Below are positions 1 to 44,641 of a stretch of DNA of 44,641 nucleotides, piece by piece. The stretch's first letter is position 1. Each line of letters opens with the position of its first letter. The notes under the pieces were generated by a model that saw nothing but the letters and a program-made list of their open reading frames with translations, had not been told where the DNA came from and did no database searches. Source of the DNA: Ignavibacteriota bacterium (GTDB lineage Bacteria > Bacteroidota > Ignavibacteria > UBA10030). The DNA is taken from contig PLMK01000016.1 of NCBI GenBank assembly GCA_003142475.1, forward strand, positions 1 through 44,641, in the 5' to 3' direction. A program made the translations under genes and the position numbers.

Positions 1-326
1 TTGCTTAACCGGAATATTTCTGATTCGAAAAATGATGTTGTGGAAAAGCACCAGCACATGCCAGAGACAGCCTGTGATATCGGTTTGTTGTGCCAATACT
101 TTGTGAATTCATCTATGGATTTCGGCGGATTGAATTGTGTAAAATCAACCTGCAGTTTCTTATTTGAATCCTTTTTATAGAATTTATCAAGTGTTGTTTT
201 GACGGAATCCCAAAACTCATTCTTTGATTCTGTGAAGACCGCCTTATCGCGGCGTTCCGGTTGAGCGTGCAATTGCGCTGCTGTCATTAGGACTACAGTG
301 GCAACAAATATGATTATTTTTTTCAT
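1..326 (-). CDS. C1-family cysteine peptidase (bleomycin-hydrolase-like), N-terminal part
   Basis: This is the first 108 codons of a gene that runs off the left edge of the window. The ATG at 326 opens a signal peptide (MKKIIIFVATVVLMTAAQLHAQ), so the product is probably secreted or periplasmic. Around residues 90-107 it carries SGMCWCFSTTSFFESE. This matches the active-site Cys block of papain-fold C1 peptidases, where Gly-x-Cys-Trp-x-Phe-Ser holds the nucleophile and a Gln a few residues upstream forms the oxyanion hole. Bacterial C1B members of this kind are aminopeptidase C or bleomycin-hydrolase relatives. The catalytic His and Asn lie outside the window, so activity cannot be judged. 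It is on the same strand as the next gene but separated from it by a terminator. Confidence 0.75.
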   Translation of the reverse strand, partial: MKKIIIFVATVVLMTAAQLHAQPERRDKAVFTESKNEFWDSVKTTLDKFYKKDSNKKLQVDFTQFNPPKSIDEFTKYWHNKPISQAVSGMCWCFSTTSFFESEIFRLS

Positions 327-436
327 AATGAACTCTTTTTTAAACATCTTTAAGATATTAGTAAAACATACGCAGCAACAAATTCTATCTTATGAGATAA
401 AGCTTTGTCATATAGGACAGATAAGTCGATGAAATT

Positions 437-470
437 AAAATAGGCGCAACCCCAAGATCGCGCCTATTTT
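437..470 (-). terminator. Rho-independent terminator
   Basis: A perfect 11-bp inverted repeat (AAAATAGGCGC at 437-447, GCGCCTATTTT at 460-470) with a 12-nt loop lies about 50 bases past the stop of the 519-1442 gene. On the minus strand it is followed by a T-rich run. It fits termination of that gene and separates it from the peptidase. The A/T-rich outer stem would also allow bidirectional use. Confidence 0.8.
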
Positions 471-518
471 ATTAGTTAGATTGTTTGGATGTTATTTAAC
501 TAGTTATCAATTCAGCAC

Positions 519-1442
519 TTAAAATGCATAACCAAGACATACCAAGAGAAGTGATCTATTCATTGCGTCACTCTCAATGTCCTGGCCATTCACCGAATAT
601 TTAAATTTTAGTTTGCTCGCAACAAATTTTGCACCAAGGGTAACATGTCCTGCAAATATTGCCTCTACAGCTCCACCATATGCAAATCCTGTTCCTGAAG
701 CTTTAGGCTGATATGTCGTGGACGTAGATGATCCTGATGGTGTGAATGTTACCTCAGGGGTTATTTCATGCATTACACCCGCGAACGGGGCAATAAAGAA
801 ATTAATACCTGAAGAATTATCAGTTCCAATTTTTAATCCCGCAAGCCCTATAATCGATGTCCAACCTGTATATTCCAACTTCCCGGCTGGAATGCCCGCC
901 GTCGGAACATCTATTTTATTGTGTGAATAGCTACCATCGACAATAAAACCGATTGTGCCGCCTGTAACGAATTGTAACCCTCCTGAAAAACCTGTTTTTG
1001 CATACCCTGCGTAGTCTCCGTCTGTCTTGCCTAAAGAGCCTAAAGGTAATGCAAGACCTCCATAAATGCCGAATATCGATCCAGAACCTTCGCTACTGCG
1101 TTGACCTTCATAGCTCCGTGGATTTTCATAACTGCGTTGAACTTCAGCCGGGCGCGGAGCCTCGTTACCGAGACGCTCAATGACTGGTTTTGATTCTTTG
1201 GCCGGAGCCACAACTGCTTCTTTTGTTAACTTTTCAATATCTGAAAAATTGTAGACATAAAAATTGCCATCTGCTGTTTCAATTTTAATTGACTTTTCCG
1301 GTACCGTCTCAACAATGGTCCCTTTTATAATACTGCCATTTTTTAGATACACAACATCCCTATAGACGGTTTGCGCTGCCATTATCGTCACACCGAGGAT
1401 AATAACTACGGTCAATAGAATGAGTCGATTATTTGTTTTCAT
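519..1442 (-). CDS. Predicted outer-membrane beta-barrel protein with N-terminal periplasmic domain
   Basis: The product is 307 aa. The ATG at 1442 has a good Shine-Dalgarno (AAGGAG) and opens a signal peptide ending near AAQ. Residues about 28-75 form a small domain (DVVYLKNGSIIKGTIVE) of a type that I recognise from many FCB-group surface proteins. Residues about 95-122 are a short degenerate repeat, with three RSYE/RSSE-like units and a Ser/Gly-rich end. From residue 125 on, alternating glycine and aromatic strands end in the sequence LLVCLGYAF, whose C-terminal Phe is typical of OMP barrels. The likely fold is an 8-stranded OmpW/OmpX-like barrel. The specific function is unknown. It appears monocistronic, with its own terminator at 437-470. 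Confidence 0.7.
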   Translation of the reverse strand: MKTNNRLILLTVVIILGVTIMAAQTVYRDVVYLKNGSIIKGTIVETVPEKSIKIETADGNFYVYNFSDIEKLTKEAVVAPAKESKPVIERLGNEAPRPAEVQRSYENPRSYEGQRSSEGSGSIFGIYGGLALPLGSLGKTDGDYAGYAKTGFSGGLQFVTGGTIGFIVDGSYSHNKIDVPTAGIPAGKLEYTGWTSIIGLAGLKIGTDNSSGINFFIAPFAGVMHEITPEVTFTPSGSSTSTTYQPKASGTGFAYGGAVEAIFAGHVTLGAKFVASKLKFKYSVNGQDIESDAMNRSLLLVCLGYAF

Positions 1443-1717
1443 GTTTAACTCCTTATGTGATTATTTAGATTTATATAGTTTGGATACTTCTAATTTCTTA
1501 AGCCAATATATATAAAAAATTTTAATAATCAGCGTTGTCTTCGTCACATAGTCAAAATAATCTATACTAAATAAATCGACATTCCTTGTTCCAGCAATTT
1601 TGCAGCAGCAATTAGCGCAAGAATGTTAATAAAAGCAATAAAAACGCCGTTTTGTTAAAGAAGCTTTCTTGCAGGCAAGAGTGGTAAACTAATATTCGGC
1701 TTTAAATTCTACAAGAA

Positions 1718-3193
1718 TTACCGTTTTAACTCATTAATTAGATTACCATGTTTGTCTCGGATACAGATAAGTAACGGCATCTCACCTGGTAACGAATGCG
1801 TTGCGCAAGCATTGCAGGGATCATATGCACGAAATGCCATTTCAATCATATTTAAAAGACCATCATTTACTTTACCGCCATGAATAAGTCCTTTTGCCGC
1901 TTTATCAACACCCATGGCAATACGTGCACCGTTGTGTGCTGTAGCAACAATGAGATTCACTTTTGTTATCAATCCGCGTTCGTCAGTTTCGTAATGATGA
2001 ATGAGTGTACCGCGCGGTGCTTCGACAATACCAACACCAACAGTCGGTGTCTTTGTCGGAATTGTGCGGATATCTTTGCTCGTAATTTCCGGATCGTTCA
2101 CGAGTTCGGCACACTTCTCAGCGGCTTGCAGCATCTCCACAACACGTGCCCAGTGATTTGCGAGCGTCATATGAACAGGTTTGCCGCCTAAAGTTTTATA
2201 AAGTTCATCACATGCCTTTTGTGCTTCAGCGGTTGCCATGCCGTCAGAAACATTGAGACGAGCAAGTGGTGCAACAGAATACACACCGCTTTCAAATCCA
2301 TCGATAAATCCCTTCCATCCGATTTTTTTGAGATATGGAAATTTTACATAACTCCAAGGCTCAACCTGTTCGGCGATATGATCAAGATACTGCTGAGGTG
2401 CGAATTTTATAAATTCTTTCCCGTTGGGATCGACAACCCGGACTTTCCCATCATAAAAATTCACTTTATTATTTTCATCCACCAAACCCATGTAATACGT
2501 TTTGTGAGTATAGGTATCGGAGGTAATCATCTTGACATACGCGTCATTCTTTAAAACAATATCTTTGAAGACTTGCAGCGTGAATTTGGCAAACTCAAAT
2601 CCATCGTTGACAACTTCTTTGAACTTCGGCAAATCTTCTGGAGCTATTCCTTTTGACACACCGCCTGGTAATCCAAAGACAGGATGAATCACTTTTCCAC
2701 CGAGATAGCTGATAAGCTCACGTACTCTGCGTCGCATGGAGATTACCCTCTTGCCAACATCCACTCCAACTTTACCGATCACACCAACGACATTTCGCAG
2801 TTCTTTCGGCGCATCCGGACCAACGATGAAATCTGGGCCACCGAGAATATACACATGCAATGCATGATCTTCGAGCATGAAGAGATTGTAAATAAGCTCG
2901 CGTATTTTTTTTGCTGCGGGTGGAGGATCGACTTTATACAGGTCATCCAATGCTTTCGTTCCGGCCATATGATGTGCTGTCGGACAAACACCACAGATAC
3001 GGCTGGTAATTTGCGGCATATCTTCGGCAGGGCGTCCTTTTGAGAAAATTTCGAAGCCACGTAATTCAGGAATCTGATAATACGCTTTCGTTACTTCGCC
3101 GTTGTCATCGAGAAAGATATCGATCTTGCCATGACCTTCAAGTCGCGTGATAGGATCGATTGTAATGCGTCGTGTTTTTGTAGTCGCTTCCAT
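1718..3193 (-). CDS. mvhA: [NiFe]-hydrogenase large subunit, group 3c (Mvh type)
   Basis: The 491-aa catalytic subunit binds the Ni-Fe(CN)2CO centre. The proximal L1 motif RICGVCPTAHH supplies Cys67 and Cys70, and the distal L2 motif DPCNACATH supplies Cys460 and Cys463. A 25-residue tail after His466 shows that it is made as a precursor and trimmed by a maturation protease; a candidate lies at 8796-9272. The L1 form and the linkage to mvhG, mvhD and hdrABC place it in group 3c, the H2-oxidising module of the bifurcating Mvh/Hdr complex. It is the last gene of the minus-strand train, and a CoA-binding protein gene is inserted between it and mvhG. The product is cytosolic. Confidence 0.95.
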   Translation of the reverse strand: MEATTKTRRITIDPITRLEGHGKIDIFLDDNGEVTKAYYQIPELRGFEIFSKGRPAEDMPQITSRICGVCPTAHHMAGTKALDDLYKVDPPPAAKKIRELIYNLFMLEDHALHVYILGGPDFIVGPDAPKELRNVVGVIGKVGVDVGKRVISMRRRVRELISYLGGKVIHPVFGLPGGVSKGIAPEDLPKFKEVVNDGFEFAKFTLQVFKDIVLKNDAYVKMITSDTYTHKTYYMGLVDENNKVNFYDGKVRVVDPNGKEFIKFAPQQYLDHIAEQVEPWSYVKFPYLKKIGWKGFIDGFESGVYSVAPLARLNVSDGMATAEAQKACDELYKTLGGKPVHMTLANHWARVVEMLQAAEKCAELVNDPEITSKDIRTIPTKTPTVGVGIVEAPRGTLIHHYETDERGLITKVNLIVATAHNGARIAMGVDKAAKGLIHGGKVNDGLLNMIEMAFRAYDPCNACATHSLPGEMPLLICIRDKHGNLINELKR

Positions 3194-3210
3194 AATTATT
3201 CCTTGAATTC

Positions 3211-3663
3211 CTATTTGGGCAATGTTCCTGTAACTCTTTTAACCCATCGATGCAACCGATGGGGAATTGCTAATGGTTCGGAAAACATCATAATGCACTC
3301 GCCATACACAACATTGATTTTTCGATCTTTACAGAATTGAATTGCCTGCGGTGACTCTGTTTGCTGTTGGAGCCAAATATGATTGATTCCAGCATCGGTA
3401 ATTTCCGGCAATACCTTCATCGTTTTTTCTGGCGGCAGCATAATTAAAGCGCCATCGACCTTCTCTGGCAATGACATTATGTTTGGAAAACATTTATCAC
3501 CTTCAACCAGCTTTGCATTCGGATTAACAGGATAGACTATATATCCATGCGTTTTTAAAAAACGGTAAGCGTAGTTCGCAAATTGTTTTGTATCTCGCGA
3601 GACACCAATAACCGCAAGTTTCTTTTGAGATAGAAAGTTAGTTATGGATTTACGGAGTATCAT
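3211..3663 (-). CDS. CoA-binding domain protein (YccU-like)
   Basis: A 150-aa single-domain Rossmann protein of the CoA_binding_2 type, the same fold as the N-terminal domain of succinyl-CoA synthetase alpha. The nucleotide-binding start is visible as KKLAVIGVSRDTKQFANYAY (residues about 14-33), followed by YPVNPNAK and a conserved QQQTES block. It starts 3 nt after the mvhG stop and ends 17 nt before mvhA, so it is translated within the hydrogenase unit. YccU-like proteins lack a firmly known reaction. The location suggests a link between CoA, or a CoA disulfide, and the Hdr/Mvh complex, but that is inference. A general housekeeping role cannot be excluded. Confidence 0.85.
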   Translation of the reverse strand: MILRKSITNFLSQKKLAVIGVSRDTKQFANYAYRFLKTHGYIVYPVNPNAKLVEGDKCFPNIMSLPEKVDGALIMLPPEKTMKVLPEITDAGINHIWLQQQTESPQAIQFCKDRKINVVYGECIMMFSEPLAIPHRLHRWVKRVTGTLPK

Positions 3664-3666
3664 TGA

Positions 3667-4632
3667 TTAAAAATTCTTTCTCCTCAAAAGTGATATCGGC
3701 AGCCCGTAACGATAAAATGTACCCACTGGATCTGGAATTGTTGCTAGTGTTGCGTCGATGCCTTTTTCGTCTTTTGCTTCCACTTGAGATGCAAGAGCAG
3801 ATAGAATTTTTGCGCCTTGATCTTTTACTCGTGATGTCGGACCGAAACAGCCCGTGCAGGGCATATTACCGGAAATACAGACGCCTTCACAGCCGCCGCG
3901 GGTCGCTGGTCCCATACAGACAATACCTTGTGCCAGCAAACATGTAGCTGAATCAATTTGTACTAAATGTGGACGTTTAAATTCTGTAAATTTTAAATCG
4001 CTTGGTTTTGTGTCTTTCTTCGGGCATTCATCGCAAAGAGCAATATCTGGAGCAAGAACTGTTCCTTTTTCAGGTAAATTGCCGGAGAGGAGCGCATCAA
4101 GTGCTTGCTTCAGCAACTTCGGAGTCGGTGGACAACCGGGCAAATAGTAATCCACATCTATCACCTGATCAAGCGCACGGACAACGTTAAAGAAATTCGG
4201 AAGCGTGACAGCATTTCCGTTTGTCATAACTTTACGTTCCGGCCGTGTTTTTTGCGGATTCACTGTCGATGGAGATTCCTCAAATATATATTGAAGAATT
4301 TCTTCTCTCTGAAATTGATTGGCAAGCCCTGGAATACCGCCCAAATGAGCGCATGACCCGTACGCAATTACAAGCTGGCTCTTCCTTCTCATGAGCTTCG
4401 CCATCTCTTCCTGTTCAGATGTCCGTATGGCTCCATTGATCATTGAAACTAAAATCGATTTGTCTTCCATAGCTTCGACATCTTTTTTCTTGAAGTCCAT
4501 TGCCACTGGCCACATGACAATATCTACTGCCGCAACGACATCGAGTATATTTTCAGCGAGATCGACAACTGATTCCTCACAGCCACCGCAGGAAGCGCAC
4601 CAATAGAAAGTAACTTTCGGTTTTTCAGGCAT
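3667..4632 (-). CDS. mvhG: [NiFe]-hydrogenase small subunit, group 3c (Mvh type)
   Basis: The 321-aa iron-sulfur subunit passes electrons from the Ni-Fe site of MvhA towards MvhD and HdrA. The proximal cluster motif FYWCASCGGCEESV (Cys12, 15, 18) is at the N-terminus. A second cysteine-rich block near residues 200-265 (CDECPKK, CLLAQGIVCMGP, CEGVCISGNMPCTGCFGP) provides medial and distal clusters. There is no twin-arginine signal, consistent with a cytosolic group 3 enzyme. The start overlaps the end of mvhD by 8 nt, indicating translational coupling. Confidence 0.95.
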   Translation of the reverse strand: MPEKPKVTFYWCASCGGCEESVVDLAENILDVVAAVDIVMWPVAMDFKKKDVEAMEDKSILVSMINGAIRTSEQEEMAKLMRRKSQLVIAYGSCAHLGGIPGLANQFQREEILQYIFEESPSTVNPQKTRPERKVMTNGNAVTLPNFFNVVRALDQVIDVDYYLPGCPPTPKLLKQALDALLSGNLPEKGTVLAPDIALCDECPKKDTKPSDLKFTEFKRPHLVQIDSATCLLAQGIVCMGPATRGGCEGVCISGNMPCTGCFGPTSRVKDQGAKILSALASQVEAKDEKGIDATLATIPDPVGTFYRYGLPISLLRRKNF

Positions 4633-5137
4633 GGACGGCTTCCTCCTTTCCGTTCACTGTACGCTCGAGCACTTCCATCTCCGTATCCCATTCCTCGAAC
4701 TTCTTCGGCAATCCAAGCGGACCAAGTGTACGCACTTGCTCCGTCATCTCATTAATAACGGTTTTGATTCGTTCGCCTTCCGATGCAGATATCCATTCAA
4801 GGCGGAATCGATGTTCTTCGATACCCATGTCTTTCAGCATTCGTTTTAGCAACCGCATTCGCCGCAGGGCTTTGTAATTGCCTTCCATATAATGACAATC
4901 ACCGGGATGACAGCCGCCAAGAAGAACACCGTCAGCTCCCTTGGAAAAAGCATCGAGAATAAATTGCGGATCGACTCGCCCGGAACACATCACGCGTATG
5001 ATGCGTGCATTAGGTGCATGTCTTAAACGCGAAACACCCGCAAGATCCGCCGCGGTGTATGTGCACCAGTTACAAAAAAAGGCAACGATGCGCGGCTCCC
5101 ACGTATTTGTTTTCGATTGTTCACCTGCAGTTAACAT
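4625..5137 (-). CDS. mvhD: Methyl-viologen-reducing hydrogenase delta subunit
   Basis: The 170-aa electron-transfer subunit bridges the hydrogenase (MvhAG) and heterodisulfide reductase HdrA. It carries the diagnostic spacing of conserved cysteines: FFCNWCTYT near residue 20, VMCSGRVDPQF near residue 50, and GCHPGDCHY near residue 75. In the family these bind a [2Fe-2S] cluster. The length is normal for a stand-alone MvhD, with no HdrA fusion. It lies between hdrA and mvhG, the usual position, and supports assignment of the whole block as an electron-bifurcating Mvh/Hdr complex. Confidence 0.95.
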   Translation of the reverse strand: MLTAGEQSKTNTWEPRIVAFFCNWCTYTAADLAGVSRLRHAPNARIIRVMCSGRVDPQFILDAFSKGADGVLLGGCHPGDCHYMEGNYKALRRMRLLKRMLKDMGIEEHRFRLEWISASEGERIKTVINEMTEQVRTLGPLGLPKKFEEWDTEMEVLERTVNGKEEAVHA

Positions 5138-5158
5138 TTCATTCTCTCCAATTCATTT

Positions 5159-7171
5159 TCAACAGCAAACTACCGGAGTATTTTCCAGCAGACCATTGAT
5201 CTCGCTAAAGATCATTTCGTCTTCAAATAAATTTTGTTTAATAGCACCGGATGGACATGCTGCCACGCATGTACCACATCCTTTGCAGAGAGCTTCATTG
5301 ATAAATGCTTTTTGCTTTGCCTCGTCGCGTGAAATGGCATTGTAAGGACAGATTGTAAGACATGTTCGGCAGCCAGAACAATCATCTTGCACTACGAAGG
5401 CAGTGTTCGGCTCAAGCTCAATTTCGCCTGTGTCAATAAGTGTTAACGCTTGGGCAGCAGCAGCACCTGCCTGAGCAACACTATCCGGAATGTCTTTGGG
5501 TCCTTGGCAAGCACCAGCAATAAAGATACCGTCGGTAAATGTATCAACAGGAGCAAGTTTAGGATGCCGCTCTAAGAAAAAACCTTCCGTTGAGCAAGAT
5601 ATATTAAACAGACGCCGGACATCTTGCGAATCTGACTGCGGCTCCATACCAACGGCTAGTACCACCATATCCACCGGTATGCGGCGCACGATTCCGATCA
5701 TCGTATCCTCTGCGCGAATAATAAGCTTACCTTCTTCTGAAGAACGCACTGCCCAATCCGACACTTCTGCAACACGGCCTCGAATAAAGTGCACATTTTC
5801 GTCGAGCAATTTATCGTAGAACTCTTCATACGATTTTCCCGCAGCGCGAATATCGATATAAAAGTTGTACACTTCTGCCTCTGTATGCTCCTTGAGCAAA
5901 TGCGCTAATTTCAACGAATACATACAGCACGTACGTGAGCACCAACGATTCGTGTTCTTATCGCGCGAGCCAACACAGTGAATGATTCCGACAGTTTTTG
6001 GATGACGACCGTCGCGGAGAATCAACTCACCGCCTGTTGGACCCGAAGCGTTGACAAGCCGCTCCACTTCCAGCGATGTGTACACGTTGGGATATTTTCC
6101 ATAGCCGTAAAAAGGAACGCGTTTCGCATCAAACGTATGATATCCGGTCGCAAGAATGATTGTGCCGACTTCAATCTCTTTCATTTCTTCTTTCTGATTG
6201 AAATCAATTGCTTTGCGGTCGCATGCTTCAACGCAAGTTTTTTTGCATCGTCCAGATTTGAATTCTATGCAAGCTTCAGGATCAATTAACACTATTTGCG
6301 GAGTTGCCTGTGGAAATGGAATATAGACTGGCTTTCGCTTGCTTAATCCAACATTGAATTCATCTGGCGTCTTTCCTTCTTTATAAACACACTTTTCTAT
6401 GCAATCCATACAGCCGACACAGAGTTCTTCGTTTATATAGCGAGGTTTGCGTTTAATAGTGATTTTATAATTGCCTACATAGCCATCGACTTTTGTTACT
6501 TCCGAATATGTCCACAATGTGATGTTGGGATGGTTCTTCACTTGCGACATTTTCGGCGTAAGAATGCATGCCGCACAGTCGAGCGTTGGAAATGTTTTAT
6601 CAAACATCGCCATATGTCCGCCGATTGTTGGCTGTCTCTCCACTAAAAATACTTTTTTACCGGAATTTGCCAGTGTAAGCGCGGCATGAATCCCCGCAAT
6701 TCCACCGCCCACTATGAGCACGTCTGGATGTATCTTTACATGTTTTGTTTCTAATGCCTTATGATGAAACACACGCTGCACTGCAGCACGCGCAAGGTCT
6801 TTTGATTTTTCCGTGGCTGCCTTCGCATCAGTGTGTACCCATGATACATCCTCACGGATGTTTACCATCTGAAAATAATACGGGTTCAGTCCTCCTTTTT
6901 CTACAGCCGTACGAAAGGTGTGCTCATGAAGAAGCGGAGAACAAGAAGCTACAATAATACGGTTCAATGAATGCTCGTGAATATCCTTTTGGATCAGTTC
7001 CTGACCTGGATCTGAACACATATATTTATATTCACACGAGACAACGACGCCGGGCAAAGACTTAACATATTCGGCAACAGCTTTTACATCTACAATACTG
7101 GCAATGTTATGCCCACAATGACAGATATAGAATCCGATACGAACTGCTTCCTTTTGTTCGTAGTTATGCAT
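5159..7171 (-). CDS. hdrA: Heterodisulfide reductase subunit A, FAD iron-sulfur protein
   Basis: The 670-aa bifurcating flavoprotein is the core of the Mvh/Hdr complex. I chose the ATG at 7171 over an upstream in-frame start at 7240. It follows AAAGGAG at good spacing, overlaps the hdrB stop by 8 nt, and begins directly with the family N-terminus (residues about 11-22, with Cys17 and Cys19). The FAD-binding motif is VGGGIAGIHAA near residue 155. Four further cysteine-rich sites follow: CVGCMDCIEKC, GRCKKTCVEAC, and two C-terminal ferredoxin motifs, CSGCRTCLTICP and CKGCGTCVAACP. By family knowledge it splits electron pairs from H2 between ferredoxin and a disulfide at HdrB. The protein ends in Cys-Cys. 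Confidence 0.95.
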   Translation of the reverse strand: MHNYEQKEAVRIGFYICHCGHNIASIVDVKAVAEYVKSLPGVVVSCEYKYMCSDPGQELIQKDIHEHSLNRIIVASCSPLLHEHTFRTAVEKGGLNPYYFQMVNIREDVSWVHTDAKAATEKSKDLARAAVQRVFHHKALETKHVKIHPDVLIVGGGIAGIHAALTLANSGKKVFLVERQPTIGGHMAMFDKTFPTLDCAACILTPKMSQVKNHPNITLWTYSEVTKVDGYVGNYKITIKRKPRYINEELCVGCMDCIEKCVYKEGKTPDEFNVGLSKRKPVYIPFPQATPQIVLIDPEACIEFKSGRCKKTCVEACDRKAIDFNQKEEMKEIEVGTIILATGYHTFDAKRVPFYGYGKYPNVYTSLEVERLVNASGPTGGELILRDGRHPKTVGIIHCVGSRDKNTNRWCSRTCCMYSLKLAHLLKEHTEAEVYNFYIDIRAAGKSYEEFYDKLLDENVHFIRGRVAEVSDWAVRSSEEGKLIIRAEDTMIGIVRRIPVDMVVLAVGMEPQSDSQDVRRLFNISCSTEGFFLERHPKLAPVDTFTDGIFIAGACQGPKDIPDSVAQAGAAAAQALTLIDTGEIELEPNTAFVVQDDCSGCRTCLTICPYNAISRDEAKQKAFINEALCKGCGTCVAACPSGAIKQNLFEDEMIFSEINGLLENTPVVCC

Positions 7172-8063
7172 GGGCCATTTCTCCTTTCGGATGCATAAAT
7201 TTTTCCAACGAAGGCTTTTTAAAAAGCCGCTGCATCCCAAGTTCCTTTTCCGACAAACCGAGCGCTACACCAATAAGCTGCGTAAAATATGCCACAGGTA
7301 TATCAATCTCTTCTTGATAAATACGATTGATACGTTCTTGATAGCACTCTAAATTGTGCTGGCAAAGCGGACAACAAGTTAGCATTATATCGGCGCCGCG
7401 TTTCTGAGCTTCTTTCAGAAGCAGACGATTTAGACGCAATCCAGCTTCTTGAGTCGTGCCGGTGAGGCTACCACCGCAACATCTTGTTTTCAACGGCCAA
7501 TCTACGGGTTCTGCACCAAGTGCCTGCACTAACTTATCCATCGTTACAGGATAATGTGAGTGATCAAACTTAGCAAAAGGACGCACAACCTGGCAGCCAT
7601 AGTAGCTTGCGACCTTCAATCCTTTTAATGGATATTTAACACGCTTGGAAATTTTTTCGAGACCGTAGTCATTCACCAGTACATCCAGAGGATGACGCAC
7701 TTCAACGCGACCGTTGTAGTGAAGCCCAGCTTTATCAAGCTTCGCATTCACATTTGTTCTGACATCCGGATAGTCTTCTAGATAACGCTCGGTCTTTGAG
7801 AGAACAAGGTAACAGGCGCTGCAAGGAGCAATTAAATTGATTGTGCCTTCTGCAACTTGCAATTCAGCAAGTGCAAGATTGCGTGCGGCAAGTGCAAAAG
7901 CATCCGTTTCATCTATAGAAACATACGATGTAGCACCGCAGCAATTCCAATCTTTCAATTCTTCATACTCAATTTCCAGCGCTTTAAAAACGGCAACAAT
8001 AGATTCTTCATATGCACGTCCAGTACTCCGCAGTGAGCACCCGGGATAACTAAGATATTTCAT
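7164..8063 (-). CDS. hdrB: Heterodisulfide reductase subunit B
   Basis: The 299-aa subunit contains two complete CCG domains, which in HdrB bind two noncubane [4Fe-4S] clusters at the disulfide-reducing site. The first domain has YPGCSL, NCCGATSY and PCSACY. The second has YYGCQVV, RCCGGSLTG and CCPLCQ. The start follows AAGGAGG and overlaps the end of hdrC in an ATGA junction, and the 3' end overlaps hdrA. The physiological disulfide in bacteria that lack CoM and CoB is not known, and the sequence does not settle it. Confidence 0.95.
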   Translation of the reverse strand: MKYLSYPGCSLRSTGRAYEESIVAVFKALEIEYEELKDWNCCGATSYVSIDETDAFALAARNLALAELQVAEGTINLIAPCSACYLVLSKTERYLEDYPDVRTNVNAKLDKAGLHYNGRVEVRHPLDVLVNDYGLEKISKRVKYPLKGLKVASYYGCQVVRPFAKFDHSHYPVTMDKLVQALGAEPVDWPLKTRCCGGSLTGTTQEAGLRLNRLLLKEAQKRGADIMLTCCPLCQHNLECYQERINRIYQEEIDIPVAYFTQLIGVALGLSEKELGMQRLFKKPSLEKFMHPKGEMAHA

Positions 8064-8704
8064 AATGGCTGCCCTCCTTTTTTATGTTCAAGGATAGCGT
8101 GAATCTGATCGCGCCTTTTAACATGCTCTTTACCAATAGTGAGACGACCCCGTAAAAAGAGTTTCAAGCCGAGAATAGATTCCTTCAACATTTTAAAAGG
8201 GTTCGTACGTAAATAGAGACTGATGAGCAACCAGCTTTCCGTGTTTCGGCCATCTTTTAGAACTCGTTTGTAAAACTCTTGCGCAAGAATGGGAATCGGT
8301 AAGCGCTTTGGATGAAAGCCCAATTGAATTGCTTCCCGTTTGAGTGCATACATCACATCAGTGATATGGATTTGGCGTGGGCATTGGACGTAACAAGAGT
8401 AACAAGATGCACAGAGCCAAATGGTCAGTGAATTTAAAACTTCCTCCTTAAATCCTTCGCGTGTCATTGCGATAATTTTTCGCGGTGTATAATCCATATA
8501 ATGCGCCAACGGACAAGTAGCGCTGCACGTTCCGCACTGAATACAACTGAGAAGTTTTTGACCGTACGCTTTTTCGGCAACGCGTTCACCGAAATCGAGA
8601 TCGAGTTCAGATTCGAATTTGATCCGCCGAACTACGTGTTTCATTTTTTCTATTTTTTGGGGCGCTTCATCCTGTTGGACTGATTTTTGAGTAGGAAGTT
8701 GCAT
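8060..8704 (-). CDS. hdrC: Heterodisulfide reductase subunit C
   Basis: The 214-aa ferredoxin-like subunit relays electrons from HdrA to HdrB. It has two classical [4Fe-4S] motifs, CIQCGTCSATCP (about residues 55-66) and CASCYSCYVQCP (about 97-108). It is slightly longer than the archaeal form, with extra residues at both ends. The ATG at 8704 has a very strong ribosome binding site (AAGGAGGAATGA). It is the first gene of the hdr/mvh block. The 91-nt gap to the maturation protease gene is the largest within this half of the train, and I see no convincing sigma-54 site in it, so read-through or a separate promoter are both possible. Confidence 0.95.
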   Translation of the reverse strand: MQLPTQKSVQQDEAPQKIEKMKHVVRRIKFESELDLDFGERVAEKAYGQKLLSCIQCGTCSATCPLAHYMDYTPRKIIAMTREGFKEEVLNSLTIWLCASCYSCYVQCPRQIHITDVMYALKREAIQLGFHPKRLPIPILAQEFYKRVLKDGRNTESWLLISLYLRTNPFKMLKESILGLKLFLRGRLTIGKEHVKRRDQIHAILEHKKGGQPL

Positions 8705-8795
8705 TCATTCCTCCTTAAATAAAGAATGATGTTCTCTTTTGTTATACCATATTATTGTAACGCACAACAGTATCTTGCAGTAGGCAGCAGCTTTT

Positions 8796-9272
8796 CTACT
8801 GACTTATTAATTCGATGTCTTTTAAAATTTGATCGACAACTTGCTTTGCTGATTCCTGTACAACATGCGATATATCTACTCCTGCATTAAAGTTTACACC
8901 CTCAATGCCATAGACAAAGAGTTTCGGTGGCAGAGTTTTCATTGCCCTCGCTAACTCTATCGCCTCCGTGACACTGAACGCGTGTGTTGAATAATGAAAA
9001 AACTTCGCCGAACCAATTTCCTTACTTGCATCAATTTTAAGGATCGTTCCCGGTTTTGCGCCTGATGAGATCGCGTCCACAAGAATAACGGTCTCATATC
9101 CTTGCCATGCTTCCATCAGCGTGGCACCTTCACCTGATTCTTCTTTTACGTTAACTGATGAAAGGTGTCTCTCGCAAATCTTTCGAGCTATCCCCAATCC
9201 AATACCGTCATCACTACGATACTCGTTGCCAATCCCGATGAGAAGAACCTTCCTGAAGCCATTCTCGATCAT
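8796..9272 (-). CDS. [NiFe]-hydrogenase maturation endopeptidase (HycI/HoxW family)
   Basis: The 158-aa protease clips the C-terminal tail from the hydrogenase large subunit after nickel insertion. The nickel-sensing residues of the family are present: Glu17 in GIGNEYRSDDGIG, Asp66 in VILVDA and His97 in YSTHAFS. The start codon overlaps the stop of the upstream ybaK-like gene (TAATG). Both large subunits encoded in this window keep a C-terminal extension (25 and 9 residues), but this is the only protease seen here. It may serve one or both, or a second protease may be encoded elsewhere. Confidence 0.92.
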   Translation of the reverse strand: MIENGFRKVLLIGIGNEYRSDDGIGLGIARKICERHLSSVNVKEESGEGATLMEAWQGYETVILVDAISSGAKPGTILKIDASKEIGSAKFFHYSTHAFSVTEAIELARAMKTLPPKLFVYGIEGVNFNAGVDISHVVQESAKQVVDQILKDIELISQ

Positions 9273-9760
9273 TACGGTACTTTAATCTCGAATCGTGATT
9301 GCGAGAATTCTGCAACCACTGGCTTCACTAATCGTAGGTAATCGTACATCTTGAGCCGAATAGATCTGGTATGCGAGCATGCATTGAAGACCATCACTTC
9401 ATCATTTGCCAGTGTTTTATCAATATACACCGACACGGCATAGAGATTTCCGAACGGCGGCATAGCGCCAACTTCACAATCCGGGAAAAGTTGTTGTAAA
9501 TCTTCTTCAGATGCAAGATGAATATGTTTCGCCTTTAACACATCATGCAATAAATGGTCATTTAATCGGTGATCGGCTGGCATCACAAACATACAATACT
9601 TTTCGTCAGCGTGAACAATAAGAGTTTTTGCTAGATCTTTTTCCGGTACGTGTGACACAACAGCAACTTCGTGTGCAGAAAATGCTGGGGCGTGTTCGAT
9701 CACTTCATACGGGACACTGTTGTGCTTTAAGTAATCAATCACATCGCCAAGCTTCGCCAT
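9272..9760 (-). CDS. ybaK: YbaK/EbsC-type aminoacyl-tRNA deacylase domain protein
   Basis: A 162-aa single-domain protein of the YbaK/ProX fold. It shows a family-typical N-terminus (YLKHNSVPYEVIEHAPAFSA), the conserved Lys in DLAKTLIVHAD, and the glycine-rich GAMPPFGNLY segment. Members hydrolyse mis-charged tRNAs such as Cys-tRNA(Pro). This copy sits between hydA of the 3b hydrogenase and the maturation protease, sharing a TAATG junction with the latter, so it is co-expressed with hydrogenase genes. It could guard translation of Cys-rich proteins, or have been recruited for another job; the sequence does not decide. Confidence 0.88.
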   Translation of the reverse strand: MAKLGDVIDYLKHNSVPYEVIEHAPAFSAHEVAVVSHVPEKDLAKTLIVHADEKYCMFVMPADHRLNDHLLHDVLKAKHIHLASEEDLQQLFPDCEVGAMPPFGNLYAVSVYIDKTLANDEVMVFNACSHTRSIRLKMYDYLRLVKPVVAEFSQSRFEIKVP

Positions 9761-9872
9761 ACGCCACCTCCTACTTTATGGGTGAATGAATTCATGTCGG
9801 CTCTCAGTCGGAAGAATAGTAAGATTTTCACTGTTGCTTTGTTCAATCGAAATCACACCGGATGTTTCTGTG

Positions 9873-11162
9873 TTATTCACCTTCGATCTCAAGCTTCAGG
9901 AAATGGGTTGCACAAGAGATGCACGGATCATAATTCCGGATCGCTTGTTCACATTGCCAAGTAAGTTTTTCTTGTGAAAGATGTATGCGAGATGGTACAA
10001 ATTCGCGTAAATCCTGTTCGATAGTTTTCTGGTTTTGCGATGTTGGTGGAACGATCTTCGCGTCGAGAATAATTCCTCGCTCATCCAAACGATATCTGTG
10101 ATAAAGAATACCTCGTGGTGCTTCAGTACAACCATATCCGGTACCGAGTTTCGCTTGAATGTCCACTGACGCTTTCTCTGGCATTTCATACTCTTTAATA
10201 ATACGTAGTGCTTCTTCGCAGGCATACAGCATCTCCACTGATCGCACAATGATGCTCTTGAACGGGTTGTTTGTTCCCTTTCCAATACCTGCCGACTTAG
10301 CGGTCTCTTGTGCCACAGGTGTGAGCTTATCAAAATTCAAATTATAGCGTGCTAATGGCCCTACAAAGTACGCACCGTGTTCTTTCAAAATGGAGTGAAG
10401 TGCGTTAGAGTGTGAAACATGCTCTTCCATAAAATGGTTTTCATATTCATTGATCTCAATATCCAATCCTTTGTTAGATACAAGCCGTCCCTCATTAAAT
10501 GGATACTCCTGCTCATGGCGCAGTGCAACATATTCGTACGGGCGTTCGAAGTCGGGAAAAGGCAACTTGGCAACAAATTTCACGGTCTGGATGGACGATT
10601 CAACTGTCCACTTTAATCGTTCGACTAATGTTTCAAGTTCTTGCTTTGTTGGCAACTTGTAGAAGCCGCCAACGCGAACATTTATCGGATGGATTTCCCT
10701 TCCGCCGATAAGGTTGACTATGTCGTTGCCGATCTTTTTTATCTTTAACGCCATTTGAACAACGGGACCGTGATCTTTCGCCATTTGGATCGCATCGGCG
10801 TAACCGAGAAAGTCTGGCGCGTGCAGCATAAAAATGTGCAAGGCATGACTCTCAATCCACTCACCGCAATATAATAATCTGCGGAGTGCACGAAGTTGTC
10901 CATCCACCGTAACACTAAAAGCATTCTCCATCGCATGAACGGAACTCATTTGGTATGCGACCGGACATATACCGCAGATGCGTGCAGTAATATCCGGTGC
11001 TTCGCTGTAATGTCTCCCCCGGAGAAATGCTTCGAAAAATCGTGGCGGCTCAAAAATATTAAACTTAACATCGGTAACTTTATTACCGCTGACTTTCACA
11101 AGCAATCCGCCTTCACCCTCCACTCGGGCAAGGTAATCAACTTTTATCGTCTTACTTTTCAT
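9873..11162 (-). CDS. hydA: [NiFe]-hydrogenase large subunit, group 3b
   Basis: The 429-aa catalytic subunit belongs to a bidirectional NAD(P)-linked hydrogenase (sulfhydrogenase alpha type). The L1 motif [14 protein letters not shown] supplies Cys63 and Cys66; the PVAYQ form is characteristic of group 3b. The L2 motif DPCISCATH supplies Cys414 and Cys417 and is followed by a 9-residue tail. I chose the ATG at 11162, which overlaps the end of hydD by 11 nt, over an upstream in-frame start at 11210 inside hydD, because the product then begins with the family N-terminus [19 protein letters not shown]. It is the last subunit gene of the hydBGDA block. Confidence 0.95.
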
Positions 11163-11967
11163 GTGCTTCGCTCTCTTTTCTGAATGCTTCAGCGTAAGCG
11201 TTGAATCCACGGAACAGACGCACTAGTTCATCATCCTTTACTCCGAGTGAAGTCCAGTAGGTGCTGAGCGCGGATGTGTTCGGCGTTTCTTTTGGGCCAT
11301 AACAACCAAAGCAACCACGCGAGTATGAAGGACACAGCGCGTTGCATCCTGCCTGTGTTACCGGACCTAGACACGTTGGGCCATGAGCCACCAACTCGCA
11401 GGTAATGAAGCGCCGTTTGCATTCAATACATACGGCGTACGCTGGTGTGTTTGGTTTTCGACCGTTGAGATAGGCATTGATGACTTCTATTAATTGGTGC
11501 TTGTTAATTGGACAACCGCGCAGTTCGAAATCGACAAAAACATGGTCGGCAATCGGCGTAGATTTATTCAATGTTTCAATGTACTTGGGATTGGCGTAGA
11601 CTGCTACGATGAATTGCTTTACATCCTTGAAATTGCGAAGTGCTTGAATCCCTCCGGCTGTTGCACATGCTCCGATAGTAACGAGAACTTTTGATTGCCG
11701 CCGTACTTGGTGAATACGTTCGGCATCGTGTGGCGTGGTAATGGAGCCTTCTACCAAAGAAATGTCGTATGGTCCTTTCACAACTTCACGCGACGCTTCT
11801 AGGAAGTTAGCAATCTCAATGTGCTCAGTAATAGCAAGAAGTTCGTCTTCGCAGTCGAGTAAACTTAGTTGACACCCATCGCATGAAGAAAATTTCCATA
11901 CAGCAAGTTTCGGTTTACGTTGTTTCTTTACAGCTGTCTTCGGAATCTTATTGTTCTTGGGGGACAT
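11152..11967 (-). CDS. hydD: [NiFe]-hydrogenase small subunit, group 3b
   Basis: The 271-aa iron-sulfur subunit pairs with HydA. The proximal-cluster motif is [14 protein letters not shown] (Cys29, Cys32), then GACATAGG near residue 98. A Cys-rich C-terminal third ([33 protein letters not shown]) carries the remaining cluster ligands. The Lys-rich first 20 residues are not a signal peptide, so the enzyme is cytosolic. It is 16 nt downstream of hydG and overlaps hydA. Confidence 0.95.
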
Positions 11968-11983
11968 TTTCGTGCCTTTTATA

Positions 11984-12853
11984 TCAGATTTCCCATTTCA
12001 CCAGCATATCTTTGATTTTACCATACTGAAAGACAGGTCCATCTTTACAGACAAAAACCGATCCGAACTGGCAGTGTCCGCATAAACCGATGGCACACTT
12101 CATATTTCGTTCCATCGAAACGAAAATGTGTTCGTTATCAACACCACGTTTATGCAATTCCATCGTTGTGAACCGCATCATAATTTCAGGACCGCAGACG
12201 AATGCCATTGTGTTACGAGGATCGAATGGTGCCCGCGATATAAGATTTGTCACTACTCCTACATTACCACGCCAGCCACTCATTGCTCGATCAACTGTAA
12301 CGTAAATTTCCAAATCGAAGCGTGCGCGCCAGTTTTCCAGTTCCTGCCGGAAGGGAACATCTAACGGAGTGCGTGTCCCATATAATAAGACTACTTTCCC
12401 GTACTGCTCACGGTGAGCAACAACTTCATACAATGCCGGGCGCAATGGTGCTAATCCTATTCCGCCAGCTACAAAAACAACATCCAATCCATTTGCGTGA
12501 TCTATAGGCCATGGTGTTCCATATGGGCCGCGAATACCTAAAATATCTCCGCGCCGCATTTTATCCATTGCTTTCGTCACGGTGCCAACTGCACGCGTTG
12601 TGTGGACAAGCATACGCGATTTTGCCGGATCACCACTAATAGAAATAGGAATTTCGCCGACACCAAACACATATACCATATTGAACTGCCCCGGTTGAAA
12701 GGCAAACTCTTCCAAAGCACCAAGAGGTTGTAATTCAACAGTGAACGTGTCTTCCGTTTCATGCTTTACTCGCTGGATTTGAAACGGCCATGGAAGCATT
12801 GGATTCCGTTTGTAATCTATTTTGAGTGATAATAATTCAGGATCGGTCGCCAT
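11984..12853 (-). CDS. hydG: Group 3b hydrogenase gamma subunit, FAD/NAD(P)-binding reductase
   Basis: The 289-aa diaphorase-type subunit belongs to the ferredoxin-NADP reductase superfamily. It carries an FAD domain ([10 protein letters not shown], then an ISISGDP block), a nucleotide-binding domain ([14 protein letters not shown], then GTRTPLD and FVCGPEIMM) and a C-terminal [2Fe-2S] motif ([12 protein letters not shown], then VCKDGPVF). It moves electrons between NAD(P)H and the iron-sulfur chain of the hydrogenase. The ATG at 12853 overlaps the end of the upstream cNMP-domain gene by 17 nt. An in-frame start at 12886 would add 11 residues and is less family-like. Confidence 0.93.
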
Positions 12854-13298
12854 AAATATCCAGAAGTTGTAATCGGGTCGATTCAAGCCGTTTCGTCATA
12901 ATGTCGGCAAAACGTTTAAGTAACTCATATCCCATATCATGATCATCCTCGCATTTCATGCGCAGACATTTCCCATCGAGAGCGATCATTCTCGTCAATT
13001 CAATCGCCTTTGCATCGAAGTGCCACGTGAAGGGCGGTACAAGCCATGACCAACCGAGAATATCTCCTTCGTGCAAAGTTTGGATTATAATCGGACCCTT
13101 ATTGGGTGTCATTAATTGAATCGATACTTTACCGGAACGGATTAAATAAAATTGGTTCGCATCTTCTCCCTCCCGCAATATCATTTTGCCGGCATCCACA
13201 CGCAAGTTGGTCGCACAGCCAACGACGAGTGCGAAATATTCTTCATTGAGTCCTTTGAAGAATGGATGTTCTGCAAGAATATTCTTCAGGTCTTCCAT
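12837..13298 (-). CDS. Stand-alone cyclic-nucleotide-binding-domain protein
   Basis: The 153-aa protein is almost entirely one cNMP-binding jelly-roll. It has [12 protein letters not shown] at the start, [20 protein letters not shown] in the core, and a phosphate-cassette-like segment near [12 protein letters not shown]. The C-terminal helix ends at residue 153 with no room for the helix-turn-helix of Crp/Fnr regulators. It is therefore more likely a regulatory or sensory partner than a DNA-binding protein. The gene lies between hydB and hydG, 29 nt downstream of hydB, and overlaps hydG. Whether the cassette binds cAMP cannot be said; the canonical Arg is not obvious. Confidence 0.85.
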
Positions 13299-13327
13299 AG
13301 CACTTTTCCTTTAATGAAGGTAATTCC

Positions 13328-14455
13328 TTACGACTGATTTTCACGAATTGCGCGTGCTTCTTCTGTAATATCTATGCCGACTGGACACCACGTAATACAG
13401 CGTCCACACCCAACACATCCAAATGTACCGAACTGATCTACCCACGATGCTAGTTTGTGCGTCATCCATTGCCGGTAGCGTGCTTTTGCAGATGCGCGTA
13501 CACTTCCCCCATGAATGTATGAAAAGTCGAGGGTAAAACAGGAATCCCATTTTCGCATACGATCTGCTTGCTTGCCTGCAAGATCAGTCACATCTTCTAT
13601 CGTGGCACAGAAACAAGTTGGACAAACCATCGTACAGTTGGCGCACGTAAGACATCGCGCAGCAGTTCGTTCCCATCGTGGGTGTTCGGAATTTTGATAA
13701 AGAATACTTTTCAAATTAGACGTGTCAAGCAAACGTCCCATTTGTTTCACGGTTTTTGAGCAAATTTCGTTTACCGTCGTAAGATTTTCATCAGTTGCTT
13801 TTATGCACTTTATACTCTTAAGAACATCGCTGCCTAGCTCGGTACCAACTTCCACGATAAAATAATGGTGCTTGTCATTCAAGACTTCTGTCAATGAAAG
13901 ATCAAATCCAGTCCCTGCTTTAGGTCCTGTGCCCATCGAGGCACAGAAACATGTACCGCCTGCTTGTCCGCAATTGACTGTTACAATAAAATTACCGGTG
14001 CGTTTTCGTTCATAGACCGGATCGATAAAAGGACCGCCGAGAAATACTTTATCTTGAATAGAAATGGCATTCAAATCGCAAGGGCGAACACCAAAGAAAG
14101 CATATTTTGTCTGTGCAGATTCTTGTGACGTTTGTTTCTTCGAATTCTGGAGATCAAGCCCTTTAGGACTTTTATGGGTCGCAAAGATTTTTTGAATTGG
14201 TGGGAAAAGAAATTTCTTCCATGACTGTGGACCAACCGTCCAACCGAACACAGCAGCATCATCTCGATTCTTCAATCGATACATGCCATTTGTCTGCTCG
14301 TCAGTCCAGCCAATGGGAAGGTCGTTGATATTCGTCAGCTCATCGTAGATAATTGCACTATCGCGCACGATAGGTCCGATAACTTTATAGTCACGGCGTT
14401 TGAGAATCTCAACCAAACGGTCAAGCTCGCTGCGTTCGAAAATAAAAGTCTTCAA
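13328..14455 (-). CDS. hydB: Group 3b hydrogenase beta subunit, iron-sulfur protein
   Basis: The 375-aa subunit carries electrons between hydD and hydG. Two [4Fe-4S] motif regions lie in the C-terminal third: RCLTCANCTMVCPTCFC and GCVGCGRCITWCPVGIDI. Further cysteines lie at GVRPCDLNA and near FCASMGTG. The only plausible start in frame is a TTG at 14455, giving the family-like MKTFIFERSELDRLVEIL. I find no ATG or GTG upstream before non-conserved sequence, so low initiation efficiency may tune stoichiometry. It is preceded by a 118-nt gap after the receiver-like gene. Confidence 0.9.
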   Translation of the reverse strand: MKTFIFERSELDRLVEILKRRDYKVIGPIVRDSAIIYDELTNINDLPIGWTDEQTNGMYRLKNRDDAAVFGWTVGPQSWKKFLFPPIQKIFATHKSPKGLDLQNSKKQTSQESAQTKYAFFGVRPCDLNAISIQDKVFLGGPFIDPVYERKRTGNFIVTVNCGQAGGTCFCASMGTGPKAGTGFDLSLTEVLNDKHHYFIVEVGTELGSDVLKSIKCIKATDENLTTVNEICSKTVKQMGRLLDTSNLKSILYQNSEHPRWERTAARCLTCANCTMVCPTCFCATIEDVTDLAGKQADRMRKWDSCFTLDFSYIHGGSVRASAKARYRQWMTHKLASWVDQFGTFGCVGCGRCITWCPVGIDITEEARAIRENQS

Positions 14456-14573
14456 GTCGATACCTACAAGATTGCTTCGTGAGAATGTAAAATAAATTAG
14501 TGCAAATACTCTGTTTCCAAAATCCTGTAACTATTCAATTATCAGATCGGAAAATATCATACTTTTATATATT

Positions 14574-14996
14574 CTATTTCAATAAATCCTCAATCGCTTG
14601 TGTAACAAGTTCCACGTCAACCGGTTTATAAAAGACTGCATCTGTAAGATCGTCAATTGATTTATTCATCTCAGGTGAAAGTGACATATAAGCACGCAAT
14701 GCAATGATTGGAACTGTGCTTATTATTCGGCGCACAATGTCGAGTTGTTTGATAATGTCGGTAGAAAATGTGAAAAGATCGATTAAAATTAAATCAGGTA
14801 TTAATTCTTTGACCGCTTGCTCAAAATGTTCCAGCCGATGTTCGCGCACAATCTGGAACTTATCTTCGAGATTAAGTAGGAGAAACCGTGCCAAATCTGT
14901 ATCCGGACTGAAGACGAGCACATGTTTCCGAGAGACGGTAGAACTTGATACCGCCTGCGGTTTTTCGTGCGAAATTATTTCGGTTTGATTGGACAT
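14574..14996 (-). CDS. Degenerate receiver-domain protein
   Basis: A 140-aa protein with a receiver (CheY-like) fold from residue 24 on, preceded by a Ser-rich leader. The phosphoacceptor position is kept (Asp73 in DLILIDLF), and so is a C-terminal Lys in VFYKPVD. The acidic pair after strand 1 is reduced to SPDTD. The switch Thr/Ser position reads ALRAY, with Arg101. It may therefore be a pseudo-receiver or be phosphorylated atypically. It is the second gene after the sigma-54 promoter, on the same strand as the hydrogenase subunits, and has no output domain. Confidence 0.75.
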   Translation of the reverse strand: MSNQTEIISHEKPQAVSSSTVSRKHVLVFSPDTDLARFLLLNLEDKFQIVREHRLEHFEQAVKELIPDLILIDLFTFSTDIIKQLDIVRRIISTVPIIALRAYMSLSPEMNKSIDDLTDAVFYKPVDVELVTQAIEDLLK

Positions 14997-15036
14997 GGTA
15001 AAGTTTCCTTTTATCCGATGCCCTTACTTGATGAAG

Positions 15037-15225
15037 TTATGCTAAAAAATCTACATCATCGAATTCTGTTTCAAGAATTTCATGTGGAAACTTGCCGTAA
15101 CTCTCTTCATTGTTGTTATCAACGATAGTGAGAGACGTCTTCTTGTCATCCACTAAATGCTTAATCATAAATATACTGCCTGCGGCAACAGCGGCGACTC
15201 CAACAATCCACCATCGTAACTTCAT
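15037..15225 (-). CDS. Small single-pass membrane protein
   Basis: The 62-aa product has one transmembrane segment at about residues 5-21 (WWIVGVAAVAAGSIFMI), a short basic linker and an acidic tail rich in Asp and Glu. The ATG at 15225 lies 38 nt after the predicted sigma-54 start site and has a purine-rich SD-like stretch. No family is recognised. Its place as first gene of the hydrogenase train, with clear start signals and biased composition, supports it being real. It could tether or regulate the cytosolic enzymes at the membrane, but nothing in the sequence proves this. Confidence 0.6.
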   Translation of the reverse strand: MKLRWWIVGVAAVAAGSIFMIKHLVDDKKTSLTIVDNNNEESYGKFPHEILETEFDDVDFLA

Positions 15226-15273
15226 ATATCTCTTTTCTTCAAATATTGATAGTTATTCTCTTAAAAGATATTC

Positions 15274-15290
15274 CGCAAGGAATGTGCCAG
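15274..15290 (-). promoter_or_regulatory. Sigma-54 (-24/-12) promoter
   Basis: Read on the minus strand the site is CTGGCAC-ATTCC-TTGCG. It has TGGCAC at 15289-15284, a 5-nt spacer, then TTGC at 15278-15275, which gives exactly 10 nt between the GG and GC elements. This matches the sigma-54 consensus TGGCACN5TTGC. The predicted start near 15263 is 38 nt upstream of the 62-residue gene. An NtrC-type activator is encoded immediately upstream at 15560-16921. Confidence 0.85.
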
Positions 15291-15470
15291 TAATTGATAG
15301 GTTACCATGCCTCGACAAATTGAGGTTGATTGTGTGAGTCAAGCACATTTCTTTATTTAATTTGCAGGTTTTGGGAAATAGTTTTGTATAGGTTTCCCAC
15401 AAATCAGAAGAATTGAATCTGGGCTTCGTCCAGACAGCTTTAAGAATAAATCCTGATACAAAACTCACAA

Positions 15471-15485
15471 GGGGTATTAGACCCC
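15471..15485. other. Small hairpin between activator gene and sigma-54 promoter
   Basis: GGGGT-ATTAG-ACCCC forms a 5-bp stem. It lies about 75 nt past the stop of the NtrC-type gene and about 180 nt upstream of the -24 element. It could be a weak terminator for the regulator gene or part of an upstream activator site. There is no strong T-run, so neither role is established. Confidence 0.3.
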
Positions 15486-15559
15486 GTGCTTATTAAATAT
15501 TATATAACCTTGCGTCAAGCCGTAAGGTATTTTCTAACGGGATAAATGGAAAATTCCAT

Positions 15560-16921
15560 TTAGTGTGCCGGTATCTTTAGCTCCTCTATTTTACGATAGA
15601 GCGAAGAAAGACTAACGCCTAGAACTTTAGCTGCAGTCTCCTTATTCTGTCCACAAGCCGAAAGCGTTTGTTGGATGAATTGCCGCTCAAAACTTCTAAC
15701 CGCATCCTTGAGAGTCCCATGGCCGGAAGAAACTGAGGGAATGTCTTCTGTAGGTCTCATATATTCTGGAAGATGCTCAAGTCCGACAAAGTCTTCATCG
15801 CAAAAGATGACAGCACGTTCAATAACATTTTCCAATTCGCGTACTTCGCCTTTCCATTGGTATTGAAGCAAAGCACGCATCGCTTCGTTAGCAAATCCCT
15901 GTATTGGTTTGCTCATTTGTTTTTTGAAAATATCAAGAAAATGCTGTGCAAGAATAGGAACATCGTCAGGACGTTCCTTGAGTGACGGCAAATCAATTTC
16001 AACAACATTCAGACGATAATACAAATCGTCTCGGAACGTGCCATTTTCTACTTCCTTGCGTAAATCTCGATTTGTGGCGGCAATAATGCGCACATCGATT
16101 TTGATTGGTTCCGTTGTACCGACAGGCGTAATTTCTCTTTGCTCAAGTGCGCGCAGCAATTTTACCTGTAGTTGAATTGGAATTTCGCTTACTTCATCAA
16201 GAAAGACAGTCCCACCTTCAGCAACTTTTAATAATCCTTCTTTGTCCACTGTTGCGCCTGTGAATGATCCTTTTTTGTGTCCAAAGAGCTCGCTTTCAAA
16301 TAGTGTGTCAACGATTGCACCGCAATTGATTGGCATAAAGCGTTTTTCACGCCGCGGACTGTTGTAGTGAATAGCGCGCGCAACAATTTCTTTTCCCGTG
16401 CCGCTTTTACCGGTGATCAACACAGTACCCTCGCTGTGTGCAACACGTTTAATTACCTCGAAGATTTTCTTCATCGGTGTACTTTGCCCTATGATTTGAT
16501 CGAAATCATAGGTACGCTGAAGTTCTTGACGCAGAAGTGAATTCTCAATCACTAGCGTATGATAGTCACACAGTTTTTTTACTCGATATAATAGATCATC
16601 GAAATTGATTGGCTTCAAAATATAATCCGCAGCACCTTCACGCAAAGCCTGCACCGCCGTTTCGACAGATCCAAATGCTGTAATAATAACAACCAATGTC
16701 TGCGGTGTCCGTTGACGAATTTGTTTCAATAAATCCACTCCTTTCATTTCCGGCATTTCAATATCGGTAATAATAATGTCGAATGGATTTGTTTCATGTT
16801 TCGCTAATGCATCTTTGCCATTTGCTGCTTCTTCGACGTTATATCCTTCTTTCTTTAAAATGAATGAGAGAGATTCACGTATTATTTGTTCGTCATCGAC
16901 TACTAATATGCGCTGCGCCAT
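15560..16921 (-). CDS. NtrC-family sigma-54-dependent response regulator
   Basis: The 453-aa activator has three parts. The receiver (residues about 4-120) carries Asp53, Thr81 and Lys103. The AAA+ domain has Walker A TGKSGTGKE at 170-178, the sigma-54-contacting loop as GSFTGA (218-223, in place of the usual GAFTGA), and FLDEV as Walker B. A Fis-type helix-turn-helix closes the protein (ETAAKVLGVSLSSLYRKIEEL). Its ATG overlaps the stop of the upstream kinase gene (TAATG), so the two form a cognate pair. The nearest downstream target is the sigma-54 promoter at 15274-15290. The arrangement resembles HupR/HoxA control of hydrogenases, although no H2-sensing hydrogenase is encoded here. Confidence 0.93.
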   Translation of the reverse strand: MAQRILVVDDEQIIRESLSFILKKEGYNVEEAANGKDALAKHETNPFDIIITDIEMPEMKGVDLLKQIRQRTPQTLVVIITAFGSVETAVQALREGAADYILKPINFDDLLYRVKKLCDYHTLVIENSLLRQELQRTYDFDQIIGQSTPMKKIFEVIKRVAHSEGTVLITGKSGTGKEIVARAIHYNSPRREKRFMPINCGAIVDTLFESELFGHKKGSFTGATVDKEGLLKVAEGGTVFLDEVSEIPIQLQVKLLRALEQREITPVGTTEPIKIDVRIIAATNRDLRKEVENGTFRDDLYYRLNVVEIDLPSLKERPDDVPILAQHFLDIFKKQMSKPIQGFANEAMRALLQYQWKGEVRELENVIERAVIFCDEDFVGLEHLPEYMRPTEDIPSVSSGHGTLKDAVRSFERQFIQQTLSACGQNKETAAKVLGVSLSSLYRKIEELKIPAH

Positions 16922-18336
16922 TAGACACCTTTCCGAGGGAACGAGACGGTGAAGGTGCTTCCCTTTTCGGGAATACTTTCAACAAACACATCACCGCCAA
17001 AACTTTTTACGATACCGTAACTCACCCACAATCCCAGCCCTGTGCCTTGACCAGTAGTTTTCGTTGTATAGAACGGTTCGAAGATTTTTTCTAATGCCGA
17101 GGATTCAATTCCCTTTCCTGTATCATGCACTATTATTTCAATTGCATGGTCGTTTTTACGGCTATGCACACTGATTGAACCACGGCGTTCATCTAACGAA
17201 TCTACGGCGTTCATCAAGATGTTAATAAAAACTTGAACGATTTGATCTGGTACTGCGGCAATTTCTGGAAGTTGATCGTCCAAATCGAGTGAGAACGTAA
17301 TGTCCTTAACTTTTTTTCCGTATTGAACAATATTTAGTGCTTCTTTGACGATTCGATTAATATTCGTCGGCTTCACCACATGTGTTGAGGGACGTGAAAA
17401 ATCTACAAGTTCGCGTATGATGCGAGTAATGCGGTTCACTTGACTGTTGATTAACTCTAATTTCTCCTTGGCAAATTCATCCTTGCTTGTGCGTTGAATA
17501 ACTTGTACCAACGATGAGATGGCAGTGAGCGGATTACCAACTTCGTGCGCAATACCAGCTGCGAGTGTACCGATACTTTCCATACGTTGTGAACGAACAA
17601 GCCGCTGCTCTAAAATAATTTGCTCTGTGATATCTCGGTGTGCACCAAGATACCCTACAATCTTGCCCTGTAAATCAACGATCGGCGAAATGACAAGCTC
17701 TGTAAAGAACGGACTCCCATCCTTCCGCTGGTTTTCGATTCTTCCTACCCAGACTTTGCCCGAAATAATATGCTTCCATACTCCAGACCAAAATTCTTTG
17801 CTATGCTTGCGACTGTTTAAAATATTTGGGTTCTTTCCAATTAATTCTGTATTGCTATAACCAGTCACTTTTTCAAAAGCCGGATTGACATACACCATCG
17901 TTCCATTTGCACTGCTGATCTGAATAGGATTAATAGTATTGTGGATGACATTGGAGAAACGAAGTAAATCGAGTTCTTTCCGCTTTTCTTCTGTTACATC
18001 GCGCATCACCAATACCCAGTACTTCGTCTGACCTGAATGTAAGATGCGTACTATTCCCGTAACATCGATTACCGATCCGTCTCGCTTGCGAAATTTAGTT
18101 TCCAAATTCAGTTGGTCGGTAAACGGAAGCAAGTTTCTAAAAATATTACGTTCATCTTCAGGAAGTATGTCGAAGACATATTTCGGATGTGATGGTCGGA
18201 CAACCACTCCCAGTTCGTCGGCGGCCGTTTTGTTGGCATCGAGAATCCTGTTTTCATCATCCAGGATAAGCACTATCTCGGGCAGCAAATCAACAACACG
18301 CCCATATTGAGAAAAAAGAAAAGACGCTTCAGGCAT
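16921..18336 (-). CDS. Cytosolic PAS-PAS sensor histidine kinase
   Basis: A 471-aa soluble kinase with no transmembrane segment. Two PAS domains lie at about residues 12-118 and 125-240; the second ends with the typical GAHRDITEQ. The dimerisation domain carries the phospho-His264 in GIAHEVGNPLTA. The ATPase domain has the N box ILMNAVDSL and the G boxes DTGKGI and GTGLGLWVSYG. It is translationally coupled to the NtrC-type regulator. Soluble PAS kinases of this layout usually sense a cytosolic redox, gas or metabolite signal. The cofactor cannot be deduced from the sequence. Confidence 0.93.
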   Translation of the reverse strand: MPEASFLFSQYGRVVDLLPEIVLILDDENRILDANKTAADELGVVVRPSHPKYVFDILPEDERNIFRNLLPFTDQLNLETKFRKRDGSVIDVTGIVRILHSGQTKYWVLVMRDVTEEKRKELDLLRFSNVIHNTINPIQISSANGTMVYVNPAFEKVTGYSNTELIGKNPNILNSRKHSKEFWSGVWKHIISGKVWVGRIENQRKDGSPFFTELVISPIVDLQGKIVGYLGAHRDITEQIILEQRLVRSQRMESIGTLAAGIAHEVGNPLTAISSLVQVIQRTSKDEFAKEKLELINSQVNRITRIIRELVDFSRPSTHVVKPTNINRIVKEALNIVQYGKKVKDITFSLDLDDQLPEIAAVPDQIVQVFINILMNAVDSLDERRGSISVHSRKNDHAIEIIVHDTGKGIESSALEKIFEPFYTTKTTGQGTGLGLWVSYGIVKSFGGDVFVESIPEKGSTFTVSFPRKGV

Positions 18337-18470
18337 AGCTCATGATGAAAGGTACGTCAAGGTTCGCAGATTGGCAAGACGCTTGACGAATAATAAAAGA
18401 AATCCGGCTATCATTATTGGTACACCAGATTATCATTTAAGATAAGAAAAATAAGAAAGGGATTATAATT

Positions 18471-19455
18471 TTACAGATTGAGGTAGTGGTGATAAAAACC
18501 GCTGTTCATATTTTGAATCTCATGAGGTATTACTTTATTGTCTTTTAACGACTCTCTAAGCTCAATTTGTTCTTGATTTAAGGTGGATCGGAGTTCATCC
18601 ATTTCCAAATGTATTTCCGCATCATCGGATGGATCCGCTCGGAACCTCCGAATATGTGGTTTTCGAAAAAAAATTTGGTGGAACATTTTGATCTTCCTCC
18701 ATCTCTACACTCAATACTTTCTTCGTATTCTTTCGCATAACTTCAAACTCTACTTTATCGCCTTCATCATATTTACCAAGTTCCCTTCGAACTTTCTCCA
18801 CCTCATCTATGGTTTTATTACCGATCCGGATAATAATATCACCCGCCTTGAATCCAACTTTATCAGCAGTGCTTTTGCGTTCCACTTTCTCTACCAATAC
18901 CCCCTTCATTATTCGGAACACCGAAATACTCGCCAAGTTGCTCGTTGAGCGTGAGAAGTTGTAATCCAAGAATGTGATTACCGATAAAAACATGCACATC
19001 AGGTATGTTGGGCATTACACCAAACATTTGATGTTTTGATCCTTTTTTCTTACCGACAATCAAAGTAAGCGTTTTTTTTGACCATCACGGACAATAACAA
19101 TGTCTGCTTTCGTTCCCGGTAAAGTCCGATGAACTATTTTTACTAACTCATCTGAGTCCGGCAATTTTTTACCATTATACTCAACTATAACATCACCTTC
19201 CTGAATACCAGCCGAGTCTGCAGGGCTGTTTTCAACAACCTCCTTTACAAAGACACCTTCTTCGGAGTCGAGCTTTGCTTTTCGAGCAATCTTTTTGTTT
19301 ACATCTTGGATGATAACTCCAATCCAACTAGATATCTTTGTCTTTTCTTTCTTTTGTGTCTCATCTGAAAATTTGCCGCTTGCACTCAACGTCGTACCAA
19401 TTGATAGGAAGAGCACTATCGCAAGGCATCCAACCATTTGAAATGTTGTTCTCAT
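18471..19455 (-). pseudogene. Two-PDZ periplasmic protein gene with three frameshifts
   Basis: The ATG at 19455 follows AAAGGAAAGA and opens a signal peptide (MRTTFQMVGCLAIVLFLSIG). A first PDZ domain follows (GVFVKEVVENSPADSAGIQEGD). The reading frame then changes three times. One base appears missing at the T8 run (19072-19079), one extra at the C5 run (18900-18904), and one extra at the A8 run (18666-18673), all given as + strand. Joined, the frames give an inter-domain segment, a second PDZ (KSTADKVGFKAGDIIIRIG) and an acidic C-terminal region ending GFYHHYLNL. There is no trypsin-like protease domain, so it is not an intact HtrA. It is either a true pseudogene or several sequencing errors. 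It lies 134 nt upstream of the sensor kinase on the same strand. Confidence 0.75.
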
Positions 19456-19829
19456 AGCATTCTTTCCTTTTATTAAAATGTTGAATATGTCTATCGGTTC
19501 AATTTTACAGACGATATCGAGGGTAGATAGTTCCAAATGACAAAAGGGTGTTAAAAAGGATAAATTTGTATTTTAGATGAAACAACGCCTGGAATATTAG
19601 AACTACATTCCTATGATGCAGGGTGGGCATGACGATACCGCTGCACGCGGCTGCGTTTTATTTCTAAACTAGAATAAATATTTTTTTTAACCGCTTGACT
19701 AATTGGTGTCAATACACTACAATCGTTATGATTGGTACTTGATAGAAAAAGAGAAATGAAAGATTTTTCCCTATAAAAATATTCGAAGCAACTAGCAGTA
19801 TTTTTATTCCAGCAAGTAGAAGACCTAGC
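19456..19829. other. Divergent intergenic region
   Basis: This 374-nt stretch lies between the leftward PDZ pseudogene and the rightward membrane-protein gene. It holds the promoter listed at 19695-19723 and a small GC-rich inverted element near 19639-19655. No other gene is evident. Confidence 0.5.
19695..19723 (+). promoter_or_regulatory. Sigma-70-like promoter
   Basis: TTGACT at 19695-19700 and TACAAT at 19718-19723 are separated by exactly 17 nt. The site lies about 107 nt upstream of the 19830 start codon on the same strand. The match to the classical -35/-10 consensus is good, but promoter preferences of this lineage are unknown. Confidence 0.5.
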
Positions 19830-21056
19830 ATGAATACAAAACACAACTCATATAAAGTATTTACAAACTATAAAAATATCGCGTTCATAGTAATTGCAAT
19901 ACTTATACTCATAATCCGAAAACCAGATTCCTTATCCAATCCACAACTATGGGCAGAAGACGGTACTATATTCTTTGCTCAACAATACGAATATGGCGCC
20001 GCATCCATATTAATTCCATATGCCGGCTATCTTCATATTGTTCCAAGGCTTATAGCAATATTGGCAGACTCATTCTTTTCATATGCTTATATACCAGCAG
20101 TTTATAATTACACGTGTTTATTTATTACTATAATGGTTATTGCTCATTGTTTTTCACCAAGACTGCAATTGCCATTTAAACCACTCTTAGCCCTTTCAAT
20201 TGTAATTGTTCCACAAGCTTTGAATGAGGTTTTCCTTAATATAACAAATCTCCAATGGATACTGTGTATATTGCTTGTATTAACACTGCTAAAAGATGCC
20301 CCAAATAAAAGATATGGTAACTATGCTCTACAAGTAATTTCTGATTTTATCATAATTATATTTGCAGGATTGACAGGACCATTTCTGATTATCATGTTTC
20401 CTTTTTTTACATGGAAATATTTCAATATAAAAAAGACTTATGGATATACATTACTCATGGTAGCATTTTGTATAGTATTGATTCAACTCTTCCATATCGT
20501 TTCCAGTACAGCAATCGTGCAAGAAGGTAGTATGTTCAATTTAGATATTTTCATATCTGTTTTCGGAAGAAAACTGTTCGGCGGTCTATTCTTTGGAAAA
20601 TCTATGATATATAGTAACGCATTATTTGTAGGTATCAGCTCTTTTGTTTTTTTTACAGTTCTATTATATCTATCCTATAAAAAATCTCCAGAGGATATGC
20701 AAATAATAAAAATAGTTTTTATGATTTTAAGTATATCTGTGGCAATACTGGGAGCGGTCATTATTAAGTGTTCTCCAGATATGCCAATATTCAGTGGTAA
20801 TAGATATTTTTATGTACCATATGTAATGGTAGCGTGGTCATTAATACTCTGTATCAACCAACATGGAACATGGAAAAATATATTTGTGATATCATCATTA
20901 TTACTTATACCTTATTCATCTATCTCAGTCGGAATGCAAACACATATGATAGACTATAATTGGAAATATCATAGCAGCTTGATTGGAACAAAAGCTATTA
21001 TAAACATTCCAATAAATCCACATTGGGCCATAACCCTACACAGCAAGAAGAAATAA
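19830..21056 (+). CDS. Polytopic membrane protein, possible GT-C-type glycosyltransferase
   Basis: A 408-aa protein with roughly 9-11 hydrophobic segments. After the first segment, a periplasmic loop carries WAEDGTIFFAQ (Glu43-Asp44) and then YLHIVPRL. An acidic pair in the first outer loop is what GT-C enzymes use to bind a lipid-phosphate sugar donor. I do not recognise a named family. The gene is clearly more AT-rich than the hydrogenase region, and it stands at the edge of the surface-polysaccharide genes, which suggests transfer with a glycan locus. The function is therefore only a class-level guess. Confidence 0.6.
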   Translation: MNTKHNSYKVFTNYKNIAFIVIAILILIIRKPDSLSNPQLWAEDGTIFFAQQYEYGAASILIPYAGYLHIVPRLIAILADSFFSYAYIPAVYNYTCLFITIMVIAHCFSPRLQLPFKPLLALSIVIVPQALNEVFLNITNLQWILCILLVLTLLKDAPNKRYGNYALQVISDFIIIIFAGLTGPFLIIMFPFFTWKYFNIKKTYGYTLLMVAFCIVLIQLFHIVSSTAIVQEGSMFNLDIFISVFGRKLFGGLFFGKSMIYSNALFVGISSFVFFTVLLYLSYKKSPEDMQIIKIVFMILSISVAILGAVIIKCSPDMPIFSGNRYFYVPYVMVAWSLILCINQHGTWKNIFVISSLLLIPYSSISVGMQTHMIDYNWKYHSSLIGTKAIINIPINPHWAITLHSKKK

Positions 21057-21543
21057 TCGTATGATTGTGTATGCCTGTTGCCATCCAACCGTTGTTTCAG
21101 AATCATTCACTCATCACACAAAAGAAGAATATTATAATGAAAAACTCCAAAAACATCTCGACTCAGTGTCGGCACCTCTCGGAAAGAAAAGCAATAAAAG
21201 ATTTTGCCCCGAAGATCGTTGAAATCTAAACAAGAGCATTATTATGCAAATATTTTTCATTGTGTTCATACCACTTTGGACCTAAGAAATCATCAACTTT
21301 AGTTTTTAAAACTTCTTGTATGAGTTTCTCTTGACCTATCCGGTGAAATTCTTCATAGCCAATGCTCCTTCTCTCGAAAGTATTTCTTCCCTTTGGTTGC
21401 GTTTTTCCTCTGATGCTGGTATCTTCTTGATAGTGCTGGCGCCTTGGTTGACTGTTTTTGTTTGTTTACAAAAAAATTAATCAACTGGAACGCCATCTCC
21501 TATTTCATTTACATAACGATACGGACTTTACCAATGGAGTAGA
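21057..21543. other. Gene-free stretch with transposase-like relic
   Basis: These 487 nt separate the AT-rich membrane-protein gene from the transketolase genes. Apart from the minus-strand relic at 21226-21465 and a GGAG ribosome binding site just before 21544, nothing coding is visible. Confidence 0.5.
21226..21465 (-). pseudogene. Probable fragment of an IS256-like (mutator) transposase
   Basis: An open stretch of 79 codons lacks a start. It contains EEFHRIGQEKLIQEVLKTKV followed by DDFLGPKWYEHNEKYL and then a stop. The pattern of a helix ending in (E/K)-x-E-V-x-x-(F/A)-LG-R/P-x-x-Y-E resembles the N-terminal domain of IS256-type transposases, just before their RNGY motif. Everything beyond is missing, so it is at best a remnant. 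The assignment rests on pattern recognition of about 50 residues. Confidence 0.35.
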
Positions 21544-22362
21544 ATGGATCAAAAGCGTCGAAAAGAGCTTCTTGAACGGGCGTGGAATATCAAGAAGAGA
21601 TTTTTGAAAATGTACAAAACAGCAAATGCCGGTCACGTGGGGACTTCTCTCTCATGTGCAGAACTATTGACCTTCGTTGTATTTGACTGGATGCAGGGCG
21701 AAGACGAGTTCATTCTTTCAAAAGGGCATGCGGCGGCAGCTCTTTATAGTACTCTTGCAGAACGAGGATTCATCACAGAGAAAGATATTGAGACTTTCTA
21801 TTGCGACGCAACATACCTTGCAGCACATCCGCCTCCGAACAAACTCAAGGGTATCCCTTTTGCCACCGGGAGTTTAGGGCACGGCCTCTCGCTCGCAGCT
21901 GGTCTTGCGCTAGCAAGCCGCTATAAAAAATCGGGCAAACGAGCCTTTTGTATTACTTCAGATGGGGAGATAGATGAAGGAAGTCTGTGGGAAGCGGCAT
22001 CCTTCATTATTCACCATTCCTTACAAAACGTCATCTGGCTCATCGACCGCAACCATCTCCAGGGATTTGGTAGAACAGAGGAAGTTCTGAAGCTAGAGCC
22101 ACTGACGAAACGTCTGACTCTCCTTGGTTTCACTGCCGTAGAATGCAATGGACACGATTTTGCTTCGCTTGAGCAAGGAAAATTGCTTTTGGAACGATCT
22201 TCCAAACCCGGCGTACTGATATGCTCTACGATAAAAGGAAAAGGCTGGAAACCGTATGAAAACACCGTCGACTCTCATTACCTTCCTATGAAAGACGAAC
22301 AGTATGAGGCTTTGATTGCAGAAATTGATAACCAGTATCTACGATCGGTATCAGGACTATGA
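21544..22362 (+). CDS. Transketolase, N-terminal (ThDP-binding) subunit
   Basis: The 272-aa product corresponds to the N-terminal third of transketolase, which binds thiamine diphosphate and Mg. Conserved features include NAGHVGTSLSCAELL, FILSKGHAAAALY, GSLGHGLSLAAGLALA and the ThDP motif beginning SDGEIDEGSLWEA and closing with DRN. The start has GGAG at good spacing, and the 3' end overlaps the next gene in an ATGA junction. Split transketolases are common in archaea and in bacterial secondary loci. The placement with a sugar epimerase, a glycosyltransferase and a methyltransferase suggests a dedicated role in making a modified sugar, not the pentose phosphate pathway. Confidence 0.93.
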   Translation: MDQKRRKELLERAWNIKKRFLKMYKTANAGHVGTSLSCAELLTFVVFDWMQGEDEFILSKGHAAAALYSTLAERGFITEKDIETFYCDATYLAAHPPPNKLKGIPFATGSLGHGLSLAAGLALASRYKKSGKRAFCITSDGEIDEGSLWEAASFIIHHSLQNVIWLIDRNHLQGFGRTEEVLKLEPLTKRLTLLGFTAVECNGHDFASLEQGKLLLERSSKPGVLICSTIKGKGWKPYENTVDSHYLPMKDEQYEALIAEIDNQYLRSVSGL

Positions 22363-23261
22363 GATCTGAATTCGCCGAAGCTATGCTCACAAGCGCCGAC
22401 CTGCATCCTGAAATGATCTTCCTAACAGGTGACTTAGGATATATGGCTCTTGAAAAAGTGCGTGAGCGATTCCGCGAACGCTTCATCAATGCAGGTGTTG
22501 CCGAACAAAACATGATTTCTATTGCCGCGGGTCTCGCCCACGAAGGATTGAAGCCCTGGGTCTACAGCATAGCACCATTTGTTACCCTCCGTCCTTACGA
22601 GCAAATCAGAAATGATGTTTGTCTACACAACTTACCGGTAAAATTAATAGGGAACGGCGGCGGGTATGGATACGGAATTATGAGTTGCACACACCACGCC
22701 CTAGAAGATATCGGAGCGATGCGAATTCTTCCAAACATGCAGGTGTACGTGCCCTTTGTAGACAGTGATGTAGGCGAAGCGGTTCATCAAATGCTGAATG
22801 ATCCTCATCCCAATTACCTGCGGCTCAATCTCGGTGCACAAATTTCTCAACCAGTTCCCCCTTTTACTGTATGGAGAAGACTCACCCATGGAAATAAAAG
22901 CGTTGTGATCGGCACTGGACCAGTAGTAGAGAATGCCCTAAACCTTGAAAGTGCGATTGTGGAGGAGCTTGATATTTGGATCGTCAGCCGATTCCCAATC
23001 ACAACTATTCCGGACGAATTGCTTGAGCAAATTTCCCATCTTCGTCGTGTCATCACCATCGAGGAACATTACGGTCAGTGCGGACTGCGGGAAACACTCG
23101 CCGCATTATTATTAGAAACACTCGGTACATCAATACGCTACCATAGTCTGTTTGCCCGAGGATATCCCAGCGGACGCTATGGAAGCCAGCGATGGCATCA
23201 AGCAGAAAACAACCTCGGCGGCGAGGGTCTGAAGCAAACCATGATCGAATTTTTGCTATGA
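22359..23261 (+). CDS. Transketolase, C-terminal subunit
   Basis: The 300-aa product contains the pyrimidine-binding and C-terminal domains. It shows ERFINAGVAEQNMISIAAGL, with the catalytic Glu that activates thiamine, then GGGYGYGIMSCTHHALEDIG and a C-terminal domain with a TIEEHYGQCGLRE-type stretch. It overlaps the N-terminal subunit gene by 4 nt, which supports an alpha-beta assembly. Donor and acceptor sugars cannot be read from the sequence. Confidence 0.93.
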   Translation: MRSEFAEAMLTSADLHPEMIFLTGDLGYMALEKVRERFRERFINAGVAEQNMISIAAGLAHEGLKPWVYSIAPFVTLRPYEQIRNDVCLHNLPVKLIGNGGGYGYGIMSCTHHALEDIGAMRILPNMQVYVPFVDSDVGEAVHQMLNDPHPNYLRLNLGAQISQPVPPFTVWRRLTHGNKSVVIGTGPVVENALNLESAIVEELDIWIVSRFPITTIPDELLEQISHLRRVITIEEHYGQCGLRETLAALLLETLGTSIRYHSLFARGYPSGRYGSQRWHQAENNLGGEGLKQTMIEFLL

Positions 23262-23329
23262 GAATAACATGGCTTCTCACACACACCTCACATCGCACAT
23301 ACCCTCCGTAACAAAAAAAGGAAAACCTT

Positions 23330-25264
23330 GTGAATCTGCAAGACAAGATGTTTGAAGAAATCAAGAAGCTTGACGGACCGATTGTCGTGTTCGGTGCTGG
23401 CGGCTTCATTGGTTCAAATCTATTTCGACAGATCACCCGCATCCGGAATGATGTCTTTGCCGTGACGAGCAAAACCTTCATTCCATGGCGACTAGAGGAT
23501 ATCAATCCGAATCTTGTGCTTCATTGTGATATCACAAAGAAAAACTATGTGGAACGATTGTTCTTTGAACATCCCTGTCGCACGATTTTCGATTTTGCCG
23601 CATACGGCGCATATTCCAAGCAAGCCGATGTCGAATTAATCTACAAGACAAATTTCCTGGGATTTCTCAACCTCGTGGAAGTCGCCTCGCAATATTCAAT
23701 AAAAGCATTTATCCATGCAGGAACATCATCAGAATATGGATTGAACTGCTCTGCGCCGTCCGAAGATGACGTGCTGCAGCCAAATAGTCACTATGCGGTT
23801 TCCAAAGTCGGCGTTGCACATATGATCAAGTACTATGGTATTCTTAAGGAAATGCCAATCGTTAATCTGCGCTATTATTCTGTCTATGGTCCTTACGAAG
23901 AGCCTGACCGCCTTATACCGCAATTGATTGATAAGGGGATCAAAGGAACGTTTCCTCCGCTGGTTCAACCGGATATTTCCCGCGACTTTATTTTCGTCGA
24001 TGATGCAAACTATGCAGCACTTCTTGCAGCAAATGCCGACTTCATTACAATTCGGGGTGAGTCTATCAATATCGCTAGTGACAAAAAAACCACGATACGT
24101 GAGATTACCTCACTTATTCAAAAGATCTTCAAGATTTCTGATAAACCGCAATGGGGAAAGATGCCCAACCGCCGGTGGGATTTGATCGATTGGTACGGTG
24201 ACAGCACGAAAGCTAAAAAATTACTCAGATGGAAAAACTTGACCTCGTTAAAAGAGGGGCTCATCAAGACACAGGAATGGCAGCATGCTTACTCCTACCC
24301 GCTGTATGAAAAGTGGATAGTGCAAAGCAAGATCCTGCATAAATTATCCGCCGTCATCGCTTGCTATCGGGATGAACAGTCGATCCCCGTAATGCATGAG
24401 CGGCTCACAAATACATTTAAGAAGATCGGTGTTGATTACGAGATCATTTTTGTCAACGATTGTTCGCCTGATAATACGAATGAGGTGTTGCAACAAATTG
24501 TTGATCAGGACGATCATGTAATTGCCATTGAACATTCCAGAAACTTCGGCTCTCAGAGTGCTTTCCTCAGCGGGATGGAACTCTCTACCGGTGATGGTGT
24601 TGTCTTGCTTGACGGCGACCTCCAGGATCCTCCTGAAGTAATTGAACAATTCTATGCTCAATGGCTGGAAGGATGGGATGTTGTCTATGGCCGACGTATT
24701 GCACGCGAAGGAAATCAAATGCTTGCATTATTCTATAAAGGATTTTATCGACTTTTCAGAAGTGTTTCCTATGTACCTATGCCGCTTGATGCCGGCGACT
24801 TTTCGCTTATGGATCGAAAAGTAGTCGATGAACTTATCAAATTACCGGAGACCGATCAGTTCCTACGGGGACTGCGTGCATGGGTCGGGTTCAAACAAAC
24901 AGGCGTTGATTATGTCCGGCCCGAACGAATGTTTGGCACAACAACAAACAATTGGCGAAAAAATCTATGGTGGGTACGAAAGGCAATTTTCTCGTTTAGT
25001 TATGTTCCACTCGAATTGTTGACCTATATTGGATGGACGTTGACTGGTCTTTCTTTACTCGCCATCATTGCACAAGTGATTATATATTTCATACAACCCA
25101 ACATTCCTCATGGTATCCCTACAATCATTGTGTTGATTCTCTTTTTTGGCGGATTGCAGATGCTGGGGATTTCAATTCTGGGAGAGTATCAGGCCAAGAT
25201 CATTGAAGAAATTAAAAAACGTCCAAAATTTATCAGAAAAAATATTTTCAAGAAAACACAATAA
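23330..25264 (+). CDS. Fusion of an NAD-dependent epimerase/dehydratase and a GtrB-like GT2 glycosyltransferase
   Basis: The 644-aa two-domain protein starts at a GTG preceded by AAAGGA. Residues about 17-330 form an extended short-chain dehydrogenase: VFGAGGFIGSN binds NAD, GTSSEYG holds the active Ser/Thr, and HYAVSK gives the catalytic Tyr and Lys. Residues about 335-644 form a GT2 domain with LSAVIACYRDEQSIP, VNDCSPDNT and DGDLQDPP. Two C-terminal membrane helices resemble GtrB, ArnC and DPM1 enzymes, which load a sugar on polyprenyl phosphate. The fusion would let one protein make a sugar and transfer it at the membrane. A merged assembly is unlikely, as the frame is uninterrupted. Confidence 0.9.
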   Translation: MNLQDKMFEEIKKLDGPIVVFGAGGFIGSNLFRQITRIRNDVFAVTSKTFIPWRLEDINPNLVLHCDITKKNYVERLFFEHPCRTIFDFAAYGAYSKQADVELIYKTNFLGFLNLVEVASQYSIKAFIHAGTSSEYGLNCSAPSEDDVLQPNSHYAVSKVGVAHMIKYYGILKEMPIVNLRYYSVYGPYEEPDRLIPQLIDKGIKGTFPPLVQPDISRDFIFVDDANYAALLAANADFITIRGESINIASDKKTTIREITSLIQKIFKISDKPQWGKMPNRRWDLIDWYGDSTKAKKLLRWKNLTSLKEGLIKTQEWQHAYSYPLYEKWIVQSKILHKLSAVIACYRDEQSIPVMHERLTNTFKKIGVDYEIIFVNDCSPDNTNEVLQQIVDQDDHVIAIEHSRNFGSQSAFLSGMELSTGDGVVLLDGDLQDPPEVIEQFYAQWLEGWDVVYGRRIAREGNQMLALFYKGFYRLFRSVSYVPMPLDAGDFSLMDRKVVDELIKLPETDQFLRGLRAWVGFKQTGVDYVRPERMFGTTTNNWRKNLWWVRKAIFSFSYVPLELLTYIGWTLTGLSLLAIIAQVIIYFIQPNIPHGIPTIIVLILFFGGLQMLGISILGEYQAKIIEEIKKRPKFIRKNIFKKTQ

Positions 25265-25267
25265 CAT

Positions 25268-25984
25268 ATGGCATCCATCAAAGACAATCGTGGTTTTAAT
25301 CAGGGCTTTGCACTCGTAAAATCCACTGAAGTCCGCATGCGACGGCGTGCGGATGCTTTCGTGCGGGAAATGAATATGAAGCAAACAAGAGAAATCTTAG
25401 AAATTGGCTGTGGAACAGGTGAGATCGCCTATTGGGTTGCAGAACGGACCGGTGCGCACGTACTCGGAATAGATCTCTGCGCCCCTTTTATCGAAAAGGC
25501 ACGTAAGCGCTCACCTTTGCCAAACCTCCAGTATCAAGTTATGGATTTCAATCAGCCCGACTGCTTGTTCGATCAAAAGTTTGATTATATCATCGGCAAC
25601 GGAATCCTTCACCATCTCTATTATACATTGCCTGTGGCATTAGTGAATATCCGTCGATTATTAAAACCGGATGGAACACTTTTATTTTTCGAACCAAACA
25701 TTTACAATCCCTATTGTACTCTCATTTTCACTGTCCCCTTCCTTCGTGTGAAAGCTCGGTTGGAACCGACTGAAATGGCATTTTCCAAGAGATTCATTGT
25801 CCACCGCCTGTACGAAGCGAACTTTACAGAAATTCATGTTACGTATAAGGACTTCTTACTTCCCGGGGTACCAGACATCCTTATCAATCCGTTGATTCTA
25901 AGCGGAGACATTCTTGAACACATCCCCGTTCTTAATAAAATGGCTCAGTCCATATTCATTAAAGCAAAGAAATCACACGAGTGA
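25268..25984 (+). CDS. Class I SAM-dependent methyltransferase
   Basis: A 238-aa protein with the SAM-binding motif ILEIGCGTGEIAYWVAER (about residues 39-56), the acidic end of strand 2 in VLGIDLC, and the post-motif FDYIIGNGILHHLYY typical of this fold. It starts 3 nt after the fusion gene ends, so it belongs to the same operon. The likely substrate is a sugar or lipid-linked sugar made by the preceding genes, but there is no direct evidence for that. Confidence 0.85.
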   Translation: MASIKDNRGFNQGFALVKSTEVRMRRRADAFVREMNMKQTREILEIGCGTGEIAYWVAERTGAHVLGIDLCAPFIEKARKRSPLPNLQYQVMDFNQPDCLFDQKFDYIIGNGILHHLYYTLPVALVNIRRLLKPDGTLLFFEPNIYNPYCTLIFTVPFLRVKARLEPTEMAFSKRFIVHRLYEANFTEIHVTYKDFLLPGVPDILINPLILSGDILEHIPVLNKMAQSIFIKAKKSHE

Positions 25985-26319
25985 CTATTCCTTTTCGTAA
26001 GGATGGAAGATGGGCCATGGAATAGATTGCATTGTCCTTATGTGTTGAAGATATTCTCGGCTGTCCTTCAACTCGTCAATAACCGAGACAGTAATTCCAC
26101 AGGTAATGGTTCAATACCCCTTACAGATTGATCTCTAGTTGTTTATCAATTAAGACGAATACGTTATGAAGGTTCGACTCGTCGATCAAAATGGTATCTT
26201 AGTATGGAATTTCTTCACAATCGAAAGAATTCGACCATGGCAGTTATTTCTAAAGAGATAAATATGTCCGGACGGCCGTAACTATGAGTTGTAAATTCCT
26301 CATGAGCAATCTTTAAATA
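25985..26319. other. Convergent intergenic region
   Basis: A 335-nt stretch between the converging methyltransferase and membrane-protein genes. A 50-codon open stretch without an ATG at its start (26132-26281, plus) is the only coding-like signal, and I could not assign it. No strong terminator hairpin was found. Confidence 0.4.
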
Positions 26320-27834
26320 TCAAGGATATTCTTCCGGTCGGAAAATCATCGGCTCCTTGGGAGGTATTGTCTTCAGAATACCAGAGGGATCACGAAAGAT
26401 TCCTTGCAACCATCCGTTTTCATAACGGCTAACATAGTGAGAGGGAGGAATTGGTCCAAAGTCCATAACAGTATGCGTTTGGCTTGGCTTCCAATGAGGG
26501 AAACTGGCAGCACGGTAGAACTCATGAATAGGAGTCACTGCACCTAAAAGGAGTATCGAACACACCGCAATCATCCTGCCAGGTGATCCTTTCTTTGCTC
26601 GTCGAAGAAAATCCAAAGTGGCAATGCAGACGAAGGCCAGTGCCGGTATTGATCCTCTCATCACGAGATCATTCCCAGGTCCGAATTGAATAAATGGCAG
26701 TACTAGCAAGACCAATACAGACACAAGGAGAATAGGGCTGCGGTTGGATTTCCAGAGTAATGCTGTTAATACTCCAAATTCCAAGAGGATAAAGAGAAGA
26801 TACCTCTTGAGAAAGAAAGATCCGAAATTCATTGCATAGCTACTTGGAATACTTCCAATATCCATACTTAGGTAAGCCACGACCACGAACATAAGAAGAA
26901 GAGATATTCCCAGGAGAGGTAAGTTGAATGCGCTGCCCTTCTTGTCCCGAATCACTCGAAAAACAAGTAATGCATAGAAAGGCAACATGCCAATCATCGG
27001 GAAAGGTGACCAAATCGGCAGCAGAGATAACAAGAAGGGCGATAAGGTTATGAAGGCATCTGTTTTCCAGTGCCTCCAAAACAAGGCCGCTGCAATCCAT
27101 GCCGGAATTGCGTGATTGGGAGTCCAGAAAAGTAAGGTAGAATTTGAAGAATACTGGAACATCTGGGTCCACCCTTCCAGATGCCGATAACTGGGCGGGT
27201 AAAATCCCCGCAAAGACAACCAACCAATTATATCCATTCCACTAAAGAGAACAACCGTGATGATCGCAAGCCCCATTTTACCAGGATGCCGAGACTGGAT
27301 TGGGAGCAAAGATAGAAAAATCCACACGCCAATCGTTGTCCATAACCATAGGATTGCATCTGTACTAATCAGGCCAAAGACCTTCCCTCCGAGAGCGGCG
27401 GGGAGATAGTATCCCACGGGGCACCGAAGAAACCAGAGTTCTGATCCTCCTATATCGTAGCCTATTGGCCATTGTACTACCGTCAGATCGTGCAAAACAG
27501 CATCCCTCAAAGACCAATCGAACCGGTTTGCGTATAGCACGTGCCCAGCCCCCCCGAAACAGACCCAGAAAATAGCCACACATGCTAGAACAATCTGTTT
27601 CGAACCAATTCGAAACGGTGGAGAGTTTGTATAACAAGAACGCCAAGTAATGTAGAATGCTAGACTCAAGAGGACTAACAAGGCTACTGCGAATGGTGTT
27701 CTTAACCATCCAACGAGAAAGAGTGCAAGAGGTATTCCAAGGTAGGCAATAGACGCAGCGAAGAGTCTATCTAGAGGACGAAGGCCCTGCTGGTCATCAG
27801 TATCTTGTTCTTCCACGATCAAATTCATTTTCAT
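26320..27834 (-). CDS. Polytopic membrane protein, possible GT-C-type glycosyltransferase
   Basis: About 504 aa with around a dozen hydrophobic segments. The open frame extends to a TTG at 27891 that abuts the stop of the upstream gene. The first ATG is at 27834, and its product MKMNLIVEEQDTDDQQG leads into the first membrane helix, so I prefer it without strong evidence. A loop after the third hydrophobic segment has RDAVLHDLTVVQWPIGYD, a conserved-looking acidic and Trp-rich patch. It is last in a run of membrane glycan genes. No family is firmly recognised; a flippase or polymerase are alternatives. Confidence 0.6.
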   Translation of the reverse strand: MKMNLIVEEQDTDDQQGLRPLDRLFAASIAYLGIPLALFLVGWLRTPFAVALLVLLSLAFYITWRSCYTNSPPFRIGSKQIVLACVAIFWVCFGGAGHVLYANRFDWSLRDAVLHDLTVVQWPIGYDIGGSELWFLRCPVGYYLPAALGGKVFGLISTDAILWLWTTIGVWIFLSLLPIQSRHPGKMGLAIITVVLFSGMDIIGWLSLRGFYPPSYRHLEGWTQMFQYSSNSTLLFWTPNHAIPAWIAAALFWRHWKTDAFITLSPFLLSLLPIWSPFPMIGMLPFYALLVFRVIRDKKGSAFNLPLLGISLLLMFVVVAYLSMDIGSIPSSYAMNFGSFFLKRYLLFILLEFGVLTALLWKSNRSPILLVSVLVLLVLPFIQFGPGNDLVMRGSIPALAFVCIATLDFLRRAKKGSPGRMIAVCSILLLGAVTPIHEFYRAASFPHWKPSQTHTVMDFGPIPPSHYVSRYENGWLQGIFRDPSGILKTIPPKEPMIFRPEEYP

Positions 27835-27887
27835 CCAGCCATTCGTCGAAAGCCAATAAGAGTCAATGAGCACGATATTTATTGATA

Positions 27888-29666
27888 TCAATCTTTATGT
27901 AAAAACAAAGGCTGTAAAGTTTTACGATCTAGTTGCAAAACTTCATAGAGATTATTTTTATTGTCGTATTGCAGAAAGTAAGGTCTTCTATCGCTGAAAT
28001 AATTAACAGCAGTACGATTTGAAACACTATCGGTATATAGACAAAACACATTATCATCGTTGAAAACAGGAGAGGGATTTCTATGACCGAAGACTTGCCC
28101 TTTATTTGCCCATGAGCTTATCATAATCAGGGCATGATGAATATTGGCAGATTGAACAACCTCATATGGCTTCCGAATTTGCTCCGTTAATTGAGCAATA
28201 TGAGATATCCGCTCTGGAATATATGTTGCAAAAGCAACGATACATGAGGTAACAAGAAAATGAAGAAGAAATACTTTCCCATGATCAAAACGATTAAAGA
28301 CCGTTTGATATAAAAAGAAAATCCCTCGTGCACTTAATATGAACAATGGAATTATGGCTTCATAATAATAGATTGGCCCAAGATCTTGAACCCCCGGAGA
28401 ATAGTAAAAACAATATGCAAAGGCAATACTTCCCAATATTCCGAGCAATAATCGGTCAGCAAATTCTTTTTTTGCCAGGAAACACATAAACACAAACAAC
28501 AGACTGAGCGGAAATCCAAATAATGCCCCGTTCATTCGAACGATACTTACAGAAAAATTATGCAGTGCTGAATATGGCGTATGGTATAAACTAAATCCAA
28601 TGCGCTCAACTGGAGAATAGTAGTGAAAAGGAAATTGCAGCCAATTTCCTGTGACGATAGAGTTATACCAAAGTGTTAATGAAAGCATGAAGGAAAAGCC
28701 AACAAACAGTAGAAACCCAGTCCAAAATGTTCTTTTAGGAAATTGTTGATGATTCATGAACCATACAACAACAAATGGCAACGAAAAACCAAGTGCAGTC
28801 AATGATCTCACATTGAATGCATAACCAAGAACCAAACCAATAAGAAGCGTCATAAAAGTTTTTTGCTGCCAAGTTTGCATATGTCTTAAACGCAAAAATA
28901 GAAACATGAATAAAGCAAGGAAAAATGCACTCGTTGTATGGCTTAATCGGGAAGACGAAACAAAATAGAAGAAAGGAGAAACGCTTCCCAAACAGAATGC
29001 TAGTAGTGCAATCTTCTTGTCATTATATAATTCCTTAGCAATGAGATAGATGAGCAATAAAGTCAGAACACTCATTCCAATGATAACGATATAGCGGTTC
29101 CCTAGTAATATTCCAAGCGCAATGATGGCAGGATGACCAAGCGTATATTTACCTATCCATTGACGTCCATCATTAATAATGAAAGTATTGTCAAAACTAC
29201 TTTTCCGCCAAAAGGGGGCATTTATGCTATTGCCTAAAACTGGCGGCGGCGGGTTTACAATCCTGCCGGCAAGAAGCGTCCGTGCTTGAAAATCATATAC
29301 GTTCTCGTCATCTGTTACTTCTGTTTCGTGGAATAGGAATTGCGTGGACAAAACAAGAATGATCATAGCAGTGAGGAGTATTGTGCCAACTATCAGACAG
29401 TAATGTATTTTATCTGGAATTGTGAATTTGAACCCAGCTCTGGTTAAGGCAACAGAAAAAAGAATCGTCGCTGGAAGAAGAAGAATTATTTTCCAAAGTT
29501 GCGATTGAAAAATATGATTCGGTATCCCGAAGACAAACGTCGTAATATCATTAGCATAATCAAAATTAGGTGCCACAAAATTATGCTGGCGCAATGCAAC
29601 GACAAAATAGAGTATAAAAAGAAATATAGCACCAATAAGAAAACCAAAAAAACGGTTGGATTTCAT
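27888..29666 (-). CDS. PMT/ArnT-like GT-C membrane glycosyltransferase
   Basis: A 592-aa polytopic protein. The first large periplasmic loop carries [18 protein letters not shown] (Asp119-Asp120-Glu121), the acidic signature of the dolichyl/undecaprenyl-phosphate-sugar dependent GT39/GT83 enzymes. A long soluble C-terminal domain follows the last helix. The start overlaps the stop of the flavoprotein gene in an ATGA junction. It probably transfers a sugar from a polyprenyl phosphate carrier outside the cytoplasmic membrane. The acceptor is unknown. Confidence 0.75.
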
Positions 29667-31228
29667 TTATTCTTCTCTTCGTGATAATCAGATTCTGTAT
29701 TTACCTTCCATATGTTTTCCTTGGTTGTAATGTTTCCAAGAATATTGTCAACCGCCGTCATAGCTGCCAGCATGGAATGATCCATATTGTTGTATCTGTG
29801 CATTCCATTTCTACCAAGAAGAAATAAATTATCATATTTGTCTACATAATCTTTCACAAGATGGAATTGTTCATAACCGCCAAAGTAACCAGGATATGCT
29901 TTTGGCATCCTCAGCACAACACCATCTAAATAGTTATCAGAATCCGCAATTCCAAGAGAGGTTAATTCGTTTATTCCGAGTTGAATAAGATTTTGATCCT
30001 TCATCGACCATATGTCATCGCCTTCCTGGCAAAAATATTCAAGGCCCAACCATGTGTTTTCTGGATGACGAACAAGATAAGGACTCCAATTATTGAACAC
30101 CTGAATTCTTCCAACTTTGACATCTTCTTCTTGAATATAGATCCAATTATCAGGTAGTGTACCATTCGGTGTTTTCAAACGTGAAAAGAGCAATCCAATA
30201 GTGAGGAAATCTCGGTATTGTAATTGTTCTGCAGTTTGCCGAACATTTGCAGGGATATCGCTTCCCATACCTGATATGAGATCTCGAACAGGCATCGTAG
30301 AGAAAACGAAATCGCTCTGGATAATATGAACATTTCCAGTTGCCTCATCTCGGACACTCACACCCATAATGTGTGTATCCTTTTTGTTGACACCTACAAC
30401 GGTATGTTTGAAATGAATCTCACCACCGTTTTTTTGAACAAAATCCGCAATTTCTTCCCACAGCTGTCCTGGTCCATATTTTGGGTAGAAGTAATAATCT
30501 ACCAAACTTGTCTCGATTTCCTTTTGCCGGTAACCTGTACTTTTCTGCACAAGGGCTTTGATAGCCTGGCTGATAACTTTTGTCACCGAAAGCCCTTTTA
30601 TTCGTTGCGCACCCCAGTCCGGTTTAATTGATGTGCATGGAACTCCCCATACCTTTTCAGTATAGTTTTTAAAAAATGTTTTGTACAGTTCACGTCCAAA
30701 GCGATTGATGAAAAAATCCTCTAAAGATGCTTCTGAGTGGATCGGGAACAGTTTTGCCAGAAGAAAACTTGCTCCAATACGCATGACACGAATAAAACCT
30801 AAATTTCGAAGTGTTGTGAATTTCAACGTAATTGGATAATCAAAAAATTTTCTCTGAAAGAGAATTCTTGATAATCGTTTACGTACAAGCATAATACGTT
30901 CATGGGTATGAGGATTGAGATCGGATTCAAGATACGATGCTGGAGTATTACCCAAGATAGTGTTCATCCGATTTTTAATCGAGTCTTCTATGTGCTGAAG
31001 AGGAAATTTGGAGAGCCACCATTCCATCACACGCGAAGATTTAGAAAAAAAACGGTGCCCACCTAGATCGATTCTATTACCATTGTAGTTGACCGTGCGC
31101 GCAATGCCCCCCACCATATCCGTCGTTTCAAAAACAATAGGTTTGATATCGGATCTTGTAAGAAGTTCATACGCCGCCGTAAGTCCTGCAGGACCAGCTC
31201 CAATGATGATTGCTGTTCTTTTATGCAT
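29663..31228 (-). CDS. UDP-galactopyranose-mutase-like FAD oxidoreductase
   Basis: The 521-aa flavoprotein has an N-terminal FAD-binding fold ([18 protein letters not shown]), an early [11 protein letters not shown] block, and a C-terminal FAD motif near [11 protein letters not shown]. This family resembles protoporphyrinogen oxidases and UDP-galactopyranose mutases and is common in polysaccharide loci. Its substrate is usually unproven. It heads a three-gene coupled unit with the two downstream membrane glycosyltransferase-like genes. A role in isomerising or oxidising a nucleotide or lipid-linked sugar is likely; true UDP-Gal mutase activity is not demonstrable here. Confidence 0.8.
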
Positions 31229-31580
31229 ACTGTCCAGTTTGATCTATAACGAACATTATTATTTAATCTTATGATGTGATGTCTTAGGATGAGAAATAAA
31301 TCACGCCTGTAAAATAGAGAATACTGAACAAATGATCCTGAAGATTCGGCACAGCACTAGTATACTCGCTGCTTGTCAGATGGGCCTCCAGTGAAATGCA
31401 CTTAATCATTATATGCTACACGAGTGTACCAAAATTCAGTAATTCCCCTCTTTGTCACACAATCAACAAGAAAACTACTAGCTAGCAGCCATCCCTTTGT
31501 TCGTATCCTTTATTGCTCAATATGTACAATTACGGTATTATCTATAATAAAAAAGCTCAAATGAAAGTGAGATCTCTTTT
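31229..31580. other. Intergenic region without recognisable features
   Basis: 352 nt between two leftward genes. It presumably contains the promoter of the flavoprotein operon. I see no hairpin terminator, conserved promoter, small ORF or repeat that I can support. Confidence 0.4.
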
Positions 31581-33407
31581 CTAATTTACTAACGGTTGTT
31601 CTTTCTCACTGCTGATTTTTTCTTGCATATGATTTTTGCGTTTTATTTCCTTAATAAGTTCATCTGAAACGATTGTTCCTTGTTTCAATGCTAATTGGCA
31701 ATTTTTCCATGCTTTTTCAAATTCGCCCTGTTCATAATACAGATATGCAAGATTGAGATAGGCGTTACCTAACAAAGGATTCAGTTTCAAGGATAATAAC
31801 CATTCCGATTCCGTTTGTTTATGACGATGGGCATCATAATAGAAGATTCCCAAATTATATGGTATGTCGGCATTATTCAGGTCGAGTTCTTTTGCAGAGA
31901 TAAATAATTTTTCAGCCCTCACGAAGAAACCGCGTGCATAATTGGCAATTGCTAGTGCATGTAAAAGCTCTTTGTTGGATGGATCAACTTTATATTTTTT
32001 CTCTAGAGTTTCGAGAATATCTCTGGTTCGTCTGCAATTCTTTGATGAGTCGTTTGTCTGAACATCAATTATAGGCGCATCTAATGGAATTTGGTAGTTC
32101 TGAATTTGTTGTTTAAGAGATAAAGGCAGACTCATTCTCTCAATCGCGCTATACAGCACTTTATCATGTGGAGATGTTTCTGCAGAATACTGCCGCAGTG
32201 TCAAGAAATTTTGGAAGCGAAATGTTTGATGATAACTTTTCCAGCCAAGAAAAACAATAACAATCCCCAAGAAGTACGGAATTAATTTGTTTAATAGATT
32301 ATTTTTTTTTGCAAACGTGAGAGAAGACAAAAGAATAAATATACCTATCATAGGCACATAAATACGATGTTCATAATATGGAATATGATTATCCACTACA
32401 TTTGGATGGTAGACAAATGTCGGGATGAGCAACAGACTAAACCAGAGAGCTCCAAAGAATATTATTTTCCAATTACGATTTTTAGAATATATGATTATGC
32501 TAAGTAGAAACAGGGCGGAAAGAATTCCAGGTATTATATTGAGATCCGGCTTAAGCGGGCCAAAAGCTAAATCAACAGGCCAGAATATTTTACCAATATA
32601 AAAGAAAACAATCCAAAGATCTAAAAATAGATTCCCGATGACTCTCAGAGGATCTGTGAAGTGAGCTATTTGAGCAGCGTTGCGAAGAATGTACCACTCC
32701 ACATACACGACAATCCAAGCAAAGAATAATCCGATTATTTGATTTGCATTAGCTTTATCTTTACGAACAACAAAGATATAAAAGAGAAGAACTAATGGAA
32801 ATACAACCGTTGTCTCTTTTGTAAAAAGCGCACACGCAAAAAATAACAAATGAGCGAAGTACCACTTAAATGATGATGATGACATAAATTTCAAGAAAGA
32901 AATAAAACACAACAAAATGAAAAATGCTAAGAGCGAATCATTCCTTCCCGATATCCAAGCAATGGATTGAGTAAGCGCTGGGTGGATTGTAAAGATGAAG
33001 GATAGGACGAAACTGGTCGTCCTTGATACTCCAAGATTTAACAGCATAACGAAAAGAAGTAAGCAAGAACCTGTATGGAGAAGAACATTAATGAGAAAAT
33101 GTCCCCACAGCTCTGTGCCGCTAATCTGCGTGCCAAGGATTAATGAAACATTCAACATCGGCCGATAAAGATTTCCACCTTGACCTTGATGTCCAACATC
33201 TTCAAGAAATTGCTGCCCAATATCGCTTAGTTCATCAATCTTCGAATAGTTATCAACTATTAAAAAATGATCGTCGTAGTGTGTATATTCTGAAAAGAAA
33301 ATAACATGACCATAGAGAAGAAAAGATGATATTACAATCCATAAATATGGACGCCATGATTTCATAAAGATGGTTTGAACGAATTGATGCTTAGTCATAA
33401 GATGCAT
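31581..33407 (-). CDS. TMTC-like membrane glycosyltransferase with C-terminal TPR repeats
   Basis: The 608-aa protein is in two parts. The first 400 residues contain about ten membrane helices. The first outer loop has YTHYDDHFLI (Asp45-Asp46) and a HQGQGGNLYRP block, followed by IHPALTQSIAWISGRND. These are hallmarks of TMTC/GT-C O-mannosyltransferase-like proteins. The last 200 residues hold at least three TPR units (for example NAYLNLAYLYYEQGEFEKAW), which may bind protein substrates. The ATG overlaps the stop of the preceding gene (TAATG). A degraded second copy lies at 40088-40495 in opposite orientation. Confidence 0.8.
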   Translation of the reverse strand: MHLMTKHQFVQTIFMKSWRPYLWIVISSFLLYGHVIFFSEYTHYDDHFLIVDNYSKIDELSDIGQQFLEDVGHQGQGGNLYRPMLNVSLILGTQISGTELWGHFLINVLLHTGSCLLLFVMLLNLGVSRTTSFVLSFIFTIHPALTQSIAWISGRNDSLLAFFILLCFISFLKFMSSSSFKWYFAHLLFFACALFTKETTVVFPLVLLFYIFVVRKDKANANQIIGLFFAWIVVYVEWYILRNAAQIAHFTDPLRVIGNLFLDLWIVFFYIGKIFWPVDLAFGPLKPDLNIIPGILSALFLLSIIIYSKNRNWKIIFFGALWFSLLLIPTFVYHPNVVDNHIPYYEHRIYVPMIGIFILLSSLTFAKKNNLLNKLIPYFLGIVIVFLGWKSYHQTFRFQNFLTLRQYSAETSPHDKVLYSAIERMSLPLSLKQQIQNYQIPLDAPIIDVQTNDSSKNCRRTRDILETLEKKYKVDPSNKELLHALAIANYARGFFVRAEKLFISAKELDLNNADIPYNLGIFYYDAHRHKQTESEWLLSLKLNPLLGNAYLNLAYLYYEQGEFEKAWKNCQLALKQGTIVSDELIKEIKRKNHMQEKISSEKEQPLVN

Positions 33408-35017
33408 TATTTATTCTTTTCGTATAATGTGATCCAAAATATATGCGTTGGTTTCTTTGTCAAAAGAATTGGATTTGTAATGAGCAATGTGTCATAAATA
33501 TTAAAATATTCAAAACGAGCAATGATAGTATAATTCGATTTTGCATAGTCAAAGAACCATTCATCTAATTCCTCCAATATTTTTGATTTTTTATACCATT
33601 CAGGTTGAATATTTGTATAAATGAGCAGTTTGGGAGAAACTGATTCCACTTGATGCATCATTTCAAGACGAAATTGTTCAGCTAAGGGTTGGTCTTCGGC
33701 AATGGAGTAAGTATATATAAATGATGTCGCAGAACGGCGCTGGGAATAGAATAAAAATTGCGGCTCATTTCCCATGATTGCTATTCTATCTTCTCTCGAG
33801 GTTTTCTCTTTTATAATATTTGCAATTAATATAGAATAAGGGAAGGGATGTTGATGATATACGGTCATTGTTACTCTAGCAGGCGAAAACTGGTAGAGAA
33901 CGTCCCAGTGAGCAGCGATAGTACCAAGAATTGCTATTGTAACAATAAAGATGGGTGGAAAATATCGTACTATAGGCAATGAAGCAGATGAGAATAAACG
34001 GAAAATAAATCGAATTCCAATCCCAAAGAGTAAGGCGGCGGCTGGCAATACTAAGATAAAATAATGCGGCCTGAAATAGAAACCAACCGAAAGACCAATG
34101 ACGCCAGCGATGAGCAATCCTATAACGAGTATACTTGACTGTTTAGTATATTTGCTAAAGAATAGAGTAATAAATCCCACACCGGCTATAATCCAAATAA
34201 GCGATGCAAAATAAAAGAGAGATTGGAATCCTCCAATAAAGCCAAGTTTAATACCCTCTATTGATTGAATGGAACTATATTCTTTTGCATAAATAAAAGT
34301 CCAAAGGTAGAATTTTTCTAAAACTCCTGCGTAAACGAGATAGAAAAAGCATAGAAGCACGGGAAGAAAGACTCCTCCCATAAAAGCTAATACATATTTC
34401 CAGTAAACTTTCTTATCAAATGTTTTATTTTGCCATAATAAAATTAGTAAAGCTATAAATCCGAAAAAACCAAAAAATGCACCGTGCTGTTTCACAAGAG
34501 CGGCACAACCAAATAGGATACCACTGAAAAGAATATTCCTTATTCGGTTTTTCCTTAACCCAGAAAGCAAGAGAATATTTGCACCAATCACGAAAGGTAA
34601 AATAAAATGCTCTGCATTTGCCCAAAATCCTTGTACGTGATAGCTCATACTTAAAAGGGCAAATGCACTTGCAGCAGCAACCGCGACCCAATCATCATAC
34701 GCTTTACGCGCAAAGATGTAAAGAAGTATAATTGAGAGCACATTGATAATGAGCAGGCACAAATGGATTGCAGTATCTGTCTCACCGAATAACCATAGTA
34801 TTCCGGCATAGATAAAGTAAATACCGGGGAACTTCATATTATATGCTTCAGAGTAGGGAGGAGTTCCATTGAGAATAAGTTGACCCATATAAGCATATTC
34901 ACCTTCATCACGCTCTAGGGGAACATTTATTAATCGCATTCGAAAAATAATTGTGAAAAGAATAATGAAAAAGAGAAAGATTAAGGGAAGGTAAATATTT
35001 AGTGTTTTCAATCTCAT
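33407..35017 (-). CDS. PMT/ArnT-like GT-C membrane glycosyltransferase
   Basis: A 536-aa polytopic protein with PLERDEGEYAYMGQLILNG in the first outer loop (Asp37-Glu38), the classic GT39/GT83 active-site region. Around ten membrane helices follow, then a soluble C-terminal domain of about 130 residues. It is coupled to the TMTC-like gene. By family knowledge it uses a polyprenyl-phosphate sugar, plausibly made by the GT2 protein encoded just upstream (35108-35824). Confidence 0.8.
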   Translation of the reverse strand: MRLKTLNIYLPLIFLFFIILFTIIFRMRLINVPLERDEGEYAYMGQLILNGTPPYSEAYNMKFPGIYFIYAGILWLFGETDTAIHLCLLIINVLSIILLYIFARKAYDDWVAVAAASAFALLSMSYHVQGFWANAEHFILPFVIGANILLLSGLRKNRIRNILFSGILFGCAALVKQHGAFFGFFGFIALLILLWQNKTFDKKVYWKYVLAFMGGVFLPVLLCFFYLVYAGVLEKFYLWTFIYAKEYSSIQSIEGIKLGFIGGFQSLFYFASLIWIIAGVGFITLFFSKYTKQSSILVIGLLIAGVIGLSVGFYFRPHYFILVLPAAALLFGIGIRFIFRLFSSASLPIVRYFPPIFIVTIAILGTIAAHWDVLYQFSPARVTMTVYHQHPFPYSILIANIIKEKTSREDRIAIMGNEPQFLFYSQRRSATSFIYTYSIAEDQPLAEQFRLEMMHQVESVSPKLLIYTNIQPEWYKKSKILEELDEWFFDYAKSNYTIIARFEYFNIYDTLLITNPILLTKKPTHIFWITLYEKNK

Positions 35018-35107
35018 ATTTAATGTTTCAACTGCCCTACTACCTGATTGGATATTCTCTTAGATATATTCAATGCATCGGTGTGTCATAACTTTTTGGG
35101 AGATAGA

Positions 35108-35824
35108 TCAAAAAATTTTTCTTATTAAAAATTTTAATGCGGTTCCAACAGTGCCAAAGCCATATCGCAAACTACGGGTGAAATTAATGCTGGAAGCTTC
35201 AGGAAAATACCGAACAGGTACGGGAATTTCTCCAATGCGAAAACCGTGCTCCACAATTTGGAATAATACCTGGCTGTCGAAAACAAAATCATCCGAGTTC
35301 TTCAAATAATCGATTGACTCCAACACTCGACGGCTGTACGCTCTCATGCCCGTATGCCATTCAGAAAGATTTTGTCCTGTTATAATATTTTCAAAAAGTG
35401 TCAAGAGTCGGTTTGAGAAGTACTTATATCGCGGCATTCCCCCTGCCAAGGATTCCTTTCTTGTACGTATTCGAGTGCCAAGCATAACATCGAAATAGCC
35501 GTTTTGAATAAAGTCAACAAAATGAGGAATGAGTTTCGGATCATATTGATAATCGGGGTGAAGCATTACCACAATATCCGCATTCCGACGAAGGGCTAAT
35601 TGGTAGCATGTTTTTTGATTTGCGCCATAACCGAGATTTCGTGTATGCTGCTCAACAATAAGATTAAATTTCCGAGCGATCTCCACAGTGTGATCATTAC
35701 TCATATCGTCAACCAAAATAATTTCGTCAACGACAGAAAGCGGAATATCGCGAACAGTTAGTTCTAAGGTTTTCTCTGCCTGATAGGCTGGTAATACAAC
35801 AATAACTTTAGATTTTGGTTTCAC
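35108..35824 (-). CDS. GT2 glycosyltransferase (polyprenyl-phosphate mannose/glucose synthase-like)
   Basis: About 238 aa of a GT-A fold. VIVVLPAYQAEKTLELTVRD opens the domain, VDDMSNDHTVE and LGYGANQKTCY follow, and LHPDYQYDP supplies the metal-binding Asp region. There are no C-terminal membrane helices, as in short DPM1 forms. The start is uncertain. The frame stays open to a TTG at 35890 that lies inside the T-run of the upstream terminator. A GTG at 35824 gives MKPKSKVIVV, matching the usual domain start. Its role would be to supply a lipid-linked sugar for the GT-C enzymes downstream. Confidence 0.82.
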   Translation of the reverse strand: MKPKSKVIVVLPAYQAEKTLELTVRDIPLSVVDEIILVDDMSNDHTVEIARKFNLIVEQHTRNLGYGANQKTCYQLALRRNADIVVMLHPDYQYDPKLIPHFVDFIQNGYFDVMLGTRIRTRKESLAGGMPRYKYFSNRLLTLFENIITGQNLSEWHTGMRAYSRRVLESIDYLKNSDDFVFDSQVLFQIVEHGFRIGEIPVPVRYFPEASSINFTRSLRYGFGTVGTALKFLIRKIF

Positions 35825-35888
35825 AATAGGTATATACAATAAAGTTGTCAAAAGAAAAAGTGATTTGAATGAATACTTACCATCTATC

Positions 35889-35925
35889 AAAAAAAACCAA
35901 CCACCTTCGCGCAGAAGATGGTTGG
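35889..35925 (-). terminator. Terminator of pilin copy 2
   Basis: A stem CCAACCA (35897-35903) with TGGTTGG (35919-35925) is extended by an inner CTTC/GAAG pair. On the minus strand it is followed by eight T residues (35896-35889). It is closely similar to the hairpin after copy 1. Confidence 0.85.
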
Positions 35926-35965
35926 GATGAGAGCAGAAACTTCTATGTCTTTGTAGATGTAGAGG

Positions 35966-36361
35966 TTACTGGAAGTTACCCGTAAAAGAACTAAAAGTTA
36001 CTTTTCCAGAATTGTTTACAGCACCTACAACCTTACTTGGGGTAGCTTGTGTTACACTTGTTCCCGTAAACGTAACCAACGCGGCACCTACAGCAGCTGT
36101 GTACGTTGCATTATCATTAGATGACAATTTATACGGAATTGTATAACCATTTCCACCTGTATAGGATCCACCACCACCAGCCATAGAAACCGGTCGAATG
36201 TAAAATTGATATGCATTTGCGGCAAGGTTGTTTATATCGTTTATCATTGCATCTTTGTTTGACTGAACGCTTTGCGCGCTAAACAGGCTCAATCCAACGG
36301 CAATTGCGATACCGACAATGATAACACCGAGGATGATAAGTAATAATTGTTGTTGTCCTAT
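35966..36361 (-). pseudogene. Pilin-like protein copy 2, start codon ATG changed to ATA
   Basis: This copy aligns with copy 1 over all 396 nt with no gap, at a constant offset of 579 bases, and differs at only seven positions. One difference turns the ATG into ATA. Another changes a single residue (Asn for Asp near the C-terminus). The rest are silent. The Shine-Dalgarno (GAGGA) and the 5' leader are kept. No other ATG or GTG would retain the hydrophobic helix; a TTG at 36292 would remove it. Either this copy is not translated, or it uses ATA at low efficiency. Silent bias among so few changes is weak evidence for recent selection. Confidence 0.7.
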
Positions 36362-36463
36362 AAAAAATCCTCTAGTAAAATGTCGTAGATTTTATTTTTT
36401 AAAGCCTATTTTTTAACTTATCTCAAGTATTTTTTGAATAAAGACATCGTGCAACTCGTTCTT

Positions 36464-36501
36464 AAAAAAAACCCAACCACTTTCGCTAGAAAATGGTTGG
36501 G
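36464..36501 (-). terminator. Terminator of pilin copy 1
   Basis: CCCAACCA (36472-36479) pairs with TGGTTGGG (36494-36501). On the minus strand it is followed by an eight-T run at 36471-36464. The hairpin and the flanking GATGAGAGCAGAAACTTCT are shared with copy 2, so the duplicated unit included the terminator. Confidence 0.88.
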
Positions 36502-36544
36502 ATGAGAGCAGAAACTTCTTTCTACGCCTTTGTGGGCAGAGAGG

Positions 36545-36940
36545 TTACTGGAAGTTGCCCGTAAAAGAACTAAAAGTTACTTTTCCGGAATTGTCTACAG
36601 CACCTACAACCTTACTTGGGGTAGCTTGTGTTACACTTGTTCCCGTAAACGTAACCAACGCGGCACCTACAGCAGCTGTGTACGTTGCATTATCATTAGA
36701 TGACAATTTATACGGAATTGTATAACCATTTCCACCTGTATAGGATCCACCACCACCAGCCATAGAAACTGGTCGAATGTAAAATTGATATGCATTTGCG
36801 GCAAGGTTGTTTATATCGTTTATCATTGCATCTTTGTTTGACTGAACGCTTTGTGCGCTAAACAGGCTCAATCCAACGGCAATTGCGATACCGACAATGA
36901 TAACGCCGAGGATGATAAGTAATAATTGTTGTTGTCCCAT
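36545..36940 (-). CDS. Small type IV pilin-like protein, copy 1
   Basis: The 131-aa product has a two-residue leader (MG) directly before QQQLLLIILGVIIVGIAIAV, a helix like the N-terminal assembly helix of type IV pilins and archaeal class III signal proteins. Glu at position 5 is absent. It continues with LAANAYQFYIRPVSMAGGGG and a short Ser/Thr/Gly-rich head rich in beta-strand residues. The ATG at 36940 has a strong TTGGAGGA site. Such tiny pilins have no room for the full globular domain. A surface filament or pseudopilin role is inferred. It has its own terminator and stands immediately upstream of copy 2. Confidence 0.7.
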   Translation of the reverse strand: MGQQQLLLIILGVIIVGIAIAVGLSLFSAQSVQSNKDAMINDINNLAANAYQFYIRPVSMAGGGGSYTGGNGYTIPYKLSSNDNATYTAAVGAALVTFTGTSVTQATPSKVVGAVDNSGKVTFSSFTGNFQ

Positions 36941-37251
36941 AAAAAATCCTCCAATAAAATGTTAGTGAAAAAGTGAATTGTATATTTTTTGTTACATTAA
37001 CTGATTTAGTATGCTATCTCCAAGTTCTATACCAATCGAATAGGGTCGAATTTTATTTGCTTTATTTGATTTTTTGCGTAAAAAGCTTCAACAACTTCTT
37101 GAAGGAGTGGAACAATTTACCGTACACAGTCAGGATGACGCAGCACAGAATTACCTTTATCTTCTTTTTATCAAATATTTCGCATTCTCAAATCAAGGTT
37201 GCTTTCTATTCTCCTCCTTTGTATCTTGGAAATATTATTAAAGAGTCTAAG

Positions 37252-37632
37252 ATGCCTGTTAAAAGGAAAAAACATATACTCGTTATAGACGATGAACCAA
37301 CTTGGCTGAAGATTACCTCACATATCCTCAAAAGCCAAGGCTATAATGTCCAGACCGCTGGAAGCGGAGCGGAAGCGTTGAAAGCATTGACAACTTTTAA
37401 ACCAGATTTGATCTTTAGTGACGTGCGAATGCCGGATATGAATGGTTTCGATCTGGTCGATAATTTAAAACGCAATCCTGCGACTTCTTCAACTCCAGTG
37501 ATATTCTTCTCTGCCATCGATGATTATGATGCCCGTAAAGTGGCACGCACGCTTGGTGCAGTCGATTATTTAATAAAGCCGTTCAATGAAGACGAAGTGA
37601 ATTCAGTTCTCTCCAAGCATTTACCCATTTAA
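37252..37632 (+). CDS. Single-domain response regulator
   Basis: The 126-aa receiver has the full set of catalytic residues: acidic pair Asp13-Asp14, phosphoacceptor Asp57 in LIFSDVRMPDMNG, Ser87 and Lys109 in YLIKPF. The frame is open for 93 codons upstream, but that part is unlike any receiver leader, so the start at 37252 is preferred. It has no output domain. It lies 67 nt before the hybrid kinase gene and may act in its phosphorelay. Confidence 0.9.
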   Translation: MPVKRKKHILVIDDEPTWLKITSHILKSQGYNVQTAGSGAEALKALTTFKPDLIFSDVRMPDMNGFDLVDNLKRNPATSSTPVIFFSAIDDYDARKVARTLGAVDYLIKPFNEDEVNSVLSKHLPI

Positions 37633-37699
37633 AAAACCTGCAATACCGTAATTTGGTTTATCGAAAATAAACCGCCCAAATATAAAGATTTTTAAAAGT

Positions 37700-39922
37700 A
37701 TGGCAAACTTCCGTAACATTCTAAAATTTCGCGCTTCTCTAGGACCGGTTGAACAAGCACAGATCGTAGCCTCTACTGCTGTGGTAGTAACCCTCGTAAC
37801 AATAGTGGTTGTGCGGCTAACGAGTGGCCACACACTTGAATTATTATTATTTGGGAGCGTTCTCACTGTAGGTGTATTTGGATTTATTATTGTCTTCTTC
37901 ACGTTAAAGTATGGACGCTTGCTTGAAGAACAAAAACAAGAATTGCTTGCATTAAACACATTTGCCGAATCTGTAAATCGTGCCATTGGTGTCCAATTTC
38001 TCCTCCACAATGCTCTCATCGAAATGAAACGCCTCCTTGATGTAGAGTACGGATGGATATTCAGTGAAGAAAATAATCAACTTGTACTCAAGGCTCTTCG
38101 TGGAGCCGAAGAATTAAATTTTTCTATCTTGGATACCTCTATCGGAATCAATCACGAAAAAATGAGATGGATTTATTCTCCTCATATTGTGAAACGGCCA
38201 AAGAAATCTGATTCAAATAAAAACTCTCCATGGGAATATGGCGTTATTGGATCATTAGCATCAGTACCGATTATGATGAAGGACCAATTGTCTGGGCTCA
38301 TTATTTTAGCAAGCAAGAATCGAGAGGCATTTTCCAACAAACAAATTGATCTAATCATGGCTTTCGCCAACCAAATCGGCATTGCAATGGAAAATGCAAT
38401 GCTCTTTGAGCAAGTTCGGAAATCGGAAGAACGCTACATCGATCTCTTTGAAAATTCACCGGATATGTCTCACATTTTTAACAAAGCTGGCATAATAATC
38501 AGTTGTAACCAAACAGAAGCGACACGATTAGGGTATAGTAAAGAGGAATTAGTTGGAAAGTCTATTCTGAAACTCTATCCACCAGAATACCAAAAAGAAG
38601 CACAACATAATCTTAATAATATTATTAATCGCAATAGTGAAATCAAGGGATTAGAGGAAAAATTCACGTCAAAAAACGGCGAATTAATTGATGTAAACAT
38701 CAACACTTCTATCATTCTGGATGAAGCTGGGCAGCCGTTGGTGCGCGCGGTAGCACGCGACATCACGGAACAGAAGAAGTTCGAAGCAAAGATCATTCAT
38801 GCTCAACGCATCGACAGCATAGGAAATCTTGCCGGTGGAATTGCTCATGACTTTAACAATATCCTCACTTCAATCCTTGGTTCCACTTCAATTATGAAGC
38901 GAAAGATGAAACATGATGATCATTGGTATCGTTTCGCTGATATTATTGAGACTGCCGCTCGACGCGGTGCCAGCCTAACACGACAGCTATTAACGTTCGC
39001 ACGCAAAAGCAATGTACAATTCCGGCCTATAGTCGTGAACGATATTATCGAAGAAACATTGCGTCTTTTCGAACGCAGTACCGATAAAACTATTCTCGTT
39101 GAAAGAATATTGACGGATGAAGTGTGCATCATTCATGGAGATGACGGACAACTTCAACAAGCATTTCTCAACTTGCTCATTAATGCTCGGGATGCCATGC
39201 CGGATGGAGGAACTATCACTGTCCAAACCAAACATAAACAAATAGAAGAGGATGTAACTGTCACACCTGAGATTCACAGAGGAGTTTATGTAGCCGTCTC
39301 CATTACCGATACCGGTGTTGGGATGGATAAGAAAACCCAACAACATATCTTCGAACCATTTTTCACGACGAAAGATGTAGGTAAAGGAACAGGATTGGGA
39401 CTTTCTGTAGTGTATGGTGTTGTCAATTCCCACAATGGTTACATTACTGTTCAAAGCGAACTAGGACAGGGCGCTGAATTTACTATGTATTTTCCAATTA
39501 TACCTGCAGGAGAATATTTGCAGCATGATGTCCAACCTTTAAAACTCGAACGCGGGAGTGAACGAGTACTAGTGATTGACGACGAAAAAGATGTTGCAGA
39601 TATTATTAGCGGAATGTTGGAAAGTCTCGGATATCAAGTGACACGTGTCGATAGCGGACAGAAAGCAATCAATCTCTTCAAAAAGAAAAAACGATTTGAC
39701 GTTGTTATTCTCGATCTCAATATGCCAAAGATGAGTGGAAAAGAAACTTTTATAAAGTTGAAGAAAATCGACCCAGATGTACGTGTAGTTATTTCCACCG
39801 GCTATGGTGACCGAGTAATAGATGCTTCACTTGGGAAAGCCGCAGGCGATACATTCCTTCAAAAACCATATCAAATTGAAGAGCTTTCCAGAATAATGCG
39901 CCTTACATTGAATCGCGATTGA
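37700..39922 (+). CDS. Membrane hybrid sensor histidine kinase (GAF-PAS-HisKA-HATPase-REC)
   Basis: The 740-aa kinase has two membrane helices (about 21-40 and 47-69) with almost no periplasmic loop. A GAF domain (about 85-235), a PAS domain (245-360) and the dimerisation domain with His383 in GGIAHDFNNILT follow. The ATPase domain has LLINARDAM, DTGVGM and GTGLGLSVVYG. A C-terminal receiver (about 625-740) has VIDDEKD and the phosphoacceptor in VVILDLNMP. The tiny extracytoplasmic part implies an intracellular or membrane signal. It probably works with the adjacent stand-alone receiver. Targets are unknown. Confidence 0.93.
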   Translation: MANFRNILKFRASLGPVEQAQIVASTAVVVTLVTIVVVRLTSGHTLELLLFGSVLTVGVFGFIIVFFTLKYGRLLEEQKQELLALNTFAESVNRAIGVQFLLHNALIEMKRLLDVEYGWIFSEENNQLVLKALRGAEELNFSILDTSIGINHEKMRWIYSPHIVKRPKKSDSNKNSPWEYGVIGSLASVPIMMKDQLSGLIILASKNREAFSNKQIDLIMAFANQIGIAMENAMLFEQVRKSEERYIDLFENSPDMSHIFNKAGIIISCNQTEATRLGYSKEELVGKSILKLYPPEYQKEAQHNLNNIINRNSEIKGLEEKFTSKNGELIDVNINTSIILDEAGQPLVRAVARDITEQKKFEAKIIHAQRIDSIGNLAGGIAHDFNNILTSILGSTSIMKRKMKHDDHWYRFADIIETAARRGASLTRQLLTFARKSNVQFRPIVVNDIIEETLRLFERSTDKTILVERILTDEVCIIHGDDGQLQQAFLNLLINARDAMPDGGTITVQTKHKQIEEDVTVTPEIHRGVYVAVSITDTGVGMDKKTQQHIFEPFFTTKDVGKGTGLGLSVVYGVVNSHNGYITVQSELGQGAEFTMYFPIIPAGEYLQHDVQPLKLERGSERVLVIDDEKDVADIISGMLESLGYQVTRVDSGQKAINLFKKKKRFDVVILDLNMPKMSGKETFIKLKKIDPDVRVVISTGYGDRVIDASLGKAAGDTFLQKPYQIEELSRIMRLTLNRD

Positions 39923-40087
39923 ATATTGCATTAAGTGTTGTTTGATTTAATGACGAGAATGTCGCCCTTAATACTTAATACCTTATTCCGACTAGAGAAA
40001 TGTAATAGAATGAACTCACTGGAAAAATAATTCGCTATTAGTGATTTTCCCCACCATTCCTGCCGCTCCTATTTTTAGCGTGCGTTC
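39923..40087. other. Intergenic region after hybrid kinase
   Basis: 165 nt with no gene and no convincing terminator. A weak AT-rich inverted repeat (CATTAA/TTAATG) lies just after the stop codon. It leads into the relic at 40088. Confidence 0.35.
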
Positions 40088-40495
40088 ATCGCTTCTTTAT
40101 CATATTTGCAGATACTTACATTTTCTGAATATTTATATTATGATGATCACTTCCTCATAATTGAAAACTTTTCACATATTAATAATTTGTCTAATACTGG
40201 TAATGCAATTTTAGAAGATGTGAGTCATCAGGGACAGGGGGAAATTTATATCGTCCTTTATCAACAATTTCTCTATCCTCAGTGCACAATAAAAAATTAA
40301 AGCCGAGAAAGTATGGCAAGAAGCACTACGATTAGATCCTACAATGGGCAATGCACATCTTAACCTTTCACATCTCTATTATGAATCAGGTCAATATCAC
40401 TCGGTGTGGGATCGCTGCCAAAAGGCATTACAGCTTGGAATAGCTGTCCCTTCTAGTTTAGTAAATGAAATTCGAAGTAGGAATTCCCAAGTAAT
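40088..40495 (+). pseudogene. Internally deleted relic of a TMTC-like TPR glycosyltransferase
   Basis: The left part encodes LTFSEYLYYDDHFLIIENFS and ILEDVSHQGQG, clearly related to the first loop of the intact protein at 31581-33407. At a G5 run (40237-40241) the frame slips by one. Adding a G restores GNLYRPLSTIS. The sequence then jumps directly to a C-terminal TPR (KVWQEALRLDPTMGNAHLNL and a YYESGQYHSVWDRCQKALQL helix). About 400 codons of the membrane part are gone. No start codon remains. It lies in the opposite orientation to the intact gene. Confidence 0.75.
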
Positions 40496-40645
40496 AGTAC
40501 TATCGCGAGGATTTCTTGTTTACATCCATTTCTTCGTCGGGTGTGAAATAAAGTCTTTCCTTGAAAGTGGTTGGAATAATTGCTACTATTTTGCCAGAGT
40601 AGAACTTGCATTCTTTTAAGCAGTACGTAGCATGGACTTTCCCGT

Positions 40646-41446
40646 ATGAACCTTGAACAATTTGGCGAAGAGTTGAAACAGGCTCGCCTGAAAAAAGAAT
40701 TATCGTTAATGGATATTTCTGCCGAGACGCGCATTAGTTTAAAATTTCTCGATGCGATTGAGCGTGGACAACTTCAGATTCTTCCTCAGACTTATATACG
40801 CGCATTTCTCAGGGAATATGCCTTGATGACCGGTCTTGATCCGAACGATATTATGCAGCGATATGAATCTGCTAGGCAAGAATCTTCCTCCCGAAAATCG
40901 GATGATGCCGCGCCCCAACAAACTTCTATTCAAGAAAAAACACCAGTGGAGGATAAGAAGAAAAATCCGTTTTCACTTTCGCCTCTTCAGCGCAATATTG
41001 CCTTGGGACTTTTCATCATTGCGGCAGTGGTTATGATTGCCATTTTGGCAAACATGAATAGAAATTCGAGCTCCGGTAATTCTATCGAAGAGGTTTCGTT
41101 CGATCGCGTAGTTCGCGAAAGTGAAGCCGCATCAATTCCGCAGCCAACTACTACCACTGACTCTACTCCAGTTGCCAATAAAGCCAAGCCCGATAGCTTG
41201 CGATTAGAGATTACCACACAAGATTCTGTATGGATTAATATTCTTATTGACGGTAAAATTAGCGAGACGTATCTTTTGGGAGCAAGAAGGAAACGAGCTT
41301 GGGCGGCAAAAGAGCGTTTTGTTGTAACGATGGGAAATGCCGGCGGCGCGACTTTTCAATTAAACGGTAAAGATATTGGTCCTCTCGGCAAAAGCGGAGC
41401 AATCGTTCGGAACACTGTCATTTCCGAAGCCACCCTTAAGAATTAA
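40646..41446 (+). CDS. RodZ-like protein: HTH, membrane helix and DUF4115 domain
   Basis: The 266-aa protein has an N-terminal helix-turn-helix (FGEELKQARLKKELSLMDIS, then YIRAFLREYA) at residues 5-75, an acidic linker, one membrane helix at about 117-136, and a C-terminal periplasmic domain of the DUF4115 type (SLRLEITTQDSVWINILIDG). RodZ proteins link MreB to the wall-elongation machinery; in many genomes of this kind the protein is of unproven function. It lies 22 nt before ligA and likely shares its operon. Confidence 0.88.
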   Translation: MNLEQFGEELKQARLKKELSLMDISAETRISLKFLDAIERGQLQILPQTYIRAFLREYALMTGLDPNDIMQRYESARQESSSRKSDDAAPQQTSIQEKTPVEDKKKNPFSLSPLQRNIALGLFIIAAVVMIAILANMNRNSSSGNSIEEVSFDRVVRESEAASIPQPTTTTDSTPVANKAKPDSLRLEITTQDSVWINILIDGKISETYLLGARRKRAWAAKERFVVTMGNAGGATFQLNGKDIGPLGKSGAIVRNTVISEATLKN

Positions 41447-41462
41447 TCACCGGCAAGGCTAA

Positions 41463-43484
<2,022 letters not shown>

Positions 43485-43517
43485 ATCCACCATCACCCAC
43501 TTACTTGGGAGGGTATC

Positions 43518-44165
43518 ATGTTGAAATCTTCGTTTAGTTGTTTGATATTACTACTCCTCATTTTCATTCTTGTCGTTCCAGGTTTTGCACAAACACGAGT
43601 CGGAAAACTAGGTGTAGGAGTTGACGGCTCCACGCAATACATTCTCGGTGCTGGATCTGTAACGACTTCGCCGGCAATCGGCTACGGATTAAACATGAGT
43701 TATTCTATTTTGAATGGCCTTAGTCTCCGTTCCAAGTTTGCGGTAAACCAACTTTCATGGACAAATAGTCTGAGTAAAACCTCTACAACGGATATGATGT
43801 CCCTCAACTTTTATTTGTCCATCGATTTGATGCCGAACAGTTCGTTTAACATCTTTCTTTTAGGAGGCGGTGGAGGCGTATTTTATGATCCTAAAAATGA
43901 AAATGGATCGCGGGCAGCATATATCTCAAGTTTTGATATGAATTATATTGGTGGATTGGGAGCTGACATCTTTCTGAGTGAATTCTGGTCTGTCACACTG
44001 ATGGGCGAATATGTGTTAACGAATTCACAGTATTACAATGGTCCCAGGAATTCTGGTAATGACAGCTTTGCCCGTGGAAGTATTCAGATTCGTTATTATT
44101 TCTTCGATCAATCATTTATCTCCAAGCTATTCGAGGCTGAACATGAACGATCGAAGCGTAAATAA
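43518..44165 (+). CDS. Predicted small outer-membrane beta-barrel protein
   Basis: The 215-aa product has a signal peptide (LLLLIFILVVPGFAQ) cut near residue 25. Alternating hydrophobic strands with Gly and aromatic residues follow, ending in GSIQIRYYFF and a charged tail after the last strand. The start follows GGGAGGG at good spacing. It lies 33 nt after ligA on the same strand. No precise family is claimed; it resembles generic OMP-barrel proteins of FCB bacteria. Confidence 0.7.
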   Translation: MLKSSFSCLILLLLIFILVVPGFAQTRVGKLGVGVDGSTQYILGAGSVTTSPAIGYGLNMSYSILNGLSLRSKFAVNQLSWTNSLSKTSTTDMMSLNFYLSIDLMPNSSFNIFLLGGGGGVFYDPKNENGSRAAYISSFDMNYIGGLGADIFLSEFWSVTLMGEYVLTNSQYYNGPRNSGNDSFARGSIQIRYYFFDQSFISKLFEAEHERSKRK

Positions 44166-44180
44166 TATTTGCGTTGCAGA

Positions 44181-44641
44181 ATGACGATGTTGGAGGGTTT
44201 TCGACTCACAGTAGGACTTTTCTACTCGCGGCTGCATTTTCGTCATTACCACGACCGGATAATGAATTTCACTGATGCGCTTAGACGGTCACGCCGAGCA
44301 TTGGTTATATTTCCGGAATCCCCTCTTGACGGTGAGTCAGCTTCGAATTTTCTTCAATATATGCTACGAAAGTTTTCTTCGGAAGGAATGATGGTAGCAA
44401 TCCGAGATGATCAACTTTTTACGATGGCATCTGCCCCGCCACTAAAAACTCTCACATATTCAGCACGCGATATTAACAATTGGTTTGTGCCTCGGCGTGA
44501 GCTGCTTCGGAGAATGGAAAGCAATAACTTCGATGTAGCATTGGATCTCAATTTGAATCTTTCTCTAACGAGCGCGTTTCTTTGCAAAGCATCTAATGCC
44601 CCCTTACGCATCAGTTTTGCAAAGAAGGCTGGGGATCAATT
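44181..44641 (+). CDS. Partial protein, possibly GT9-like or DUF6913-like
   Basis: The frame is open from the ATG at 44181 to the window edge (153 codons). Recognisable pieces are RRALVIFPESPLDGESASNF and, near the end, NFDVALDLNLNLSLTSAFL followed by CKASNAPLRISFAKKAGD. The pattern of a strand ending in D-L-N and then a helix and GAPLRIGF-like turn is what GT9/heptosyltransferase-like and DUF6913 proteins show. Without the C-terminal half the assignment is tentative. It starts 15 nt after the outer-membrane protein gene. Confidence 0.5.
   Translation, partial: MTMLEGFRLTVGLFYSRLHFRHYHDRIMNFTDALRRSRRALVIFPESPLDGESASNFLQYMLRKFSSEGMMVAIRDDQLFTMASAPPLKTLTYSARDINNWFVPRRELLRRMESNNFDVALDLNLNLSLTSAFLCKASNAPLRISFAKKAGDQ

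Follow-up and report, generated by a model that had tools for sequence, protein, structure and literature searches.

A whole bacterial order is likely to build type IV pili from leaderless major and minor subunits, with no prepilin peptidase. The window analyzed here, a 44,641-nucleotide stretch of an Ignavibacteriota genome (assembly GCA_003142475.1, contig PLMK01000016.1), carries two pilin genes in tandem, and there is good reason to regard them as an old pair encoding the major subunit of such a leaderless, peptidase-independent pilus, with copy 2 having lately been left without an ATG. The computed evidence covers the pair and its homogenization, the pilin fold predicted for its product, genes for the pilus machinery, minor pilins that also have no leader, and the lack of a recognizable A24 peptidase. 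Whereas the duplication and the ATA start are a minor case, the putative order-wide leaderless pilus without a recognizable peptidase is the larger finding. The leaderless pattern extends over the whole pilus machine, minor pilins included, which is invisible from the single window alone.

Age and probable decay of the tandem pilin genes

Both pilin genes are 131 codons long, with a start-to-start spacing of 579 (Table 1). They differ at 7 of 396 positions: one difference is in the start codon, five are silent, and the seventh gives D116N. A tandem pair of this spacing, with few and mostly silent differences and a similar terminator for each copy, was what the original prediction had described, and the sequence comparison agrees, including two strong hairpins, each with a T-run. 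Upstream of copy 2, the spacer resembles the corresponding stretch before copy 1 for about 22 bases only.

Table 1. Positions of the pilin genes and their signals in the window.
Feature	Position	Strand	Description
Copy 1, major pilin gene	36545..36940	minus	131 aa, starts MGQQQLLLIILGVIIVG..., ATG start
Copy 2 of pilin gene	35966..36361	minus	98.2% identical to copy 1, frame intact, ATA replaces ATG
Copy 1 ribosome binding site	about 36948-36952	minus	GGAGG
Copy 2 ribosome binding site	about 36369-36373	minus	AGAGG, one base weaker than GGAGG of copy 1
Copy 1 intrinsic terminator	36464..36501	minus	hairpin -19.9 kcal/mol, z -4.83, then T-run
Copy 2 intrinsic terminator	35889..35925	minus	hairpin -18.9 kcal/mol, z -4.37, then T-run
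Spacer upstream of copy 2	36362..36463	minus	homologous to its counterpart in sister species G003

The duplication had been taken for a recent one, which the comparison with a sister species of the same genus, G003, contradicts. This species has the same two pilin genes, 581 bases apart and both with ATG, and the pair has the same neighbors, among them the response regulator gene. The upstream regions of copy 1 match between the two species (Z 18), as do those of copy 2 (Z 10), whereas upstream regions of copies 1 and 2 compared within a genome reach Z 3.4 here and about 5 in G003, with no likeness beyond the ribosome binding site. The reading frames behave in the opposite way, with 98.2% identity within the genome studied here and 97.6% within G003 but 77-79% between the genomes. 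Flanks that match by position across species, together with frames that match within a genome, indicate an old pair with homogenized frames. A recently arisen pair would have a copy 2 spacer resembling the region upstream of copy 1, and this is not the case. By these comparisons, the pair is older than the split from G003 and the duplication is not recent. Gene conversion is probably the cause of the frame homogenization, judging from the pattern rather than from a tract seen directly.

Near-identical tandem pairs recur in the pilin family, several neighbors being >89% identical. Within the genus, G001, G002, and G005 are single-copy relatives, so the pair either was lost in them or arose in only part of the genus. 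The spacer of G001 was searched for a relic of copy 2 and none was found; loss there is thus indistinguishable from never having had copy 2. The upstream flank of the G004 pilin pair is unrelated to that of the pair in the window, and that pair looks like a separate duplication.

Loss of the ATG from one copy had been correctly recognized: among 132 distinct pilin family copies in the loci examined, there are 122 ATG, 5 GTG, and 4 TTG starts, and the only ATA is that of copy 2. The ribosome binding site that was said to be kept is present ahead of the ATA, weakened by one base. No in-frame ATG, GTG, or TTG occurs upstream of copy 2 before an in-frame stop, which leaves ATA as the sole start giving the full copy 2 protein. 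With G003 as the outgroup, six of the seven differences can be polarized, and all are derived in copy 2. Of the six changes outside the start codon, five are silent. Small as these numbers are, they suggest that, for most of the period since the two copies last matched, copy 2 was constrained at the protein level. The simplest reading of the sequence suggests recent silencing through loss of the start codon, copy 2 now probably being silent or made only at trace level. The odd start codon is probably minor, recent decay, and the duplication is an ordinary instance of homogenized paralogues, one of them probably decaying.

It is improbable that copy 2 is instead a functional gene that supplies a fixed minor share of subunits by low-level ATA initiation. 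The intact frame and terminator, the nearly intact ribosome binding site, and the preponderance of silent changes would suit such a gene, but copy 2 stands alone among the 132 distinct copies in having ATA, the ribosome binding site is weakened as well, and a silent bias is also expected under recent ATG loss or continuing conversion. Base-calling or assembly error is quite improbable as a source of the ATA: although this is a single-base difference in a draft assembly (81 contigs, probably metagenome-assembled like its relatives), the other differences and the differing flanks show separate assembly of the two copies. Least probable by far is the proposal, also made in the original prediction, of a silent donor for pilin variation. 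The start codon is lost, the frame is intact, and the copies seem to recombine, as in Neisseria pilE/pilS, where one copy likewise has no start. A pilE/pilS donor differs in its encoded sequence, however, whereas the proteins encoded here are nearly the same, with one residue different besides the start and no donor repertoire, so conversion would yield almost no variants; moreover, copy 2 is equipped with a ribosome binding site and a terminator of its own.

Elsewhere in the family, a pilin copy beside an intact pilC-pilB operon (L105, about 282-660) has an in-frame TAG and is likely a dead tandem copy. In another (L076, about 5957-6363), the coding sequence passes into a second frame after about 17 codons, a frameshift that is due to decay or to a sequencing error. 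On the plus strand of the window, divergent from the pilin pair, genes for a response regulator and a GAF/PAS hybrid histidine kinase occupy 36973-39922. Response regulator/histidine kinase genes adjoin the pilin in most of the loci read from the genus, and it is possible that those beside the pair regulate the pilus.

Predicted fold and N terminus of the major pilin

The pilin matches no family in Pfam, NCBIfam, or PHROGs, and sequence searches of the PDB gave weak geopilin matches only. An AlphaFold2 model was built on 78 aligned sequences, which had been selected in part by the N-terminal Gly-Gln motif. The model (pLDDT 93.2) has a helix at residues 2-55 and a four-strand sheet, that is, the long N-terminal helix and beta-sheet head of a type IV filament subunit. 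Foldseek returned no row below E 0.13 for this model, though its first row is a pilin. With VIA-align, the top match is Neisseria PilV (Z 10.8 over 88 residues, 1.9 A), and next come a Shewanella pilin (9.2), PilE (9.0), and K122-4 (8.5). Full-length PAK pilin aligns with Z 8.2 over 120 residues, and unrelated rows start from about Z 5. Judged by the predicted fold, whose nearest solved structures are pilins, the protein is a type IV pilin, as had been proposed from the letters of the window; we take it for the major subunit. The family is spread through the order, including named Ignavibacteria, Melioribacter, and Kryptonia assemblies.

A third match in the same genome (contig 61; L003 1310-1939) was rejected as a pilin gene, being lipoprotein-like with a similar C-terminal domain. 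Its C-terminal half resembles the pilin head, with 33% identity over residues 32-130, which suggests a second use of the head domain, outside the pilus.

A review of the field (PMC4471445) counts both a dedicated prepilin peptidase and a 6-26 residue leader among the features shared by type IV filament machines. In place of such a leader, ending in Gly before the helix, the pilin has its start codon and ribosome binding site directly at the helix. An in-frame stop precedes any other upstream start in 93 of 96 ATG-started pilin copies, and a strong ribosome binding site is found at 83 of 104 copies. The conserved N-terminal segment of the major pilin contains no acidic residue and hence no Glu5; this absence and the tiny N-terminal extension had both been noted correctly in the original prediction. 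Gly2 and Gln3 do not vary among the aligned pilins, a set selected in part by that motif.

Pilus machinery, minor pilins, and prepilin peptidase across the order

The machinery genes form one run on contig 51 of the same genome: PilB and PilC are encoded there together with a secretin, a PilT-family ATPase, and, at the PilM/N/O position, two further genes. The assembly ATPase and platform protein score above the cut-offs of PF00437 and PF00482, respectively; the best NCBIfam match of PilB is TIGR02538, at 412 bits and under its equivalog cut-off of 676. The secretin is truncated where the contig ends, and this fragment has 29.9 bits with PF00263 (cut-off, 27.5); the PilT-family retraction ATPase has 313 bits with TIGR01420, slightly under the cut-off of 319. 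No family match over cut-off was found for the two genes at the expected PilM/N/O place. In several relatives, the pilin gene or genes immediately adjoin pilC and pilB; close by are three more genes, whose counterparts in the genome studied here lie on contig 11. Among 98 genomes of the order, 90 have the pilin, 85 have PilC, and 84 have both, PilC without the pilin being seen in 1 genome; the Fisher p for this co-occurrence, 9e-7, treats genomes as independent and is hence overstated. A second PilB/GspE-like ATPase of 429 amino acids is encoded on contig 10 (L129 2193-3482). It is flanked by rpsP/ffh-like genes and ATP synthase-like genes, and the 6 kb read there contains neither PilC nor a pilin.

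The three genes on contig 11 are tandem minor pilin genes, and each starts directly at a hydrophobic helix, with no leader. The second, PilW-like protein has the predicted fold of GspJ/XcpW and of the Thermus pilin TTHA1219 (Z 10.5-13.2, against 4.0 for the first unrelated structure). PDB sequence searches gave nothing useful for the PilV-like alignment and only a weak match to TTHA1219 for the PilW-like one. Residue 2 of the PilW-like model aligned to residue 1 of the XcpW filament model, the first-residue ranges being approximate, and this would make the conserved Asp6 the fifth mature residue, the place of Glu5 in canonical pilins. The acidic residue is at position 6 in 14 of 22 PilW-like sequences, at 8 in 6, and at 5 and 9 in 1 each; the protein from the genome studied here has Asp at 8, not 6. 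The modeled placement of Asp6 supports leader loss in the PilW-like minor pilin.

Searches for an A24 prepilin peptidase gave no matches in the genome or its genus. Across the order, the peptidase scores above cut-off in 6 of 98 genomes, with the same search positive in 12 of 14 control genomes, and it is absent from 78 of the 84 genomes that have both the pilin and PilC. Likewise, 16 of 19 named genomes reached through loci have no peptidase, including a Melioribacter roseus assembly. The four archaeal controls are all positive for PF01478, unlike the genome studied here, and matches to A24_N (PF06750) in the genome are short, sub-threshold stretches of longer frames, which we take to be cysteine-rich zinc-finger proteins. 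Five of the six peptidase-bearing genomes have a second, canonical PilC, by a cut-off for "canonical" that was chosen after the data were seen. Where inspected, the peptidase gene mostly adjoins a canonical FSLTELMVVLVIIG prepilin, which indicates a system separate from the leaderless pilin. An isolated A24-like peptidase gene was also seen in G066 (L179 1393-2148), with no prepilin or pilus neighbors in 3.3 kb, and contig 6 of G004 (L171 7518-7955) encodes a canonical FSLTELM prepilin in a genome with no detected prepilin peptidase. From isolated genes of this kind and the G004 prepilin, the peptidase search may miss some enzymes.

The chief alternative for the N terminus is a two-residue leader, Met-Gly, cut after Gly2 by a non-A24 or highly diverged peptidase, and we consider it unlikely. 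Archaeal pilin junctions are of the G/Q type, which the invariant Gly2 and Gln3 resemble, and Gly2 is the residue a prepilin peptidase would want too. In addition, the modeled helix of the major pilin seems two to three residues longer than those of canonical mature pilins, and this structural offset of 3 would fit cleavage after Gly2 nearly as well as a leaderless reading; Met-Gly could also be removed by an enzyme from an unrelated peptidase family. However, the pilus operons contain no candidate peptidase, A24 is missing from most genomes as counted above, the minor pilins do not start with Met-Gly-Gln, so that a single enzyme would need to accept very different sites, and published leaders have 6-26 residues (PMC4471445). 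The more specific proposal of an archaeal class III leader with a matching prepilin peptidase is poorly supported, since no A24 enzyme was found in the genome, the genus, or most of the order; a subunit without leader removal fits this better. Archaeal class III pilins share the N-terminal Gly/Gln and the lack of Glu5, whereas the machinery here is bacterial and no PibD/EppA/FlaK-type peptidase was found.

It is also doubtful that these genes build a type II secretion-like pseudopilus rather than a pilus on the cell surface. In favor of a pseudopilus, the PilW-like minor pilin matches GspJ/XcpW. However, a GspJ-like fold is also known from TTHA1219, a type IV-like pilin, and a PilT-family retraction ATPase, if slightly under its cut-off, is encoded in the operon. 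The type II minor pseudopilins GspI/GspJ/GspK (XcpV/W/X) share the GspJ fold and the tandem of three genes, but the genes here have no leader and occur with a PilT-like ATPase.

Proposed assembly and relation to known systems

In the leaderless pilus that we favor, translation would start directly at the membrane helix, with no cleavable leader. At most the first Met would be removed, by ordinary methionine aminopeptidase, because Gly, Ala, Ser, or Thr is often the second residue. The helix would insert through Sec, and PilB/PilC would extract subunits into the filament without a prepilin peptidase, the main subunit assembling without Glu5 pairing. Gene conversion would keep the two copies alike.

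The common type IVa pili (PilB/PilC/PilT/PilQ with PilA-like pilins) share with this system the pilin fold, both ATPases, the platform protein, the secretin, and minor pilins. In contrast, the major and minor pilins here have no leader, the major pilin has no Glu5, and there is no A24 peptidase. With fold and machinery present and leader, peptidase, and Glu5 lacking, this does not appear to be an ordinary type IV pilus. No prior description of leaderless pilins, or of the N-terminal peptide of this pilin, was found in open-licence literature, and either a leaderless subunit or a two-residue leader would be new as far as the literature searched shows. If the leaderless reading is true, the leader would be dispensable for membrane insertion and assembly, and the prepilin peptidase would not be universal for such filaments. 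Searching for pilin genes would change as well, as leader-based tools would miss leaderless pilins, and the role of the leader could be tested by comparing two natural systems within one order.

In Melioribacter roseus, pilT, pilQ, pilB, and pilC were reported, while pilA and pilD were not found and the set was thought probably incomplete (PMC3534657). Melioribacter assemblies L096 and L109 carry the same pilin family as the window. In contrast to the published reading, a candidate for the missing pilA is identified here and pilD appears unnecessary. From these sequences, we conclude that a leaderless, peptidase-independent pilus would account for the failure to find pilA and pilD in the Melioribacter genome.
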